Positions 1 through 64,000 of a stretch of 64,000 nt of DNA are shown here, in pieces; position 1 is the stretch's first letter, and each line of letters begins with the position of its first letter. The stretch is from Massilia aquatica. GTDB lineage: Bacteria > Pseudomonadota > Gammaproteobacteria > Burkholderiales > Burkholderiaceae_D. The notes under the pieces are model-generated. The model was not told the DNA's origin. It was given only the letters and a program-made list of their open reading frames with translations, and did not search any database. Both the position numbers and the translations under genes were made by a program. The stretch is from positions 1 to 64,000 of the forward strand of contig NZ_VVIW01000014.1 in the NCBI RefSeq assembly GCF_011682045.1, written 5' to 3'.

Positions 1-2
1 AA

Positions 3-341
3 ATCGCCCAATTCGAGGCCGGAAGCTTCTATTTCATTCGACTTTCGCACGCGAAAGTGAATCGCTATCGACGGCGGCGAAGACGCGCCTGGCATGCTCA
101 GCGAAAAAACTGTCTGCCGCGCAGACTGCTAGCGGCGACCGGAAGAAGTATTCCACCCGAGAATTCGGTGCACAGCCTGGAGAATCTTCCTCAACATATT
201 TTGGACGATCTGAATGCCATTCATGAAAAATGCGTGAGCTCGCTCTATGCGTTCGCTTACCTTTATCATGTGTCAGACGCGCCATTCGGGGAAGTGAAAC
301 ATTATTTAGATCAAAGAGGCTGGCTCAGGGATGTGGACTAG
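3..341 (+). CDS. Hypothetical protein, 3' part (5' end outside window)
   Basis: The frame is open from the left edge to a TAG at 339-341, so the gene probably starts upstream of the window. An internal GTG at 57 is the only start seen here and has no good ribosome binding site. The first 18 residues and the last 55 (from NSVHSLENLPQH to RGWLRDVD) look like ordinary protein. The arginine-rich stretch between them (RYRRRRRRAW) looks odd and may mark a frameshift. I do not recognise the family. Its position just before a barstar-like gene suggests toxin/immunity-type accessory DNA, but that is inference only. Confidence 0.45.
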   Translation: MAQFEAGSFYFIRLSHAKVNRYRRRRRRAWHAQRKNCLPRRLLAATGRSIPPENSVHSLENLPQHILDDLNAIHEKCVSSLYAFAYLYHVSDAPFGEVKHYLDQRGWLRDVD

Positions 342-401
342 GTTTTTACAGTCTCTCGTGGCCGCACACGCTCAGACTAGTATTGATGGGCTGTTTAATG
401 A

Positions 402-707
402 ATGAATACCGACATGCGCAACGACAATTTAAGGATCGACCTGACCTACGCTCGCTCGGCGCTCTACGTGCGCCAGACCATTGCACAGGCGTTTGGTATC
501 CCCCTCGGCCGGGAATTCACCTGGCACATCCTGCGGGATCTCATTTGCGGACTGCCTGCATCAGCGCTGCCAATATCGATCACATTCGCAGGCTGGGCAC
601 GAATGAGTATGGTAATCCGCGAAGAATCGGAAAACCTGAGCGCCTTCCTGAGCGAGCTTAAAAGAGTTCATCCCGACATCAAAGTCTGGATCATCATTCT
701 TGACTGA
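402..707 (+). CDS. Barstar-like (barnase inhibitor family) protein
   Basis: This is a 101-residue protein of about barstar size (barstar is about 90). Two features recall the barstar fold: a helical N-terminal half with an IAQAFGIP-like segment, and a C-terminal SELKRVHPDIKVWIIILD, where barstar also ends in a short beta strand after a polar helix. Barstars bind and neutralise RNases and often act as immunity proteins next to RNase toxins. No RNase is visible beside it; upstream is only a partial unknown gene and downstream a decayed gene. The start at 402 has a weak ribosome binding site, and 414 is an alternative ATG. The family assignment rests on overall pattern, not on a diagnostic motif. 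Confidence 0.5.
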   Translation: MNTDMRNDNLRIDLTYARSALYVRQTIAQAFGIPLGREFTWHILRDLICGLPASALPISITFAGWARMSMVIREESENLSAFLSELKRVHPDIKVWIIILD

Positions 708-743
708 CATTTCATCAATACCCGGAGACTCCTGACCACACTC

Positions 744-1170
744 ATGACGACTCAGATTACGAACGACAACATCGTGAATCTTGAGGGGACCATCAGCGCA
801 GCCGATTTGCGCTCACTCGCCCAAAATGGCCCGATCGGCAAGCTTTGCCTGACCAAGATGCCCAAGCTGACTGCGCGCATTGCCACGGGCCTGTCTTCCT
901 TGCCGTCGGTCGACCATGTGTGGCTGTGGTGCGAGTGACGCGTACTGCGATGCGCCACGTCGTTTCGATTCCTGGATTGCGCGTGCTGGATGTGCTCGAC
1001 GTCGTAAAACCAGGCCGTCTGGAGGGTTGGCAGTTCGACGACGCCATGGCCGAGCAAACCTCTGTCGGCGCTGCCGTCGCTAAAAACGCATCTGGCTTGA
1101 TGCTATCACCCCCACTTCGGCGCAACGAGATGCACTGGCGGCGCGCTACGAACACGTTCTGACCACGTGA
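744..1170 (+). pseudogene. Decayed leucine-rich-type gene, broken in three frames
   Basis: Reading starts at ATG 744 and stays open to the TGA at 936-938 (ends HVWLWCE). It continues in the next frame as VTRTAMRHVVSIPGLRVLDVLDVV up to about 1060, and then in the third frame as KRIWLDAITPTSAQRDALA to a TGA at 1168-1170. The three pieces read as successive parts of one protein with repeated L-x-x-L segments (LSSLPSVDHVWLW, IPGLRVLDVLDVV), like short leucine-rich repeats. The total is much shorter than an intact repeat protein would be, so internal deletion as well as frameshifts is likely. Sequencing error could explain single shifts but not the missing repeats. Confidence 0.6.
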
Positions 1171-1536
1171 ATTGTCTCGATGAGCGCGGCGACAGGAGGC
1201 GAACTGTGGCGCCATTTCACTGCGCTGGTACAAAAATACCACAGCTTCACCATTCTTTTTACTCCTCGTCGAGGTCAAAATTATTATTTTCAGGAAACTC
1301 ATGTTGGCTTAATGGCCAAATGCGTTGCACTGTGAAATAAGACGCTCCGCCGGCGCCAATAAATCATGACATACACACAAATTAAAATATGATAGGGAAA
1401 TTAAAATATCCACGAGAGAATAATTACGTTAATCCTGTATTGACAAATGAAATTCGATCAATTTTATCAATGTATTAATTGTGACCTTCCCCTCCATACT
1501 GGTACCGCCATTTGGCCAACCTTATTGGAGACAGTC
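1171..1536. other. AT-rich intergenic region before the PEP-CTERM gene
   Basis: There is no gene here. The stretch from about 1340 to 1490 is much more AT-rich than the surroundings and carries a likely promoter (see 1440-1468). A run of GG and GC pairs near 1313-1329 (TGGCCAAATGCGTTGCA) looks like a sigma-54 site but has 11 rather than 10 bases between the GG and GC. Confidence 0.5.
1440..1468 (+). promoter_or_regulatory. Possible sigma-70 promoter of the PEP-CTERM gene
   Basis: A perfect TTGACA at 1440-1445 is followed after 17 bases by a poor -10 (TTTATC, 1463-1468) in AT-rich DNA. It lies about 70 bases before the chosen start at 1537. Confidence 0.35.
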
Positions 1537-2133
1537 ATGACGTCGTACATGAACAAGCTACTGACCGCACTTACCGTCGCTGCACTGAGTTTGCCGCTCT
1601 CGGCGGCGGCGGCTACCTATACGCTGACCGCCTCCGATACGGACCAATCCTGGATGTCCAACCCCGGAAACTTTGAAATCGGCCGTTTTTCCCTTCAATC
1701 GGACATCGTCGATATCATCAGCCTCAACTCATCGGTCACATTAATCGACCAGGGATGGGGCGGCGAGAATCCAGACAACGGTGTATCCGTCAGGCTGTTT
1801 GCAGGCGAAACCCAGATCTATTCCCTGCATGTGGCCGGTGCCAATCACGAGTGGAAGACGGAACTTTACTCCCTGACCTCAAACCCCGCAGACTTTGCCG
1901 GCTTGAATGCCGCGCTCGACAACGCCCAATGGGGCGCCGGCGTCACGGTGCGCATGTACACCAATGCGTGGGGCTATCCGGGATGGGAGCTGCACACCCG
2001 CAATGTGAGCCTGGACCTGACCTCGGGCGTCATCGCCGCAGTGCCCGAGCCGGCTACGTATGCGATGCTGCTGGGAGGCCTGACCGTGCTCGGCGCCGCC
2101 GCGCGCCGCCGCCGGGAACGCAAACTGCCGTAA
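1537..2133 (+). CDS. PEP-CTERM sorting domain protein
   Basis: This is a secreted protein of 198 residues. The start at 1537 is preferred over the in-frame ATG at 1447 because GGAG sits 6 bases upstream and the signal peptide follows directly (MTSYMNKLLTALTVAALSLPLSAAAA). The C-terminus has the complete sorting signal: VPEPATYAMLLGG, a hydrophobic segment and an arginine cluster (RRRRERK). Proteins of this type are cleaved and anchored by exosortase and are usually exported with surface polysaccharide. The mature part is rich in beta-type segments with Trp and Asn and has no enzyme motif that I recognise. It is probably a substrate of the XrtA system encoded further along. Confidence 0.88.
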   Translation: MTSYMNKLLTALTVAALSLPLSAAAATYTLTASDTDQSWMSNPGNFEIGRFSLQSDIVDIISLNSSVTLIDQGWGGENPDNGVSVRLFAGETQIYSLHVAGANHEWKTELYSLTSNPADFAGLNAALDNAQWGAGVTVRMYTNAWGYPGWELHTRNVSLDLTSGVIAAVPEPATYAMLLGGLTVLGAAARRRRERKLP

Positions 2134-2299
2134 TGCAGTCGCGCGGCATGCAAGCAGCCTGCCGGCGCTGGCATGCCGCATAGTGAGCTCGGCTATGCAT
2201 CACCAGTATATGAAATTACCCCGAGGCGCAGCAGCTTATCGAGCCTGACCAAACCGGATGCACCAATCTATAATGGCCATTTAATACCAAGTTTCCACC

Positions 2300-2896
2300 A
2301 TGCTGACGCGCGACCAGATTGAAGAACTGAACGAACGCCTTGTCAGGATTCCTGACGAACCGTTAAAGGAACTGTACCAGCAGTGCGGCGCATTTAAACA
2401 CGCTTCGCACTGCCAGACCTGGAATACGGTACAGCTATACCCGGTGAGCACGCTGCTGACCTGGCTGCATGCGGTCGCCGGTACCAAGCCAGCCGTCGGA
2501 CTGCTTGGATATATTCACGACGTGTGGGGAGGACGCACGGAGCTGGACGTGATCGACGCGGAATCGGCCAAAATAATCAACGAAAACTACATCGTTTTCG
2601 GCGAGCGATGCATCAGCGACGACGTCTACGAGTACTGGTATTTCGACCGCAATGGTTTGTTTGGCAGCCTGTATTTCGACCAGGACCAGGGCGCTTACAA
2701 CGTCTGGAAGCTCGAAACACTGGTCAACATCATCCCGCCCGATTCCATGGGCTTGTCCCCTGAGGCACGGCGCGCCTGCACACTGGCCGAGATCGCCACT
2801 GTGTCATCCGATGAAAACAGCTTCCCCAACAAGGAGTTGGACGCGTTGATTACGCAGCAGTTCGACGATTGCGCGCAGAGACTGGCGGAAGGCTAG
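2300..2896 (+). CDS. Hypothetical protein (198 aa), possibly SUKH-like
   Basis: This is a soluble acidic protein with no signal peptide or membrane segment. The middle part (NYIVFGERCISDDVYEYWYFDRNGLFGSLYFD) recalls SMI1/KNR4 (SUKH) immunity proteins, in which an aromatic strand pair follows an acidic loop, but the match is too loose for a firm call. Codon use fits the chromosome. The start at 2300 follows the stretch ACCAAGTTTCCACC, with no strong ribosome binding site. It lies between a PEP-CTERM gene and an ATP-grasp gene and shows no operon link to either. Confidence 0.6.
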   Translation: MLTRDQIEELNERLVRIPDEPLKELYQQCGAFKHASHCQTWNTVQLYPVSTLLTWLHAVAGTKPAVGLLGYIHDVWGGRTELDVIDAESAKIINENYIVFGERCISDDVYEYWYFDRNGLFGSLYFDQDQGAYNVWKLETLVNIIPPDSMGLSPEARRACTLAEIATVSSDENSFPNKELDALITQQFDDCAQRLAEG

Positions 2897-2961
2897 AATT
2901 GCTACGTTGAAACGCGGCGCAGCCCGCCTTATCCCGAACAGCCACTCCCGAACCTTGCACC

Positions 2962-3711
2962 ATGCCGACCCTGATCCTCACGCCCCGCTACACCGACGAC
3001 GCCCAAGCACTGTGGAAAGCCGCCGCCGCACTTGGCTGGCAAGTCGAGCGCCTGGTCAGCTGGCGCGTGCCGGCCGCGCTGCAAACGCTGTCCGAGCCGG
3101 TGTTGTACGGCGAAGCACTGTTCGGCCCCGCGCTCGCTGCCGAACTGGGTCTGGACCTGCTGGGTCCGCCGGAAGACTGGCTGGTGCGGCTGCCGTTCGC
3201 CTACCGCAAACGCGCCATTTCGCTGAGCACGCTCGGGCAGGCGCGCCAGCTAACGGCGCCGGCGTTCGTCAAGCCGCCCAACGACAAGAGTTTCCCGGCC
3301 GCCGTCTACAAGGGCGCCGATCTACCAACGGAATACGACGACGACATGCCGGTGCTGGTGTCCGATGTCGTCACCTGGGAAAAGGAATTTCGCTGCTTCA
3401 TCCTCGACCGCACCCTGCGTACCTTCTCGGTCTATGCGCGCGCGGGCGAGTTGCAGCGCGATGCCGACTTCCACAGCACCCCCGAAGAAGATGCCCAAGT
3501 GCAGGAATTCATTGGGCGCCTGCTGGCCGATCCGGCTGTCGACTTGCCGGCCGCCACCGTGGTCGATGTCGGCACGATCGCCGGCCTCGGCTGGGCCTGC
3601 GTGGAGCAAAACGCGGCCTGGGGCGCAGGCATCTACGGCTGCGACCCGTCCCAGGTGCTGGAGGTCTTGCAACGCGCCTCCATCAAGCTGGACAACAAGG
3701 ATCGTCGTTAA
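2962..3711 (+). CDS. ATP-grasp domain protein (DUF4343 type)
   Basis: The protein has 249 residues. The core FVKPPNDKSFPAAVY matches the ATP-binding lysine strand of ATP-grasp proteins. EKEFRCFILDRTLRTFSVYAR and the later VVDVGTIAGLGWACVEQNAAWGAGIYG match the metal and ATP-binding part seen in the DUF4343 family, which acts on its own without a known substrate. The N-terminal 90 residues form the pre-ATP-grasp fold. It is probably a cytoplasmic ligase of unknown specificity. The last 167 bases of the gene and 27 bases after it are repeated about 3.4 kb downstream. Confidence 0.75.
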   Translation: MPTLILTPRYTDDAQALWKAAAALGWQVERLVSWRVPAALQTLSEPVLYGEALFGPALAAELGLDLLGPPEDWLVRLPFAYRKRAISLSTLGQARQLTAPAFVKPPNDKSFPAAVYKGADLPTEYDDDMPVLVSDVVTWEKEFRCFILDRTLRTFSVYARAGELQRDADFHSTPEEDAQVQEFIGRLLADPAVDLPAATVVDVGTIAGLGWACVEQNAAWGAGIYGCDPSQVLEVLQRASIKLDNKDRR

Positions 3712-3738
3712 CAACGTCCAGAATGTCGCAAATCAAAG
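3543..3738 (+). repeat. Direct repeat, copy A (3' end of ATP-grasp gene)
   Basis: These 196 bases match 6942-7137 with no gap and 17 differences by my count (about 91 percent). The copy covers the last 55 codons, the stop and 27 bases of non-coding DNA. Confidence 0.9.
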
Positions 3739-4052
3739 ACCCAGACCGCAAGCCGCTTTCAAAACGATATCTAACCTCCGACTGCCAACTGGCCGCGAAG
3801 AACTTCCGCTTTCGGTCATCAGCAGGCGTTGTAAACTGACATGGAATGCCAGTGGAATACTGCTGGATCAAAAATCCGGTGTGACACCTACTCGCGAAAC
3901 CATGAAAATACGTCATTTTGATGTAAGTAGATTTCCAGGTGTAACCCTCAAGCTGCGGAGAGTTAACAAAGACGATCTCTCGTTGTTCTCGAAAAAGAGT
4001 CTCCGTCGGCCCACACTGTGGATCCACCATGTAAGGGCTTATAGGAGAAGCG
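3739..4052. other. Intergenic region, no gene recognised
   Basis: Open frames here have no ribosome binding site and do not look like protein. The only useful signal is AGGAG (4042-4046) before the ATG at 4053. The composition is slightly lower in GC than the flanking core genes. Confidence 0.4.
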
Positions 4053-4409
4053 ATGCAAACCAGCGACATTTTAGGCAAGATCAACGACGGCGTATTTTTC
4101 GAACGAATTTTCGGGCAGGAGCGCGACTGGGATGCAGCGCTCGACGCAAGAGACAGTCCCGCCTTCGATGCCGACTGGCTTGAGAGCAACGAAAAGCTGG
4201 CGGTCGGCTATCCGGTAGACGAGACGGCGACCATGGAGGTGAGGGAAGCGGTCTTTCAGACCGTGTTTCGACTAACGGCCAATCCAGACTTGGCCGCCTA
4301 TGTTTCCGATGATTTTGATCTCATTACCCAGGCCAATCTCCATGGCGCTGATATTGCTTTCATCCGCCGGCTATGGGATTCGTATGTCCATGGTATTTTT
4401 CCAACGTAG
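4053..4409 (+). CDS. Small hypothetical protein (118 aa)
   Basis: The start at 4053 has a good ribosome binding site (ATAGGAGAAGCG). The protein is acidic, with helical segments (NLHGADIAFIRRLWDSYVHGIFP at the end) and no signal peptide or membrane segment. I do not recognise the family. Size, acidity and location in an accessory patch would fit an immunity protein, but no toxin is visible. Confidence 0.6.
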   Translation: MQTSDILGKINDGVFFERIFGQERDWDAALDARDSPAFDADWLESNEKLAVGYPVDETATMEVREAVFQTVFRLTANPDLAAYVSDDFDLITQANLHGADIAFIRRLWDSYVHGIFPT

Positions 4410-4680
4410 CCAGATGGAGATAGACACCCAATGCACTGGCTGGCGCTGCGCAGGCGACGCCGTTCTTCCAGTCGAGCGCCGGAACGACAATGCATACGCT
4501 TGTGTAGACGTGACAAAGGCGGCGGTATAGAATTGTGCAAGGTGCCCACCTTACTTGCACACGAGTAAAAAAAGGCCTTGCCTCACTCTCACTGAAAACT
4601 TCTCTTTTGAGCCTCGTCGTCGGGGTCTTAAACGTGTGCGCCTGACCCGACATCGGCGTGGCATTTAGGAAAGGTTTTTC

Positions 4681-5817
4681 ATGACAATCAGGGAACTCGC
4701 GTACGCCGCGCAGCAACACCTTCAAGTCAACACCAGAGGCATATTCAAGCGAGCCCATGTATACGAGCTGTTGGCAGCTTGCTTCGGCTTCAATTCATAC
4801 GCCGCATTCGGTGTTGATACCGTATTCATGCAACTTCGCCAGAACGACACACCGGTGCCACCTCAACGCGCGTTAATCACGCGGCGTTGCATCGAACTTG
4901 GATTTCAACCTGACAAAGCGGTTCTGATCCCGGCCGTGCTGGAATCCTTCCTGGCTCAGCGCCAGATTGGTGTCGCAAGCATGTCGTCGTTAATCCGCTG
5001 CCTCCGAGGCGAGCCCCCCAATCAAGACGATTACCTCGCAGGCGAAGCAAACAGGCTGTTCAGCGACGACCAGGACGATCTATCCGATCCTGCTGACAAC
5101 GTTGGATTCGGACAGGTCTTGGGGAGCGCTCTGGAAGCGGCCGCCAGTAAGGGACATGCCCTGGCCCATTACGCGCTCGCACTGATCAATGCCCCCGACA
5201 ATGAAGACGACGAAGCTGACCCTGGGAGCGCCTACTGGCACGCGCAGGGGCAACAAGGTCGCGTGCTTATCGGGGTGGAAAAGGAATGGGCCGAAGCGTA
5301 CGAGGCTCGTCTCACGCGAACAGAAAAGCACTTACGCCATCTTCGAGAGGCTGGTCGACTGGGCAATCAGCAAGCGCTTCTCGACTTGGCTGACGGGTTT
5401 GATGACCCGTCCTTCTTCGAGCAGTCGCGGCGCGATGTTGACGCAGACCCGGCAGTAGTGGCCGCTATCGCCGAGCGCATCGGGCGTTCTACCGATGCCA
5501 AGCATTGGTTGACCGTTGCTGCCGAGAGAGGGGACACGGATGCCATGCTCCAGCTTATCGAGAAACACGATCAAGATGATCTGCTCCGTTGCTGGATGTG
5601 GGTGTATCTCTCGCAGCTCGTGGGGACGGATCTGGCCGAGGATGCGTACTTCGCGATTCACGAGGATGGTTCCGGCTACGACGACGATGTTGGTGGGTCT
5701 GCCTATGTCGCTGGTCGCGATGGCGTCAATCTCGACCGGCTAAGTACGGAGCAAGACGCCGCTGCCAGGCTTGCGGCACACGAAGTGTTTGGTCAAATGC
5801 AGCGACATGGTGCATGA
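4681..5817 (+). CDS. Sel1/TPR-like repeat protein (378 aa)
   Basis: The N-terminal 55 residues contain ELLAACFGFNSYAAF, a short helical motif seen at the start of several plasmid- and accessory-type proteins. Residues from about 140 onward carry Sel1-like repeats with the usual small-residue pattern (AAASKGHALAHYALAL, REAGRLGNQQALLDLAD, AAERGDTDAMLQLIE). Such repeats form helical scaffolds for protein contacts, and no enzyme motif is seen. The ATG at 4681 follows a weak AGGAAAGG-type site. It lies inside the block flanked by the ATP-grasp 3'-end repeats. Confidence 0.65.
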   Translation: MTIRELAYAAQQHLQVNTRGIFKRAHVYELLAACFGFNSYAAFGVDTVFMQLRQNDTPVPPQRALITRRCIELGFQPDKAVLIPAVLESFLAQRQIGVASMSSLIRCLRGEPPNQDDYLAGEANRLFSDDQDDLSDPADNVGFGQVLGSALEAAASKGHALAHYALALINAPDNEDDEADPGSAYWHAQGQQGRVLIGVEKEWAEAYEARLTRTEKHLRHLREAGRLGNQQALLDLADGFDDPSFFEQSRRDVDADPAVVAAIAERIGRSTDAKHWLTVAAERGDTDAMLQLIEKHDQDDLLRCWMWVYLSQLVGTDLAEDAYFAIHEDGSGYDDDVGGSAYVAGRDGVNLDRLSTEQDAAARLAAHEVFGQMQRHGA

Positions 5818-6206
5818 TCCCGCTGCCGTAGCGTTGATTTGTAAAGCGATCTAACGGATGGCGAGGGGCGGCTCGAGGGGCGGCGCGAAGCTCCGCAATG
5901 GAGCGGCAGCCGCAGAGCCGTCAAGTACAATTCCAACAGTCGGCGAACGGCGGTGCGTTCATTTTCGAAAGCGGTGATATTTTATGACCGTCCGCTTCGG
6001 GGCGTAAGCGGCCTTCCATGCGGGCTGGAAGACCTTCTACGTTGCGCCGTAGGCTTAGCGTGCTTTTCCCCCGGGCGCCCCTCCTCTCCCTACCAGACCC
6101 CGCGCCGTCGGGCAAGTGACATTTTCGCTTCACAGCATGCGATGTTATATCGCTGACGTCCATATTAACTCGTCGTTTTTTCGATCTATTACAGGTTTGA
6201 TTTCAC
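5818..6206. other. Intergenic region with no recognised gene
   Basis: About 390 bases contain GC-rich short repeats (GGGGCGGCTCGAGGGGCGGCG near 5862) and fragments that may be eroded coding DNA, but no frame has a start, ribosome binding site and protein-like sequence together. The last 50 bases are AT-rich and may hold the promoter of the next gene. Confidence 0.4.
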
Positions 6207-6887
6207 ATGCTATCTACCGATCAAATTTATCAACTACAAGAAACGCTTGAAGCTGCTGGCAAACGGCGCGAAGCCGCTGCAATAGCACTTGCGCCGAAGC
6301 ACAAAGGCGGAGAATGGGAAGAGTTCCATGCTGCTGTCAAGGCAGAGCTCGTCGCTGAGCGTGCGCTCGCTGCTGCCCAAAACCAGGCATACGCCGTGCC
6401 CGTTGAGCTTCCGGTGCTGTGGGACACAGGAGCTCCGCTACCCCATCTTCTTCAGAACGACTATCAGGCGTTCCTGATTTTCTTCGTTCGGGATGCCGAT
6501 CCGAGTTGGGACGGGTCATCCGTGAACATTCGTCGCCCCGACAGCCCTGCCGCCTTTCAATTGGCTGTGGTGGAGTTCAAGGGCTGCGTATCGACGATGA
6601 TGGGATCTCCCAATGACGAGGTGCTACATGGCCACCCGCTCTACGGAAAGGGGCTTGAGGGGTATCGTCCCATGCGAATCGAAAACTCTGCGTGGATCGC
6701 AGAGCTTCAGCGCATCAACTCGGTTCATGACGGGTATGCGCCAGAACGGTGGCGCCGACTGTCACACTACTTTTTCGGGTTTCATGATGTGACGTTCGAG
6801 TGTGTCGCCGAATCAGTGAGCGTAGATCTGCACGAGTCGTCTTTGCCAGAGGTCCTGGCGAAGGTTTGCGAGAGGCTGCTTCGGTAA
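6207..6887 (+). CDS. Hypothetical protein (226 aa)
   Basis: The protein begins with a charged, probably coiled N-terminus (QLQETLEAAGKRREAAAI, KAELVAERALAAAQ). A globular part follows with PNDEVLHGHPLYGKGLEGYRPMRIENSAWIAELQRINSVH and HYFFGFHDVTFECVAESVSV. The second part gives the impression of a conserved family found scattered in bacteria, but I cannot name a function. No membrane segment or signal peptide is present. It is the last gene before the second copy of the ATP-grasp repeat. Confidence 0.65.
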   Translation: MLSTDQIYQLQETLEAAGKRREAAAIALAPKHKGGEWEEFHAAVKAELVAERALAAAQNQAYAVPVELPVLWDTGAPLPHLLQNDYQAFLIFFVRDADPSWDGSSVNIRRPDSPAAFQLAVVEFKGCVSTMMGSPNDEVLHGHPLYGKGLEGYRPMRIENSAWIAELQRINSVHDGYAPERWRRLSHYFFGFHDVTFECVAESVSVDLHESSLPEVLAKVCERLLR

Positions 6888-6941
6888 ACCTGAACTTCCG
6901 GTTTGGGGCGACAGCGGCCGCGATCGGACTGCAGCGCAGCC

Positions 6942-7137
6942 CTTGCCGGCCGCCACCGTGGTCGATGCCGGCGCCATCGCCAGCCTCGGCTGGGCCTGCG
7001 TGGAGCAGAACGCGGCTTGGGGCGCAGGCCTCTATGGCTGCAACCCGGCCCGGGTGCTGGCGGTCTTGCAGCGCGCCTCCATCAAGCTGGACAATAAGGG
7101 TCGTCGTTAAAAACGTCCAAAATGTCGCAAATCAAAG
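6942..7137 (+). pseudogene. Truncated ATP-grasp 3' end (direct repeat copy B)
   Basis: Copy B of the repeat at 3543-3738. It encodes the last 55 residues (LPAATVVDAGAIASLGWACVEQ onward) and the stop, but has no 5' part. Several of the differences change amino acids, so the copy is a drifting paralogue or decaying remnant and not a recent exact duplication. Confidence 0.85.
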
Positions 7138-7156
7138 GCATACCGCACCTGCCTTT

Positions 7157-7214
7157 GACGCTGCGCAAAGACGCTGCACTTGATGCAGGGTGAGTGAAGG
7201 CGGATGCCTATACT
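7157..7214 (+). promoter_or_regulatory. Possible promoter region of the peptide/DUF692 unit
   Basis: Two direct repeats GACGCTGCRC (7157-7166 and 7170-7179, period 13) lie 30 bases before a TATACT (7209-7214) that could be a -10 box. A near-hairpin (GCCTCAGC ... GCTGGAGGC) follows around 7230-7255. These could be an activator site and a leader structure, but this rests on pattern alone. Confidence 0.25.
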
Positions 7215-7319
7215 TTGAACAACAGCCAGCCTCAGCATTAACGCTGGAGGCCCTGCTGTCGGGGAAATGCGCCGCATTTTCCGAGGAGACACATCACCCA
7301 CATACAGGAGCGTCACGTC

Positions 7320-7580
7320 ATGGATACCAACGCCGTCGATCTGCGTACCACCCTGGCCGCACAACCCGTCAACCGCAGCGTCAGCGTCTCGGTGCCGAGC
7401 CAGGTGTATTTCGACCTGGACCAGTTCCAGCGCGTCCAGAAAGAGCTGCTCGGCCAGCTTGGCTGCCCGGCCTGCACCTCCGGCTTCGATATCCGCTACG
7501 ATATCCAGCGCCGCTTCATCGTCGACGCCAACCTGGCGGTGCAGGCAACCGGGCTGGCGCAAGACCAGCTCTCGCCCTGA
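7320..7580 (+). CDS. Small CPAC-motif protein, putative substrate peptide of DUF692 enzyme
   Basis: The protein has 86 residues with AGGAG 12 bases upstream. There is no signal peptide. Residues 1-45 (VSVSVPSQVYFDLDQFQRVQKELLGQLG) look like a structured leader, followed by a core C49-P-A-C52 and SGFDIRYD (54-61), then a tail to residue 86. Its stop is one base from the start of the DUF692 gene, so the two are translationally coupled. DUF692 (MNIO) enzymes modify Cys, Asp or Asn in small partner peptides, as in methanobactin, TglA and bufferin systems. This gene is in the right position and has suitable residues, but belongs to none of those precursor families that I recognise. The function as a precursor is inference. 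Confidence 0.6.
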   Translation: MDTNAVDLRTTLAAQPVNRSVSVSVPSQVYFDLDQFQRVQKELLGQLGCPACTSGFDIRYDIQRRFIVDANLAVQATGLAQDQLSP

Positions 7581-7581
7581 C

Positions 7582-9012
7582 ATGCGCGAGCTGCCCGAAC
7601 TGGGCGTCGGCATGGTCTGCCTGCCCGGCCTCGAAGCCTTCATCGAGGCCGCGCACGAGCTGATCGACGTCATCGAAATCGAACCCCAGCCGCTCTGGTT
7701 CAAGTCGGCGGCGGCCGCGGTGCCGTACGCAGTCAATACCGGCGCCCTGGCGCAGCTGTGCGCCGATCCGCATCCCAAACTGGTGCATGGCATCGGTTTT
7801 CCGGTCGGCGGCAGCGTGGCGCCCGAGCCGGACCAGGTGGCGCTGTTTGTCGATGTGATCAAGGCGCTGGGCGCTTCCTGGGCCAGCGAGCACCTGAGTT
7901 TTTCGCGGGTCGATGGCGCCGCAGGCATGTTCAATACCGGCTTCTTGCTCCCGCCCCTGCAAAGCGCGCAAAGCGTGGCGCTGGCCGCGTCCAACATCCG
8001 CGCCCTGAGCGCGCAATTGCCGGTGCCGTTCGCCTTCGAAACCGGCGTCAACTACCTGCGCCCGCTCCCCGGCGAAATGTCGGACGGCGCCTTCTTCGGC
8101 GCCATCGCCGAAGAAGCCGATTGCGCCATCTTGCTCGACCTGCATAACCTCTGGTGCAACGAGCGCAATGGGCGCCAGGGCGTGCTGGCGGCGCTCGACG
8201 ACATGCCGCTCGAGCGGGTGTGCGAAGTCCACCTGGCCGGCGGCGACCACCTGGACGGGTATTATCTCGACGCCCATTCCGGCCTGGTGCCGCCGGAGCT
8301 GATGCAGCTGGCACACAAGGTACTGCCGCGGCTGCCCAATCTGAAGGCGCTCTTGTTCGAGATCGTGCCCGCGTATATGTCGGCGCGCACCATCGGCCAG
8401 GGCGAACTGACGGCGCAACTGCGCGACTTGCGCCAGCTCTGGAACGAGCGCAGCAAGTCGCTCCAGGTGGCATGCGGCACGCCGCGCCCCATGGCGCGCA
8501 CCATTACGGCCGCCGACAGCGCCTTGCCGTCGCCAACCGAGTGGGAGCGCGCACTGGCCGGCCGCGTGCTCGAATCCGACGCGGACGCGCCGTTTGCGCA
8601 GGTGTTCGATGCCGACAATGGCGTGGCCGTCCTGCGCCAACTGGTGGCGGCGGTGCGCAGCGGGACCATTGTCGATTCGATGACGCTCAGCTACCGCCTG
8701 ATTGTGCTCAGCCTCGGCGAGCCGGCATTTTTATCGCTGCTGCGGGCCTTCTGGAAAACCCGCCCGCCGGAACCGTTTGCGACCGAAGAAGCGCTTAATT
8801 TCGCCGAATTCCTGCGCACCCAGGGGCTCGCCATTCCGCATCTGGACGAGGTGCTGGCGTTCGAACTGGCATCGCACCAGGTGCGCATGTACGCACAGCA
8901 TAAAACCGTGCGCTTTACCTGTTCGCCGCTGCCGCTGCTGATGGCCTTGCGCCAGGCGCGCATGCCCGACTTTGCCGATCATGGCGATTTTGCGCTGACG
9001 ATCGAGCCATAG
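7582..9012 (+). CDS. DUF692 (MNIO) enzyme fused to a BufC/DUF2063-like domain
   Basis: The protein has 476 residues. Residues 1-290 form a DUF692 TIM-barrel with the usual iron-ligand regions: SEHLS (102-106), ETGVNY (153-158), DLHNLWCNERNG (186-197), VHLAGGDH (216-223) and FEIVPAYM (259-266). Known members bind two or three irons and oxidise peptide Cys, Asp or Asn residues. Residues from about 310 to the end form a second helical domain (MTLSYRLIVLSLGEPAFLSLLRAFWKTRPP, FAEFLRTQGLAIPHLDEVLAFELA). It resembles the partner proteins (HvfC/BufC, DUF2063) that are normally a separate gene and hold the substrate. The stand-alone partner is missing here, which supports a fusion. The ATG at 7582 directly follows the stop of the small-peptide gene. 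The substrate is probably that peptide. Confidence 0.8.
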   Translation: MRELPELGVGMVCLPGLEAFIEAAHELIDVIEIEPQPLWFKSAAAAVPYAVNTGALAQLCADPHPKLVHGIGFPVGGSVAPEPDQVALFVDVIKALGASWASEHLSFSRVDGAAGMFNTGFLLPPLQSAQSVALAASNIRALSAQLPVPFAFETGVNYLRPLPGEMSDGAFFGAIAEEADCAILLDLHNLWCNERNGRQGVLAALDDMPLERVCEVHLAGGDHLDGYYLDAHSGLVPPELMQLAHKVLPRLPNLKALLFEIVPAYMSARTIGQGELTAQLRDLRQLWNERSKSLQVACGTPRPMARTITAADSALPSPTEWERALAGRVLESDADAPFAQVFDADNGVAVLRQLVAAVRSGTIVDSMTLSYRLIVLSLGEPAFLSLLRAFWKTRPPEPFATEEALNFAEFLRTQGLAIPHLDEVLAFELASHQVRMYAQHKTVRFTCSPLPLLMALRQARMPDFADHGDFALTIEP

Positions 9013-9109
9013 ATCGCGCCGACCAGCGCCTGCGCTCATCAAAACTCGACTTGAACCCCGCTTCGGGATACTTTAGGATGCCGGGTGTTTTGATGATTGA
9101 AAGGGCTCA

Positions 9110-10261
9110 ATGCCATCCTCACGCGTGCCGCCGTCCAGGCGACGTGTTTTATCGGCGGCGCGGCTTCCCGTCGTGCTGCTGTCGGTCTTGCTGGCAGGGT
9201 GCGCCTGGCCTGGTTGTCCTGCTCCTGCGCCCCTGCACCAGCCAGAGACCTTGCAGGTTCTCGCTGAACGGCACCATGTTTGCGGCGTAGTGGTCGCTGT
9301 CATCAGGGACCGCCAGCTTGCGTCGATCGAGACGGCGAGCGCTTGCGCGCCGCCGGCCACGCTTGCGCCGGACAGCGTTTTTCAGGCGGCGTCGCTCAGC
9401 AAACCGGTGTTTGCCTACGCGGTGCTGAAACTGGTAGCGCAAGGCAAACTCGATCTCGACACGCCGGTCATGACATATTTGCCGCAAGGTTACCGGCACC
9501 AGCGCAACCTGTTAACGCCCGAACCATCCGATCTGGTCACCGACCCGCAACTGGCGGCCATTACCATCCGCATGGTGCTGAACCACACCTCGGGCTTGCC
9601 GAACTGGACCTCCGGCGTACTGCGTGTCGGCACCGCTCCCGGCACCACATGGAATTATTCGGGCGAAGGCTACGTGCTGTTGCAGCGCGCGGTGGAAAGC
9701 GTCACCGGCCAGCCGCTGGACCGATTCATGGCTGCGCAGGTATTCCAGCCCCTGGGCATGAACCACAGCGACTATGCATGCAATGAGCGCGTCGCCAAAA
9801 ACCTGCTGCCGGGGACCAAAGCGAATGGCGCGCCAAGGGCGGCGATGACGCTGACCAACCCGAACGCCGCCTTTTCGCTCCACACCAGCGCCGCCGACTA
9901 CGCAAAATTCCTGGTCGCGCTGATGAACGATGACGCCCTGCTGACACAGTCGACCGCGTCCCCTGTCGCTGTCGATCCAGCCTTGGGGATCAGCTGGGGA
10001 TTGGGCTGGGGCATGGAGCGCGGGCGGGACGATGCGACCATTTGGCATTGGGGAAACAACACCGGTTATCGCGCCTTCGCCATGGCCTCGGTGCGCAGCG
10101 GCGACGGCTTTGTGATGCTGACCAACAGCGAAAATGGGCTGGAACTGGCGCCGCCATTGGCACAGAAAATCCTGCCGCGACAGCACACCGTCTTCCAGTC
10201 GCCGATCCTGGGTACCGACCTGCTCAATGTGCTCTGCAACACGCTGCGTATCTGCCTGTAA
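9110..10261 (+). CDS. Serine hydrolase lipoprotein, class C beta-lactamase fold
   Basis: The protein has 383 residues. A signal peptide with lipobox LLAGC at about residue 31 predicts an exported lipoprotein. The SxxK motif SLSK is within FQAASLSKPVFAY and gives the nucleophile. The second motif is a YSGEGY tyrosine element, and the third is HWG (IWHWGNNTGYR), in place of KTG. This combination fits esterase- or D-aminopeptidase-like penicillin-binding relatives more than true cephalosporinases. It stands alone, with no visible operon partner. Confidence 0.82.
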   Translation: MPSSRVPPSRRRVLSAARLPVVLLSVLLAGCAWPGCPAPAPLHQPETLQVLAERHHVCGVVVAVIRDRQLASIETASACAPPATLAPDSVFQAASLSKPVFAYAVLKLVAQGKLDLDTPVMTYLPQGYRHQRNLLTPEPSDLVTDPQLAAITIRMVLNHTSGLPNWTSGVLRVGTAPGTTWNYSGEGYVLLQRAVESVTGQPLDRFMAAQVFQPLGMNHSDYACNERVAKNLLPGTKANGAPRAAMTLTNPNAAFSLHTSAADYAKFLVALMNDDALLTQSTASPVAVDPALGISWGLGWGMERGRDDATIWHWGNNTGYRAFAMASVRSGDGFVMLTNSENGLELAPPLAQKILPRQHTVFQSPILGTDLLNVLCNTLRICL

Positions 10262-10396
10262 CGCATGACGACGCCACCGAAGCCCGCGCTTCCGGGCGTG
10301 CTGCGCGGCGCCGGCGAATGGGACCCACCCGGCGGCTGGCGCGATTTCACCCTGGCGCGCGCTACCGGCGACCGGTTTTCCCGCGCTTGATGACGC

Positions 10397-11176
10397 TCAA
10401 CGCGGTTGGCGCCGCACCAGTTCGATCTCGAACAGCTTCGGCCACAATTTGCCAGTGACAAACAGGCGCTTCTTCTTGCTGTCGTAAGCGATCCCGTTCA
10501 GCACATCGACCGCGCCGCTAGCGCGGCTCTTTTCGTCGAGCAGGCCGGCCAGGTCGATCCAGCCGACCACCTTGCCGCTGGCCGGGTCGATGCGCGCGAT
10601 CACGTCCGACCCCCACACATTGGCATACAGTTCGCCGTCGACCCATTCCATCTCGTTGAGACGGTCGATCGGCTTGCCGTCGGCCGTCACCTGGATGCGC
10701 CGCACCTCCGCCAGCGTCTTGGGGCTGAGCACGCGAATGACGGCGGTGCCGTCGCTCATGAACACATCGGTGCCGTTATTGGCCAGGCCCCAGCCCTCGC
10801 CGGGATACGAAAAGGTCTGCTTCATCTTCAACGTGGCCTTGTCGAACACGAAACCGACGTGCGAGGTCCAGGTCAGCCCGACAATGGTGTTGCCGACATC
10901 GGTGATGCCTTCGCCGAAGTAGTCGGGCGCGATGTCGGTCTTCATCAGCACCTTGCCGGTTTTCAGGTCGGTCTTGCGCACCGAGGACTTGCCGTTCAGG
11001 CCCGTGCTTTCGTACAGAACGCCGTCGGTGTAAAACAAGCCCTGGGTAAACGCATCCGTATCGTGCGGGTACGTATTTTTGACAAGGAAGCCGTACACGG
11101 GAATGGCCGCCTCTGCTGCACCTGCAGCGGCGCCGGCCAGCAGCAAACTGGCGGCCAAGTTGATTAATCTCTTCAA
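10397..11176 (-). CDS. Glutaminyl-peptide cyclotransferase
   Basis: The protein has 259 residues with an N-terminal signal peptide (MKRLINLAASLLLAGAAAGA). It is a five-bladed beta-propeller of the plant/bacterial glutamine cyclotransferase family (PF05096). Typical segments are YPHDTDAFTQGLFY, YESTGLNGKSSVRK, GEGWGLA and NEMEWVDGELYANVW. It converts N-terminal glutamine of exported proteins to pyroglutamate in the periplasm. It lies divergent from the GNAT gene, with about 135 bases between them. Confidence 0.88.
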   Translation of the reverse strand: MKRLINLAASLLLAGAAAGAAEAAIPVYGFLVKNTYPHDTDAFTQGLFYTDGVLYESTGLNGKSSVRKTDLKTGKVLMKTDIAPDYFGEGITDVGNTIVGLTWTSHVGFVFDKATLKMKQTFSYPGEGWGLANNGTDVFMSDGTAVIRVLSPKTLAEVRRIQVTADGKPIDRLNEMEWVDGELYANVWGSDVIARIDPASGKVVGWIDLAGLLDEKSRASGAVDVLNGIAYDSKKKRLFVTGKLWPKLFEIELVRRQPR

Positions 11177-11311
11177 ATAACACCTCGGGTCGGAGCGGTG
11201 AAACAGTCTTCATACCGTTTCTCAAGGCATGAATACTAATACAATTGGGCGGGAACAGCGTCGCAGCAATGGCGCTGCCCGAAAAACCATCAATCACCAT
11301 GGGAGTCCTGC

Positions 11312-11809
11312 TTGAACATTCGCGATGCCGAAGCCGTCGACGCCGGCGCAATTGTCTCGATCTATAACCACTACATTCTCAGCACCGCCATTTCATTCGA
11401 AGAAGAAAGCGTCAGCGAACCGGCCATGGCCAGCCGCATTGCCGACATCCAGGCGGGCGCCCTGCCCTTCCTGGTGCTGACCGATGGCGACACCATCGCC
11501 GGCTACGCCTACGCCACCAAATGGCGCGTGCGCCACGCCTACCGCTTCGCGGTCGAGAGTTCAATCTACCTGTTGCCCGGCCACGGCGGCAAGGGCCACG
11601 GGGCGGCGCTGTACGCCGCCTTGCTGGCGCGCCTGGGCGAGGGCGGCTTTCATATGGTCATCGGCGGCATCGCGCAGCCCAACCCGGCCAGCGTGGCGCT
11701 GCACGAAAAACTCGGCTTCAGGAAAGTCGCCCACTTCAGCGAAGTCGGCTTCAAGTTCGGGCGCTGGATCGACGTCGGGTATTGGGAGCTGAAACTCGGG
11801 GAGGCGTAA
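11312..11809 (+). CDS. GNAT acetyltransferase, phosphinothricin-acetyltransferase type
   Basis: The protein has 165 residues. MNIRDAEAVDAGAIVSIYNHYI and the acetyl-CoA loop YLLPGHGGKGHGAALYAALLARL are typical of the Pat/YncA group, as is the end GRWIDVGYWELKL. These enzymes acetylate small amines such as phosphinothricin or methionine derivatives. TTG at 11312 is used as the start, with GGGAG 5 bases upstream; the nearby ATG at 11299 is in another frame. Confidence 0.87.
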   Translation: MNIRDAEAVDAGAIVSIYNHYILSTAISFEEESVSEPAMASRIADIQAGALPFLVLTDGDTIAGYAYATKWRVRHAYRFAVESSIYLLPGHGGKGHGAALYAALLARLGEGGFHMVIGGIAQPNPASVALHEKLGFRKVAHFSEVGFKFGRWIDVGYWELKLGEA

Positions 11810-11894
11810 CAAGCCACCAAAAATTGAACAGTAGCGGTTTCTCTTGGGAATGATAATATGCAAAATTGCCTAGTATGCAACCCAAGGAAAACCG

Positions 11895-14800
11895 ATGGAT
11901 GTATTTTTGTTATTGCTGGTGGTGGCGTCCTACGTGCACTTCCTCAGAGCAAGAGGGGATGCCCGAAGGCGGGTAGATTCGCTTGAAATTACGCTGGCGG
12001 AACTGACGGCGGAAGTTGTCGCGCTCAGGGATAACGTCAACCGCCGCACGGACCCCGCCGCAGAGAGCACGACGGCAACGGCGGTGCAGGACGTGCTGCT
12101 GCGTAACCAGGCTGCCAGAGCGGCCAGGGCGGCGCGCATGGCCGCCGGCGGCGACGCCGCCGAAGCGGTGGTGCCGGCGCCCCAGCCGGCGCCAACGCCG
12201 GCTCCCGCGCCTCGTGCGCCTCGCCCTGCCGAGGCGGCCACTGTCACCCCCGCTCCGCTCGCGCCTCGGCCTGCCGGGCCGGTGCCGGCCACTCCTGCTC
12301 CGCTCGCACCCCGCCCCGCCGAGCCGGCTACTGTCAGCAGCGCGCCCGTGGCCCCCGCGCCTGCGCCGGCACGCCCCGTAACGTACACGGATCGCAGTGA
12401 TACCGCGCCGGCCTGGATCACGGCGGCGAAAAAATGGATGTTCAGTGGCAACCTGGTCGCCAAGCTCGGCTTGCTGATCCTGTTCATCGGCGTCAGCTTC
12501 CTGCTCAAATACGCGGTCGAACGCAACATCGTGCCGATCGAACTGCGCCTGGCCGGTATTGTCATCGCCGATATCGCCCTGCTGGTCTGGGGCTGGCGCA
12601 TCCGCGACAGCCGGCGCGGCATCGGCCTGCCGGTGCAGGGGGCGGCGCTGGGCATCCTGATGCTGGTCACCTTCGCCGCCTTCCGCATGTATGATCTGAT
12701 TCCGGGCGGCATGGCGTTCGGCCTGCTGTTCGCGCTGACCTTCTTTACCTGCCTGCTGGCGGTGCTGCAAAACGCCTTCTGGCTGGCCGTGTTCGGCATA
12801 ACCGGGGGCTTCCTGGCGCCGATCATGACTTCCACCGGCCAGGGCAGCCACATCGGACTGTTCTCGTACTACACCTTGTTAAATGCCGGCATCCTCGCCA
12901 TTGCGCTCAAGCGCGCCTGGCGTTCGCTCAACCTGATTGGCTTTGCCTTCACCTTCGTCATCGGCACCGCGTGGGGCGTGCTGCGCTACGTCCCCGAAAA
13001 CTATCTGTCCACCCAGCTGTTCCTGATCGTCTTCGTGCTGTTCTACGTCGCCATCGCGGTGGCCTACGCCACGCGCCAGGCGAGCGCACTGAAAAACTAC
13101 GTCGACGCCACCCTGGTGTTCGGCGTGCCGCTGGTCGCCTTCGGCCTGCAGTACGGCATGGTCAAAGACACCCGCTTCGGCGTGGCCTTCTCGGCGCTCG
13201 GCCTGGGCTTGTTCTACACCACGGTCGCGCTGGTCATGTGGCGGCGCGGCGCGCAGAATTTCAGGCTGATGGTCGAATCCTTCCTGTCCATGGGCCTGGT
13301 GTTCGGCACCCTGGCCCTGCCGTTCGCCCTGGACGGACGCTGGACCTCGGCCGCCTGGGCGCTGGAAGGCGCCGGCGTGGTCTGGGTCGGCCTGCGCCAG
13401 CGCCAGGCGCTCACCTGCGCGTTCGGGCTGCTGGTGCAAGCCGGCGCCTGGATTTCCTTCCTGGCGGCGATCACCGGCATCGGCGCCGACGCGGCCGAGG
13501 CCAACCTGTGGCTCGGCTTCCTGCTGTTGACCGGCACCGCCTTCCTGATGGCCACCAACTTCCGCTCGCGCGAGGCCGACATCCCGTCGCCGCTGCCGCG
13601 CTGGCTCGGCGGCGCTTTCCTGACCGTGGCGGCGATCTGGCTGGTCGCCGGTGCCTGGACCGAAGCGGTGCTGCGCACCAGCGGCGCCACCCAAGCAAGC
13701 CTGATGGCCGCCAGTGCCCTGGTGGCATCGATGATCCTGGCGTTCATCGCCAAACGCATGCAGTGGCCGCTGGCGCGCGCCCTGGCGCTGGCCGTGCAGG
13801 TGGTGGCCGGCGCGGTCCTGGCCATGCTGATCTGCATCATGCTGCTGGTCGCGTTCGAGCCCGACGCGAACCTGTTGCGCACGCCATTCCTGGCAGCGCT
13901 GCTGATTTTCGCCGGCGCCATTTTCAGCAGCTGGGCCATGCAACGCGGGCCGCAGCCGCAACAAGCGGTACTGTCGCGCATCATGCTGGCCTGGTCGGCG
14001 GGGTGGTGGTTCGTGCCGGTGCTGGTGCTGTTCTGCGTGTGGGCCACCCGCAACTACCAGCTGATCGGCGGCGGCTACTCGCGCGACACCGCCATGCTGT
14101 ACGCCTATGGCGTGGCGCTGTCGCTCTCGGCGCTGGCGTTCGCGGCGCTGGCCAGGCGCCTGGCGTGGCCGGCGCTGCGCTGGTTCAGCGCCGCCGCCTG
14201 GGCCGGCCTGGCCGTGGCCACGGTCTGGATCCTGGCAGTGCTGTACGGCGGCGACACGGTGGCGTTCGAAGCCGGCGTGGCGCTGGCCTGCCTGTGGCTG
14301 ACCTCGGAATACATGCTCAAGCGCTGGCCCGCCAGCGGCTGGAACCTCGCCGCGCCATGGTTACAGGTGCTGCACACCGTGCGCACCGCCGGCCCATGGC
14401 TGATGATCTGGCCGGCCGTCTCGATCGCGGTATCGCGCTGGTTGTTCGGGGTCGACGACGCCGATGCGCTGCTGCTGAGCCAGGCCGGCTGGCAAACCAG
14501 CGGCAGCTGGGCGCGCTTCATCCCGGCCTGGCTGATGATGCTGGCCATCGTCTGGCTGATCGCCCGCGCCCGCGCCGGCAAGTGGCCTGCGGCCCCGGTC
14601 GCCAGCTGGCACCGCGCCACCCTGATCCCGCTGGCGACCGGCTGGTCGCTGATGCTGGCCGCCGTCTGGAACCTGACGCAAGATGGCGCCATGGCGCCCC
14701 TGCCCTACCTGCCGGTGCTTAATCCCCTCGACCTGACCAGCGGCTTTGCCATGGTGCTGGCGGTGGCGTGCTACCGCATGCGCCTGATGGACGCAGGTAC

Positions 14801-15215
14801 CGGCGAGGAGCGCGCCGTGCTGGCGCGCGTGCCGGCGCTGCTGGCCTGGGCCGGCTATGCCTGGTTCAACCTGATGCTGCTGCGCACGGCGGCGCATTAT
14901 CTGGGCATTCCGTACAACGTCGACCAACTGTTCGCCTCGCAGTTCATCCAGGCCATGCTGTCGCTGGTGTGGAGCATTTCGGCCCTGGTGCTGATGTGGC
15001 GCGCTGCAAAGCAGGCATCGCGCAAGCAGTGGGTGATTGGCGCGCTGCTGCTCGGCGTGGTGGTCGGCAAGCTGTTCCTGATCGACCTGTCGAATGTGGC
15101 CGGGATGGCGCGCATCGTCAGCTTTGTCGGGGTCGGCTTGCTGATGCTCGTGATCGGCTATATTGCACCGTTCCCAACGCAACCAGAAACCGCGCCGGAA
15201 GCACCGGCGCAATGA
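11895..15215 (+). CDS. DUF2339 large membrane protein
   Basis: The protein has 1106 residues. It starts with a short hydrophobic segment (VFLLLLVVASYVHFL), then a coiled segment and a long Ala/Pro-rich linker (about residues 75-175). About 25 membrane segments follow to the C-terminus. The membrane part begins with KKWMFSGNLVAKLGLLILFIGVSFLLKY, the hallmark of DUF2339. The function is unknown. The stop overlaps the next start (ATGA), and this gene is commonly paired with DUF3999, so the two are one transcription unit. Confidence 0.88.
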   Translation: MDVFLLLLVVASYVHFLRARGDARRRVDSLEITLAELTAEVVALRDNVNRRTDPAAESTTATAVQDVLLRNQAARAARAARMAAGGDAAEAVVPAPQPAPTPAPAPRAPRPAEAATVTPAPLAPRPAGPVPATPAPLAPRPAEPATVSSAPVAPAPAPARPVTYTDRSDTAPAWITAAKKWMFSGNLVAKLGLLILFIGVSFLLKYAVERNIVPIELRLAGIVIADIALLVWGWRIRDSRRGIGLPVQGAALGILMLVTFAAFRMYDLIPGGMAFGLLFALTFFTCLLAVLQNAFWLAVFGITGGFLAPIMTSTGQGSHIGLFSYYTLLNAGILAIALKRAWRSLNLIGFAFTFVIGTAWGVLRYVPENYLSTQLFLIVFVLFYVAIAVAYATRQASALKNYVDATLVFGVPLVAFGLQYGMVKDTRFGVAFSALGLGLFYTTVALVMWRRGAQNFRLMVESFLSMGLVFGTLALPFALDGRWTSAAWALEGAGVVWVGLRQRQALTCAFGLLVQAGAWISFLAAITGIGADAAEANLWLGFLLLTGTAFLMATNFRSREADIPSPLPRWLGGAFLTVAAIWLVAGAWTEAVLRTSGATQASLMAASALVASMILAFIAKRMQWPLARALALAVQVVAGAVLAMLICIMLLVAFEPDANLLRTPFLAALLIFAGAIFSSWAMQRGPQPQQAVLSRIMLAWSAGWWFVPVLVLFCVWATRNYQLIGGGYSRDTAMLYAYGVALSLSALAFAALARRLAWPALRWFSAAAWAGLAVATVWILAVLYGGDTVAFEAGVALACLWLTSEYMLKRWPASGWNLAAPWLQVLHTVRTAGPWLMIWPAVSIAVSRWLFGVDDADALLLSQAGWQTSGSWARFIPAWLMMLAIVWLIARARAGKWPAAPVASWHRATLIPLATGWSLMLAAVWNLTQDGAMAPLPYLPVLNPLDLTSGFAMVLAVACYRMRLMDAGTGEERAVLARVPALLAWAGYAWFNLMLLRTAAHYLGIPYNVDQLFASQFIQAMLSLVWSISALVLMWRAAKQASRKQWVIGALLLGVVVGKLFLIDLSNVAGMARIVSFVGVGLLMLVIGYIAPFPTQPETAPEAPAQ

Positions 15216-15226
15216 ACCAAGGATCC

Positions 15227-16657
15227 ATGTCGATGTCCAACTCACCTCTTGCCTCGCTTTGCCTGGCGGCGCTGGCCGCAGCCAGTTCTCCCGTGGCGCT
15301 GGCCGACGCCCCGGCGACCGACCTGCCGGGCGACTACCGCCATGTCCTGCCGCTGACCGTCAGCGGCAAGGAATCGGTGGTCCAGCTGCGCCTGCCCAAG
15401 GACGTGTACCTGCACGCCCGCACGGTCGACTTGCGCGACCTGCGCCTGTTCGATGCGCAGGGTAACAAGCTGGCGTTCAGCTTGCAGGAACCGCTGCCGC
15501 GCGCCGAGCGCTCGCGGCGCGACCTGCCGGTGCGCCTGTTCGGGGTGCAAACGACGCGTCCGGCCGGCTCGCTGGCCGACACCGATATCGCAGTGCAGCG
15601 CTCCGGCGACGGCACCGTGCTGTCGGTCAGTGCGCGCGCGCGGCCGGCCGCGGGCACGCCCGCTGGCGGCATCGACACGCTGGTGCTCGACCTCGGTGCG
15701 AATGCCGCGGCCGCCACTATCGATGCCCTGCGGTTTACCTTGCCGGCCGGCGTGAGCAGCTACAACGCGCGCGTGGTACTCGAAGTGAGCGACGATCTCA
15801 AGCACTGGGATACGGCCGGCGAGACCGACCTGTCCTGGCTGGTCAACGAGCGTTCCGAAACCCTGTCCAGCGACCGCATGGAGTTCGAGGCGCGCGCCTT
15901 CCGTTATGCGCGCCTGAGCTGGCGCCAGGGCAAGCCGCTGCAGTTCGCCGCCATTACCGCCGAGTCGCCGTTGGACACAGCGCTGGCGCCGCAGGTGGAG
16001 CGCCTGCTGATCCAGCCGAAGCCCGGGCGTTTTGTCACAGACCATGTATATCCGGCCTCGGTCGCCATTCCGGTGCAGCGCATCGGCGTCGACCTGGGCG
16101 AACAGAACGTGGTGATGCCGGCCCAGCTCGGCCGTTACGTTGAATTGCCCGATCCCCAGGGCGGCAAGACCAGCACCTGGCAGTTCGAACCGCTGGCCGC
16201 CGCCACGTTCTATCAGCTGACCCAGGGCGGAAAGCGGCGCGCCTCGGGCGATATCGGCATCACGCCGGCGCACCAGGCCGAATGGGTGCTGCGCACGGAA
16301 GCAGCGGGAGCGCCAGCACCGAGCCTGGGCCTGTCATGGACGCCGTCCACGCTGGTGTTTCTGGCCAATGGCAAGCCACCCTACCGGCTGGCCTTTGGAC
16401 GCGCCGACGCCAAGCCGGGCGCCAGTTCGCTGGCGCAGGTGGCGCCCGGTTTCAGTCCCACCGAAATCGCCGCCCTCGAAAGCGCGGTGGCGGGGCCGCT
16501 GCAAACGGCCACGGCCGCTGTTGCAGAGGGGCCTGGCGCCGCCGATAAAGCGGCCGCCGCCGCGCGCACCCGCATGTTCGCCCTGTGGGGGGCGCTGCTG
16601 GCGGGCGTGGGCGTCTTGGGCTTCATGGCCTGGCGCCTGGTCAAACAGATGAAATAG
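15227..16657 (+). CDS. DUF3999 exported membrane-anchored protein
   Basis: There are in-frame ATGs at 15212 (overlapping the DUF2339 stop), 15227 and 15233; AAGGA at 15219-15223 favours one of the last two. A signal peptide (SPLASLCLAALAAASSPVALA) leads to a periplasmic beta-rich domain (DYRHVLPLTVSGKESVVQLRLP). A Pro/Ala-rich stretch and one C-terminal membrane helix (MFALWGALLAGVGVLGFMAWRLV) follow. It is always found next to DUF2339, so a shared envelope role is likely. The function is unknown. Confidence 0.87.
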   Translation: MSMSNSPLASLCLAALAAASSPVALADAPATDLPGDYRHVLPLTVSGKESVVQLRLPKDVYLHARTVDLRDLRLFDAQGNKLAFSLQEPLPRAERSRRDLPVRLFGVQTTRPAGSLADTDIAVQRSGDGTVLSVSARARPAAGTPAGGIDTLVLDLGANAAAATIDALRFTLPAGVSSYNARVVLEVSDDLKHWDTAGETDLSWLVNERSETLSSDRMEFEARAFRYARLSWRQGKPLQFAAITAESPLDTALAPQVERLLIQPKPGRFVTDHVYPASVAIPVQRIGVDLGEQNVVMPAQLGRYVELPDPQGGKTSTWQFEPLAAATFYQLTQGGKRRASGDIGITPAHQAEWVLRTEAAGAPAPSLGLSWTPSTLVFLANGKPPYRLAFGRADAKPGASSLAQVAPGFSPTEIAALESAVAGPLQTATAAVAEGPGAADKAAAAARTRMFALWGALLAGVGVLGFMAWRLVKQMK

Positions 16658-16679
16658 TCGGGCCCGCGAACGGTGGGCC

Positions 16680-17915
16680 TCAGGTGAACAACAGCGACAC
16701 GCAATGCAGCGCCAGCCCCACCAGCCCGCCGACGATGGTGCCGTTGATGCGGATGTATTGCAGGTCGCGCCCCACGTGCAGCTCGAACTTGCGGGCGATG
16801 GTGTCGGCATCCCAGCTGCGGATCACGCGCCGCACCAGGGCGATGATCAGTTCGCGCTTGGAGACGATGGTCTCTGCCGCAAAGGTGCGCAGCCAGTCGT
16901 TGATGCGCTGCTGGATCGCCGGATTGCGCTCAAGCGCGCGGCTGAACGCCTGCAAGGCCGATTGCAGGTGCGCCGAGAGCTGCGAATCGTCCGATTCGGC
17001 ATCGGCCAGCAGGCGGTCGCGCACGTCTTCCCACACCTGGCCCACATAGGTGCGGAACAGCGGGTGGTTCAGGCTGCTTTCCAGCAGGCTGCGCAGCTTT
17101 TCCTCGTATTCCGGCGAATGCGCCAGGTTCTCGATCAGCTCTTCGGTGGCGGCCTGGAAACGCACGCGCCATTCGCTGTCTTCGCCCTGGATCTCTTCCA
17201 GCGTATTTTGCACCCCTTCCATCAGGCGCTCGTAGAATTTTTCATCTATGGCGCGCGGCAACCAGCGCGGGCTGTGTTCGTGCACCTTCTGGCGGATATA
17301 CGGCCGGTGTGCTTCCAGCGCGCTTGAAATGAGCCCGAGCAGGCGTTCCAGCAGCACATGGTGTTGACGGCCGGCCACCAAGACCGACAGCACCTGCGAC
17401 AGGATCGGCGCCAGCTTGACGTCCTGTAGCGCGCCGGACAGCGCTTCACGCAGGAAACCGGCGGCATCCTTGTCGTCGATCATGCGCAGCAGCACCGGCA
17501 CCGCGCTCACGGCCTGGTCGGCCACGGCGCGGCTGTTGGCCGGTTGCGCCAGCCAATGCGCGGCCGAGCCGGCGAAGTCGATGCGCACCAGTTCGGCGTG
17601 CACCACATCGTAGCTCATGAAATTTGTTTCGAGAAAATTGCCGAGATTTTCCCCGATCTTTTCCTTATTGGTCGGAATGATGGCGGTATGCGGGATCGGC
17701 AAGCCGAGCGGATGGCGGAACAAGGCGGTCACGGCGAACCAGTCGGCGATCGCGCCCACCATCGCCGCTTCCGCGAAGGCGGCAACGAAGGCAAACGCCG
17801 CATGGCGCGGCTCGAGCACACGCGCGGCGACGAACAGCACCGCCATCGCCACCAGCAAGCCAGTGGCGATCAGACGCATGCGCGTCAGCCCGGCCTGCTG
17901 TTCGCTTTCACGCAC
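16680..17915 (-). CDS. DUF445 inner-membrane protein
   Basis: The protein has 411 residues. Two N-terminal membrane helices surround AAMVGAIADWFAVTALFRHPLGLPIPHTAIIPTNKEKIGENLGNFL, the conserved signature of DUF445. The middle is a long helical cytoplasmic or periplasmic part, and a final helix sits at the C-terminus (IRINGTIVGGLVGLALHCVSLL). The function is not known. A GTG at 17915 is used as the start; the ATG at 17879 is an alternative. The 3' end is convergent with the DUF3999 gene, about 22 bases away. Confidence 0.88.
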   Translation of the reverse strand: MRESEQQAGLTRMRLIATGLLVAMAVLFVAARVLEPRHAAFAFVAAFAEAAMVGAIADWFAVTALFRHPLGLPIPHTAIIPTNKEKIGENLGNFLETNFMSYDVVHAELVRIDFAGSAAHWLAQPANSRAVADQAVSAVPVLLRMIDDKDAAGFLREALSGALQDVKLAPILSQVLSVLVAGRQHHVLLERLLGLISSALEAHRPYIRQKVHEHSPRWLPRAIDEKFYERLMEGVQNTLEEIQGEDSEWRVRFQAATEELIENLAHSPEYEEKLRSLLESSLNHPLFRTYVGQVWEDVRDRLLADAESDDSQLSAHLQSALQAFSRALERNPAIQQRINDWLRTFAAETIVSKRELIIALVRRVIRSWDADTIARKFELHVGRDLQYIRINGTIVGGLVGLALHCVSLLFT

Positions 17916-17941
17916 GGAGCGTGGCGTATCAGGGTTGAAAC

Positions 17942-18445
17942 TCAGAGCTTGATCGTGCCGTGTTCGCCAGGATCCACATCGGGCGTGGTGCCGGTCAGGA
18001 CGGCCTTGGCCATTTCGAACAGGCTGACCACCTTGCCGCCGGTCGAATCCCAGTACTCGGCGTTGCTCGAGACCACGCGCACCAGCACCACGTGCGGATC
18101 ATCCGGGCCGTGCGGATACCAGGCCTGGACCGCAGGGTTCCACATGGCCTTGATCGTGGCGCGGTCGACGATGCGCTCGGCGCGCCCGCTGACCGACACG
18201 TAGGTGTGGTCTTCCGGCTCGGCAAAGCTGACATTGACTTCAGGGCGGGAAACGATGTCTTCCCACAGTTCGGTATCGGTCGAGGTGTAGAACCACAGGT
18301 TGCCTTCGGTATCGGTTTCCTGGTTGGTCATCGGACGGCTCACGAGGCGGCCCTGCTCGTTTACGGTGGTGAACATGGCGAAGCGAATCGACTTGATCTT
18401 GGACTTCAACTCAGCCACTTGATCGGAATGGTTATATGCTGACAT
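17942..18445 (-). CDS. Pyridoxamine 5'-phosphate oxidase-like general stress protein
   Basis: The protein has 167 residues. The start at 18445 has GAAGGA at the right spacing; an in-frame GTG at 18460 is less likely. The flavin-binding fold is shown by IKSIRFAMFTTVNEQGRLVSRPMTNQ, LWFYTSTDTELWEDI and EDHTYVSVSGRAERIVDRA, as in the Bacillus Yzz/general stress protein 26 group. These proteins bind FMN or a related cofactor, and their reaction is not established. It lies 26 bases upstream of the DUF445 gene on the same strand, so the two may be cotranscribed. Confidence 0.85.
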   Translation of the reverse strand: MSAYNHSDQVAELKSKIKSIRFAMFTTVNEQGRLVSRPMTNQETDTEGNLWFYTSTDTELWEDIVSRPEVNVSFAEPEDHTYVSVSGRAERIVDRATIKAMWNPAVQAWYPHGPDDPHVVLVRVVSSNAEYWDSTGGKVVSLFEMAKAVLTGTTPDVDPGEHGTIKL

Positions 18446-18746
18446 GGGCTTTTCCTTCACGCAGTTCTAGGTTATTAAGAAACTGTATCGTAATCGCAAT
18501 ACTCTAGTGCTTCTGTGCGCAAGCGAACTTATTGGGCAGCATGGCGCGCACCGTCTCTCACTACGTCAGCTCGTAAAACTCCCCATTGGTTCAACTGCGC
18601 ACATTGATGTGTATCAGTTTGCGTATTGAGCGCCTGGGGGTGTTTACGCGTCCGCGCGCGTTTTGAAGACCAGTACGCCGGCGACTTCCTGCAGATGCCG
18701 GTCGCGCGCTTTTCACGCGCGCCATGCGCGGCAGCTTGCCCGAAAA
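18446..18746. other. Intergenic region
   Basis: No gene is seen. The first 60 bases (AT-rich) probably hold the promoter of the PNPOx-like gene. A GC-rich hairpin (GCGCG ... CGCGC, 18704-18720) with a CTTTTCA loop lies just after the epimerase gene end and could end its transcript. Confidence 0.35.
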
Positions 18747-19805
18747 CTAGGCGCGCGGCGCGCCCAGATGCGCCACATACCAGTCCAGCGCTTCCCGCAA
18801 GCCCTGTTCCAGGCGGTGCGTGGGCTGGTAACCGAGCAGGCGCGCAGCTTTCGAAATGTCGGCCTGCGAATGGCGCACATCGCCTGCCCGGAACGCGCCA
18901 TATTCCGGCTTGTAATCTTGCAGGTGAGCGAAGCGGCCAGCCAGCAGCGCATGCATCATCGCGTACAGTTCGTTCAGGCTGGTGCGCGCGTTCACCGCCA
19001 CGTTATACACCTGGTTGACCGCCGCCGGATCGCCGACCAGGGCCGCCAGCAGATTGGCCTGCACCACGTTATCGACAAAGCAGAAATCACGGCTGCTGTC
19101 GCCATCGCCATTGATATGCAGCGGATGGTTGTGGATCATGGCGTAAAACCACTGTGGAATCACGGCCGCGTACTCGCCGCGCGGGTCCTGGCGCGGCCCG
19201 AACACATTAAAGTAGCGCAGCCCGATGGCGTCCAGCGCGTAGCAGCGCGCAAACATCTCGGCATACACTTCATTGACGTGCTTGGTGAGCGCGTACGGCG
19301 AGAGCGGCCGCCCGATATGCTCTTCCACCTTGGGCAAGTCTGGATGGTCGCCGTAGGTCGCACTCGAGGCGGCGTACACGACGCGCCGCACCCTGGCGTC
19401 GCGCGCGGCCACCAGCACGTTCAGGAAACCGATCAGGTTGACGTCGCTGGTCAGGATCGGATCGGCGATCGAGCGGCCGACCGAACCGAGCGCCGCCTGG
19501 TGGAGCACCACGTCGACGCCCTGGCAGGCGCGCCGGCAACTGTCCAGGCAGCGGATATCGCCCTCGATGAAGTCGAAATTCGCCCAGGCCGATGACGGCA
19601 CTACGGCGCGCACTTGCGCCAGGTTGGCGCGATAGCCGGTCATCAGATTGTCCAGGCCGGTGACGCGCTGGCCGAGCTTGAGCAAGGTTTCCAGCAAATT
19701 CGACCCGACAAAACCGGCCACGCCGGTGATGAGCCAGTGGTGCGGGGTCTGGCGCAGGTCCGACAGGACCTGCTGGTAACGCCTGTTTTCGGGGGTGCTC
19801 AGCAT
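18747..19805 (-). CDS. wbpP: UDP-N-acetylglucosamine 4-epimerase, WbpP/TviC type
   Basis: The protein has 352 residues. It is an SDR-fold nucleotide-sugar epimerase with the NAD motif GVAGFVG (28-34), the SAT segment in [22 protein letters not shown] and the YxxxK pair in [11 protein letters not shown]. Sequence details ([47 protein letters not shown]) match Pseudomonas WbpP and Salmonella TviC. These interconvert UDP-GlcNAc/UDP-GalNAc and their uronic acids for surface polysaccharide. The ATG at 19805 has GGAG six bases away and is preferred over the ATG at 19811. It is divergent from prsT and likely belongs to the polysaccharide locus. Confidence 0.87.
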
Positions 19806-20154
19806 TAACATCTCCAGGCAGGGCAGACAGCACCAGCGGCCAACCTGCACGTACAGCGACATCGCACCGGCGCGGGGCCGGCAGGATGCCAATGATCGGG
19901 AAACCGGCAACAACAGACCGGCAACGGCACTATCTTGCATCGCCGGGGAAGCCGACGCCCATCCCGGCACGACCACGCTGGCGTCTCAGGAAATTCTACG
20001 GAGCACGGCGTGCTAAATTTTGATTTTGAGCAACTTCATGCCGATCAGATCGTCATTTGCACAGACGCAAAATATTGACGCAACACAATGAGTTGCGACG
20101 CCGACTGCCTACCCTAGGCAGGATGCCAGCACCCTGGCGCGTCAGGAGAACCTC
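19806..20154. promoter_or_regulatory. Divergent control region between wbpP-like gene and prsT
   Basis: The region carries two clear inverted repeats on the prsT side: CGCAAC...GTTGCG (20079-20097) and TGCCTACCCTAGGCA (20106-20120). The second is 35 bases before the prsT start. They could be regulator sites or leader hairpins. I see no good sigma-54 site for either gene. Confidence 0.4.
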
Positions 20155-22938
20155 ATGTCCCATTCCATTTCCCGCTGGCCGCGTTCGCTCGCCGCTGCGG
20201 CCATCACGCTTGCCCTGCTGTTGGCAGGCGTGCTCGGCGGATGCAAGTCGAGCGACCCCGCCGCCCTGATGGCCGAGGCCAGGCAACTTCGCGTGAAGGG
20301 TGATTGGCGGGCGGCGGTGATCGTGCTAAAAACTGCCATTCAGAAAAATGGTAGCGACCGCGATGCGCGCCTGTTGCTGGGTGAAGTGTATCTCGAGCAA
20401 GGCGATGCGGCCTCGGCCGAGAAAGAATTGCGGCGCGCGCGCCAGCTCGGCGCGGCCGCACCCGGTCTGCCGCTCTTGCTGGGCCGGGCCATGTTGATGC
20501 AGGGCCAGCATGAACGTTTGCTGGCCGAAATCGGCCCCACCGCCCCGGCGGCCGAGCGTCCCGCCATCCTGGCCCTGCGCGCGAACGCCCTGCTCGCCAG
20601 CGGCGACAGCGTCCAGGCCGGCGCGCTGTTCGCGCAAGCGCTCAGCCTGCAACCGGACTTGCCCGACGCCCTGCTCGGCATGGCCCGCATGGCATTGGCC
20701 GGTAAGCAGGACGGCGAGGCCGCCGCACTGATCAAGCGCGCCCTGGCCGCCCATCCGGACCACGTTGAGTGCCTGCGTTTTCATGCCGACTTGCAGCGCG
20801 CCGCCGGCAAGCCGGCACAGGCATTGGCCGCGCACGAGCGCATCCTGGCTCTGCAACCGTACAACGTACAAGCCCGGCTGGACGTGGCGAGCCTGCACAG
20901 CGACGCCGGGCGTTTCCCGGAAGCGCGCGCGGCGCTGGGCGCCGCCCGCAAACTGGCCGGGGCCTCGCTCCCGGTGGTGTTCGCCGAGGCCATGGCCGAC
21001 TTTCGCGAGAAAAAACTGACCTCCTCCCTGGCTTCGCTGCAACAAGTGCTGCGCGTCGCGCCAGAATACTATCCCGCCATCTTGCTCTCCGGGGCCGTGC
21101 AATTGGGCCTGGGGGCGACCGGACAGGCGGAGCAGCATCTGCAAAAATTTCTCGCCGCCTATCCCGGCGATCCGTACGCCACCAAGCTGATGAGTACATT
21201 GCACATCCGCGCCAACGCCCCCCAGGCCGCCCTCGACCTGCTCACACCCTTGCTCGAGAAAAACCCCGCCGACCTCGAACTGCTGACCCTGGCCGGCGAA
21301 GCGAGCTTGAGCGCGCTCAAGTTCGGCCCCGCCACCGCCTACTTTGAACAGGCCCTGGCGCTCGATCCGAAAGCCACCTCGCTGCACACCTCGCTGGCAT
21401 TAAGCCGCCTGGGCAGCGGCGACACCGGACGCGCAGCCGCCGAATTGCAGCGCGCCTCCGCACTCGACGGCGGCGCGCCGCGCACCGGTTTACTGCTGGT
21501 CATGACCCATCTGCGCGCCAACGACACCGACAAGGCGCTCGCGGCCGTGAAGGATATGGAGCAACGCGGCAACAATCCACTGGTCCAGAACCTCAAGGGC
21601 GGTATTTACCTGGCGCGGCGCGAGGCCGGCCTGGCACGCGCCAGTTTCGACAAAGCACTGCTGCTCGAAGCACTGTACCTGCCCGCGCTGGCCAACCTGG
21701 CCCAGCTCGACCTGGTCGAAGGCAAGCCGGCCGACGCCCGCAAACGCTACGAAGCGGCGTTGCAAAAAGCGCCGCGCGACGTTGCGCTGCTCGACGCGCT
21801 GGCGGACCTTGCGCAGCGTGAAGGAAAGATGGGCGACGCCATCGCCTGGCTGGAACGCGCGCGCAACATCGAGCCCGACGCCCTGCCGCTGGCGCTGCGT
21901 CTGGCCGACATGTATGCCCGCGCCGGCAGCAAGGACAAAGCCCTGCGCCTTGCCCGCACCCTCCAGACCGCCAATCCCTCCAGTCCGCAAGCGGCCGGGA
22001 TGCTGGCCCAGGCCTACGTGCTCAACGGCGACCTGAACGCCGCCATTGAAGCCTACGGCCGCCTGGCAGCCCTGGTCCCGGCCTCGCCCGCGCCACTGTT
22101 GCGGATGGCTAAGTTGCAAGTGGAGATGCAAGACGACAGCGCCGCGCTCACCCTGCTGCGCCAGGCCATCGCCGTCGACCCGGCCTCGTTCGACGCCCGG
22201 ATTACCCTGGTCAATCTGCTGACCAGGCAACAGAAATTTGCCGACGCCCGCGCCGTCGCGCTCGACGCCCAGCAAGGCGCACCCGATTCCGCAACCGGAC
22301 ACAAGCTCGAAGGCGACGTCCATGCAGCCCAGGGGCAGCATGCGGCCGCCCTCGCCGCGTGGGAACGCGCCTTTGCCCGCAAGGCCGACGGTGGCCTGCT
22401 GATCCAGATCCACGGCGCCCTCAACAAGCTCGGGCGCGCTGCGGACGCCGACGCGCGCATGGCCCGGTGGTTCAAGGAGCATCCGGCCGATGTGCCGGCG
22501 CGCCTGTACTATGCCAGCAGCAAGCTGGTCGCGAACGACCACAAGGGCGCCATCGCGCATCTGGAAGCCATCCTCAAGGCCGATCCCGACAACGTTATTG
22601 CGCTCAACGACATCGCCTGGGCCTGCCAGCAGAGCGGCGATGCCCGCGCCCAAGCCTACGCCGAGCGCGCGCATGCGCTGGCGCCTGGCAACCCGGCCGT
22701 CCTCGACACGCTCGGCTGGATTGACGTCGAGCGCGGCAACTTCGCCCGCGCCGTGCCCTTGCTGCGCAAAGCCAATGCGCTGGCGCCCGCGGCCGGCAAT
22801 ATTCACTTCCACCTGGGCATGGCGCTGGCGCGTTCGGGCGACAAACGCGGTGCGCGGCGCGAACTCGAACGCCTGCTTGCGAAGCCGCAGCGTTCCGCGC
22901 ATCACGAACAAGCCGCCGCCCTGCTGCGTACCCTGTAG
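20155..22938 (+). CDS. prsT: XrtA/PEP-CTERM system TPR lipoprotein PrsT
   Basis: The protein has 927 residues. A lipobox VLGGC with Cys at residue 30 follows a hydrophobic signal sequence. The rest is a continuous array of tetratricopeptide repeats (for example ALLGMARMALAGKQDGEAAALIKRALAAHP and LDTLGWIDVERGNFARAVPLLRKANALAP). The length and repeat layout match the PEP-CTERM TPR lipoprotein family (TIGR02917). It is an envelope protein needed for export or surface anchoring in exosortase-A loci. AGGAG lies just before the start. It is single on its strand, with the oxidoreductase gene convergent. Confidence 0.92.
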   Translation: MSHSISRWPRSLAAAAITLALLLAGVLGGCKSSDPAALMAEARQLRVKGDWRAAVIVLKTAIQKNGSDRDARLLLGEVYLEQGDAASAEKELRRARQLGAAAPGLPLLLGRAMLMQGQHERLLAEIGPTAPAAERPAILALRANALLASGDSVQAGALFAQALSLQPDLPDALLGMARMALAGKQDGEAAALIKRALAAHPDHVECLRFHADLQRAAGKPAQALAAHERILALQPYNVQARLDVASLHSDAGRFPEARAALGAARKLAGASLPVVFAEAMADFREKKLTSSLASLQQVLRVAPEYYPAILLSGAVQLGLGATGQAEQHLQKFLAAYPGDPYATKLMSTLHIRANAPQAALDLLTPLLEKNPADLELLTLAGEASLSALKFGPATAYFEQALALDPKATSLHTSLALSRLGSGDTGRAAAELQRASALDGGAPRTGLLLVMTHLRANDTDKALAAVKDMEQRGNNPLVQNLKGGIYLARREAGLARASFDKALLLEALYLPALANLAQLDLVEGKPADARKRYEAALQKAPRDVALLDALADLAQREGKMGDAIAWLERARNIEPDALPLALRLADMYARAGSKDKALRLARTLQTANPSSPQAAGMLAQAYVLNGDLNAAIEAYGRLAALVPASPAPLLRMAKLQVEMQDDSAALTLLRQAIAVDPASFDARITLVNLLTRQQKFADARAVALDAQQGAPDSATGHKLEGDVHAAQGQHAAALAAWERAFARKADGGLLIQIHGALNKLGRAADADARMARWFKEHPADVPARLYYASSKLVANDHKGAIAHLEAILKADPDNVIALNDIAWACQQSGDARAQAYAERAHALAPGNPAVLDTLGWIDVERGNFARAVPLLRKANALAPAAGNIHFHLGMALARSGDKRGARRELERLLAKPQRSAHHEQAAALLRTL

Positions 22939-23209
22939 GCCGGCGCCTTGCGCGACCGGGCCCGTCCGCCAGGGCTGGCCCGATGATTCCAGCCAGTCAG
23001 GCGCACGGACGCTGCGTTGACATCACCGCACCCGGCGTCGCGTCGCAGCGTCGCCACACAATCTTATGCCACCGATCGCCGGCGGCGGGCGTGGGCGGCA
23101 GCGCCGCAACGCCACAGCCGGCCGTCGATCGCCATCGAACGACGCTGCACGGTAGCGCCGCCATGGCAAGTCGCCATCGTGCATCCTGCGGCCAGCGAAG
23201 CGGCGGGCC

Positions 23210-24880
23210 TCAGGTCCGTCCCGGCTCGTACCGGCCCGGCGCAATGATCCCGGCGGGATCGAGCGCCTTCTTGATCCGCGCCACCGTCTTCCAGTACACA
23301 TCCCCGTGCGGATCGAGCTGCCCCATCGAGTGGTTGCCGACCCGATAAGGAATATAGCCGGCGTCCATCACGCTGTCGAACACCGCCTGGTAGCACTGCC
23401 TGGCGCGCATCACTTCATCGGCATCCTCCTTGTCGTAGGCAATCGTCAGTACCGCGCCCAGCGAACGCTCGTTGATCATGCTGAACGTGACGAACAAATC
23501 GACACCATGCGCCGCGAACAGCGGTTCGACCAGCGCGTGCAACTCCAGCACATCGGCCCCGCGCATCGGCAGCACCGGGGAGATCCACAGCATGCCGCAA
23601 TTGTCCTGCGCCGGATCGGCCCGCTGCGGGAAGCCGGGCGGCAGTGCCGCGCGCCGTCGCCAGTAGGCACCCGCGAGAAAACGTCCGTTCGGCTTGCCCC
23701 GGTTCATCGCGAACAGCGCTTCGCCCAGCCCGACCTGCGCGCGCAGACGCTGGCCGGCCCGCGATGAACCGAGCATGCGCGCCAGCACGCCGCCCCAGCG
23801 CAGCTTGCGCTCGTTCAGGAACGCGGTGCGCGCGCGCGTGCCGCGCAAGGCCGTCTTGATCGCAGCCCGCGCCGCCGCCACCTGCGCGGCGCTGCCATAC
23901 AGCGCGCCCGATACGGTCCACGCGCCAATCGCCGCCGCCTCGCGCAGGGCGCCGCGCAGCGCCTGCGGAAGACAGGACTGGCCTGGCGCCAGCGCACGCG
24001 GAAACACGCGCCCGCCGGAAATCACGCGCAAGTCATTGCCAATATGAACAATGCTGCGCAAGGTGCCGTTCATGCGCAACGGCCGCAGCGCGTCGACCAC
24101 CGCGCCGATGTCTTCATGCTCAGACACCGAGCACAGAAAATGGTTCACGCACTCGGCGGCGGGCACCAGCCAGATGCCGATGCGCGTGACGATGCCGAAA
24201 TTCGACTGGGTGAACATGCCATCGATGAACGGCCCCACGCCGTAGGGAAACAGGTGGGTGGCGCGGGCCTGCGGATAGTGGCCGAAGCCGGTGTCGAGCA
24301 CCTCGCCGCTGGCCAGCACGACGCGCATGCCGGACACGTGCTGCAGCCGGTTGCCGTACGGCGAGTGGCCGAAGCCGCGTTCCAGGATATTGCCCATGAA
24401 GCTGGTATCCGGACCGGCGCCGGTGCAATCGATCCACCAGTCCAGATGTTCGGCCTGTAAATAATCCGACAACTGCTGCTGGGTCACGCCCGGCTCGATC
24501 ACCGCGTAACCGAGCTCGGCGTCCACGGTGATGATCCGCTTCATGCGGCCCAGGTCGACGATCAGCTGCGCCTCGCCCACCGCGCAGGCGTCGCCGTAGC
24601 CCCAGTTGCGCCCGGTACTGATCGGATACAGCGGCAAGCCCAGCTCCGCACCCAGCCGCACCACGGCCACCACCTCGGCCTCGGTGGCGGGCGCGACCAC
24701 CGCCAGCGGCCTGGTGGCGCGCGCGGCGGTGCTGCAACTGTAGCGCTTGAGCGCATCGAGTTCAGCGCTGGCATGGGCCGGACCGACGATCGCGGCCAGT
24801 GCCGCCAGCAGCCGGTCCTGTCCGACCGCGGCCCCGTACGGTCCGGTGTGTCGGAATTTTTGCTCATCGAAAATGTGCAT
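23210..24880 (-). CDS. FAD-linked oxidoreductase, vanillyl-alcohol-oxidase type
   Basis: The protein has 556 residues. The PCMH-type FAD-binding domain is shown by PLAVVAPATEAEVVAVVRLGAELGLPLYPISTGRNWGYGDA, and GAGPDTSFMGNILERGFGHSPYG follows the pattern of 4-cresol dehydrogenase and vanillyl-alcohol oxidase. The C-terminal substrate domain ends IKKALDPAGIIAPGRYEPG. These flavoproteins oxidise phenolic or hydroxy substrates. It starts 12 bases after the FeeM-like acyltransferase and is therefore in its operon. The substrate is unknown; an N-acyl amino acid made by the neighbour is a plausible but unproven guess. Confidence 0.82.
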   Translation of the reverse strand: MHIFDEQKFRHTGPYGAAVGQDRLLAALAAIVGPAHASAELDALKRYSCSTAARATRPLAVVAPATEAEVVAVVRLGAELGLPLYPISTGRNWGYGDACAVGEAQLIVDLGRMKRIITVDAELGYAVIEPGVTQQQLSDYLQAEHLDWWIDCTGAGPDTSFMGNILERGFGHSPYGNRLQHVSGMRVVLASGEVLDTGFGHYPQARATHLFPYGVGPFIDGMFTQSNFGIVTRIGIWLVPAAECVNHFLCSVSEHEDIGAVVDALRPLRMNGTLRSIVHIGNDLRVISGGRVFPRALAPGQSCLPQALRGALREAAAIGAWTVSGALYGSAAQVAAARAAIKTALRGTRARTAFLNERKLRWGGVLARMLGSSRAGQRLRAQVGLGEALFAMNRGKPNGRFLAGAYWRRRAALPPGFPQRADPAQDNCGMLWISPVLPMRGADVLELHALVEPLFAAHGVDLFVTFSMINERSLGAVLTIAYDKEDADEVMRARQCYQAVFDSVMDAGYIPYRVGNHSMGQLDPHGDVYWKTVARIKKALDPAGIIAPGRYEPGRT

Positions 24881-24892
24881 TTCGCCCCCGTG

Positions 24893-25636
24893 TCAGTGAT
24901 GGCCGCCATTCAGGCGCGCGCTGATGCCCGGTTCGTCCCACACCGGAAAAAAGTACGGGTAGAAGGAGCGCTCTTCGCCGTGCTGCTCCATCAGTCCGCC
25001 CCATTTGCGGATCTGTACGCCCATCTCTTCCAGCGGCAGGCGCAGCAGGACCGCCGGCGCGCCGACCCGGCTGCACGGACGCTCGCCGCCGAAGTCGGAA
25101 AAACCGAGCATGCGCTTATAGAACATCACGTGGCGTGGATTGACTTCGATCACGTAATCGGTAAATCCATGCAGCTTGTGCGAGTACAGATACGAAATAT
25201 GGATCAGCGCGGCGAACACGCGCTTGGTGACGCCCTTGTCGATCGCCAGCCGCGACGGCTCGCACAAGCGCCGGCCCTGGCTGCGCAGCGCGTCGAGCCT
25301 GTCGCGAAAATTGTCATCGGCCGGCAGCCCGAATGCACTGTCCAGGCACAAGCTCATGGTGCCGACCAGCACTCCGCCGGTTTCGGCGTACAGGGTCACC
25401 TTGTTCGGATCGTGTTGCAGGCTGGGCTCGAACGCATAGCCGCGCCAGCCGTACATCTTGCGGATCAAGAGGCTGGCGGCCTCGCGCCGTCCGGCCGAAT
25501 TGGCCAGCCGGATATGAAAAACCTGCAACTGCTGCCCCGCTTCGTGGGCCGCCGCCGGAGGCGCCTCGCTCGGTTCCGGCACGCGCAAGCCCGCCGGCAT
25601 CTCGAAGGTTGCAATCGGTAGATCGTCTTGAAACAT
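24893..25636 (-). CDS. PEP-CTERM/exosortase-associated acyltransferase, FeeM type
   Basis: The protein has 247 residues. The ATG at 25636 has GGAAGGAAGAG upstream and is chosen over 25663. The sequence fits the family TIGR03694, related to FeeM N-acyl amino acid synthases and AHL synthases with a GNAT-like fold: CEPSRLAIDKGVTKRV, HISYLYSHKLHGFTDYVIEVNPRHVMFYKRMLGF. Such enzymes move an acyl group from acyl-ACP to an amino acid. In exosortase loci they may make a lipid-like signal or surface product. It is the first gene of a pair with the flavoprotein. No acyl carrier protein is visible nearby. Confidence 0.83.
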   Translation of the reverse strand: MFQDDLPIATFEMPAGLRVPEPSEAPPAAAHEAGQQLQVFHIRLANSAGRREAASLLIRKMYGWRGYAFEPSLQHDPNKVTLYAETGGVLVGTMSLCLDSAFGLPADDNFRDRLDALRSQGRRLCEPSRLAIDKGVTKRVFAALIHISYLYSHKLHGFTDYVIEVNPRHVMFYKRMLGFSDFGGERPCSRVGAPAVLLRLPLEEMGVQIRKWGGLMEQHGEERSFYPYFFPVWDEPGISARLNGGHH

Positions 25637-25940
25637 GGCTCTCTTCCTTCCACGTGATCGCACGGTCCGCCTACCGGTCCGCGCGCAAAGTTGTGTAAGT
25701 CAGACAGGGCCATCAGTAAGGAAGTTCACGCTGTCCGCACGGACATTGTTCTGCAACAAACGTGGAATGTCGGGAAATTTTGCATCCGTGGGGAAACTAC
25801 AGGCCAGTGCCGAGATTGACTTGCCAAGTCATTGATTATCAAGGAAAAATCGAGCTGGCACGGTTGCTGCATAGAGGCTTGGCACGGCGGCGCCGCAAGC
25901 TGTCGACGCTTCCCCACCTGATCCCACCGGAGAGTTAATT
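25637..25940. other. Divergent intergenic region with PEP-CTERM gene promoter
   Basis: About 300 bases separate the acyltransferase and the PEP-CTERM gene and contain no coding frame. It holds the sigma-54-type site (25856-25872). A segment upstream (TGCAA ... TTTTGCA, about 25750-25785) lies at the right distance for an activator site, but I cannot show a symmetry good enough to name it. Confidence 0.5.
25856..25872 (+). promoter_or_regulatory. Sigma-54-type promoter of the PEP-CTERM gene
   Basis: TGGCACGGTTGCTGCAT has GG and GC separated by exactly 10 bases, and the -24 half is a perfect TGGCACG. The -12 half is CTGCA in place of TTGCA. It lies about 70 bases before the start at 25941. PrsR, a sigma-54 activator, is encoded in the same locus, which is the expected partner. 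Confidence 0.6.
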
Positions 25941-26882
25941 ATGAAACTAGTCCCGACATCCCTGATGAAACATGCGGCGATTGCCGGTCTCTGCCTGGCC
26001 GCAATGAACGGCGCGCGTGCCGATGCATTCGCCCAGTCCGTTCTCCTGATCGACAATTTCCGCCTGCTCCATCACACCGGCGACGCCTTCAAGTCGACGG
26101 ATTTCACCTCGCTCAACGGCGCCGTCACCGCCCGTGCCACCGCTTCCCTCAACGGCGCAAGCATCATCGCGAATGCGCCCAGCACAAGCATCCTGAGCAG
26201 CACCATGCCCGATGTGGCGCACCAGTTCATCGGGCTGCCCACGCCGCCGCGCGCCGAAAACGATTTTGGCTATTTTTCCGTATCGCCAAGCCTGCCCGGC
26301 ACCTTCGGCTATGCCGACCAGAACATGAGCGGCAACGCCGTGACGATCGGTTCGCGCCTGGCCGGGGCCCGCGTCGAAACGCGCGCCGACGCTTCCCTGC
26401 GCAGCGTTGGCGAGGCCGGCGGCCAGTCCGACGTCGGCACCTCGACCATGTTCCGCTTCACCCTCGGCGCCAGCGAGACCATGTCGGTTTCCTTCGACGG
26501 CAGGCCGATGACCCAGGCGTATGCCAGCAGCGGCAGCGGCGGCGGGACCAACGCCATCGCCCGCCTGGCGTGGAGCGTGAACATCATCAACCTCGATACC
26601 GGCACAATCATGCTCAACTATGCGCCCGACGACCTCAACGGCAATAGCCAGCGCAGCCGCAATGGCGACTACGCTGGCGACTCGACATTCGATCCAGGCT
26701 GGCTGACATTCTCGGCCACGTCGCTCATGCTCAACGCCAATGAAAACTATCAGCTGACCATCAACCAGACCACCCTCGCCAACGCCACCCAGGACCGGGT
26801 GGCGGTGCCGGAACCGGGCGGCCTGGCGCTGTTCGGCCTGGGCCTGCTGGGTATGTCGCTGATGACCCGGCGCCGCAACTAA
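25941..26882 (+). CDS. PEP-CTERM sorting domain protein
   Basis: The protein has 313 residues. A signal peptide (MKHAAIAGLCLAAMNGARA) follows a strong start site (GGAGAG). The mature part is rich in Ser, Thr, Asn and Ala and probably beta-structured. The sorting signal at the end is VPEPGGLALFGLGLLGMSLMTRRRN. It is presumably exported and anchored through exosortase A with the polysaccharide made by this locus. It directly follows a sigma-54-type promoter. Confidence 0.9.
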   Translation: MKLVPTSLMKHAAIAGLCLAAMNGARADAFAQSVLLIDNFRLLHHTGDAFKSTDFTSLNGAVTARATASLNGASIIANAPSTSILSSTMPDVAHQFIGLPTPPRAENDFGYFSVSPSLPGTFGYADQNMSGNAVTIGSRLAGARVETRADASLRSVGEAGGQSDVGTSTMFRFTLGASETMSVSFDGRPMTQAYASSGSGGGTNAIARLAWSVNIINLDTGTIMLNYAPDDLNGNSQRSRNGDYAGDSTFDPGWLTFSATSLMLNANENYQLTINQTTLANATQDRVAVPEPGGLALFGLGLLGMSLMTRRRN

Positions 26883-27236
26883 GCCGGCCATGCGGACAAG
26901 AACAACAAGGTGGCCACGCAGTTGGCGGTCATTCCAGGGCCCGCAGCCGGTGCTGCGCGGTCGGCGCCGGCTGGGGATGCGGGCGTCGGACCGCCCCGGG
27001 GGACCCTGATGCACGGCTCGCTGGCAGCCGGCATTTTTCCGGTCAGGAGCGCGCCTGGCCGGGCGATTTTTTTGCTCGGGGCAGGCGACGGGCGCATGCT
27101 CTTTTTACTCTTGACGCGAATCAACGCGCCCGTGATCAGAGGAAACTTACAGTTTCCACGGACATATAATCGAACGAGTAGTGAAGCTGGCAGTGTCGCT
27201 TCCCATCGCCGCCCGACTTACGGAGACCCACACGAT
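26883..27236. other. Intergenic region before the chain-length determinant gene
   Basis: It contains no gene. From 27141 onward it holds an operator-like palindrome and a perfect -10 (listed separately). Confidence 0.5.
27141..27170 (+). promoter_or_regulatory. Promoter with palindromic operator for polysaccharide operon
   Basis: GGAAACTTACAGTTTCC (27141-27157) is a perfect palindrome with 7-base arms. It lies where the -35 box would be for the perfect -10 TATAAT at 27165-27170; the -35 itself is poor. This suggests control by a dimeric regulator, either a repressor or an activator replacing the -35 contact. The start codon is 67 bases downstream. Confidence 0.5.
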
Positions 27237-28766
27237 ATGGAGGACTTCATCAGCCAGTTGCTGCTGCATGTACGAGGCATCTGGAAATACCGGTGGCTTG
27301 CCATCGGCACCATGTGGGTCGTGGCCGGACTGGGCTGGGTGGTGGTACTGCGCCTGCCGAACGATTACCAGAGTTCGGCGCGCGTGTTTGTCGATACCCA
27401 GAGTATCCTCAAGCCGCTGATGGCCAGCATGACCAGCATGCCGAACGTGCAACAGCAAGTGTCGATCATGAGCCGCACCCTGCTCAGCCGGCCCAACCTG
27501 GAGCGCGTCCTGCGCACGGTCGACCTCGATGTCGACGCCACCACGCCGCGCCAGCGCGAACGGCAGATCGACGAGCTGGCCATGCGCCTGAAAATTTCGG
27601 GCACCAGCACCAACGATATCTATTCGATCACCTACGGCGGCGACAACCCCAGGCAGGTGCACGATGTGGTGCAGGCGCTGCTGACGATCTTCCTGGAAGG
27701 CAGCTTCAAGGGCAAGAAGGCCGATTCGCAGAACGCGATCCGCTTCATCGACGACCAGATCAAGAACTACGAGCAGCGCCTGGTGGCGGCCGAAAACACG
27801 GTCAAGGAATTCAAGTTGCGCAACAGCGCGCTGCTGCCGCGCCAGGGCGTCGATTACAGCGCCCAGCTGGCCATTGCCAGCGACGCGCTCAGCACCGCCC
27901 GCATCGACCTGCTCGAAGCGGAACAGGCGCGCATTGCGATCCAGGCCCGCATCAACGGCGATCCGCTGCCGGCCGGGGCCGATCCGCGCCCGCGCGCCAT
28001 TGTCAACCCGGACATCGACGCCCGCATCGCCGCCATCAACAAGAACCTCGACACCCTGCGCCTGCAATACACCGACCTGCACCCGGACGTGGTCAGCGCG
28101 CGCCGCCTGCTGGCCCAGCTCGAAGCGCGCAAGGTCGAAGAAAGCAAGCTGGCCCAGCGCGATGGCGACCCGGGCCGCTTCTACAGCCCCATGCTGCAGC
28201 AGCTCAAGGTGGCGCTGACCGAGGCCGATGCCAAGGTGGCCTCGATGCGGGTGCGGGTGCACGAATACAGCGTGCGCCACGAGCGCCTGCGCGAGCAGAG
28301 CAATGCCGTGCCGGAAGTCGAATCGCAACTGGCCCAGCTCAACCGCGATTATGAAATCAACAAGGACAACTACGAAAAGCTGATCGCGCGGCGCGAGTCG
28401 GCCAGGATCTCGGGCGACCTGAGTTCCTCGACCGAGATGATGACCTTCCGCATCATCGATCCGCCCACCATGCCGATTTCGCCGGTCGGTCCCAACCGCC
28501 GCCTGTTCCATACCGGCGTGCTGCTGATTGCCCTGTGCGCCGGCCTCGGCGTGGCGACCCTGGTCAGCCAGATCCGTCCGACCTTTATCAGCCCAGGCGC
28601 GCTGCGCGAGATCACCGGACTGAACGTGCTCGGGACGGTCTCGATGACCTGGAACGATGCCGAACGCAACAAGCTGCGCCGGGGGCAATACCTGCTCGGC
28701 GGCGCCTTCACCGCCCTGCTCGGCCTGTACGGCGCGATCATGGCATCCGGATTTCTCACGGGTTAA
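27237..28766 (+). CDS. XrtA system polysaccharide chain-length determinant
   Basis: The protein has 509 residues; the ATG at 27237 is used because the N-terminal domain starts there, although the frame is open further up. There is an N-terminal membrane helix (WLAIGTMWVVAGLGWVVVL), a Wzz domain, and a long coiled region (DDQIKNYEQRLVAAENTVKEFKLRN, IAAINKNLDTLRLQYTDLHPDV). The C-terminal membrane segment is VGPNRRLFHTGVLLIALCAGLGVATL, preceded by the typical Pro-rich IDPPTMPISPV. It fits TIGR03007. It works with the kinase encoded next to set polysaccharide length and export. Confidence 0.9.
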   Translation: MEDFISQLLLHVRGIWKYRWLAIGTMWVVAGLGWVVVLRLPNDYQSSARVFVDTQSILKPLMASMTSMPNVQQQVSIMSRTLLSRPNLERVLRTVDLDVDATTPRQRERQIDELAMRLKISGTSTNDIYSITYGGDNPRQVHDVVQALLTIFLEGSFKGKKADSQNAIRFIDDQIKNYEQRLVAAENTVKEFKLRNSALLPRQGVDYSAQLAIASDALSTARIDLLEAEQARIAIQARINGDPLPAGADPRPRAIVNPDIDARIAAINKNLDTLRLQYTDLHPDVVSARRLLAQLEARKVEESKLAQRDGDPGRFYSPMLQQLKVALTEADAKVASMRVRVHEYSVRHERLREQSNAVPEVESQLAQLNRDYEINKDNYEKLIARRESARISGDLSSSTEMMTFRIIDPPTMPISPVGPNRRLFHTGVLLIALCAGLGVATLVSQIRPTFISPGALREITGLNVLGTVSMTWNDAERNKLRRGQYLLGGAFTALLGLYGAIMASGFLTG

Positions 28767-28784
28767 GCCCCAAGGGAGTACAAC

Positions 28785-29570
28785 GTGGACAGTTCCCTCA
28801 CTCCGGCCGCTGCGCCGCACGGCCCCGACGCGCCCGCCGGCGCCGAGCCACTGCGCGAAGTCGACATCAATCTGGCGCGCCTGCAGCAGATGGGCATGGT
28901 CACGCATGACGGCGGACGCACCAGCGTGGCCGAGGATTTTCGCATCATCAAGCGCCCGCTGCTGCGCAATGCGCGTGCGGCGGTGTCCGGCGGGGTACGG
29001 CACGGCAACCTGATTGTCGTCACCAGCGCCCTGCCCGGCGAAGGCAAGACCTACTGTGCGATCAACCTGGCGATGAGCATCGCCATGGAAAAAGACCACA
29101 CCGTGCTGCTGGTCGACGCCGACGTGGCGCGCCCCTCGGTGCTGCGCACGCTTGGCCTGGCGCCGGGGCTGGGGCTGATGGACGTCTTGCTCAACGAAGA
29201 CCTGAGCCTGACGGACGTGATCCTCAAGACCAACATCCCGACCCTGAGCCTGCTGCCGGCCGGGCGCAACAACAAGCACGCCACCGAGCTGCTGGCCAGT
29301 CACGCGATGAGCAAGCTGCTCTCGGAAATTGCCAACCGCTACCCGGACCGGATCGTGATTTTCGATTCGCCGCCGCTGCTGCTGACCACCGAAGCGGCGG
29401 TGCTGGCGGCCCAGATGGGCCAGGTGGTGATGGTGGTCGAGTCCGAGACGACGACCCAGCGCGAAGTCAAGGAAGCGCTGCTGCGGCTCGACAACTGCGC
29501 CCGCGTCGACCTGATCTGCAACAAAGCGCGTGCCTTCAACGGCGGCGACTACCACGGCTACTACGACTAG
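28785..29570 (+). CDS. XrtA-associated tyrosine autokinase
   Basis: The protein has 261 residues and uses a GTG start with AGGGAG upstream. It is a BY-kinase with Walker A PGEGKTYCA, Walker A' LLVDADVARP and Walker B RIVIFDSPPLL. The tail YHGYYD holds three tyrosines that can be autophosphorylated. It fits TIGR03018, the cytoplasmic partner of the chain-length determinant, whose gene ends 18 bases upstream. Phosphorylation cycles control polymer export. Confidence 0.9.
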   Translation: MDSSLTPAAAPHGPDAPAGAEPLREVDINLARLQQMGMVTHDGGRTSVAEDFRIIKRPLLRNARAAVSGGVRHGNLIVVTSALPGEGKTYCAINLAMSIAMEKDHTVLLVDADVARPSVLRTLGLAPGLGLMDVLLNEDLSLTDVILKTNIPTLSLLPAGRNNKHATELLASHAMSKLLSEIANRYPDRIVIFDSPPLLLTTEAAVLAAQMGQVVMVVESETTTQREVKEALLRLDNCARVDLICNKARAFNGGDYHGYYD

Positions 29571-29592
29571 CCGATGCCAGACAACAAGCTGG

Positions 29593-29666
29593 TGTCAGAC
29601 ATGACACCGGGGTTTGAAGTTGAGTTCGTGTCCGGATGTCAGACCTGACACCGGTGTGTAGTTGAG
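29593..29666 (+). repeat. Two copies of a TGTCAGAC-palindrome motif
   Basis: Copy 1 (29593-29624) and copy 2 (29637-29666) share TGTCAGACMTGACACCGG, then GT and GAAGTTGAG or GTAGTTGAG, with a 2-base deletion in copy 2. Copy 1 includes a perfect stem GGTGTCA...TGACACC (29591-29608); copy 2 has TGTCAG...CTGACA. This is either a small intergenic repeat element or a terminator/attenuator between kinase and glycosyltransferase genes. Confidence 0.6.
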
Positions 29667-29728
29667 GGCGGCGCTATCCGCGCCATCCTGTTTGTTCCCG
29701 TTCGCCCGATTAACCTTTGGAGTCGACC

Positions 29729-30913
29729 ATGACTACTTCCCTTGAACCGCCGCGCCTCGTGGTGCATCTGATCCACCAGCTCGACGTCGGCGGTCTCGAA
29801 AATGGCCTGATCAACCTGATCAAGCACATGCCGCCCGAACGCTACCGGCACGCGATCGTCTGCCTCAAGGATTATTCGGAGTACCATGCGCACATCAAGC
29901 AGCGCGGGGTCGAGATCATCAGCCTGAACAAGCGCGAAGGCAAGGACTGGGGCCATTATCTGCGCCTGTTCCGCGCCCTGCGCGCGCTGCAGCCGGACCT
30001 GATCCACACGCGCAACCTGTGCGGCATCGAAGGCCAGCTGGTGGCGGCCCTGGCCGGCGTCAAGCTGCGCGTGCACGGCGAGCATGGCCGCGATATGAGC
30101 GACCTGTACGGCAAGCGCCTGAAATACAAGCTGCTGCGCCGCCTGCTGCGCCCGCTGATCGGGCACTTCATCGCCGTCAGCGCCGACCTCGAACACTGGT
30201 TGATCGACAGCGTCGGCGCCGAGCCCGAAAAAGTGTCGCAGATTTCGAACGGGGTCGACAGCATCCAGTTCCACCCGCGCCTGGGCCCGCCGGCCGCGAT
30301 CGGCCCGGCCGGCTTCATGCAGGACAATGCTTTCGTCATCGGCAGCGTCGGCCGGATGGAGGAAATCAAGGATTACGGCACCCTGGTCGAAGCCTTCCTG
30401 CGCCTGATCGCCTCGCCTCATCCGGCCCACCAACGCATGCGCCTCCTGATCGTCGGCGACGGCCCGCAGCGCGCCGCCTGCCTCGATACGCTGACCCGCG
30501 CCGGCGCCGCGCACCGCGCCTGGCTGCCGGGCGAGCGCACCGACATCGCCCAGCTGCTGCGCGCCATGGACCTGTTCGTGCTGCCCTCGCTGGCCGAAGG
30601 CAGTTCGAATACCATTCTCGAAGCCATGGCCACCGGGCTGCCGGTGGTGGCCACCGCCGTGGGCGGCAATCCGGTGCTGGTCCATCCCGGCTTTACCGGC
30701 ATCCTGGTGCCGCCGCGCGCGCCCGACCTGATGGCCGCCGCGATTGCCGATTACTGCCGGATTCCCGACATGGCGGCGCGCCACGGCATGCGCGCGCGCA
30801 GCCAGGTCATCGCCCGCCACAGCCTGCCCGAAATGGCGCGCGGCTACCTGCGCGTGTACGATGCGCTGGCGCACCCGGACGGTGGCTGCCCGGGCCCGGC
30901 CACGCATACCTGA
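29729..30913 (+). CDS. XrtA/PEP-CTERM glycosyltransferase (GT4, TIGR03088 type)
   Basis: The protein has 394 residues. The ATG at 29729 with TTGGAG upstream is chosen over TTG at 29717. It has the GT4 fold: LVVHLIHQLDVGGLENGLINLI at the N-terminus, LRVHGEHGRDMSDLYGKRLKYKLLRRLLRP in the middle, and EGSSNTILEAMATGLPVVATAVGGNPVLV as the sugar-nucleotide EX7E motif. The order after chain-length determinant and kinase matches other exosortase-A loci. It adds a sugar to the surface polysaccharide repeat unit in the cytoplasm. Confidence 0.9.
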   Translation: MTTSLEPPRLVVHLIHQLDVGGLENGLINLIKHMPPERYRHAIVCLKDYSEYHAHIKQRGVEIISLNKREGKDWGHYLRLFRALRALQPDLIHTRNLCGIEGQLVAALAGVKLRVHGEHGRDMSDLYGKRLKYKLLRRLLRPLIGHFIAVSADLEHWLIDSVGAEPEKVSQISNGVDSIQFHPRLGPPAAIGPAGFMQDNAFVIGSVGRMEEIKDYGTLVEAFLRLIASPHPAHQRMRLLIVGDGPQRAACLDTLTRAGAAHRAWLPGERTDIAQLLRAMDLFVLPSLAEGSSNTILEAMATGLPVVATAVGGNPVLVHPGFTGILVPPRAPDLMAAAIADYCRIPDMAARHGMRARSQVIARHSLPEMARGYLRVYDALAHPDGGCPGPATHT

Positions 30914-30922
30914 AAGCGGCGC

Positions 30923-32005
30923 TCATGCCCAGGCCGGCGCACTCTGGCGCCCGGCGTGCACCGCGTGCACCTGCGCGTAGCAGGCCGCCACCTGCCGCGC
31001 CACCCGCTCCCAACTGTCGCCGCGCACCAGCGCCCGCACCTGCTCGCGCGGCGGCGGCGACACCAGCAGCCGCAGCACCGCGCGCTGCTGGGCGTCGGTA
31101 TCGTCCCAGTCGACCCGCGCCAGCGCGAACTCGGCCCCGGCCAGGCTGAAAGGCGAGTCGCGCGCGATCAGCATCGGGCTGCCTGCCGCCAGCGCGTCGC
31201 GCACCGCCAGCGCCGTGCCCTGGCCGTCGCCCGGCGCGATGCACAGCGCCGCCGCCGCGTAGGTACTGGCCAGCATCGCTTCATCCTGGCGCAGCGCGCC
31301 CAGGCACGTCAGGCCGCGCACGCTGCGCAATTCCCGCAGGTAATCCTGGTCGCGCTCGACAACCTCGCCCACCAGCACCATCGGCAGCGACAGCGCCGCC
31401 ATCGCCTGCGCCATCGCCAGCTGGTTCTGGTACGGCGAAATCGGGCCGGCCATCAGCGCGAACGGCCCGCTCATGCCGGTGCGCTGGCGAAACAGCTCGC
31501 CATCGGCCGCCAGCAAGGCCGGGTTGACGCCGTTCGGCAGCACCCGCACCCGGCCGCTATCGATCAGGAAACCGGCGCCGATGGCAAGCTTTTCGGCTTC
31601 GCCGAGCGCCACGATCAGGCTGGCCTGCTGCAAGGCGCGCCGGGTCTGGGCGTAGCCGGACTGCACATTCCATGAGGTCAGGCTGCCCAGCCGATGGTCG
31701 GCGGCGCGCGCGCTGGTGCCGCTGGCGCGGTTCCAGCCCGGCGCGATCAGCGGCGTGAGCACCACCGGCACGCCCTGCTCCACGGCCGCTTCCACCAGGC
31801 GCAAGTTGCCGTGGGTGGCGGAAAACACGTGGACCAGGTCATAGCCGTCGAGCCGGCTGGCGTAGGGATTGACCAGCTCGACCTCGATTCCGGAGCCGGC
31901 CTGCGCGCCCAGTTGCACTAGCGCACGGATGGTCTCGCGGACCTGCTGCTGGACACCGTCTTCACGTTCGAACAACATGGGATAAGACAAAATTCCGATA
32001 CGCAT
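30923..32005 (-). CDS. Glycosyltransferase, GT4-like
   Basis: The protein has 360 residues. The ATG at 32005 has GGAGG 5-7 bases upstream; the ATG at 32077 is not needed. It shows a typical GT-B pattern: MRIGILSYPMLFEREDGVQQQVRETI, LVVHVFSATHGNLRL-like strand pattern, GRVRVLPNGVNPALL and CIAPGDGQGTALAVRDALAAGSPML in place of the usual EX7E motif (D rather than E in the first position). It is probably a polysaccharide glycosyltransferase of the locus. The 3' end is convergent with the previous gene, 9 bases apart. Confidence 0.78.
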   Translation of the reverse strand: MRIGILSYPMLFEREDGVQQQVRETIRALVQLGAQAGSGIEVELVNPYASRLDGYDLVHVFSATHGNLRLVEAAVEQGVPVVLTPLIAPGWNRASGTSARAADHRLGSLTSWNVQSGYAQTRRALQQASLIVALGEAEKLAIGAGFLIDSGRVRVLPNGVNPALLAADGELFRQRTGMSGPFALMAGPISPYQNQLAMAQAMAALSLPMVLVGEVVERDQDYLRELRSVRGLTCLGALRQDEAMLASTYAAAALCIAPGDGQGTALAVRDALAAGSPMLIARDSPFSLAGAEFALARVDWDDTDAQQRAVLRLLVSPPPREQVRALVRGDSWERVARQVAACYAQVHAVHAGRQSAPAWA

Positions 32006-32101
32006 GCACGCCTCCATTGTCAACACGGGCCGGTCGCCGGGGACCAGCAAGGCGGGCGGCATGAGAATGCTCAACAAGTCGCCACCCGCGCTGATTTAGT
32101 A

Positions 32102-32158
32102 TTGCCTCAACTTAAGAGTTTCAGTGTACCGACGGGCACAGGCGCATCATTGAGGCAA
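32102..32158. promoter_or_regulatory. Spaced inverted repeat between divergent genes
   Basis: TTGCCTCAA (32102-32110) and TTGAGGCAA (32150-32158) are perfect inverted copies separated by 39 bases, between the divergent glycosyltransferase and deacetylase genes. They may bind one dimeric regulator by looping, or form a long hairpin. The function is unknown. Confidence 0.45.
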
Positions 32159-32186
32159 GTCAATTAGTTTCACCAAAGAAAATCAC

Positions 32187-33080
32187 ATGCGCGTTCCGCT
32201 TTCGATTCTCATTTACCAGCGCGTGCTGGCCACGCCCGACCCGCTGTTTCCCGAGTGCCTGCACGCGCGCCGTTTCGAGCAGCAGCTGCGCCTGCTGCGC
32301 CGCTGGTTCCGCCTGATGCCGCTCTCGCGCGCCGTCACCCACCTGGCCGAAGGCACCTTGCCGGCGCGCGCCGCCTGCCTGACTTTCGACAACGGCTACG
32401 CCGAACACGCCACGGTCGCGCTGCCCCTGTTGCAGCGCTACGGCGTGCCGGCCACTTTTTTTGTCGCCGCCAGCTACCTCGACGGCGGCTGCACCTGGAG
32501 CGACATCGTCACCGAAGTGGTGCGCAACGCGCCCGGCGAGCGCCTCAACCTCGGCCGCAGCGGCTTTGCCAGCTACGACATCGCTTGCCCGGTGCGGCGC
32601 CGCGCCGTGATCGAGATGCTGCTGGCCACGCTGCGCCTCTTGCCGCCGGCCGAACGCGCCGCGCGCGTGCTGGCGATGGCGCGCCGCCCGACCCCGACCA
32701 TGATGAGTTCCGACCAGGTGCTGGCCCTGCACCGCGCCGGCATGGAGATCGGCGCCCATCCGCTACACCACACGGTGCTCTCGAGCCTGTCGAACGCCGC
32801 CGCGCGCGCCGAAATCGCCGAGGGCCAGTGCCGCATCGAAGAATTGATCCGCGCCCGCGTGAGCCTGTTCGCCTACCCGAGCGGCAAGCCGGGCGAGGAT
32901 TTCGAGCAGCGCCATGGCCTGATGCTGCGCGCCCAGGGCTTCCAGGCGGCCGTCGGCAGCGCGCGCGGCGCGGCCGGCAGCGGCAGCGACCTGTTCGCGC
33001 TGCCGCGCTTTAGCCCGTGCGAGCCGGGCAATGGCGGCTTTCTGCTGCGCCTGGCCGGCAATCTGTTTACACGCGGCTGA
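32187..33080 (+). CDS. NodB-type polysaccharide deacetylase family protein
   Basis: The protein has 297 residues. Three NodB motifs are visible: LTFDNGYAEHATVALPLL, GAHPLHHTVLSSLS and FAYPSGKPGEDF. The usual second Asp of the first motif (TFDDG) is Asn here, and the two His of motif 2 are kept. This could lower or change metal binding, so activity is uncertain. There is no signal peptide, so the protein may act at the cytoplasmic face. It is probably meant to remove acetyl or formyl groups from sugars in the polysaccharide. It stands divergent from the glycosyltransferase gene. Confidence 0.82.
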   Translation: MRVPLSILIYQRVLATPDPLFPECLHARRFEQQLRLLRRWFRLMPLSRAVTHLAEGTLPARAACLTFDNGYAEHATVALPLLQRYGVPATFFVAASYLDGGCTWSDIVTEVVRNAPGERLNLGRSGFASYDIACPVRRRAVIEMLLATLRLLPPAERAARVLAMARRPTPTMMSSDQVLALHRAGMEIGAHPLHHTVLSSLSNAAARAEIAEGQCRIEELIRARVSLFAYPSGKPGEDFEQRHGLMLRAQGFQAAVGSARGAAGSGSDLFALPRFSPCEPGNGGFLLRLAGNLFTRG

Positions 33081-33095
33081 TTCTCTGCCCGCCGG

Positions 33096-34667
33096 TCAGG
33101 CCGCGCCCGCCATCTGCGCGGCCAGCAGGCGCCGGTCGAAGCTGCCGTTGGGACTGCGCGGCAAGGCCGCCGCCCGCACCTGCGCCAGCAGCGGCATCAT
33201 ATAAGAGGGCAACTTGGCGCGGCAGGCGGCCAGCAGCGCCGCCGGGTCCAGCAGGCAGCCCGAGCGCGGCGTGACCGCCAGCGCGATCGATTGGCCCAGC
33301 ACCGGATGATCCAGCCCCAGCGCCGCCGCCTCCTCCACCAGCCCGGTCGCGTACAGCACTTCCTCGATCTCGCTCGGGCTGACCCGGTAGCCGCCGGTCT
33401 TGATGGTCTCGTCGCTGCGCCCGATAAAATACAAAAACCCTTCCTCGTCGATGCGCACCGTGTCGCCCGACCACAGTGCCAGCTCGGCCAGCGGCAGTCC
33501 GTCGCAGGGCGGCAGCGGGCGGAAGCGCTCGGCGGTGCGGGCGCGATCGTTCCAGTAGCCGAGCGCGACCAGCGGGCCGCGGTGCACCAGTTCACCCGGC
33601 TCGCCCGGCGCGCACGGCTGGCCGTCGGGGCGCAGCACCAGCACCTCGGCGTTGGCAATGGCCTTGCCGATCGAGTCCGGGCGCAGGTCGAGCTGTTCGG
33701 GCGCCAGGCAGGTCGAGCGGAACGCCTCGGTCATTCCGAACATCAGGTACAGGCGCGCCTGCGGCAGGCGCGCGCGCAGCGCGTGCATGGTCGCGCGCGG
33801 CAACACCCCGCCCGAACTGGTCAGGTAACGCAGGCTGCAAGGTGCGCTCCAGTGCAGCTCGGCCAGCTGGATCCACAGCGGCGGCAGCGCGGCCAGGCCG
33901 GTGATGCGTTCGCGCGCCACCAGCTCGGGGATATCGCGCGTCAATAGCGGATTCATCAGCACTACGGCGGCGCCGGCCGCAAAGGCGCCGGTCAGCTGGC
34001 TCAGGCCGTAGGCCAGGCTGAGCGGCAGCAGCGCCAGGATGCGGTCGTGCGCCGTGTGCCCGAGCTCGGCCGCGGCGCTGGCCGCGCCCGCCACCAGGTT
34101 GCGGTGCGACACCACCACGCCCTTGGGCGCGCCGCTGTCGCCCGAGGTGTACAGCAGGGCCGCGATGTCGGACTCGATTGAGCGGTGCGGCGCGCGCAGC
34201 GGTGCGGCGGCGGCGCGCCGTATCCAGCCATCCCAGCCGAGCACGCCCAGCCCGGGCAGCATGCCATCCTCGCGCCCGGTTTGCAGCACGCAGCGCAGGG
34301 CCGGGCACTGGACCAGTTCCAGGTCGAGCCGCGCCAGCCTTCCCGGCGAGGTCAGCAGCACGCGGGCGCCGCTGTCGCGCAGCACATGACCGACCTGGGC
34401 TGGCTTGAGCAAGGGATTGACCGGCACGAACACCAGCCCGGCCGCAGCCGCGCCGAACAGGGTCAGCACCGCCTCCTCGCACTTGTCGAGAAATATCGCG
34501 ACCCGCTCGCCGCGCGCAAGGCCCAGGGCCAGCAAACCCTGCGCCGCCACATCGATACAGCGCGCCAGCTGGGCATAGCCGAGGCTATTGTCGAGATAGC
34601 GCAAGGCCAGGCCCTGCGGCGTGCGGCGGGCGGCTTCGGTGATCAGTTCGTACACGAGCTGGGCCAT
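33096..34667 (-). CDS. Exosortase-A-associated acyl-CoA ligase (AMP-forming)
   Basis: The protein has 523 residues. The ATG at 34667 has AGGGGA and is preferred over 34709. It shows adenylation-domain motifs: LLYTSGDSGAPKGVVVSHRN (P-loop), LYLMFGMTEAFRSTCL (aromatic/Glu motif), WSGDTVRIDEEGFLYFIGRSDETIKTGGYRVSPSEIEEVL and the C-terminal Lys in PRSPNGSFDRRLL, where the usual GK is replaced by GS. It fits TIGR03098. It would activate a fatty or similar acid for transfer; no acyl carrier protein or decarboxylase partner is visible here. The missing catalytic lysine may weaken the adenylation step. Confidence 0.87.
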   Translation of the reverse strand: MAQLVYELITEAARRTPQGLALRYLDNSLGYAQLARCIDVAAQGLLALGLARGERVAIFLDKCEEAVLTLFGAAAAGLVFVPVNPLLKPAQVGHVLRDSGARVLLTSPGRLARLDLELVQCPALRCVLQTGREDGMLPGLGVLGWDGWIRRAAAAPLRAPHRSIESDIAALLYTSGDSGAPKGVVVSHRNLVAGAASAAAELGHTAHDRILALLPLSLAYGLSQLTGAFAAGAAVVLMNPLLTRDIPELVARERITGLAALPPLWIQLAELHWSAPCSLRYLTSSGGVLPRATMHALRARLPQARLYLMFGMTEAFRSTCLAPEQLDLRPDSIGKAIANAEVLVLRPDGQPCAPGEPGELVHRGPLVALGYWNDRARTAERFRPLPPCDGLPLAELALWSGDTVRIDEEGFLYFIGRSDETIKTGGYRVSPSEIEEVLYATGLVEEAAALGLDHPVLGQSIALAVTPRSGCLLDPAALLAACRAKLPSYMMPLLAQVRAAALPRSPNGSFDRRLLAAQMAGAA

Positions 34668-34863
34668 AAATTCCCCTACAAAAAATAATTTCTCAATGGC
34701 ATCAATCATTGGGAAAAACGGCCGCGCTGTCCTTGACGCGGGTCAAACAAGCGCATGGCACTCTTGAGCTTGTGCGCGCGCAAGAGGCATGCAATTTCGG
34801 GGGTGTTTAATGAAACCGGTGTCCCGGCAGGCTGCCGGGAACCGTACCGGAGATCAGAACACC

Positions 34864-35721
34864 ATGAATGCGCCCCTGTTGCCGCTACCGCGCGTGTACC
34901 CGTTTTTCTTCGATGTCGATCCCGGCACGCGTTTCAGCCTGTATCACGCGCCCGCGCCGCAGGCGCGCGCGCGCGGGGCGATCCTGTACGTGCATCCGTT
35001 CGCGGACGAACTGAACAAGGCGCGCCGCATGGCCACCCTGCAAGCGCGCCGTTTCGCCGCGGCCGGCTACGCGGTGCTGCAGATCGACCTGTTCGGCTGC
35101 GGCGACAGTTGCGGCGACCTCAGCCTGGCGCGCTGGGACATCTGGAAACGCGACCTTGCCATCGCCCGCGACTGGCTCGGCGAGCGCGCCAGCGACGGCC
35201 CGATGCATCTGTGGGGGGTGCGCCTGGGCGGCTTGCTGGCCCTCGACGCCGCCTGCAGCATGGCGGTCGACGGCGTCATTTTGTGGCAGCCTTTTCTGAA
35301 CGGACGCACCTGCATCAACCAGTTCCTGCGCCAGGACCTGGCCGCGCGCATGCACGGCGCCGACCCGGCCGATCCGTCCCTGCTCGGCACCACCGGCCAA
35401 CTGCGCGCCGAGCTGACCACGCGCGGCATGCTCGAAGTGGGCGGCTACGAACTGGCCGCGCCGCTGGTGCACGCCATCGACGCCTGCGACGCCGCCGCGC
35501 TGCCGTTGCCGCCCTGCCAGGTGCACTGGTTCGCCAGCGGCTCGCCGGCGCCGCAGCGCCTGGCCGCCAGCGCCGGGCGCATCGCGCGGCGCTGGCAGGC
35601 GCGCGGGGCCACCCTGCATTTTAACGCGATCGAGGGGGCGCCGTTCTGGGGCGCCAACCAGATCGCCGAATGCCCGGCCCTGCTGGCCGCCACCAGTGCT
35701 GTCTTTACGGGGGAAGGCTAA
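34864..35721 (+). CDS. Exosortase-A-associated alpha/beta hydrolase 2
   Basis: The protein has 285 residues (TIGR03101 type). It has an alpha/beta-hydrolase layout: GAILYVHPFADELNKARRMATLQARRFAAAGYAVLQIDLFGCGDS, then the nucleophile-elbow region HLWGVRLGGLLAL. In the elbow the usual GxSxG serine is Arg, so normal serine-hydrolase chemistry is not expected. The family may bind or carry an acyl intermediate. The last base of its TAA stop is the first base of the next ATG, showing tight coupling. The next gene is also a hydrolase of this type. Confidence 0.83.
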   Translation: MNAPLLPLPRVYPFFFDVDPGTRFSLYHAPAPQARARGAILYVHPFADELNKARRMATLQARRFAAAGYAVLQIDLFGCGDSCGDLSLARWDIWKRDLAIARDWLGERASDGPMHLWGVRLGGLLALDAACSMAVDGVILWQPFLNGRTCINQFLRQDLAARMHGADPADPSLLGTTGQLRAELTTRGMLEVGGYELAAPLVHAIDACDAAALPLPPCQVHWFASGSPAPQRLAASAGRIARRWQARGATLHFNAIEGAPFWGANQIAECPALLAATSAVFTGEG

Positions 35722-36392
35722 TGTTTGCCGAACAACGCGCACTCCAGTTCACCTGCCAGGGCCATTCCCTGATCGGCATCCTCGACCTGCCCGAACGAGC
35801 GCTCGCGCGCGGCGTGCTGGTCGTCACCAGCGGCCCCCAGTACCGCATCGGCCACCACCGCCATTTCACCTTGCTGGCGCGGGTGCTGGCCGGACGCGGC
35901 ATTCCGGTGCTGCGCTTCGACCACCGCGGCATGGGCGATTCCGAGGGCGAGGCGCGCACCCTCGACGCCCTCGGCGACGACATCCACGCCGCCACCCGCG
36001 CCTTCTTCGCCCAGGTGCCCGAGATGCGCGAACTGGTGCTGTGGGGGCTGGGCGACGCCGCCATGGCGGCCCTGCGCTATGCGCAAGCCGACCAGCGCGT
36101 TTCTGGCGTGGTGCTGCTCAATCCCTGGGTGGCGCCGAACCAGGCTGAATCGGCGCTCGCGCCGGGCGCGCTGCCGCAGCGCGTGCTGTCGGGCCTTGCC
36201 GCGTTCGATGGGGCGGCGCTGGTGATCTTCGGCGCCGACGATCCGGCCGCGCAGCAGTTGCCGGCCTTGGCGGCGCGCTATGAGCTGCGCTGCAAATGCG
36301 TGACCATCGCCGGCGCCGGCCGCACCTTCGCCAGCCGCGCATGGCGCGACGAAGTGGCGGAGATCAGCGCGAACTGGATCGCGTCCTGGTGA
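35721..36392 (+). CDS. Exosortase-A-associated alpha/beta hydrolase 1, short
   Basis: The protein has 223 residues, shorter than I would expect for this family (TIGR03100). RGVLVVTSGPQYRIGHHRHFTLLARVLAGRGIPVLRFDHRGMGDSEGEA is well kept. The nucleophile elbow reads VLWGLGDAAMAAL; as I recall, the family usually has Cys at this place (GLCD), so the residue here is Gly. The cap region before the final DEVAEISANWIASW appears shortened. It overlaps the previous stop by one base and is 15 bases from the convergent prsR end. Confidence 0.8.
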   Translation: MFAEQRALQFTCQGHSLIGILDLPERALARGVLVVTSGPQYRIGHHRHFTLLARVLAGRGIPVLRFDHRGMGDSEGEARTLDALGDDIHAATRAFFAQVPEMRELVLWGLGDAAMAALRYAQADQRVSGVVLLNPWVAPNQAESALAPGALPQRVLSGLAAFDGAALVIFGADDPAAQQLPALAARYELRCKCVTIAGAGRTFASRAWRDEVAEISANWIASW

Positions 36393-36407
36393 CGTTGATG
36401 ATGCACT

Positions 36408-37763
36408 TCACGGAGAAATCCGGATGCCGTGATGGTGCATCAGGTCATACAGCGTCGGGCGGCTCACGCCGAGCAGCTCGGCGGCCTTGACGATCGAGCC
36501 GTTGGTGCGCGCCAGCGCCGTCACCATCACCTTGTATTCGGCGGCGTCGCGCACCTGGCGCAGGTTGACCGGGGCATCCGGCTGCGGCACGCCGCCCAGG
36601 CCCAGGTCGCGCGCGCTGATCTGCGGCCCTTCGGCCATGATCACCGCGCGCCGGATGCAGTTTTCCAGCTCGCGCACATTGCCCGGCCAGCCATACTGCT
36701 CGATCGCCAGCACCGCGTCTTCGGTCAACGCCGGCACGTTGCGCCGCTCCATCAGGCTGGCCTGGTGCTTGAAATGGTGCGCCAGCAGCACCGCGTCGCC
36801 GACCCGCTCGCGCAGCGGCGGAATGGCCAGCACCACTTCGCTCAGGCGGTAGTACAGATCCTCGCGAAAGCGTCCCTCGCGCACCAGTTTCGGCAAGTCC
36901 TGGTGGGTGGCGCAGACGATGCGCGCGTCGATCGCGATTTCGCTGCGCCCGCCGATTCGTTCGATCACGCGCTCCTGCACGAAGCGCAGCAGTTTGGCTT
37001 GCAGCGCCATCGCCATGTCGCCGATTTCATCGAGAAAAAACGTACCGCCCTGCGCCATCTCGATCTTGCCCAGGGTTTGCTGGCCGGCCCCGGTGAATGC
37101 GCCTTTTTCGTGGCCGAACAATTCGCTCTCGAGCAGGTCGGCCGGAATGGCGGCGCAGTTGATCGCGACAAAGCGCTTGTCGTGGCGCGCCGACAGGTCG
37201 TGCAGGCCGCGCGCGAACAGCTCCTTGCCGCTGCCGGAGTCCCCCAGCAGCATCACCGTGGCCGACGACGGCGCCAGCTTTTCGACGCTGCGGCACAGGC
37301 GCAGCATGGCCGGATCGCGCGTGACGATGCGCGCCAGCGGCGAATCGGCCGCGATCTGCAGCATGCGCTGGTTCTCTTCCTGCATCGCGTGCAGATAAAA
37401 GGCCCGCTCCACCACCAGCTTCAAGGTATCGGCGTCGAACGGCTTCTGGTGAAAATCGTAGGCGCCCATCCCGATCGCCTTGAGCGCGTGGGCGCGCTCC
37501 TGGTTGCCCGACAAGACGATCACCTTGGTGTCGGGCGCTTCGCCCAGCAGCGCCTGCAAGGTCGCCAGGCCTTCGGTGGCGCCGTCCGGATCGGGCGGCA
37601 GGCCCAGGTCGAGCGTGACCACCGCCGGCCGGTGCCGGCGCAGCTGCGCCAGTGCGCTTTCGCGGTCCTCGGCGATCAGGACGTCGTAGCCATCGAAGCT
37701 CCAGCGCAGCTGCTTTTGCAGGCCCTTGTCATCCTCGACTACCAACAGCTTCTTTTTGCCCAT
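36408..37763 (-). CDS. prsR: PEP-CTERM-box response regulator PrsR (sigma-54 activator)
   Basis: The protein has 451 residues. The receiver domain has Asp52 (VTLDLGLPPDPDG) and Lys107 (HQKPF). The AAA+ domain has Walker A GDSGSGKE (174-181), the GAFTGA loop that contacts sigma-54 (221-226) and Walker B TFFLDEIGD. The end is a Fis-type helix-turn-helix (GSIVKAAELLGVSRPTLYDLMHHHGI). It fits TIGR02915, the activator of PEP-CTERM and exosortase genes. It begins 31 bases after the priming glycosyltransferase, on the same strand. The cognate kinase PrsK is not in this window. Confidence 0.92.
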   Translation of the reverse strand: MGKKKLLVVEDDKGLQKQLRWSFDGYDVLIAEDRESALAQLRRHRPAVVTLDLGLPPDPDGATEGLATLQALLGEAPDTKVIVLSGNQERAHALKAIGMGAYDFHQKPFDADTLKLVVERAFYLHAMQEENQRMLQIAADSPLARIVTRDPAMLRLCRSVEKLAPSSATVMLLGDSGSGKELFARGLHDLSARHDKRFVAINCAAIPADLLESELFGHEKGAFTGAGQQTLGKIEMAQGGTFFLDEIGDMAMALQAKLLRFVQERVIERIGGRSEIAIDARIVCATHQDLPKLVREGRFREDLYYRLSEVVLAIPPLRERVGDAVLLAHHFKHQASLMERRNVPALTEDAVLAIEQYGWPGNVRELENCIRRAVIMAEGPQISARDLGLGGVPQPDAPVNLRQVRDAAEYKVMVTALARTNGSIVKAAELLGVSRPTLYDLMHHHGIRISP

Positions 37764-37794
37764 TGTGCAGCTCCTTGTAAGAGGTGGGTCGCCT

Positions 37795-39186
37795 TCAGCG
37801 GCTTCCCTTGCCCAGCAAAACCACCTGCACCGTGTCGATCAGGATCAGCAGATCGAGGAACAGGCTATTGTTCTTGACGTAGTAAAGGTCGTATTGCAGT
37901 TTCTGGATCGCGTCTTCGACCGAGGCGCCGTACTGGTAGCGCACCTGGGCCAGCCCGGTCACGCCCGGCTTGATGCTGTGGCGCACGTTGTAGTAAGGGA
38001 TATCGCGCGCCAGCTGGTCCACGAAAAAGGCGCGTTCCGGGCGCGGGCCGACGAAACTCATCTCGCCCTTGAACACATTGAGCATCTGCGGCAGTTCGTC
38101 GATGCGCAGCTTGCGCAGGTAATGGCCGACGCGGGTCACGCGCGGATCGTTGGCGCTGGCCCAGGTAGGCACGCCCAGCGCTTCGGCGTTCTTGCGCATG
38201 CTGCGGAACTTGAGCACATTGAAGATTGCGCCATCCTTGCCAACCCGCTCCTGCTGGTAGAACACCGGCCCGCCGTCTTCCAGAACAATCGCGGCGGCGG
38301 CCGCCAGCATGACGGGCAGCGAGACCAGGGTGATCAAGCCGCTGGCGAGCAGGTCGAAACTGCGCTTGACGCTGGCGCGCCAGAAGCTCTGGTCGAAGCC
38401 GCCGCCGAAAATCAGGTAGCTCGGTTGCAGCGAATCGAGCCGGATCTGGCATGCTTCGCGCTCGAAAAAGGTGGCCGCGTCGATCACGCGCACGCCGCCG
38501 AGCGCGCAGGCGAGCAGGTCGCGCACCGGGAACTCCTTGCTGCGCCGGTTGGTCACCGTCACCACCAGTTCGCGCGCCTCGTAACGGCGCGCCATCGACA
38601 GCAGAGACTCGCCCACCGGCAGCAGCTGCGAAGCCGGCACGCAGCTGTCTTCACCGCTGATCGGCACGCAGCCAACCACGCTGAACTGGTGAAAGCCGAT
38701 CTTGCTGTGCGCCAGATCCATGCATTCGCGCGCGAGCGGCCCGCTGCCCACAAAAATCAGGCGCGCTTCGAGCAGCGCCGACTCGGCCGACTTGAACACC
38801 ACCAGGCGCGTGAGCACCACGGCGGTGGCGCCGATGGCGAAGATCACGCTGCTGATGCCGCGCCCGAAATAGAACTCGGGGCGCACCGCGATCAGGGCCG
38901 ACAGCAGAGCGAAACCGAGCGCGAACGAGGGCATGATGCGGATCAGGGTGGTGCGGATGCCTTCGCGTGAACTGTGCTGGTACATCCCGAGCGCGCTCAT
39001 GCTGAAAATGATCACCAGCGCGAAGGTCAGCGAGGACAGATACAGGTTATCGGCCCTGAAACTGCCGTGCTGGTCCGAAAACCACAGCACCGAGGCCACG
39101 CTGGCCGAAGCAAGCAACATCAGCAGTTCGAGCAGCAACAGCACGAACGCCATTTTGGATACATAGTGACTGAAAATCCGGATCAC
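37795..39186 (-). CDS. XrtA system sugar transferase (polyprenyl-phosphate glycosyltransferase)
   Basis: The protein has 463 residues. A GTG start at 39186 with GGAGGA is chosen over the ATG at 39285, because it gives the usual length and the N-terminus then begins with a membrane helix. Four N-terminal membrane helices and a Rossmann-like middle domain (LIFVGSGPLARECMDLA) precede the C-terminal bacterial sugar transferase domain: KRSFDLLASGLITLV, GPVFYQQERVGKDGAIFNVLKFRSM, GHYLRKLRIDELPQMLNVFKGEMSFVGPRPERAFFV and KPGVTGLAQVRYQYG. It fits TIGR03013 and loads the first sugar phosphate on the lipid carrier. Confidence 0.92.
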   Translation of the reverse strand: MIRIFSHYVSKMAFVLLLLELLMLLASASVASVLWFSDQHGSFRADNLYLSSLTFALVIIFSMSALGMYQHSSREGIRTTLIRIMPSFALGFALLSALIAVRPEFYFGRGISSVIFAIGATAVVLTRLVVFKSAESALLEARLIFVGSGPLARECMDLAHSKIGFHQFSVVGCVPISGEDSCVPASQLLPVGESLLSMARRYEARELVVTVTNRRSKEFPVRDLLACALGGVRVIDAATFFEREACQIRLDSLQPSYLIFGGGFDQSFWRASVKRSFDLLASGLITLVSLPVMLAAAAAIVLEDGGPVFYQQERVGKDGAIFNVLKFRSMRKNAEALGVPTWASANDPRVTRVGHYLRKLRIDELPQMLNVFKGEMSFVGPRPERAFFVDQLARDIPYYNVRHSIKPGVTGLAQVRYQYGASVEDAIQKLQYDLYYVKNNSLFLDLLILIDTVQVVLLGKGSR

Positions 39187-39369
39187 GCTTCCTCCATGCC
39201 AGCGATACTTGTTGCCCCCATGCCAGACGACACGGCGTGGTAAATAATCGCTTACAGAGACACAAGAGGTATTGACTAGAAACAAGCGTTTCCGGTCATT
39301 TCTTGAAGGCGAGACACGGTCCAGCCAAATAGACTATAGTGATGCTTCGATATTTATTACTCGCCCAAC

Positions 39370-40986
39370 ATGAAATTTGACGTCGCTATCGTCGGCAGCG
39401 GACTGGCCGGTCTGTCGGTTGCACTGCACCTTGCGCAAACGCGCACTGTGGCCATCATCTCCAAACGGGCGCTGCTCGACGGAGCCAGCAACTGGGCCCA
39501 GGGCGGCATCGCCGCGGTGCTGGACTCGGGCGACAGCCACGCCCAGCACATCGACGACACCCTGGTGGCCGGCGGCGGCTTGTGCGACGAAGCGGCCACC
39601 CGCTTCATCGTCGAACACGGGCGCGAAGCGATCGAATGGCTGATCGACCAGGGCGTGCCGTTTACGCGCGACCCGACCGCCGAAATGGGGTTTCATCTGA
39701 CCCGCGAGGGTGGCCACAGCCAGCGCCGCATCATTCACGCGGCCGACGCCACCGGGCACGCGGTCCAGGTCACGCTCGAACAAAAAGTGCGCGCACATCC
39801 GAATATCAGCCTGTTTGAACAGCACTGCGCGATCGACGTCATCACCTCCGACAAACTCGGACCAAAACCGGCCGCCGCCAGCGCCGGCCAGCCGCATTGC
39901 TACGGCCTGTACGTGCAGGACGAAAAGACCGGCCAGGTCCTCACCTTCGAGGCCGAGCATACGGTGCTGGCCACCGGCGGCGCCGGCAAGGTATATTTGT
40001 ATACGACCAACCCGGACACCGCCACCGGCGACGGCATCGCCATGGCCTGGCGCGCCGGCTGCCGCGTCTCGAACATGGAATTCATCCAGTTTCACCCGAC
40101 CTGCCTGTACCACCCGTACGCCAAGTCCTTCCTGATCACCGAAGCGATCCGCGGCGAAGGCGGCTTGCTCAAGCTGCCGCCGGAAGCCGGCGCAGCCGCC
40201 GGCACGCGCTTCATGCCGATGTACGACGAACGCGGCGAACTGGCCCCGCGCGACGTGGTGGCGCGCGCCATCGACTTCGAGATGAAAAAGCGCGGCCTCG
40301 ATTATGTGAACCTCGACATCAGCCACCAGTCGCCCGAATTCCTCAAAGAGCATTTCCCGACCATTTACGCGCGCTGCCTGGAACTGGGCATCGACATCAC
40401 CAAGGAACCGATTCCGGTGGTGCCGGCGGTGCACTTCACCTGCGGCGGCATCGTCACCGACCTGGCCGGGCGCACCGATGTACCGGGCCTGTACGCGGTC
40501 GGCGAAACCGCCTGCACCGGCCTGCACGGCGCCAACCGCCTGGCCAGCAATTCGCTGCTCGAATGCCTGGTGGTCGGCCGCGCCTGCGCGCACGAAATCG
40601 CCGCCATGCCGAAAGGCGAAACGCGCGACCTGCCGGCCTGGGATGAAAGCCGCGTCACCAACGCCGACGAAGAAGTCGTTATCGCCCACAACTGGGACGA
40701 ACTGCGCCGCTTCATGTGGAATTATGTCGGCATCGTGCGCACCACCAAGCGCCTGGAACGCGCGCAGCACCGCATTGCGCTGCTCAAGGAAGAAATCGAC
40801 GAGTACTACCGCAATTTCCGCATCACCCACGATCTGCTGGAACTGCGCAATCTGGTCGACGTGGCTTCGCTGATCGTCAACAGCGCGCTGACCCGGCGCG
40901 AAAGTCGTGGCCTGCATTTCAGCCGCGACTATCCGAACACCTTGCCGAAGGCCTTGCCGAGCGTGCTCACGCCACCGCGCCGCTAA
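39370..40986 (+). CDS. nadB: L-aspartate oxidase
   Basis: The protein has 538 residues. The FAD-binding [14 protein letters not shown] opens the protein, followed by [16 protein letters not shown]. The active-site region is [23 protein letters not shown], with [46 protein letters not shown] further on. This is the succinate-dehydrogenase-like NadB family. It oxidises L-aspartate to iminoaspartate, which NadA (at 52-53 kb) turns into quinolinate. An AT-rich region lies before the start, and it is divergent from the sugar transferase. The next gene follows after 27 bases. Confidence 0.94.
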
Positions 40987-41013
40987 CCCGTCGTTCCCGC
41001 GAACGGCGCGGCC

Positions 41014-41919
41014 ATGAACCAAAAACTGTCCCCCTCCACCATCGGTTTGCTGACCCTGCCCCCGCTTCTGTGGGCAGGCAACGCCATCGTCGGACGCCTG
41101 GTGCGCGAGGCGGTGCCGCCGATGACGCTCAACCTGCTGCGCTGGTCGATCGCCATGCTGATCCTGCTGCCGCTGGGCCGGCGCCTGTTCGCCAGCGACG
41201 CCCTGCGCAGCAACTGGCGCCGCTTCGCCCTTCTCGGCCTGCTCGGGATCGGCCTGTATAACTCCCTCCAGTACCTGGCCCTGCAAAGCTCCACCCCGAT
41301 CAACGTCACCCTGGTGGCGGCCGGCATGCCGGTCTGGATGCTGGCCATCGGCGCGCTGTTTTTCGGCGTGAAGGTCGGGCGCCAGCAAGTCATCGGCGCG
41401 GCCATGTCGATCGTCGGCGTGCTGGTGGTGCTGTGCCGGGGCGACTGGCAGCAGCTGGCGGCCATGCGCCTGGTGGCCGGCGACCTGTACATGATCCTGG
41501 CGACCATCGCCTGGTCGTTCTACAGCTGGCTGCTGACCCAGCAAAAAGACCCACCCGCCGTGCGCGCCGACTGGGCCGCCTTTTTGCTGGCCCAGGTCAT
41601 TTACGGGGTCCTGTGGTCGGGCGTGTTCGCCGGGGTCGAATGGGCCGGCGCCACCCATGCCATCCACTGGAGCTGGACCGTCGCGGCTGCACTGATGTAC
41701 GTTGCCATCGGTCCGGCCATCATCGCCTTTCGCTGCTGGGGCGCGGGCGTGCAGCGCGCCGGACCGAGCGTGGGCGCCTTCTTCACCAATCTGACCCCGC
41801 TGTTCGCGGCCATGATGTCGTCGGCCTTCCTGGGCGAACTGCCGCACCTGTACCACGGGGTAGCGTTTGCGCTGATCGTCGGCGGGATCGTGTTCTCGTC
41901 GCGCCGCAAGGCCGGGTAG
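41014..41919 (+). CDS. EamA/DMT family transporter
   Basis: The protein has 301 residues and ten predicted membrane helices in two five-helix EamA repeats. PPLLWAGNAIVGRLVREAVPPMTLNLLRW in the first repeat and IGPAIIAFRCWGAGVQRAGPSVGAFFTNLTPLFAAMMSSAFLGE in the second are typical of the family. These proteins export amino acids, nucleotides or similar metabolites. The substrate here is unknown. It lies 27 bases after nadB and 10 bases before the PPC-domain gene, so it may belong to one operon. Confidence 0.87.
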   Translation: MNQKLSPSTIGLLTLPPLLWAGNAIVGRLVREAVPPMTLNLLRWSIAMLILLPLGRRLFASDALRSNWRRFALLGLLGIGLYNSLQYLALQSSTPINVTLVAAGMPVWMLAIGALFFGVKVGRQQVIGAAMSIVGVLVVLCRGDWQQLAAMRLVAGDLYMILATIAWSFYSWLLTQQKDPPAVRADWAAFLLAQVIYGVLWSGVFAGVEWAGATHAIHWSWTVAAALMYVAIGPAIIAFRCWGAGVQRAGPSVGAFFTNLTPLFAAMMSSAFLGELPHLYHGVAFALIVGGIVFSSRRKAG

Positions 41920-41929
41920 AATCGGGCAC

Positions 41930-42331
41930 ATGAAGACACTTCCCCTCAGACTGATGCCGGGCCAGGACTTGCGCGCCACCCTGGCCGGCGTGCTGGCCGG
42001 GCATGGCGCGAGCGCCGGCTTCGTCGTGCAAGGCATCGGCAGCCTGCTCGGCGCGCGCCTGCGCCTGGCCGGTGCGCCCGATGCGACGGAGCTTGAAGGC
42101 GACATCGAAATCCTCACATTGGCCGGCTCGCTCTCACCGGACGGCCCGCACCTGCACATGGCGCTGGCCGACGCGAACGGGCGCGTAATGGGCGGCCACG
42201 TGCTGGCCGGCTGCACCATCCGCACCACGGCCGAGATTTTGATCGCCCTGCTGCCCGATCATCGTTTCGCACGCGAGCCGGACGCCGCATCCGGCTTCGA
42301 CGAACTGGTGGTGCATTCGCATGACTGCTGA
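41930..42331 (+). CDS. PPC (DUF296) DNA-binding-like domain protein
   Basis: The protein has 133 residues. The PPC/DUF296 fold is shown by MKTLPLRLMPGQDLRATLAGVLAGHGASAGFVVQGIGSL, ILTLAGSLSPDGPHLHMALAD and GRVMGGHVLAGCTIRTTAEI. Bacterial members of this trimeric family are usually stand-alone, and their role is not known; plant proteins with this domain fused to AT-hooks bind DNA. The stop overlaps the sirtuin start by 11 bases, so the two are cotranslated. Confidence 0.85.
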   Translation: MKTLPLRLMPGQDLRATLAGVLAGHGASAGFVVQGIGSLLGARLRLAGAPDATELEGDIEILTLAGSLSPDGPHLHMALADANGRVMGGHVLAGCTIRTTAEILIALLPDHRFAREPDAASGFDELVVHSHDC

Positions 42332-43154
42332 CAGCGAAGCACTCGACCTGCTGGCCGATTTCGTGGAGCGCCACCGGCGCATCCTGGTGCTCACCGGCGC
42401 CGGCATGAGCACCGCCTCCGGCATTCCCGACTACCGCGACCGCGATGGCGTACGGCGCGGGAAAACGTCCGTCCAGGGGCCGGAATTCCGCAAGCTCGAA
42501 GCCGTGCGGCGACGCTACTGGGCGCGCAGCATGGTCGGGTATCCATCCTTGTCGGCCGCCGCCCCGAACGCCGGTCACCTTGCGCTGGCGGGCCTGCAAT
42601 CGGCCGGGAAGCTGGGCGCCCTAATGACCCAAAACGTCGACGGCCTGCACCAGCGCGCCGGCAGCGCCGGTGTACTCGAACTGCACGGGAACATCCACAA
42701 GGTGGTCTGCCTCGACTGCCACGCGAGCTTTCCGCGCACCTTCGTCCAAGGACAACTGGTCGAGGCCAATCCGGCGCTGGCCGGCGCCGTGGCCACGCCC
42801 GCGCCGGACGGCGACGCCCACCTGGAACCGGACGCGCTGGCCGAATTCCACCTGCCCTACTGCGTGCACTGCGGCGGCACGCTCAAGCCCGACGTGGTGT
42901 TTTTCGGCGACGGCGTGCCGGCCGACGTGACGCGCGACGCGCTCGAACGCATGTCGGACGCCGACGCCCTGCTGGTGATCGGCTCCTCGCTGATCGTGTA
43001 TTCCGGCTTTCGCTTCTGCCGCATGGCGGCGGACAGCGGCAAACCCATTGCCGCCATCAACCTCGGGAAAACCCGTGCCGACGAGCTCATTTCACTCAAA
43101 ATCGAAGCCGGTGCCGAGAGCACGCTGCCCGCGCTGTTAAGCCGATTTGCATAA
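42321..43154 (+). CDS. NAD-dependent protein deacetylase (sirtuin)
   Basis: The protein has 277 residues. The NAD-binding [32 protein letters not shown], and the catalytic His in VLELHGNIH are present. Four zinc cysteines come as VVCLDC and [25 protein letters not shown] and [15 protein letters not shown] complete the Rossmann fold. The enzyme removes acetyl or similar acyl groups from lysines using NAD. It is the third gene of the EamA-PPC-sirtuin unit and ends just before the Fur-controlled promoter. It uses the NAD whose synthesis genes flank the region. Confidence 0.9.
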
Positions 43155-43161
43155 GCGTCCA

Positions 43162-43205
43162 TTGCCCGATTGAAATCAAACAGCTATAATTGAGAATAAT
43201 TCTCA
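43162..43205 (+). promoter_or_regulatory. Promoter with Fur box for iron operon
   Basis: The -35 TTGCCC (43162-43167), 17 bases and a perfect -10 TATAAT (43185-43190) are followed at once by TGAGAATAATTCTCA (43191-43205), a near-perfect palindrome with 7-base arms and one central base, typical of a Fur box. Iron-loaded Fur would block transcription at the start site. About 60 bases separate it from the first gene. Confidence 0.85.
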
Positions 43206-43265
43206 TTCAATAGCCAGCCACAGTGTCGTCCAGCCAGCCATTGCACTCACTTTCAGGATGGCTCC

Positions 43266-45452
43266 ATGGCGCACCACGCACCTTTCGGCCCGGCGTACGC
43301 CGGCGCCGCGCACTGTAATCCCCTCCCGCTGGCCGCAGCGGTCCGCTCCGCTCTGATGTTCGCCGCACTCGCCGGTCCCGGCGCACTGGCCTGGGCAAAT
43401 GACGTTGTCGACGACGCTGTCGCCATGCCGGTCATCACCGTCGACGGCAAAAAAGAAGACAATGGTTACGTCGCCCGCCGCAGCGGCGCCGGCACCAAGA
43501 CCGACACGCCGCTGATCGAAACGCCGCAGTCGATCAGCGTGATCCCGCGCGAACGCTTCGAGGAACAAGGCGCCCAGACCCTGCGCCAGACCCTGAACTA
43601 CAGCGCCGGCCTGGTATCGAGCTACTTCGACAGCCGGGTCGATTCGGTCACCTCGCGGGGCGGCAATCCGGCCATGCTGCAGGACGGCGTGCAATCAAAC
43701 TTCGGCAGCTACAACACTACCCGTCCCGATCCTTACACGCTCGAACGGGTCGAAGTGCTGCGCGGGCCGTCGTCGGTCCTGTACGGCCAGGGCGGCATCG
43801 GCGGCGTGGTCAACCTGGTCTCCAAGCGCCCGATGGCGAGCTCGCAGCGCGAAGTGCAGGTACAAATCGGCAGCAACAGCCGCAAGCAGCTCTCGCTCGA
43901 CATCAACCAGGTACTCGACAACGACGGCCACTGGCTGGCGCGCCTGGTCGCCGTGGGCCGCGACAGCGGCACCCAGGTCAACATGGTCGACGACGACCGC
44001 AAACTGATCGCCCCCTCGCTGACCTGGGCGCCAAATGCCAACACCTCGCTCACCCTGCTGGCCCTGCGCCAGGAAGACCAGAGCGGCTCGATGATCGGCT
44101 TCTTCCCGTGGCAAGGCACCCTGCTGCCAACGAAGTTCGGCCAGATTCCGACCAGCCTGTTCACCGGCGAGCCAGGCTACGACGCCTACGACACCGAACA
44201 AACCGCGCTCGGCTACCTGTTCAGCCACCGTTTCAGCGATACCCTGAGCCTGCGCCAGACCATGCGCAAGACCAAAAGCGAAGTCGATTACCGCAGCGCG
44301 TATACCAGTTTTACCGCCGTTGCCGCGACCGGCCGTCCGGCACGCCCGGTGTTCAACGCCGACCAGCGCACCATCAACCGCGACCTGACCCAGAACCTGA
44401 ACAACCTGGAAACGCTGATGGTCGATACCCAGCTGGAAGCGAAGCTGGTCACCGGAGCGCTGCAGCACACCATCCTGTTCGGCGCCGACGTGCAGCGCGT
44501 CGAAACGCGCCAGGCCAGCGGCCGTGGCGTGGCCGCGCCGCTGGACGTGTACGCGCCGGTATACGGCAACTACACCAGGCCGGCCTCGCTGGCCCACCTG
44601 CCGACCACCAACCTGCGCCAGAACGGCTACTACGCGCAGGACCAGGTCAAGTACGGACCGCACTGGGTGGCGGTGCTCGGCCTGCGCCACGACGGCGTGA
44701 CCAACGATGTCGAAGGGCGCGCCAGCGCGCGCACCGACGACAGCGCCAACACCAAACGCGTGGGCTTGTTGTACCTGGCCGACGGCGGCTGGTCGCCCTA
44801 CATCAGCTATGCCGAATCGTTCCTGCCGCTCGGTGGCGTGGATTTGAAAGGCAAGGCCTTCGAACCGCAGCGCGGCGAACAATGGGAAGCGGGCCTGAAA
44901 TGGCAGCCGCCCGGCCGCAACCTGATGACCACTCTGGCCGTATACGACCTGCGCGACACCAACCGCAAGACCGCCGACCCCGCCAACCCGCTCAACAACA
45001 TCCAGATCGGCGAAGTGCATGTACGCGGCCTGGAACTGGAAAGCGCCGGCGCCCTGGGGCGCGACTGGGACTGGACCGCCGGCTATGCCTACACCGACGC
45101 CACCGTCTCGCGCAGCAATGGCGCCGACAACGGCAAGCGCCTGAGCGGCATCCCCAAGCACAACGTGTCGGCCTGGCTGACGCACCGCTTCTCGGTCGCG
45201 CAGCGCGACGGCTTCAGTGCCGGCGCCGGTGTGCGTTACCTCGGGTCCTCCATGGACGGCCTCGATCAACTCGAAACGCCCGACATCACCCTGCTCGACG
45301 CCATGCTCTCGTACAGCAGTGGACCGCTGCGCCTCGCGCTCAACGTCACCAACCTGACCGACAAAGTCCAGATATCCACCTGCCTGGCGCGCGGCGACTG
45401 CTTCTACGGCCAACGCCGCGCCGTCGCCCTGACCGCCCGCTACACCTTTTAA
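43266..45452 (+). CDS. TonB-dependent siderophore receptor
   Basis: The protein has 728 residues. A signal-sequence-like N-terminus (LPLAAAVRSALMFAALAGPGALA) is followed by the plug domain (TKTDTPLIETPQSISVIPRERFEEQGAQTLRQTLNYSAG, SRGGNPAMLQDGVQS, ERVEVLRGPSSVLYGQGGIGGVVNLVSKRP). A 22-strand barrel follows, ending in RYTF with the final Phe of outer-membrane barrels. It takes up ferric siderophores, most likely hydroxamates. It is the first gene behind the Fur box and is followed 11 bases later by a second receptor. Confidence 0.92.
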   Translation: MAHHAPFGPAYAGAAHCNPLPLAAAVRSALMFAALAGPGALAWANDVVDDAVAMPVITVDGKKEDNGYVARRSGAGTKTDTPLIETPQSISVIPRERFEEQGAQTLRQTLNYSAGLVSSYFDSRVDSVTSRGGNPAMLQDGVQSNFGSYNTTRPDPYTLERVEVLRGPSSVLYGQGGIGGVVNLVSKRPMASSQREVQVQIGSNSRKQLSLDINQVLDNDGHWLARLVAVGRDSGTQVNMVDDDRKLIAPSLTWAPNANTSLTLLALRQEDQSGSMIGFFPWQGTLLPTKFGQIPTSLFTGEPGYDAYDTEQTALGYLFSHRFSDTLSLRQTMRKTKSEVDYRSAYTSFTAVAATGRPARPVFNADQRTINRDLTQNLNNLETLMVDTQLEAKLVTGALQHTILFGADVQRVETRQASGRGVAAPLDVYAPVYGNYTRPASLAHLPTTNLRQNGYYAQDQVKYGPHWVAVLGLRHDGVTNDVEGRASARTDDSANTKRVGLLYLADGGWSPYISYAESFLPLGGVDLKGKAFEPQRGEQWEAGLKWQPPGRNLMTTLAVYDLRDTNRKTADPANPLNNIQIGEVHVRGLELESAGALGRDWDWTAGYAYTDATVSRSNGADNGKRLSGIPKHNVSAWLTHRFSVAQRDGFSAGAGVRYLGSSMDGLDQLETPDITLLDAMLSYSSGPLRLALNVTNLTDKVQISTCLARGDCFYGQRRAVALTARYTF

Positions 45453-45463
45453 GCTTCCTTGAC

Positions 45464-47650
45464 ATGACCATGACCTTACATCCCCTCGCGCTGGCCGTTC
45501 GCTCGGCGCTTCTGCTGTCCATCGCCGGCACGGCCCACGCCGCGGCGCCCGAAGCGCCGCTCGATGACGCCCCTGTCAGCATCGTCGAAATCCGTGGCGA
45601 CAAGGACGACAGCGCGTCCTACGGCGCAAAGGCCGCCAGCACCGCCACCCGATTCAAGCTGTCGCTGCGCGAAACACCGCAGTCGGTCACCGTTGTCACG
45701 CGCCAGCGCATGGACGACATGAACCTGACCAGCATCGCCGACGTGCTGGTGCAAACGCCCGGCATCACGGTGCAGGAAAACGATACCGAGCGCACCGGCT
45801 TCTCGTCGCGTGGCTTCTCGATCAGTAACTTCCAGGTCGATGGCGTGGCTGCCAACTACAGCTCGGGCAACAGCGCCCTGTTCGACACCGCGCTGTACGA
45901 CCGCATCGAAGTGGTGCGCGGCGCGACCGGCCTGGTGACCGGCGCGGGCGACCCGTCGGCCACTATCAACATGGTGCACAAGCGCCCGACGCGCCAGTTG
46001 AGCGGCTCGGCCTCGGTCAGCGCCGGATCGTGGGACACGCGGCGCGTGCAGGCCGACATTTCGGCGCCGCTGAACGCAGCGGGCACCGTGCGCGGCAGCC
46101 TGATTGGCGTGGTGCAGAACCGCCATTCGTACCTGGACCTGTACAAGGAGCGCAAGATCGTCGCCGGCGTGCTGGTCGAGGCAGACCTGGGCAAGGGCAG
46201 CCTCCTGACCGTCGGCGCCGACTACCAGCACAACACGCCCAAGGGCACCACCTGGGGCACCACCCCGCTGTACTTCAGCGACGGCTCGCTGGCCAAGCTG
46301 CCGCGTTCCTTCAACGTAGCGGCCGAATGGAGCAGCTGGGAACGCACCTACCGCAACGTATACGCCAACCTCGAACACCGCATCAACGACGACTGGAAAG
46401 TGAAAGTCTCGTACAACCGGCTCGACTCTACCTCGGACGGCGCGCTGTTTTACGGCGGCAGCGGTTATCCGAACCGCGACGGCTCCGGCCTGGGCGTGTG
46501 GTCCAACGTGTTCCCGTACGAAGAAACCCAGGATAACCTGGACCTGTATGCGACCGGCGAATTCAATCTCTTCGGACGCAAGCACGAACTGGTGGCCGGC
46601 TGGAACGGCTGGCGCCGCGAGGGCGTGAGCCCGGCCGTGCAGCTGCAAGACCCGCTGCCGTTCCCGCTGACGATTGCGGACTACCGCAACTGGACCGGCA
46701 AGGTGCCACAGCCGACCAGCTGGCGCACCGGCGCGAGCAGCGCAGCGGTGACGGAGCAGTCGGGCGCCTACCTGGCCGCGCGCCTGCGCCTGGCCGACCC
46801 GCTGCAAGTGATCGCCGGCGCGCGCCTCTCCACCTGGAAGACCCGCACCGATAACTTCAATACCAGCGGCGCCTTTGTCAACGCCACCGCGCGCTACGCC
46901 TCGAAGGATGTGCTCACACCCTACGCCGGCGTGGTGTTCGACCTGGCGCCGAACACCTCCCTGTACGCCAGCTACAGCGATTTGTTCAAGCCTCAGAACT
47001 ACAAGGACAAGGACAACAACTTCCTCGACCCGGTCACCGGCAGCAATGTCGAAGCCGGCGTCAAGGCGGAATTTTTCGGCGGCCGCCTGAACGCCGCCGT
47101 CGCCGTGTTCGAAGCGAAGCAGGACAACCTGGGCGAGGAAGACACCTCGGTGCCGCAAGGCGTGCTGCTGCCCGATGGCACACGCCCTTACATCTCGACC
47201 GGCAAAGGCACAAAAAGCCGTGGCGTGGAAGCCGAAGTATCAGGCTCGCCGATGACAGGCTGGCAGCTCTCGGCCGGGGTCACGCGCAGCACCTCGCGCA
47301 ACGCCAAGGATGTATTGGTCAACACGACCCAGCCGCGCGACATGGTGCGCATCACCACCACCTGGCGCCTGCCGGGCGAATGGCGCGATGTGACCATCGG
47401 CGGCGGCGTGAACTGGCAGAGCGAAACCTACACCACGGCCACCGGGCCGGCCGGCAAGCTGCGCGCCAGCCAGTCCGCCTACACGCTGCTCAACCTGATG
47501 GGCCGCTACCAGATCACGCGGCAGCTGTCGGCCGGGGTCAACGTCAACAACCTGCTCGACAAAACCTACTACCGCCGCATCGGCTTCTACAACGGCGGCT
47601 ATTACGGCGAGCCGCGTTCGGTGTCGGCCAACCTGCGTTATCAATACTAA
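45464..47650 (+). CDS. TonB-dependent siderophore receptor (FhuE/FpvA type)
   Basis: The protein has 728 residues. A signal peptide (LALAVRSALLLSIAGTAHAA) precedes the plug domain (SLRETPQSVTVVTRQRMDDMNLTSIADVLVQTPGITVQENDTERTGFSSRGFSI, EVVRGATGLVTGAGDPSATINMVHKRP). The barrel ends RYQY. The ERTGFSSRGFSI segment and DPSATINMVHKRP are usual in ferric-coprogen and pyoverdine receptors. It is the second gene of the iron operon. A ferric siderophore passes through it with energy from TonB. Confidence 0.91.
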   Translation: MTMTLHPLALAVRSALLLSIAGTAHAAAPEAPLDDAPVSIVEIRGDKDDSASYGAKAASTATRFKLSLRETPQSVTVVTRQRMDDMNLTSIADVLVQTPGITVQENDTERTGFSSRGFSISNFQVDGVAANYSSGNSALFDTALYDRIEVVRGATGLVTGAGDPSATINMVHKRPTRQLSGSASVSAGSWDTRRVQADISAPLNAAGTVRGSLIGVVQNRHSYLDLYKERKIVAGVLVEADLGKGSLLTVGADYQHNTPKGTTWGTTPLYFSDGSLAKLPRSFNVAAEWSSWERTYRNVYANLEHRINDDWKVKVSYNRLDSTSDGALFYGGSGYPNRDGSGLGVWSNVFPYEETQDNLDLYATGEFNLFGRKHELVAGWNGWRREGVSPAVQLQDPLPFPLTIADYRNWTGKVPQPTSWRTGASSAAVTEQSGAYLAARLRLADPLQVIAGARLSTWKTRTDNFNTSGAFVNATARYASKDVLTPYAGVVFDLAPNTSLYASYSDLFKPQNYKDKDNNFLDPVTGSNVEAGVKAEFFGGRLNAAVAVFEAKQDNLGEEDTSVPQGVLLPDGTRPYISTGKGTKSRGVEAEVSGSPMTGWQLSAGVTRSTSRNAKDVLVNTTQPRDMVRITTTWRLPGEWRDVTIGGGVNWQSETYTTATGPAGKLRASQSAYTLLNLMGRYQITRQLSAGVNVNNLLDKTYYRRIGFYNGGYYGEPRSVSANLRYQY

Positions 47651-47668
47651 TCAAAACAAGGACAACTC

Positions 47669-48397
47669 ATGAACAAGCTCACACGTACCCTCCTCGCCAC
47701 GCTGCTGTGCGGCGCCTTTGCCAGCGCCAACGCGCACCAGATCTGGATCGAACAGGATGGCAAGACCGCCTCGGTCTACTTCGGCGAATTCGGCGAAAAC
47801 CTGCGCGAAGCCTCGCCCGGCCTGCTCGACAAATTCACGTCGCCCAGCGCCACCCTGATCGGCGCCGGCGCCGACCGCAAACTCAAGCTCGATAAAACCG
47901 CCGGCGCCTTCGTGCTGTCGGCGCGCGCCGCCGAGGGCCAGAGCATCATCGCCGAAGAAGCGAGCTACCCGGCGTTCGAAAAGAAAACCGGCGACACGGT
48001 GGTGCGCTCGATCTGGACCCCGGCCGCGCGCCTGGTCACCAGCGGCGCCGCGCAGCCGGCGCGCCTGACGCTCGACATCGTCCCGACCGGCAAACCGGGC
48101 CAATTCCAACTGAGCTACCAGGGTAAACCCTTAGCCAAGACCAAGGTCGGCGTGGTGGCGCAATCGGGCTGGGGCAAGGAAGCGCAGAGCGATGAGCAGG
48201 GCATGGTCAGCTTTGCCATGCCGTGGAAAGGCACCTACGTGCTCGAAGCGCACCACACCGACAAAACCGGCGGCCAGCGCGATGGCAAACCGTATGATGT
48301 GGCCAACTACGTCACCACCATGAGCATGGTGCAGAGCGTGGGAGCCGCCGCCATCGCGGCGCCGCCAGCGGCCAAACCGAACGTCAATACGCCGTAA
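47669..48397 (+). CDS. DUF4198 periplasmic protein
   Basis: The protein has 242 residues with signal peptide MNKLTRTLLATLLCGAFASANA. The mature start HQIWIEQDGKTASVYFGEFGENLRE is typical of the DUF4198 family, often found with iron or cobalt transporters. The second half is an Ig-like fold (GQFQLSYQGKPLAKTKVGVVAQSGW). It starts 18 bases after the second receptor. It probably binds or passes metal in the periplasm, but the role is not proven. Confidence 0.85.
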   Translation: MNKLTRTLLATLLCGAFASANAHQIWIEQDGKTASVYFGEFGENLREASPGLLDKFTSPSATLIGAGADRKLKLDKTAGAFVLSARAAEGQSIIAEEASYPAFEKKTGDTVVRSIWTPAARLVTSGAAQPARLTLDIVPTGKPGQFQLSYQGKPLAKTKVGVVAQSGWGKEAQSDEQGMVSFAMPWKGTYVLEAHHTDKTGGQRDGKPYDVANYVTTMSMVQSVGAAAIAAPPAAKPNVNTP

Positions 48398-48398
48398 C

Positions 48399-48704
48399 AT
48401 GCGCCTGTCCGCCCCTCTCGCTTACCGGCTCGGCGTCGGCTCGCGCGCGCTCGCCGCCATCCTCGGCGGCTACCTGCTGGCGGCGGCGGCCAGCGCCCTG
48501 CTCGCGCTGCTGCTGCCGCGCGTGATCGGTACCGGACGCGCCGACGCCGTCATCGCCGCCACCCTGGCCTCGTTCGCCATCTACGCCGGCGCCGTGATCT
48601 GGGTATTCGCCGCCCGCAGCGCCACGCGCGCCTGGCTTGGCCTGCTGCTGCCCGCGGCCGGCATGGCGACAATCGTCTATCTTCTGTACCGGAACGTCCC
48701 ATGA
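48399..48704 (+). CDS. DUF3649-type small membrane protein
   Basis: The protein has 101 residues with three membrane helices (LAAILGGYLLAAAASALLALLLP, VIAATLASFAIYAGAVIWVFAA, WLGLLLPAAGMATIVYLLY). This type is found next to PepSY reductase-like proteins in siderophore operons. It starts one base after the DUF4198 stop and overlaps the next gene by 4 bases (ATGA). The function is unknown, probably part of a membrane complex for iron release. Confidence 0.82.
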   Translation: MRLSAPLAYRLGVGSRALAAILGGYLLAAAASALLALLLPRVIGTGRADAVIAATLASFAIYAGAVIWVFAARSATRAWLGLLLPAAGMATIVYLLYRNVP

Positions 48705-50320
48705 AAGAAAATCTTCGCCAGTCGATGGCCTGGCTGCATACCTGGTCCGGCCTGTTGACGTGCTGGGTCCTGCTGCTGATCTTCGCCGGCGGCACCGCCA
48801 GCTACTACCAGGAAGAGATCACCTTCTGGATGGAGCCGGAACTGCACGGCGTGGCCGCCAGCAAGGCCGGCAGCGTCGACGCCGCCGAGATGGCGGTCAA
48901 GGCGCTGCAGGCGCGCGCGCCGGATGCGCCGCGCTGGTTCATCAACCTGCCGACCGCGCGCAATGGCGCGGTGCGCATCGCCTGGACCGCGCCGCCGCCA
49001 CCCGAAGGCGCGCCGCGCAAACGCCAGCGCCTCAAGTCGGCCCTGATCGATCCGGTCACAGGCGCCGCGCTGGCCGAACCGCGCGACACCCGCGGCGGCC
49101 AGTTTCTGTACCGCCTGCACTTCGATCTGCACTACATGTCGCCGCTGTGGGCGCGCTGGATCGTGGGCTTTTGCGCGATGTTCATGCTGGTCTCGATCAT
49201 CAGCGGCGTGATCACGCACAAGCGCATCTTCAAGGACTTTTTCACCTTCCGCCCCAACAAGGGCCAGCGCTCATGGCTGGACGCGCACAATGCGACGGCG
49301 GTACTGGCGCTGCCGTTCCACCTGATGATCACCTACACGGGTCTCGTGACCTTGATGTTCATGTACATGCCGGGCGCCGCCCAGGTGGCGTACAAGGGCG
49401 ACCGCGACAAATTTACCGAAGAAGTATTCCCGAGCGCGGGCAAGCCGGCCAAGAAGCCGGGCGAGGCGGCCGTGCTGGCGCCGCTGCGGCCGATGCTCGA
49501 ACAGGCCGAAGCCCGTTGGGGCGCCGGCGGCCATGCCGGGCAGATCACGGTCAATCATCCGAACCACGCCAACGCCAGCATTTCGGTGACGCGCGCCGGT
49601 GGACGCGACCTGTCTTACAAGCAGCCGGCGATGCAGTTCGACGGCGTGACTGGCGCGCTGCTGGCCAGCGCGGGCGAGCAGCTGGCGCCGCCGGCGGCCA
49701 CGCACGGCGTGATGTACGGCCTGCACGTGGCGCGCTTTGCCGAGCCGCTGCTGCGCGCCTTGTTCTTCATCTCCGGCCTGGCCGGGTACGCGATGGTGGC
49801 GACCGGCGCCATCCTGTGGGCGGTCAAGAGCCGCCAGACGCAGGCCAAGGCGCTCAAGGCCGGCGCGCGCGTCAAGCTCGGTACGCGTCTGGTGGAGGCA
49901 CTCAACATCGGCGCGATCGCCGGTTTGCCGATTGCGATGGCGTGCTACTTCTGGGCCAATCGCCTGCTGCCGGTCGGGATGGACAAACGGCCGGAAAATG
50001 AAATCGCGGTCTTCTTCGCCGCCTGGGGCGCGGCCGCGCTGCTGGCGCAGATCAAGCCGGACCGCGCCATGTGGCGCTTGCAGCTGGCCGCCGGGGCGGT
50101 CCTGTTCGGCGCGATCCCCCTTCTCAATGTGTTCACGACCTCGTCGCACCTGGGCGTGACCCTGATCGACGGCCCGAGCGCGGTGGCGTGGTTCGACCTG
50201 ACGGTGCTGGCACTGGGGCTGCTGCTCGGGTACGGTGCGCTGCGTCTGGGCCGGGGCAAGGCCAAACCCGATGAGAAAAAAGCGCCTGCCGTGAACGCCG
50301 GAGTGGGAGCGGCATCATGA
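48701..50320 (+). CDS. PepSY-associated membrane protein (iron-uptake reductase type)
   Basis: The protein has 539 residues. It begins with MAWLHTWSGLLTCWVLLLIFAGGTASYYQEEI, typical for the PepSY_TM family. Further helices include WIVGFCAMFMLVSIISGVITHK, ALPFHLMITYTGLVTLMFMYMPG and LLRALFFISGLAGYAMVATGAILW. Several His residues at helix ends may bind heme. Such proteins are thought to reduce siderophore-bound iron at the inner membrane, similar to FoxB or FsrB. It overlaps both neighbours by 4 bases. Confidence 0.88.
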   Translation: MKENLRQSMAWLHTWSGLLTCWVLLLIFAGGTASYYQEEITFWMEPELHGVAASKAGSVDAAEMAVKALQARAPDAPRWFINLPTARNGAVRIAWTAPPPPEGAPRKRQRLKSALIDPVTGAALAEPRDTRGGQFLYRLHFDLHYMSPLWARWIVGFCAMFMLVSIISGVITHKRIFKDFFTFRPNKGQRSWLDAHNATAVLALPFHLMITYTGLVTLMFMYMPGAAQVAYKGDRDKFTEEVFPSAGKPAKKPGEAAVLAPLRPMLEQAEARWGAGGHAGQITVNHPNHANASISVTRAGGRDLSYKQPAMQFDGVTGALLASAGEQLAPPAATHGVMYGLHVARFAEPLLRALFFISGLAGYAMVATGAILWAVKSRQTQAKALKAGARVKLGTRLVEALNIGAIAGLPIAMACYFWANRLLPVGMDKRPENEIAVFFAAWGAAALLAQIKPDRAMWRLQLAAGAVLFGAIPLLNVFTTSSHLGVTLIDGPSAVAWFDLTVLALGLLLGYGALRLGRGKAKPDEKKAPAVNAGVGAAS

Positions 50321-50673
50321 GCGGCGTGTGCTATCTGGTGGCGGTGTTCGCGCTGTGTCATGCCGGTTTTGGCGCGCTGAGCGTGGCGATGCAGCGCCAT
50401 TACGCCGATATGCATGGCCGCGGCCTGGAAGCGCCGCCCGAGCTCAGGCGGCGTTTGCAGGCGGCCGGCGCCGGCGCGCTGGTACTGGCGTTCGCGGCGG
50501 CGGTGCTCAAGGGCGGCGGCGGGCACGGCACCCTGACTTGGCTGGGCGGGATGACCACGGCGGCGCTGGCGTTGATGATGCTCCTGACCTATGCGCCGCA
50601 ACGGGTGGCACGGCTGGCGCAGGCGGCCGGCGCCATCGGACTGGCTGCGTTCGCGCTCGCTACGCTGCTGTAG
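50317..50673 (+). CDS. DUF3325-type small membrane protein
   Basis: The protein has 118 residues with three or four membrane helices (VCYLVAVFALCHAGFGALSVAM, ALVLAFAAAVLKGGG, MTTAALALMMLLTYAP, AGAIGLAAFALATLL). It is the last gene of the iron operon, overlapping the PepSY gene by 4 bases. The family is found with PepSY reductases in iron uptake operons; no catalytic motif is seen. Confidence 0.82.
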   Translation: MSGVCYLVAVFALCHAGFGALSVAMQRHYADMHGRGLEAPPELRRRLQAAGAGALVLAFAAAVLKGGGGHGTLTWLGGMTTAALALMMLLTYAPQRVARLAQAAGAIGLAAFALATLL

Positions 50674-50681
50674 CAATCGCG

Positions 50682-50702
50682 CAAGGGGCTGGCAACCCCT
50701 TG
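50682..50702 (+). terminator. Hairpin after iron operon
   Basis: CAAGGGG, a 7-base loop and CCCCTTG form a perfect 7-bp stem, 9 bases after the DUF3325 stop. There is no T-run after it, so it may only partly end transcription. A TACAAT (50706-50711) follows and may serve the lipocalin gene. Confidence 0.45.
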
Positions 50703-50741
50703 GGCTACAATCGAACTCAACATTCTTACTATGCGGAGTTC

Positions 50742-51269
50742 ATGATGAAAACATTGTTAGCGGTAATGGCGTTCCTGCTGGCCGGCTGCGTTTCCAAGCC
50801 GCAGGGCATCGAACCGGTGGCCAATTTCGACTCGGCCAGATATCTCGGCAAATGGTACGAAATCGCGCGCCTCGATCATTCTTTCGAGCGCGGCTTGAGC
50901 CGTGTATCGGCCGAGTACAGCATGCGCGACGATGGCGGCATCAAGGTCATCAACCGCGGCTATAACGCCGAGAAAAAGGAATGGAAAGAGTCCGAGGGCA
51001 AGGCGTATTTTGTCGAGAAACCCGATGTCGGTTATCTGAAAGTGTCATTCTTCGGCCCCTTTTACGGCTCGTATATTGTGTTCGACCTCGATCGCGAGAA
51101 GTATGCTTATTCGCTGGTGAGCGGACCGGATCGCGACAATTTCTGGCTGCTCTCGCGCACCCCGACCATGGATGAGGCAACAAAAAAGCGCCTGGTCGAT
51201 AAAGCCCAGGCGCTTGGTTTCAATACATCGAAACTGATTTACGTCGATCAGTCCGCCGTCAGTCAATAA
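50742..51269 (+). CDS. blc: Outer-membrane lipocalin (Blc family)
   Basis: The protein has 175 residues, or 174 if the second ATG at 50745 is used, which is better spaced from GGAG. The lipobox LLAGC (Cys16) marks a lipoprotein. The lipocalin signature VANFDSARYLGKWYEIARLDHSFERGLSRVSAEY and the end DRDNFWLLSRTPTMDE are clear. Blc binds fatty acids or lysophospholipids and may help repair or store membrane lipids. Its 3' end overlaps the nadC 3' end by 11 bases (convergent). Confidence 0.92.
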   Translation: MMKTLLAVMAFLLAGCVSKPQGIEPVANFDSARYLGKWYEIARLDHSFERGLSRVSAEYSMRDDGGIKVINRGYNAEKKEWKESEGKAYFVEKPDVGYLKVSFFGPFYGSYIVFDLDREKYAYSLVSGPDRDNFWLLSRTPTMDEATKKRLVDKAQALGFNTSKLIYVDQSAVSQ

Positions 51270-52125
51270 TCCGCAAAGAGAAATCGGTGGCCTTGATGTC
51301 TTTGGTCAGGCTGCCGATGGAAATACGGTCGACGCCCGTTTCGGCAATCGCCCGCACGCTATCCATATTCACCCCACCCGAGGCTTCCAGCAAGGCGCGG
51401 CCGGCATTGAGCGCGACCGCGTGACGCATCGTCGCCAATTCAAAATTATCGAGCAGGATCGAGGTGGCGCCGGCGTCCAGCGCTTCGCCCAGCTGGGCCA
51501 GGGTTTCCACTTCAATCTGAATCGATACGCCGGCGTCCAGCGCCTGCGCAGCGGCCAGCGCCTTGCCCACGCCGCCGGCGGCCGCGATATGATTTTCCTT
51601 GATCAGGATGCCGTCGTATAAAGCCATGCGCTGGTTCTTGCCGCCGCCGACCCGCACCGCGTATTTCTGCGCCTGGCGCAGGCCCGGCAGGGTTTTGCGC
51701 GTGTCGAGGATCGAGGCCTTGGTGCCTTCGACCACTTCCACGTAGCTGCGCGTCACCGTCGCCACGCCGGACAGCAATTGCATGAAGTTCAGCGCGGCGC
51801 GCTCGGCCGTCAGCAAGGCGCGCGGCGGCGCTTCGATGGTGCAGACAACGCTGCCGGCGTTCATCAGGTCGCCTTCGGCATATTGCCAGTCGACATCGAT
51901 GCTCGGATCGAGGGCCAGCATCACGCCTTCGAACCATGGGCCGCCGCAGAGTACGGCTTCTTCGCGCACGATCACGCGGGCGCGCACGCGGGTGTCGTCC
52001 GGCACTAGTTTGCCGGTCAGGTCGCCGCTGCCGACGTCCTCGAGCAGGGCGGCCAGCAGGTTCGATTCGAACGCGGTTTGCAGGGCTTCGTCAAAGACAG
52101 CGTAGGGATTGCGTAAATTGCTCAT
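51259..52125 (-). CDS. nadC: Quinolinate phosphoribosyltransferase (nicotinate-nucleotide pyrophosphorylase)
   Basis: The protein has 288 residues. [69 protein letters not shown] is the typical NadC core. [28 protein letters not shown] and [19 protein letters not shown] finish the barrel. It turns quinolinate and PRPP into nicotinate mononucleotide. The start overlaps the nadA stop by 4 bases, so the two form an operon. Confidence 0.95.
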
Positions 52126-53255
52126 GCTGGGCCGACTCCGGAAAACAGGGATGCTTCATTGGCCAACGCGCTGGTCGGCAAGGCTTTGGCTTTTTTCGCG
52201 GCCGCAAAATCGAGCATGCGGTCGATGGCGCGCACGGCTTCCTTGCCCACTTGCGGGTCGACATGGATTTCGTTGCTGAAGTTCTCGAGCACGTCGGCCA
52301 GGTTTTGCAGGCCGTTCATCGCCATCCAGGGGCAGTGCGCGCAGCTCTTGCAGGTGGCACTGTTGCCGGCGGTTGGTGCTTCGATGAAATGCTTGCCCGG
52401 TGCGGCGGCGCGCATCTTGTGCAGGATGCCGTTATCGGTGGCAACGATGAAGGTGGTGGCGTCCATCGTCTGCGCGGCGTTGATCAGCTGGGTCGTGGAG
52501 CCGACCACATCGGCCAGGGCGACCACGTTGGCGGGCGACTCGGGATGGACCAGCACGCGCGCCTCGGGATGCTCGGCCTTGAGCAGGTCGAGTTCGATGC
52601 CCTTGAATTCGTCGTGCACCAGGCACGACCCCTGCCACAGCAGCATGTCGGCGCCGGTTTGCTTTTGAATGTAGGAACCGAGGTGCTTGTCCGGCGCCCA
52701 CAGGATTTTTTTGCCCTGGGCGTGCAGATGGGCCACGATGTCCAGGCCAATGGACGAGGTCACCATCCAGTCGGCGCGGGCTTTGACGGCGGCGCTGGTG
52801 TTGGCGTAGACCACCACCGTGCGGTCGGGATGGGCGTCGCAAAAAGCCGAGAATTCATCGGCCGGGCAACCCAGGTCGAGCGAACAGGTTGCGTCCAGGT
52901 CCGGCATCAGGATGCGTTTTTCGGGACTGAGGATCTTGGCGGTCTCGCCCATGAAGCGCACGCCGGCGACGACCAGCGTTTTTGCCGGATGATCGCGGCC
53001 GAAGCGCGCCATTTCGAGCGAATCGGAGACGCAGCCGCCGGTTTCTTCGGCTAGGTCTTGCAGGTCGCCATCGACATAATAGTGGGCGACCAGCACCGCT
53101 TCGCGTTCTTTCAGCAGGCGCTTGATGCGCTCCTTGAGCGCTACCTTTTCGGCGGCGGACGGCGTGGCCGGGGCGCGGGCCCAGGCTTGCGCGGTGCAGC
53201 TCAGGCCCGCTTGGGGATGCTCGTATTCAACGGCTTTGATAGGGAGAATATTCAT
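52122..53255 (-). CDS. nadA: Quinolinate synthase
   Basis: The protein has 377 residues. [31 protein letters not shown] near the N-terminus, [31 protein letters not shown] and [15 protein letters not shown] supply the conserved cysteines for the 4Fe-4S cluster. It condenses iminoaspartate (from NadB) with DHAP to make quinolinate. It is the first gene of nadA-nadC and follows a hairpin-rich region after ybiT. It needs iron, and the iron operon lies close by. Confidence 0.95.
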
Positions 53256-53293
53256 ATCGGTACTATCTCACAAGAGAAGATTCGTTGCAGGGA

Positions 53294-53367
53294 GTGCCCG
53301 CAAAATGACGCGCGGGCACCGTGGTGCCCGCTCTGCCACATCAACTTCACGGGGCGCGAACGCCCCG
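53294..53367 (-). promoter_or_regulatory. Hairpin cluster between ybiT and nadA
   Basis: A perfect 9-bp stem with 2-base loop (GCGGGCACC 53312-53320, GGTGCCCGC 53323-53331) overlaps a second possible stem (GTGCCCGC 53294-53301 with GCGGGCAC 53312-53319). Only one of the two can form. A third stem, CGGGGCG/CGCCCCG with loop TTCG on the minus strand (53350-53367), lies 9 bases after the ybiT stop. No T-run follows. It may be a terminator for ybiT plus an attenuator for nadA. Confidence 0.5.
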
Positions 53368-53376
53368 CTGCCATGT

Positions 53377-54975
53377 TTAGTCGATACCCTGGCTGGTCAG
53401 ATAGTCTTCGTAGTTGCCACGGAAGTCGACGATTTCGTTTTCCTTGATTTCGAGGATGCGGTTGGCCAGCGACGACACGAATTCGCGGTCGTGCGAGACG
53501 AAAATGAGGGTCCCGGTGTATTTTTCGAGCGCAATGTTGAGCGACTCGATCGATTCCATGTCCATGTGGTTGGTCGGCTCGTCCATCAGCATGACGTTGT
53601 GGCGGCCGAGCATCAGCTTGCCGTACATCATCCGGCCTTTTTCACCACCGGACAGCACGCGTACCGATTTCTTTACGTCGTCGCCGCCGAACAGCAGGCG
53701 GCCGAGGATTGAGCGCACGGCCTGGTCGTCGTCGCCTTCCTTGGTCCACTGGCCGATCCAGTCGGTCAGGACCGCATCGGTGGCGAATTCTTCGGTCGGA
53801 TCTTGCGGCATGTAGCCGACATTGGCGTTTTCGGCCCATTTGACGCGGCCGGTATCCGGCTGCAGACCGGTCAGTTCGCCACCGATCGAGCGCAGCAAGG
53901 TGGTTTTGCCGGCGCCGTTGGCGCCGATGATGGCGATGCGCTCGCCGGCTTCCACCATGATGCTGAAATTCTTGAACAGCTGGCGGTCGTACTTCTTCGA
54001 AATGCCTTCGACTTCCACCGCCAGGCGGTGCAATTTCTTCTCGGCTTCGAAACGCACGAAGGGATAGGCGCGCGACGATGGCTTGATGTCGTCGACCTTG
54101 ATCTTGTCGATCTGCTTGGCGCGCGATGTGGCCTGACGCGCCTTGGACTTGTTGGCGGCGAAGCGGCGCACGAAGTCTTGCAGCTCGGCGACTTTTTCTT
54201 TCGCCTTGGCGTTGTTCGCCAGTTGCTGGTTGCGCGCCTGGGTCGAGGCGAACATATACTCGTCGTAGTTGCCCGGATACACCTTCAAGGTGCCGTAATC
54301 CATGTCGGCCACGTGGGTGCACACCTGGTTCAGGAAGTGGCGATCGTGGGAAATGATGACCATGGTCGAATTGCGGTCGTTGAGTACGTCTTCGAGCCAG
54401 CGAATTGTGTTGATGTCCAGATTGTTGGTCGGCTCGTCGAGCAGCAGGATGTCCGGATTCGAGAACAGGGCCTGCGCCAGCAGCACGCGCAGCTTCCAGC
54501 CCGGCGCCACGGCGCTCATCGGGCCCTGGTGCTGGTCGATCGAGACGCCGGCGCCGAGCAGCAGTTCGCCAGCGCGCGCTTCGGCCGAGTAGCCGTCGTA
54601 TTCGGCAACCTTGCTTTCGAGTTCGGCCGCGTGCATGTAGTCGTCGTCGGTCGCTTCCGGGTTGGCGTAGATGGCGTCGCGCTCGGAGATCGCGTTCCAC
54701 AATTCGGTGTGGCCCATCATCACCACGTCGAGCACGCGCATGTCTTCGAACGCGAACTGGTCCTGGCGCAGTTTGCCGAGGCGCTCGTTGGTATCGAGCA
54801 TGACGGTACCGCCCGATGGCTCGAGGTCGCCACCGAGGATCTTCATGAAGGTCGACTTGCCGCAGCCGTTCGCGCCGATCAGGCCGTAACGGTTGCCGTC
54901 ACCGAATTTGACGGAGATGTTCTCAAACAGCGGCTTGGCGCCGAACTGCATGGTGATATTTGCTGTGGATAACAT
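53377..54975 (-). CDS. ybiT: ABC-F family ATPase YbiT
   Basis: The protein has 532 residues. Two ABC domains are present: [19 protein letters not shown] with [11 protein letters not shown] and [10 protein letters not shown], and [21 protein letters not shown] with [27 protein letters not shown] and SHDREF. The linker between them is rich in Lys and Ala ([27 protein letters not shown]). The first signature is [14 protein letters not shown] rather than LSGGQ, as is usual for YbiT. ABC-F proteins act on ribosomes and have no membrane domain. The promoter and start are duplicated downstream. Confidence 0.93.
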
Positions 54976-55034
54976 GCGTGATGGGTCTCTTGCGAATGGA
55001 AACAGGCGCTGGGCGCGAATCGGCCATTATACAA
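54961..55034 (-). repeat. Repeat copy A with ybiT promoter and start
   Basis: These 74 bases contain the first codons of ybiT (MLSTA), its 5' leader and the -10 TATAAT (55026-55031 on the minus strand). They match 57293-57366 with about 4 differences. Confidence 0.9.
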
Positions 55035-55178
55035 TACGCACCACAAACCACTGTACAACACCGTGAAAAACAATGACTTAGCGCTGTATTTCAAACGATT
55101 TGACACAGACAGGATGCCTGGTATTGCTCAGTTGCGCGGTCACTGTCCGACGTAGAGTTGCGGCAGGAAGGTTCGCCC

Positions 55179-55364
55179 ATGACCGACTGTCGCCAGGACA
55201 GCAAGACTGCGGCCTTCCTTCTGGAGGCGCTACACAGGAAGCGAGCATTCGATCAGGATGCCGCGACGAAACTACTTCGCAAGGAACTGGTGTCGGACGA
55301 CCTGGCGCGCGCGGCGCTGGTTTGCACGTATGAGCGTCGGCAGCATCATGAAGGCACGCGATGA
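55179..55364 (+). CDS. Small hypothetical protein (61 aa)
   Basis: The ATG at 55179 has AGGAAGG 7 bases upstream, a good site, and the sequence TAAFLLEALHRKRAFDQDAATKLLRKELVSDDLARAALVC looks like a helical protein. I do not recognise the family. It might be the remains of a longer protein, as the following DNA is poorly coding. Confidence 0.45.
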   Translation: MTDCRQDSKTAAFLLEALHRKRAFDQDAATKLLRKELVSDDLARAALVCTYERRQHHEGTR

Positions 55365-56048
55365 GACTGCTGTGCTATCTCCGCCGGCGGCTCGACCATG
55401 ACCTGCACTGACCACTACTCCATGATAGTTGCCGAGTTCGGATCCCCCTGGTCACCTTGCCGCTCTGTCCCCCGAAACGACATCCTGTTCCCGTGCATCG
55501 ATACTAGAACCGGGTCGATCAAGACACGAATGATCGGCTCCGGACGCGCATCAGCTCCAGGTGCTTACAACGTCAACTCAATCCAGTTCGCCACCTTGCA
55601 CATCGCGAGGTGGCTCCGTGGCCCAGAGTCTGCGTAGATATCTCGATCGAGCCGGCGCGCCCCGCGCTCCCACAGTGTTTTCACAGAACTGGCATTCAGA
55701 CAGTACATCTCAACTTCCCGCCTTGTGAATTTGAATTTTTTGCAAAATTTAACGCGACTGCGAACCGCACGGAACCTTTCAGCACGGCGTCCATCTAACC
55801 CATGACAGCGATTTCCGAGAGATGTCTTCTCAGCGCACTGCTTTTACCAATTCTGGCGTGACGTGCGAAACTGCAAGCTTCCGGCCGCATTAGGGGAAGT
55901 TGGCGGAGTAATGCAGGGAAATTTCATCCCTGGACGCATTAGTTTTTTGCTTCATTCGCAGAAAGGTTCGACTGTCTGCGCTTTGCGCAGAGGCCAGAAT
56001 TCTGTGCTTTGCGAGCCTATCAAAGCGCGCCTTCCAGTTGGGGTTTCA
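55365..56048. other. Region without a clear gene
   Basis: About 680 bases. A frame at 55398-55637 (GSPWSPCRSVPRNDILFPC onward) has no ribosome binding site and may be a decayed remnant. Frames upstream of 56049 extend the next gene but do not read like protein. AT content rises toward 55720-55780. Confidence 0.4.
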
Positions 56049-56684
56049 ATGAGCGCAAAAATTCTCGCAGGGGGAATCAATGTGCTGCAGTTCGTCCCAT
56101 CGAGTGACGCTAAGTCAAAAAATTCCGATGAGCTTCATCATGATGTAGCGCAGTTTTCAGCAGCCTTGAATTCTTCGATCCACCGTCTTAAAAGTCAACT
56201 TAAGCAGCCGCCGATGCACAATTCATGGAACTGTGACTACGACGAGGATCGCCCGCAAAAAAGCCAATGCGACAATGATGATGAAGGCCCTGGGGGCGGA
56301 TGGGACTGGGGTCCTGATGGTTACGATGGAGGAGGTTTCGGAACATATAAATGCACAACAGGGCCAATTTCGGTGTGCACAATTACCGAGACGTTGCCAC
56401 ATCCAAGCCCATATCCGGAAGATGGTGGCTTACCGTCGATGGGTCCAAGTACTCCGACGATTTGCGGTATCACCGGCTTTTTTTGCGCTGCTCCGGGGCA
56501 ACCCCTTCTGCCTCCGGCAGAAACCGTGGAGGAGCGAAAACAACGGTGTGATCGGAAAGGTGACCGAGATATGGACGAGTGCAAAGCGTATTCGCGAGCA
56601 ATGGACTACCGCTCGTTCAAAGCGTGCAAAGATAGAGCAGCGCAATACTATGCGGATTGCCATCGCGCTGCGGAGCTGCCATAA
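56049..56684 (+). CDS. Cys-patterned hypothetical protein, Gly/Pro-rich linker (211 aa)
   Basis: The start is uncertain; 56049 is the first ATG where the sequence becomes protein-like, and 55911 is another choice. It has an acidic and Gly-rich centre (DDEGPGGGWDWGPDGYDGGGFG) and a Pro-rich linker (TLPHPSPYPEDGGLPSMGPSTP). The C-terminal domain has regularly spaced Cys (QRCDRKGDRDMDECKAYSR, ACKDRAAQYYADCHRAAE). Similar C-termini occur in polymorphic-toxin-like and secreted proteins, but I cannot name this one. The composition is lower in GC than the neighbours, a sign of transfer. The next small gene could be its partner. Confidence 0.55.
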   Translation: MSAKILAGGINVLQFVPSSDAKSKNSDELHHDVAQFSAALNSSIHRLKSQLKQPPMHNSWNCDYDEDRPQKSQCDNDDEGPGGGWDWGPDGYDGGGFGTYKCTTGPISVCTITETLPHPSPYPEDGGLPSMGPSTPTICGITGFFCAAPGQPLLPPAETVEERKQRCDRKGDRDMDECKAYSRAMDYRSFKACKDRAAQYYADCHRAAELP

Positions 56685-56742
56685 AGATGACTAAAAATTC
56701 TAGGCAAGCTGCCCTACAGTTTGCCTTTTTTAAGGAAAAAAA

Positions 56743-57171
56743 ATGAGACTTCCTCGCATCGAGATTTACATCAACGACAAATCTGGCATTTCAGTTGCTC
56801 ACGTGAAGGTCGATGGTGAGACTTTGATTTTCGATTTCTCGCTTGATCAACTGCTAGTAGAAGGTGAAGGCAACGCCGCGCTGACTCTGGGAGAATCGGC
56901 GCTAACAGTCCTGAAACTCTGGCATCCGAATATTCTCAAAGACGTTGCGGCGCCCGCCCCTATTTCACGCGCAGAGATCAAAGAATCGTTATCGCAGGAA
57001 TTGATTGGACTCTCGATATCAGAGCGCACCGACAAGTATATCGACACAATCGACAATTTATTAAGCGAATCCAGCATCGAGCTCGGCGCTGATTTCCTTG
57101 TAAATTCTTGGCCCGTCATACGTAAGCGAATCATCGAGCTCAAGGTTAGCGGCAGTGACAGCAAAATATGA
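56743..57171 (+). CDS. Small hypothetical protein (142 aa), possible partner of previous gene
   Basis: The start has TTAAGGAAAAAAA before it, a clear ribosome binding site. MRLPRIEIYINDKSGISVAHVKVDGETLIFDFSLDQLL is beta-rich and the rest helical. No signal or membrane segment is present. It is the most AT-rich gene in the window. The position 58 bases after the Cys-patterned protein fits a partner or immunity gene, but there is no direct proof. Confidence 0.6.
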   Translation: MRLPRIEIYINDKSGISVAHVKVDGETLIFDFSLDQLLVEGEGNAALTLGESALTVLKLWHPNILKDVAAPAPISRAEIKESLSQELIGLSISERTDKYIDTIDNLLSESSIELGADFLVNSWPVIRKRIIELKVSGSDSKI

Positions 57172-57292
57172 CGATATGCGAGGCCAAGAATACCAGTTGA
57201 TCAAAGCACTAAGTTTATGAGAATATTAAGCGAATTTTATAGATAATTCGAGATCCCTTACAGCCTCTAAGGTCCATTTGCATAGCCTGCTA

Positions 57293-57366
57293 TGCTGTGG
57301 ATAACATGCGTTTTGGGCCTTTTGCGAATGGAAACAGGCGCTGGGCGCGAATCGGCCATTATACAA
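57293..57366 (-). repeat. Repeat copy B of ybiT promoter and start
   Basis: A second copy of 54961-55034 on the same strand. It keeps TATAAT (57358-57363), the leader and the ATG with four more codons, followed by TAG. It is therefore an orphan promoter that could still transcribe leftward into the accessory patch. From here to 57577 no gene is seen. Confidence 0.88.
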
Positions 57367-57577
57367 AATGCGACGCTTGCCATAGGAAGCTTGGGCGAAA
57401 AACGGGGGACGGATGGCACAGTCTGTATGGACCAGGCTGGTAGCGCAGGATGGCGCGCTGCGGCCTTTCGCAGTGCAGGATTGCTCATCCGTGCCGTGCG
57501 GCGGCCAGCGGCAGCTCAGCCGATGGCGCCCTGTCTGAACCAGGCCGCGATGACGGTAGGTTATCCCCTGTGTCGAT

Positions 57578-57967
57578 CTAGTATTGATGGATATCGATCT
57601 CAATAAGCTTGCCCGTCCCATCATAATAGAGATCGAGATAATCCACATCCGCTCCAAGACCGCTGCAATAACCGAGCGGGTATTGCTCTTTGTTCCCGTG
57701 ACCCTCAGGCGCCTTGCCGAGAAGCTCAACCACGCGTTCGCGCCGCATGTCCACGTTGATGACGTGATTGACGATGTCGTCCGCCATCCCGCCGCGCAGG
57801 CAATTCTCCAGTTCGTAACTGGTCATCGGCGCTTTCCATCGGGCCGGATCGAACTTGTCTCCATTAAACGGCGACAATATCGCGCCCAGCACTTTGAAAA
57901 TTCCGATGAGCAGAATCATCCATAACGCTGGAATGATGATTTTTCTTGCCCTACTTGAAATGACCAT
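57578..57967 (-). CDS. Membrane-anchored hypothetical protein, SmpA/OmlA-like
   Basis: The protein has 129 residues with one N-terminal membrane helix (IIIPALWMILLIGIFKVLGAIL). The outer part has MRRERVVELLGKAPEG and YPLGYCSGLGADVDYLDLYYDGTGKLIEIDI, resembling the small BamE/OmlA-like domain where a helix and a strand pair end in a DxxLxLxFDxxGxL pattern. The likely location is the periplasmic side of the inner membrane. The function is not known. No clear ribosome binding site was found. Confidence 0.6.
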   Translation of the reverse strand: MVISSRARKIIIPALWMILLIGIFKVLGAILSPFNGDKFDPARWKAPMTSYELENCLRGGMADDIVNHVINVDMRRERVVELLGKAPEGHGNKEQYPLGYCSGLGADVDYLDLYYDGTGKLIEIDIHQY

Positions 57968-58102
57968 TCATTGACCGATCTGGTGTTGTCTAAAACATGG
58001 GATTCTGGCGTTTGCGGCGGCCGCTGCCCACGAACTTGGGCGTGAAATGACGGTCAAAAACACATCCGACGAATTAACAGGCAACGCAGAGGAGAATGAG
58101 TC

Positions 58103-58456
58103 ATGCCGTCATTACTTGTGTTCTTGCTGTCATCCCTTGCCATCGCCATGTCGTTGCCGGCGATGGCTTCCGGCACTGTCAATCTTGACGAACCTGGCGC
58201 AATGGCGCAGCTTGAACGGGACAATCCTGCGCACGCTCGTTCCATTGGGCGGATTTTGCAGGCAGCGCCAAAGTTTACCCCGGGCCACCTCGCGCAATGG
58301 AGGAGAACCAGCTTCAATGCAGACATCCAATCGACGCAGCTGCTCAAGACCAGCGACCCGCCCCAAGCCAGGCTGTGGTTCAAGCTCGGCGATACGCATT
58401 ACAAGGCGACCGTGACGCTCAATGCGGTGGGCGCCCTGCGCGTCCCGGCGGGCTGA
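58103..58456 (+). CDS. Small exported hypothetical protein
   Basis: The protein has 117 residues. GGAG lies 8 bases before the ATG. It has a signal peptide (MPSLLVFLLSSLAIAMSLPAMA) and a soluble domain (DNPAHARSIGRILQAAPKFTPGHLAQWRRTSFNADIQSTQLLKTSDPPQARLWFKLGDTHYKATVTL). It is probably periplasmic. The fold and function are not recognised. It is convergent with the RNA-ligase-like gene. Confidence 0.68.
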   Translation: MPSLLVFLLSSLAIAMSLPAMASGTVNLDEPGAMAQLERDNPAHARSIGRILQAAPKFTPGHLAQWRRTSFNADIQSTQLLKTSDPPQARLWFKLGDTHYKATVTLNAVGALRVPAG

Positions 58457-58480
58457 GACGCCCCTGGCTGGTTCACAACG

Positions 58481-59068
58481 TCAAGCCGGCGCCCGCTTGA
58501 TGCCGAAGTCGCTCGCCTTGATTTTTGCCATACGCCCATCCGGATGGTGCCAGACGATGCCTTCGATAACATGCGCGCTCAGGTACTCGCGCAGAGCCGC
58601 GAAGCTGCGCGGGCAGTCCGGCAACTCGTCCTTGCCGTGCGGAACGAGGATATGCTCCGTCAGGCGTTCCGGATTGGCGCCGTGGCGGGTGCCGATTTTC
58701 GGGCCGCAGACTTCATACGTGCCGTCCGGCACCGCCCCGCCGCCGAACAGTTCGCGCATGCCCCATGCAATGCCCTCGTCGATGCGCGCCGAATCCGGCC
58801 CCACCGCAGGCACCCAGCCCGGCCAATGCCCGGTGGCCTCGTCCGCCGCCGGCTGCGCCGGCATGAAGTCGGCCGGTGGCGTGCGCCCGGCCTTGGCGTC
58901 GTAGCGCTTGTAGACAAGTCCAGCGGACACCATGACCGCCATGCCATCCCATTTGCGCGTCGCCATGCCTTCGCCGGCGGCGACCCATGCGGCGGCCGGG
59001 ACGATCTCGTCGCGCACCTGGCGGTCGCCATCGTAGTTACGTTGGAACAGAGAGACGATTTTCTTCAT
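58481..59068 (-). CDS. RNA ligase-like nucleotidyltransferase (DUF5565 type)
   Basis: The protein has 195 residues. The covalent nucleotidyltransferase motifs are visible: KWDG at 39-42 with Lys39 as likely adenylated residue, YKRYDAK, DGTYEVCGPKIG, EGIVWHH (169-175) and KIK (182-184). It begins KKIVSLFQRNYDG, as in the RNA ligase 1 family. Only the adenylation domain is present, with no N- or C-terminal partner. The substrate, probably RNA ends, is not shown by the sequence. It starts with AGGA 5 bases upstream and stands alone. Confidence 0.75.
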   Translation of the reverse strand: MKKIVSLFQRNYDGDRQVRDEIVPAAAWVAAGEGMATRKWDGMAVMVSAGLVYKRYDAKAGRTPPADFMPAQPAADEATGHWPGWVPAVGPDSARIDEGIAWGMRELFGGGAVPDGTYEVCGPKIGTRHGANPERLTEHILVPHGKDELPDCPRSFAALREYLSAHVIEGIVWHHPDGRMAKIKASDFGIKRAPA

Positions 59069-59207
59069 ATGGTCCTTTTATGGCGCGATCATCGGCTCGC
59101 GCCTGCCCTGGTTATGGATCGGGTAGCCGTATTCATACATATACAGACCCGAAGTATGCGCAAGAAACGCATTAAATTTACCGTATTATGTTGTATGGAT
59201 AGCAGGA

Positions 59208-59238
59208 TTGCCACATTTATCATTCGCCCGGCTATAAT
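59208..59238 (+). promoter_or_regulatory. Possible promoter of the barrel gene
   Basis: TTGCCA (59208-59213) and TATAAT (59233-59238) are 19 bases apart, slightly wide, within an AT-rich divergent region. Confidence 0.4.
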
Positions 59239-59299
59239 TTCGCGCAGCAATAGCCAATTACTCGTCAGGCTATCGCACAAAACCTAATCAGGATAGTTT

Positions 59300-59827
59300 A
59301 TGCGAATGATATTGAGCAGCGCGCTTGTCGCACTGGCCGCCGGCGTGTCCATGCCAGCTGTTGCGGTGCAAAACGGACCCGGCGTGTACGTCGGTTTTCA
59401 GGCCGGCCAGGCGTCGTCGTCGAATGACCGGATCGAACGCGATGACTTGTCGTTCAGCCCGCGCGCCGGCTACCAGTTCAACAAGCAGCTCGGCGTCGAA
59501 ATATTTAGCACGTCGCTCAGCTTTATCGAAGTTGGATATAGTTTCAACCGCAACGAACCGGCCCACCCGGAAGAACACTACGGGATCGCGGTCACGGGCG
59601 CCATTCCCTTGGGCGAGCGTTTCAACCTGACCGGCCGCGCCGGTATCGGCCGCACCAAAATGCATGCTGTCGGGTTCGGCAAGGACGATTATAAGGAAAC
59701 CGATCCGAGCATCGGCGGGGGCATGCGTTACGATTTTAACCAGCACTGGGCGATCACGGCCGAAGCGATGCGTTTTACCAAAACCAAGGTCACGGTCATC
59801 TCGACCGGCTTTCGCTATCAGTTCTGA
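59300..59827 (+). CDS. Outer-membrane beta-barrel protein
   Basis: The protein has 175 residues with a signal peptide (MRMILSSALVALAAGVSMPAVA). Eight strands with alternating pattern are visible, such as GPGVYVGFQAGQAS, LGVEIFSTSLSFIEVGYSF, FNLTGRAGIGRTKM and ITAEAMRFT, ending in FRYQF with a terminal Phe. This is the small OmpA/OmpW-type barrel family. It is probably a structural or stress-related surface protein. AGGA lies before the start. Confidence 0.83.
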   Translation: MRMILSSALVALAAGVSMPAVAVQNGPGVYVGFQAGQASSSNDRIERDDLSFSPRAGYQFNKQLGVEIFSTSLSFIEVGYSFNRNEPAHPEEHYGIAVTGAIPLGERFNLTGRAGIGRTKMHAVGFGKDDYKETDPSIGGGMRYDFNQHWAITAEAMRFTKTKVTVISTGFRYQF

Positions 59828-59852
59828 CCCGGTCAATCCAAAGGAGCGCACG

Positions 59853-60224
59853 ATGAACGCAGCACAGGAAGAGATGATCGCTTTGGAAGAACAACTGCGG
59901 GTCGCCATGCTCGGCGCCGACGTCGATGCGCTCGACCGCCTGATTGCCCCGGACTTGCTGTTTACCACGCACATGGGCCAGGTCATCGGCAAGCAGCAAG
60001 ACCTCGACATGCACCGCTCCGGACTGCTGAAATTCCGCGCGATCGAGGCGGGCGAACGCCTGGTGGCGGCGCACGGGCCGGTGGGCGTCGTCTCGGCCCG
60101 CATGAAGCTGGTCGGCAGTTTCGGCGAGTCGCCGTTCAACCTGGACCTGCGTTGCACGCGCACCTGGCGCCAGGGCGATGACGGCCGCTGGCAAATCCTG
60201 GCCGGCCACATGAGCATCGCCTGA
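59853..60224 (+). CDS. NTF2-like (DUF4440) protein
   Basis: The protein has 123 residues with AAGGAG before the ATG. EEMIALEEQLRVAMLGADVDALDRLIAPDLLFTTHMGQVIGKQQDLDMHR and TRTWRQGDDGRWQILAGHMSIA are typical of the NTF2-like fold with an open pocket. Such proteins include small isomerases and ligand binders; the ligand is unknown. It starts 25 bases after the barrel gene and is likely cotranscribed. Confidence 0.85.
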   Translation: MNAAQEEMIALEEQLRVAMLGADVDALDRLIAPDLLFTTHMGQVIGKQQDLDMHRSGLLKFRAIEAGERLVAAHGPVGVVSARMKLVGSFGESPFNLDLRCTRTWRQGDDGRWQILAGHMSIA

Positions 60225-60237
60225 TCGGCGAGGCACC

Positions 60238-61419
60238 TCAGGCGTCCGCGGCAAAGCGGCGCCACACCGCCTCCATCGGGCCTTGCGTGTGGCGCCGCAT
60301 CCACCAGCGGCTGAACCCTGCCTGCACCACCATCAGCAGCAGGCACACGCCTACCAGTCCGGCGTGCGACAGCCGCGCGCCGAGGCCCAGACCCGTCCCT
60401 TGCAGCAGGAATCCGAACAGCACCGACTGCGCCAGGTAATTGGTCAGCGCCATGCGCCCGACCGGCGCCAGCGACCGCGCCAGGGCCGCCATCAGCCATT
60501 GCGGCGCGCGCATGACCAGGGCCACGTAGCCGGCTGCCATCAGGGGTCCGGCGACTTCGACAAAAAACGAGACGAATGCCGCCATCGGCCCGCCCGCGTG
60601 CGGATCGAGCGCGTCGCGCAGCGCGGCCCAGCCCCACCACAGGTTGAGCGGCAGCCCCACCCACAGGGCGGCCAGCAGCACCCTGCCCCACAAGGCGCGA
60701 TGGCGCTCGGGCCGCGTGAGCCAGCCCATGCGCACGCTGAGTACGCCCATCAGGAACAGCAGCGCCACCTTGGGCAGGAAGAACAGCGAATTGGCCAGGT
60801 TGCCCCAATAGTCGGACAGCCGCTCGCGCGCGATTTCGCCCAGCGTCCCCTCGCTGTAGAGCGCGTGCGTGCGCGCGATTTCGTCCACGCCCCAGGCGAC
60901 CGCTTCGGGCGGCATGGTCATCAGCTGGTAGGTCAGGTAGGCCATGAACACCAGCACCGCCACATTGAGCGCGGCCACGCGGTGCAGCGCAGCGACGATG
61001 CCCGAGAGCCTGCGGCCCGCATGCGTCAGCAGCCAGAAGCCGCAGATCGCGTACACGGTCAGGATATCGCCGAACCACAGCAGGGAGCCATGCAGCACGC
61101 CGCATCCGAGCAGCCAGGTGACGCGGCGCCGATAGGTGGTCTTGATGCGATCGAGCCGCGGGCCCGGAAAATGCCGCCCTCCCGTTTGCAGCGCGAAGCC
61201 GGCGCCGAACAGGAATGCAAAAACCGGATAGAACTTCTGCTCCGCGAACGCGGCCACCATGAACACCACCAGCTGGTCGAGCAGCGGCGCCTGGGCGCCG
61301 ATGACGCCGTAGCGCGAGAAGTTGTTCCCGATCGCGAAGCCCCACACGTTCACCAGCATGATGCCGAAGACGGCGATCCCGCGCAGCGTATCGATGCGCA
61401 GCGAGCGCGTGGCCTTCAT
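60238..61419 (-). CDS. DUF418 membrane protein
   Basis: The protein has 393 residues and about ten membrane helices. SLRIDTLRGIAVFGIMLVNVWGFAIG at the N-terminus and APVGRMALTNYLAQSVLFGFLLQGTGLGLGARLS are the two hallmark regions of the DUF418/YeiB family, related to acyltransferase-3 membrane proteins. The ATG at 61419 overlaps the stop of the previous FAD gene by 4 bases and is preferred over 61509. The function is unknown. Confidence 0.87.
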   Translation of the reverse strand: MKATRSLRIDTLRGIAVFGIMLVNVWGFAIGNNFSRYGVIGAQAPLLDQLVVFMVAAFAEQKFYPVFAFLFGAGFALQTGGRHFPGPRLDRIKTTYRRRVTWLLGCGVLHGSLLWFGDILTVYAICGFWLLTHAGRRLSGIVAALHRVAALNVAVLVFMAYLTYQLMTMPPEAVAWGVDEIARTHALYSEGTLGEIARERLSDYWGNLANSLFFLPKVALLFLMGVLSVRMGWLTRPERHRALWGRVLLAALWVGLPLNLWWGWAALRDALDPHAGGPMAAFVSFFVEVAGPLMAAGYVALVMRAPQWLMAALARSLAPVGRMALTNYLAQSVLFGFLLQGTGLGLGARLSHAGLVGVCLLLMVVQAGFSRWWMRRHTQGPMEAVWRRFAADA

Positions 61420-62693
61420 TGACGCATCCAGTCGCGCAGTTCGTAGTACCAGTAGGTCATCTGGGCGGCAGCCAGGCCCGCAGGTCCGCCCGCCGATGGC
61501 AGGCCCCACGCGGCAAAGCGCGCCAGCGGGGCGCCGTCACCGGCAATGGCGGCGGCCAGCACGTCGCCGGCCAGAGTGGTCGGCGCCACGCCGTGGCCGC
61601 CGAAGCCCATGCCGTACCACAGGCCATCGGGCAGGCGTCCGATCTGCGGCATCTGGTGGCGCGCGTAGCTCATCATGCCGCTCCACGCATGCGCCACGCG
61701 CACGCCGGCCAGTTGCGGGTAGACCTTGAGCATGTCCCGGTGCAGCAGGCGCGCCACATCTGCGCCGCTGCGCTCGCGCACCGCGATGCGGCCGCCCCAC
61801 AGCAGGCGCGTATCCGGCAGCGGGCGGTAGTAGTCGAACGCGAAACGGGTGTCGTAGACGGCTGCGCCGGTGCGGATCGCCGTGTGCAGGCGCTCACCCA
61901 AGGGTTCGGTCACCATCACGTAGGTGGCGATCGGCAGCGCCGCGCGCGACAGCGCCGGCACCAGTTGCTCGATGTAGCCGCCGCAGCACACCACCACGTC
62001 GCGCGCGCGCACCTTGCCGGCGGCGGTGGTCACGATCCAGCCCTCGCCGTCGGCGGCGATGCTGGTGGCCGCGCTGTGTTCATGCACGCGCACGCCGCCC
62101 TGCGCCAGCACGCGGGCCAGCCCCTGGGCATACTTAAGGGGATGAAAATGAAAGGCGGCCGGCTCGAACAGGCCGCCGAAATAGCGTTTCGACGCGAGTT
62201 TGCCGGCCAGCTGCGCGCTTGAGACGCGCTGCCATTCGACGCCCATGGCGTCCATCATGAAGCGCTGCTGGTCGTCGAGCAGGCGCGCATCGTCGAACCA
62301 GTTGGCAAGATACACCCCTTCGTGGCGGGCGTCGCAGTCGATGCCGTATTGGTCGATGCGGCGGCGGATGCGTTCGACCGCATCGAGCGTCATGCGGTAC
62401 AGGCTGCGCGCGGCATCGACGCCGATGGCAGCCGCCATGCTGCGCTCACCGCGCGAAAAGCCGCCGAAAACAAAACCGCCGTTGCGTCCCGAGGCCCCGT
62501 GGCCGACGCGCCGGGCGTCGAGCAGGACGATGTCGCGCACGCCGCGCTCCATCAGGCCAAGCGCCGTGGCCAGGCCGGCAAAGCCGGCGCCGACGATGCA
62601 AACGGCCGCGTCGAGCGGTCCGGCCAGCGGCGCATACGTGTCGCCCGGCGAGGTGGCCCGATAGTAGTCGTGCGCCGCCCGGGCCTCAGGCAT
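61416..62693 (-). CDS. FAD-dependent oxidoreductase, DAO family (PuuB-like)
   Basis: The protein has 425 residues. AAVCIVGAGFAGLATALGLMERGVRDIVLLDARRVGHGASGRNGGFVFGGFS is the FAD site, and DGLWYGMGFGGHGVAPTTLAGDVLA the C-terminal FAD contact, as in gamma-glutamylputrescine oxidase and related amine oxidases. The substrate is not known. It overlaps LD-carboxypeptidase by 8 bases and DUF418 by 4 bases, showing a compact operon. Confidence 0.87.
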   Translation of the reverse strand: MPEARAAHDYYRATSPGDTYAPLAGPLDAAVCIVGAGFAGLATALGLMERGVRDIVLLDARRVGHGASGRNGGFVFGGFSRGERSMAAAIGVDAARSLYRMTLDAVERIRRRIDQYGIDCDARHEGVYLANWFDDARLLDDQQRFMMDAMGVEWQRVSSAQLAGKLASKRYFGGLFEPAAFHFHPLKYAQGLARVLAQGGVRVHEHSAATSIAADGEGWIVTTAAGKVRARDVVVCCGGYIEQLVPALSRAALPIATYVMVTEPLGERLHTAIRTGAAVYDTRFAFDYYRPLPDTRLLWGGRIAVRERSGADVARLLHRDMLKVYPQLAGVRVAHAWSGMMSYARHQMPQIGRLPDGLWYGMGFGGHGVAPTTLAGDVLAAAIAGDGAPLARFAAWGLPSAGGPAGLAAAQMTYWYYELRDWMRQ

Positions 62694-63603
62694 GCGCGAT
62701 GGTCGGATAGCCGCTCATGGTCAGCGTGAAGCCGGCGCAGTCGGAGACCAGCTGCGCCTGCGCGCCGAAGGGAATCGTCACGCGCTGCGCCATGTGCCCG
62801 AACTGCAGGCCCGTAAGCACGGGAATCGGCAGATTGGCGCGCAGGTAGGCCAGCATGGCGGCAAAATCGTAGCCATTGTCGGCCGGCGTGAGGCGGTAGC
62901 CCGAAAAGTCGCCCAGGACCAGGGCCTTCTGGCGCGCCAGCACGCCCGACTGCAGCAGTTGCAGCAGCATGCGTTCGACCCGGTAGGGGTGCTCGTTGAT
63001 GTCTTCCACAAAAACGATGCCGTCGTCGATGTGCGCGAACCACTCGGTGCCCATGAGCGAAATGAGCATGGCCAGGTTGCCGCCCCAGATCGTGCCATCG
63101 ACCTCCAGATCGGGATTATCGGGCGCGCAGGCGCGGATGACATGGCGCGGGCCTTGCAGGCAGCGCCAGAAATCGTGCTGCGTGAAGGCCACCGGTTCGG
63201 CGGCGCCGAAGTCGCTGTAGAGCATCGGCCCGGCATAGCTTTGCGCGCCGGTCTGCGCCATCAGGCCCATATGGAAGGCGGTAAAGTCGCTGTAGCCGAC
63301 AAAGATCTTGCCGCTGTCAGCCATGCGCGCGAAATCGATGCGCGGCAGCAGGCGCGTGAGGCCGTACTGGCCGCGCAGCGCCATCACCACCTGTATCTGC
63401 GGGTCGCTGGCGGCGGCGTTGAGCTGGGCCAGGCGCGCGTCGTCGGTGCCGCCGAAGCGCTGGAACACCTTGTCGGCCTCGAAGTAGTTGTGCACCGTGT
63501 GGCCCTGCGCGACGAGGGAGCCGATGCCGCGTTCGATGGCGGCGTTGTCGCTGCCAAAGCCGCTTGGCGCAACGATGGCGATGCCGATGGGGGGTATGTT
63601 CAC
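62686..63603 (-). CDS. LD-carboxypeptidase (peptidase S66)
   Basis: The protein has 305 residues. The nucleophile serine lies in FVGYSDFTAFHMGL, preceded by ALRGQYGLTRLLPRIDF. GGNLAMLISLMGTEWFA, VFVEDINEHPYRVERMLLQL and LQFGHMAQRVTIPFG carry the Glu and His of the S66 triad. It removes the terminal D-Ala from the tetrapeptide of peptidoglycan during recycling in the cytoplasm. It overlaps both neighbours by a few bases. Confidence 0.92.
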   Translation of the reverse strand: MNIPPIGIAIVAPSGFGSDNAAIERGIGSLVAQGHTVHNYFEADKVFQRFGGTDDARLAQLNAAASDPQIQVVMALRGQYGLTRLLPRIDFARMADSGKIFVGYSDFTAFHMGLMAQTGAQSYAGPMLYSDFGAAEPVAFTQHDFWRCLQGPRHVIRACAPDNPDLEVDGTIWGGNLAMLISLMGTEWFAHIDDGIVFVEDINEHPYRVERMLLQLLQSGVLARQKALVLGDFSGYRLTPADNGYDFAAMLAYLRANLPIPVLTGLQFGHMAQRVTIPFGAQAQLVSDCAGFTLTMSGYPTIAHA

Positions 63604-64000
63604 TGTTTTTCGAAAAGCCGCGCTGTGGAGTCGGGGCTTATCTTACCGTGCGCGTGCTCATCGATCAAGGCGAGCAGGCGCTCGATCAGCTGCGGCGGCA
63701 GGTCGTGGCCCATGCCTTCGATGACTTCGAGGCGCGCGCCGGGCACCAGGCGCGCCGTGTCTTCGCCGCAGGCCGGCGGCACCAGCGGATCGGCCGCGCC
63801 GTGAATGACCAGCGTGCGCGCGCGGATCGATTTGAGCAGTTCGCTGCGGTCGCCCGTGGCCACGATGGCGATCAGCTGGCGCGCCAGCCCGCCCGGCGAC
63901 AGGTTGCGCTTGATCGAGCGCGCGATGCGTTCGCGCAGCAGGCGTTCGGGAGTGGGATAGGCGGGGCTGCCGATGACGCGCATGGTGTGCACCATGTGGT
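63600..64000 (-). CDS. Alpha/beta hydrolase, C-terminal part (cut at window edge)
   Basis: The coding frame runs to the right edge without a clear gene start, so the N-terminus and nucleophile lie outside. The visible end has RTLVIHGAADPLVPPACGEDTARLVPGARLEVIEGMGHDLPP, with the Asp and His of the triad. It is a typical esterase/haloperoxidase-like lipase. It overlaps the LD-carboxypeptidase gene by 4 bases and is the first visible gene of that minus-strand operon. Confidence 0.85.
   Translation of the reverse strand, partial: HMVHTMRVIGSPAYPTPERLLRERIARSIKRNLSPGGLARQLIAIVATGDRSELLKSIRARTLVIHGAADPLVPPACGEDTARLVPGARLEVIEGMGHDLPPQLIERLLALIDEHAHGKISPDSTARLFEKQ

Follow-up and report, generated by a model that had tools for sequence, protein, structure and literature searches.

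The window, a stretch of 64,000 nucleotides from the 7.47-Mb genome of Massilia aquatica, carries a pair of adjoining genes that encode a small CxxC protein and a fused multinuclear iron oxidase (MNIO; Table 1). The two genes are very closely spaced: the stop codon of the small gene (TGA) occupies 7578-7580, a single base (7581) follows, and the ATG of the enzyme gene begins at 7582, with its own stop codon at 9010-9012. An earlier, sequence-only reading of this DNA had placed C49, C52, the SGFDIRYD stretch and the one-base gap as they are found here by direct reading. It had also held that the small protein has no signal peptide, and a hydrophobic N-terminal stretch is indeed not visible by eye. 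Judged by the enzyme, Massilia rubra and M. mucilaginosa stand nearest among named relatives, with 92% identity over the best segment.

Table 1. Features of the gene pair, in positions of the window
Feature	Position	Strand	Size and basis
AGGAG ribosome-binding-like site before the small gene (putative)	7306..7310	+	read from the letters
Small CxxC protein gene (putative MNIO substrate, adjamnio-7-like)	7320..7580	+	86 aa; read directly, homologues
C49-P-A-C52-T-S-G55 motif, probable core of the small protein	7464..7484	+	alignment
Fused MNIO enzyme gene	7582..9012	+	476 aa; read directly, profile match
Catalytic MNIO domain, about residues 1-290	7582..8451	+	alignment, comparison with TglH
DUF2063-like helical partner domain, about residues 316-435	8527..8886	+	profile comparison, predicted model
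Beta-alpha-beta tail, about residues 441-476 (possible truncated RRE-type element)	8902..9009	+	predicted model

An R2K-type ATP-grasp gene lies about 3.6 kb upstream of the pair in the window; such a gene precedes the pair in four close genomes (the window's own and those of L003, L027 and L029) and was not noticed at the other loci. The end part of the ATP-grasp gene in the window (2962-3711) is present twice, at 3543-3738 and 6942-7137, in copies that are 91% identical and that flank about 3.2 kb with three ORFs absent from M. rubra at the same place. The M. rubra counterpart of this gene scores as R2K clade. The arrangement is apparently a local insertion with partial duplication.

The N-terminal part of the enzyme is a clear member of the MNIO family. 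The DUF692 profile PF05114 matches it at 124.9 bits against a cut-off of 25 (E 4.3e-36), and matches all 21 sequences of the enzyme alignment (A2), which comprises the window and 20 further loci, with the locus L022 set aside. Ten positions (H69, H104, E153, D186, H188, N189, H217, D230, H232 and E260) are invariant in these 21 enzymes and identical in TglH, and these are candidate metal ligands. TglH also shares the LDLHN motif with the window enzyme, and its structure (8hci) is the best solved structure found by sequence with the enzyme profile (E 1.1e-29). TglH works with a separate partner, TglI, and modifies the C-terminal Cys of a peptide scaffold. In HvfB, residues N175, D242 and H244 are described as required for activity in PMC13419390, and are taken here, by motif, as the counterparts of N189, D230 and H232. 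The window enzyme scores below the cut-off of every NCBIfam MNIO equivalog that it touches (BufB, ApyH, HvfB, ChrH and MbnB); the best scores are 95 bits against 310 for BufB and 93.2 bits against 400 for ApyH.

The sequence-only reading had proposed that the C-terminal part of this chain resembles an MNIO partner protein, and profile comparison upholds that proposal at a remote level. The DUF2063 profile PF09836 reaches 15.9 bits on residues 321-411 of the window enzyme, below its cut-off of 27.2 (E 0.017), and registers at E values up to 1 in five of the 21 aligned enzymes, the window's included (best E 0.0016). Profile-to-profile alignment is more telling: with hhalign, the C-terminal domain aligns to a profile of DUF2063 partners over 115 columns with a probability of 94% (E 1.5e-7). 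The partner profile held 25 sequences, namely the seed and the 24 of 29 fetched loci retained by a phmmer filter, and the domain alignment (A3) held 17 of the 21 enzymes. All controls stayed at or below 0.5%: a reversed profile gave 0.2%, the N-terminal domain of the enzyme 0.5%, the small protein 0.2%, and 40 column shuffles at most 0.4%. A predicted model of the domain, built from A3, is helical and ends in a beta-alpha-beta element (pLDDT 88). This model has no PDB match in Foldseek at E <= 0.001; the DUF2063-RRE reference structure, 3dee, ranks 11th of the 40 matches listed and yet has the top TM-score (0.40) and the top probability (0.25), both non-significant, and the TglI-type structure 8hi7 is absent among those 40. 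Solved structures searched by sequence with the C-terminal profile yielded nothing meaningful. From the profile comparisons we conclude that the C-terminal domain is a remote DUF2063 domain followed by a short tail, and the predicted model makes it possible that the tail is a truncated RRE-type element. This organization fits the 'PME-type 2' partners with a truncated RRE described in PMC12452194. Counted from stop to stop, the frames of all 20 cluster-7-like enzymes span 473 codons or more; the L021 enzyme ends before the C-terminal tail.

The small protein is best characterized by its homologues. In an alignment of 23 small-protein domains (A4, with L022 and the L005 copy, in which C52 is replaced by Trp, set aside), G48 and C52 are invariant, and S54 and G55 are each kept in 22 of 23. 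Position 49 is Cys in 19 domains, His in three and Met in one, and position 57 is Asp in 19 and otherwise Ile or Val. The proposal that C49, C52 and D57 might all be invariant thus holds for C52, which is lost only in the decayed copy of L005, and fails for C49 and D57 (19 of 23 each). The protein is duplicated in tandem at L017, L019 and L023 and in genome G844, with His-x-x-C in the second repeat of two of the first three, while G376 carries two separate copies of the small gene in a row. A predicted model has a mean pLDDT of 75, with blocks of 80-94 over residues 21-70, and runs in the order strand, helix, CxxC loop (which includes a short helix at residues 51-54) and then strands.

Database searches do not link this protein to the bufferin, methanobactin or TglA precursors. 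It has no match in NCBIfam, searching solved structures by sequence gave nothing meaningful, and its model has no PDB match in Foldseek at E <= 0.001. The sole Pfam match, to YnfU, lies below the cut-off (E 0.025 for the window protein and 0.013 at best) and extends to four of the 23 members at E values up to 1; this similarity was set aside.

With the enzyme alone as the query, 21 loci came to light, in Massilia, Lysobacter, Nitrosospira, Rhodanobacter, other beta- and gammaproteobacterial MAGs, Rhodosalinus, Marivita, Rhodococcus, two other actinobacterial MAGs and one cyanobacterial MAG. The gene pair is spread over scattered bacteria of at least two phyla. The small gene had been expected to be conserved beside the enzyme, and so it is, lying just upstream at 20 of the 21 loci, decayed in one (L005). 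The cyanobacterial locus, L022, contains no homologue of the small protein and has a different small ORF with CPACSSG at that place; its enzyme gene is interrupted, in a MAG of low coverage, and the locus carries correspondingly little weight. Among 292 genomes of that phylum, 17 gave matches, none above 35% identity apart from L022. A comparison of the enzyme with plasmids matched 233 records, with none covering 80% of the enzyme among the 30 matches listed.

Searches were also started from the small protein. It was present in 19 of 20 searched genomes from among those of the 21 loci (L013's genome was left out, and the one negative is that of L022), always at one site and sometimes as two repeats. 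Wider searches, in which at most 15-28 first-look candidates were scored per genome, so that copies may be missed, gave matches in 7 of 245 genomes of the window's family, all in one genus, and in 3 of 369 of its class, including the window's own and one spurious match. Three other families gave 3 of 248, 3 of 198 and 2 of 251, and six of these eight were already known. All five new genomes found through the small protein (G376, G192, G148, G844 and G1012) have an adjoining fused enzyme; the small copy is decayed in G148. A match in G306 (E 9.4e-4) lies opposite a 497-codon ORF, was judged spurious and was dropped. Divergence of the two proteins is also correlated: small-protein and enzyme distances give r 0.89 over 20 pairs, and r 0.78 over 16 pairs without near-duplicates, with 0 of 5000 permutations in each case. 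In the genomes sampled here, the two genes keep closely together, and the cassette is rare and patchily distributed.

By eye, a wider conserved operon was not seen in 20 loci (L004, L005, L006 and L013 left out), nor was any exporter, protease or tailoring gene that recurs beside the pair. This argues against a secreted natural product, and makes it probable that any modified Cys site is used inside the cell. In two genomes the cassette lies less than 2 kb from a second, bufferin-type MNIO (L035, 3517-7914, and L014, 2140-6437).

The simplest model, with one enzyme and one substrate, is complicated by two genomes of the same genus as the window. In M. frigida (locus L005) the small gene has lost C52 to Trp, and in G148 it is frameshifted, with its ATG out of frame with the body and its stop codon lost. 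Five derived changes (S24P, Q40R, L47P, F56C and Y60D) are common to the two, so decay probably began before G148 and M. frigida split. Substitution rates were compared as dN/dS by NG86, with the small gene scored over its last 80 codons. Where the small gene is intact, in five close genomes (the window, three named Massilia and G192), its ten pairwise values lie at 0.22-0.46; the eleven pairs involving G148 or M. frigida give 0.46-0.92. The enzyme stays at 0.12-0.25 in every one of the 21 pairs that seven close genomes form, with 0.14 between G148 and M. frigida. Between these two, codon differences in the enzyme are 41 amino-acid-changing to 86 silent, against 37 to 11 in the small gene (Fisher p 1.5e-7), and all ten candidate ligand positions are intact in both enzymes. 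In these two genomes of the genus the enzyme outlives its presumed substrate and stays under purifying selection, and no other observation weighs as heavily against reading the pair simply as one enzyme with one substrate.

Two explanations could account for the survival of the enzyme. A second substrate might be encoded elsewhere in the genome, with the small protein one of at least two and only the other kept in G148 and M. frigida. Purifying selection on the enzyme where the small gene decays speaks for this explanation, and PMC12452194 discusses one MNIO serving several related precursors. However, the small protein turned up no second homologue in M. frigida, where all 104 candidates were scored, or in G148 among the 22 of 89 first-look candidates scored, and we regard a second substrate as unlikely. 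Alternatively, the small gene of the two genomes may still be used in an altered form, or its decay may be recent and the enzyme on its way out. The M. frigida frame does remain open over 86 codons, but the damage in G148 speaks against continued use, and the five shared changes pre-date the split, after which the enzyme was still held to a dN/dS of 0.14. This second explanation is accordingly quite improbable.

A different possibility is that the small CxxC protein is a helper, such as an iron-delivery or electron-donating subunit, and that the enzyme acts on something else. A predicted fold in which the CxxC sits at a short helix would suit such a role, as would the weak, non-significant fold resemblance of the model to the metallochaperone HypA (E 0.33) and the conservation of the enzyme where the small gene has decayed. 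In G844, a member of Marivita's family, DsbD/CcdA-type and thioredoxin-type genes lie directly downstream of the fused enzyme (L066, 3616-4780), and their presence beside the pair would also be in keeping with a helper. Dithiol redox chemistry would end, however, wherever C49 is replaced by His or Met, and the precursor in bufferin clusters is encoded by the gene ahead of the MNIO gene (PMC12452194). A helper role therefore appears rather unlikely.

How new is this system? The sequence-only reading had suggested a new precursor family, and this suggestion is not supported, because PMC12452194 (Antoine et al. 2025) describes signal-less CxxC precursors, 'adjamnio-7', beside the MNIOs of cluster 7. 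The representative of that cluster is Novilysobacter spongiicola (same source). Lysobacter spongiicola DSM 21749, the source of our locus L007, is the strain listed under that name; of its two MNIOs, one has a frame of 289 codons and the other a frame of 473, and the longer, fused one lies behind the genome's one match to the small-protein profile. From the organism and the motif, rather than from a published alignment, we infer that the window small protein and adjamnio-7 belong to the same family, which thus appears to be already in print. Enzyme-partner fusion and tandem or His-x-x-C variants find no mention for cluster 7 in the accessible text of that paper. In the literature searched, as far as its texts were accessible, His/Met-x-x-C variants, tandem substrates and decay of the small gene with a conserved enzyme were not met.

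The comparison with BufABC and HvfABC is also close, since there too an MNIO and a DUF2063 partner act on Cys, as is putatively the case here. The differences are that the precursors of those systems have Sec signal peptides (PMC12452194), whereas none is visible on the window small protein, and that the window domain, which finishes with a short tail, is no more than remotely related to DUF2063. MovX resembles the window enzyme as a single-chain MNIO with a C-terminal recognition-type domain (PMC13419390, PMC12452194). Its extra domain is given as a winged helix or, in PMC13419390, a fused RRE, with DUF2063 unmentioned in the accessible text, and its precursor is different. An artificial counterpart exists as well. 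According to PMC13419390, the HvfB-HvfC interaction is weak, a fusion built to get around this is highly active, and the partner is required for the mixed-valent diiron state. That construct, like the window enzyme, has enzyme and then partner in one chain; unlike it, the construct was engineered by joining complete HvfB to complete HvfC and has a different substrate.

A one-chain enzyme and partner had been put forward as a new arrangement, and this claim loses much of its force. No report of a natural MNIO-DUF2063 fusion was found in the open-licence literature searched, including the accessible text of PMC12452194, PMC13419390, PMC13174530, PMC12710340 and PMC12668002. On the other side, the artificial HvfB-HvfC fusion works, and the bufferin-type MNIO of the window's own genome is likewise fused to DUF2063 (556 aa; PF05114 E 4.8e-99, PF09836 E 1.1e-18). 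In six other genomes of the genus a second MNIO occupies a frame of 555-659 codons, a length that suggests fusion, and 41 DUF2063 places in 60 genomes of the order include three with frames of at least 557 codons, the window's own included. The laboratory-built fusion thus seems to have a natural equivalent in this one-chain enzyme, and the pair, although real and useful, represents a variant of a system already known and not a new kind.

Some further arrangements were noticed around MNIOs. The 556-residue chain of the window's genome lies behind a bufferin-like precursor (L039, 3671-5341; by eye). In cyanobacteria, MNIOs are fused behind a SAM methyltransferase-type domain at L103 (628-2058) and L105 (184-1596) by Pfam, and by eye at L108. 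At L118 and L119, cyanobacterial methyltransferase-type proteins have an MNIO-like half seemingly without the usual metal-ligand motifs (by eye). On the minus strand of L114 (1042-2793 on the reverse complement), a 583-codon cyanobacterial MNIO has, by eye, a DUF2063-like C-terminal part.

The explanation that we favor, and hold to be somewhat more probable than its negation, is that a self-contained MNIO with a built-in partner oxidizes C52 of a small folded cytosolic protein. The two genes would form a self-contained protein-modifying cassette, in which the enzyme is a multinuclear iron oxidase with a DUF2063-type partner domain in the same chain. The partner domain would dock the small protein and keep the iron center mixed-valent and active, the part that the separate partner HvfC plays for HvfB. 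The small protein would be a folded cytosolic substrate whose strand and helix present the C49-x-x-C52-x-S-G loop; C52 would be oxidized with O2, with C49 (or the His or Met found there) as its neighbor. The product would probably be a modified Cys site, perhaps metal-binding. We infer in this way the substrate role of the small protein, the atom that is changed, the cofactor chemistry and the function.

The coupled pair, the ten conserved candidate ligands, the remote DUF2063 domain, the invariance of C52 and the correlated divergence all speak for this explanation, and so do the activity of the HvfB-HvfC fusion, the need for the partner in the mixed-valent state and, with little weight, the CPACSSG ORF of L022. 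Against it stand the His or Met at position 49 in four of 23 domains, the DUF2063 score below the Pfam cut-off and the non-significant Foldseek results, as well as the tailless L021 enzyme and the retention of the enzyme beside a decayed small gene. The predicted folding of the small protein also counts against it, as most RiPP precursors are not folded, and the predicted fold has no significant structural match.

A bolder version is possible, and we advance it only tentatively: a self-sufficient MNIO, encoded in a portable two-gene cassette, acting on a folded cytosolic protein instead of a secreted peptide to make a Cys-derived cofactor or metal site, with (C/H/M)-x-x-C-x-S-G as a new recognition site and at least one further client in lineages that lost the small protein. 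Some MNIOs have been suggested to modify proteins (PMC12452194), and the natural two-gene system would test whether MNIOs act on folded intracellular proteins. If the favored explanation is true, the natural enzyme-partner chain, with its small and probably folded substrate, would lend itself well to studies of how a partner governs the state of the iron and presents the Cys.
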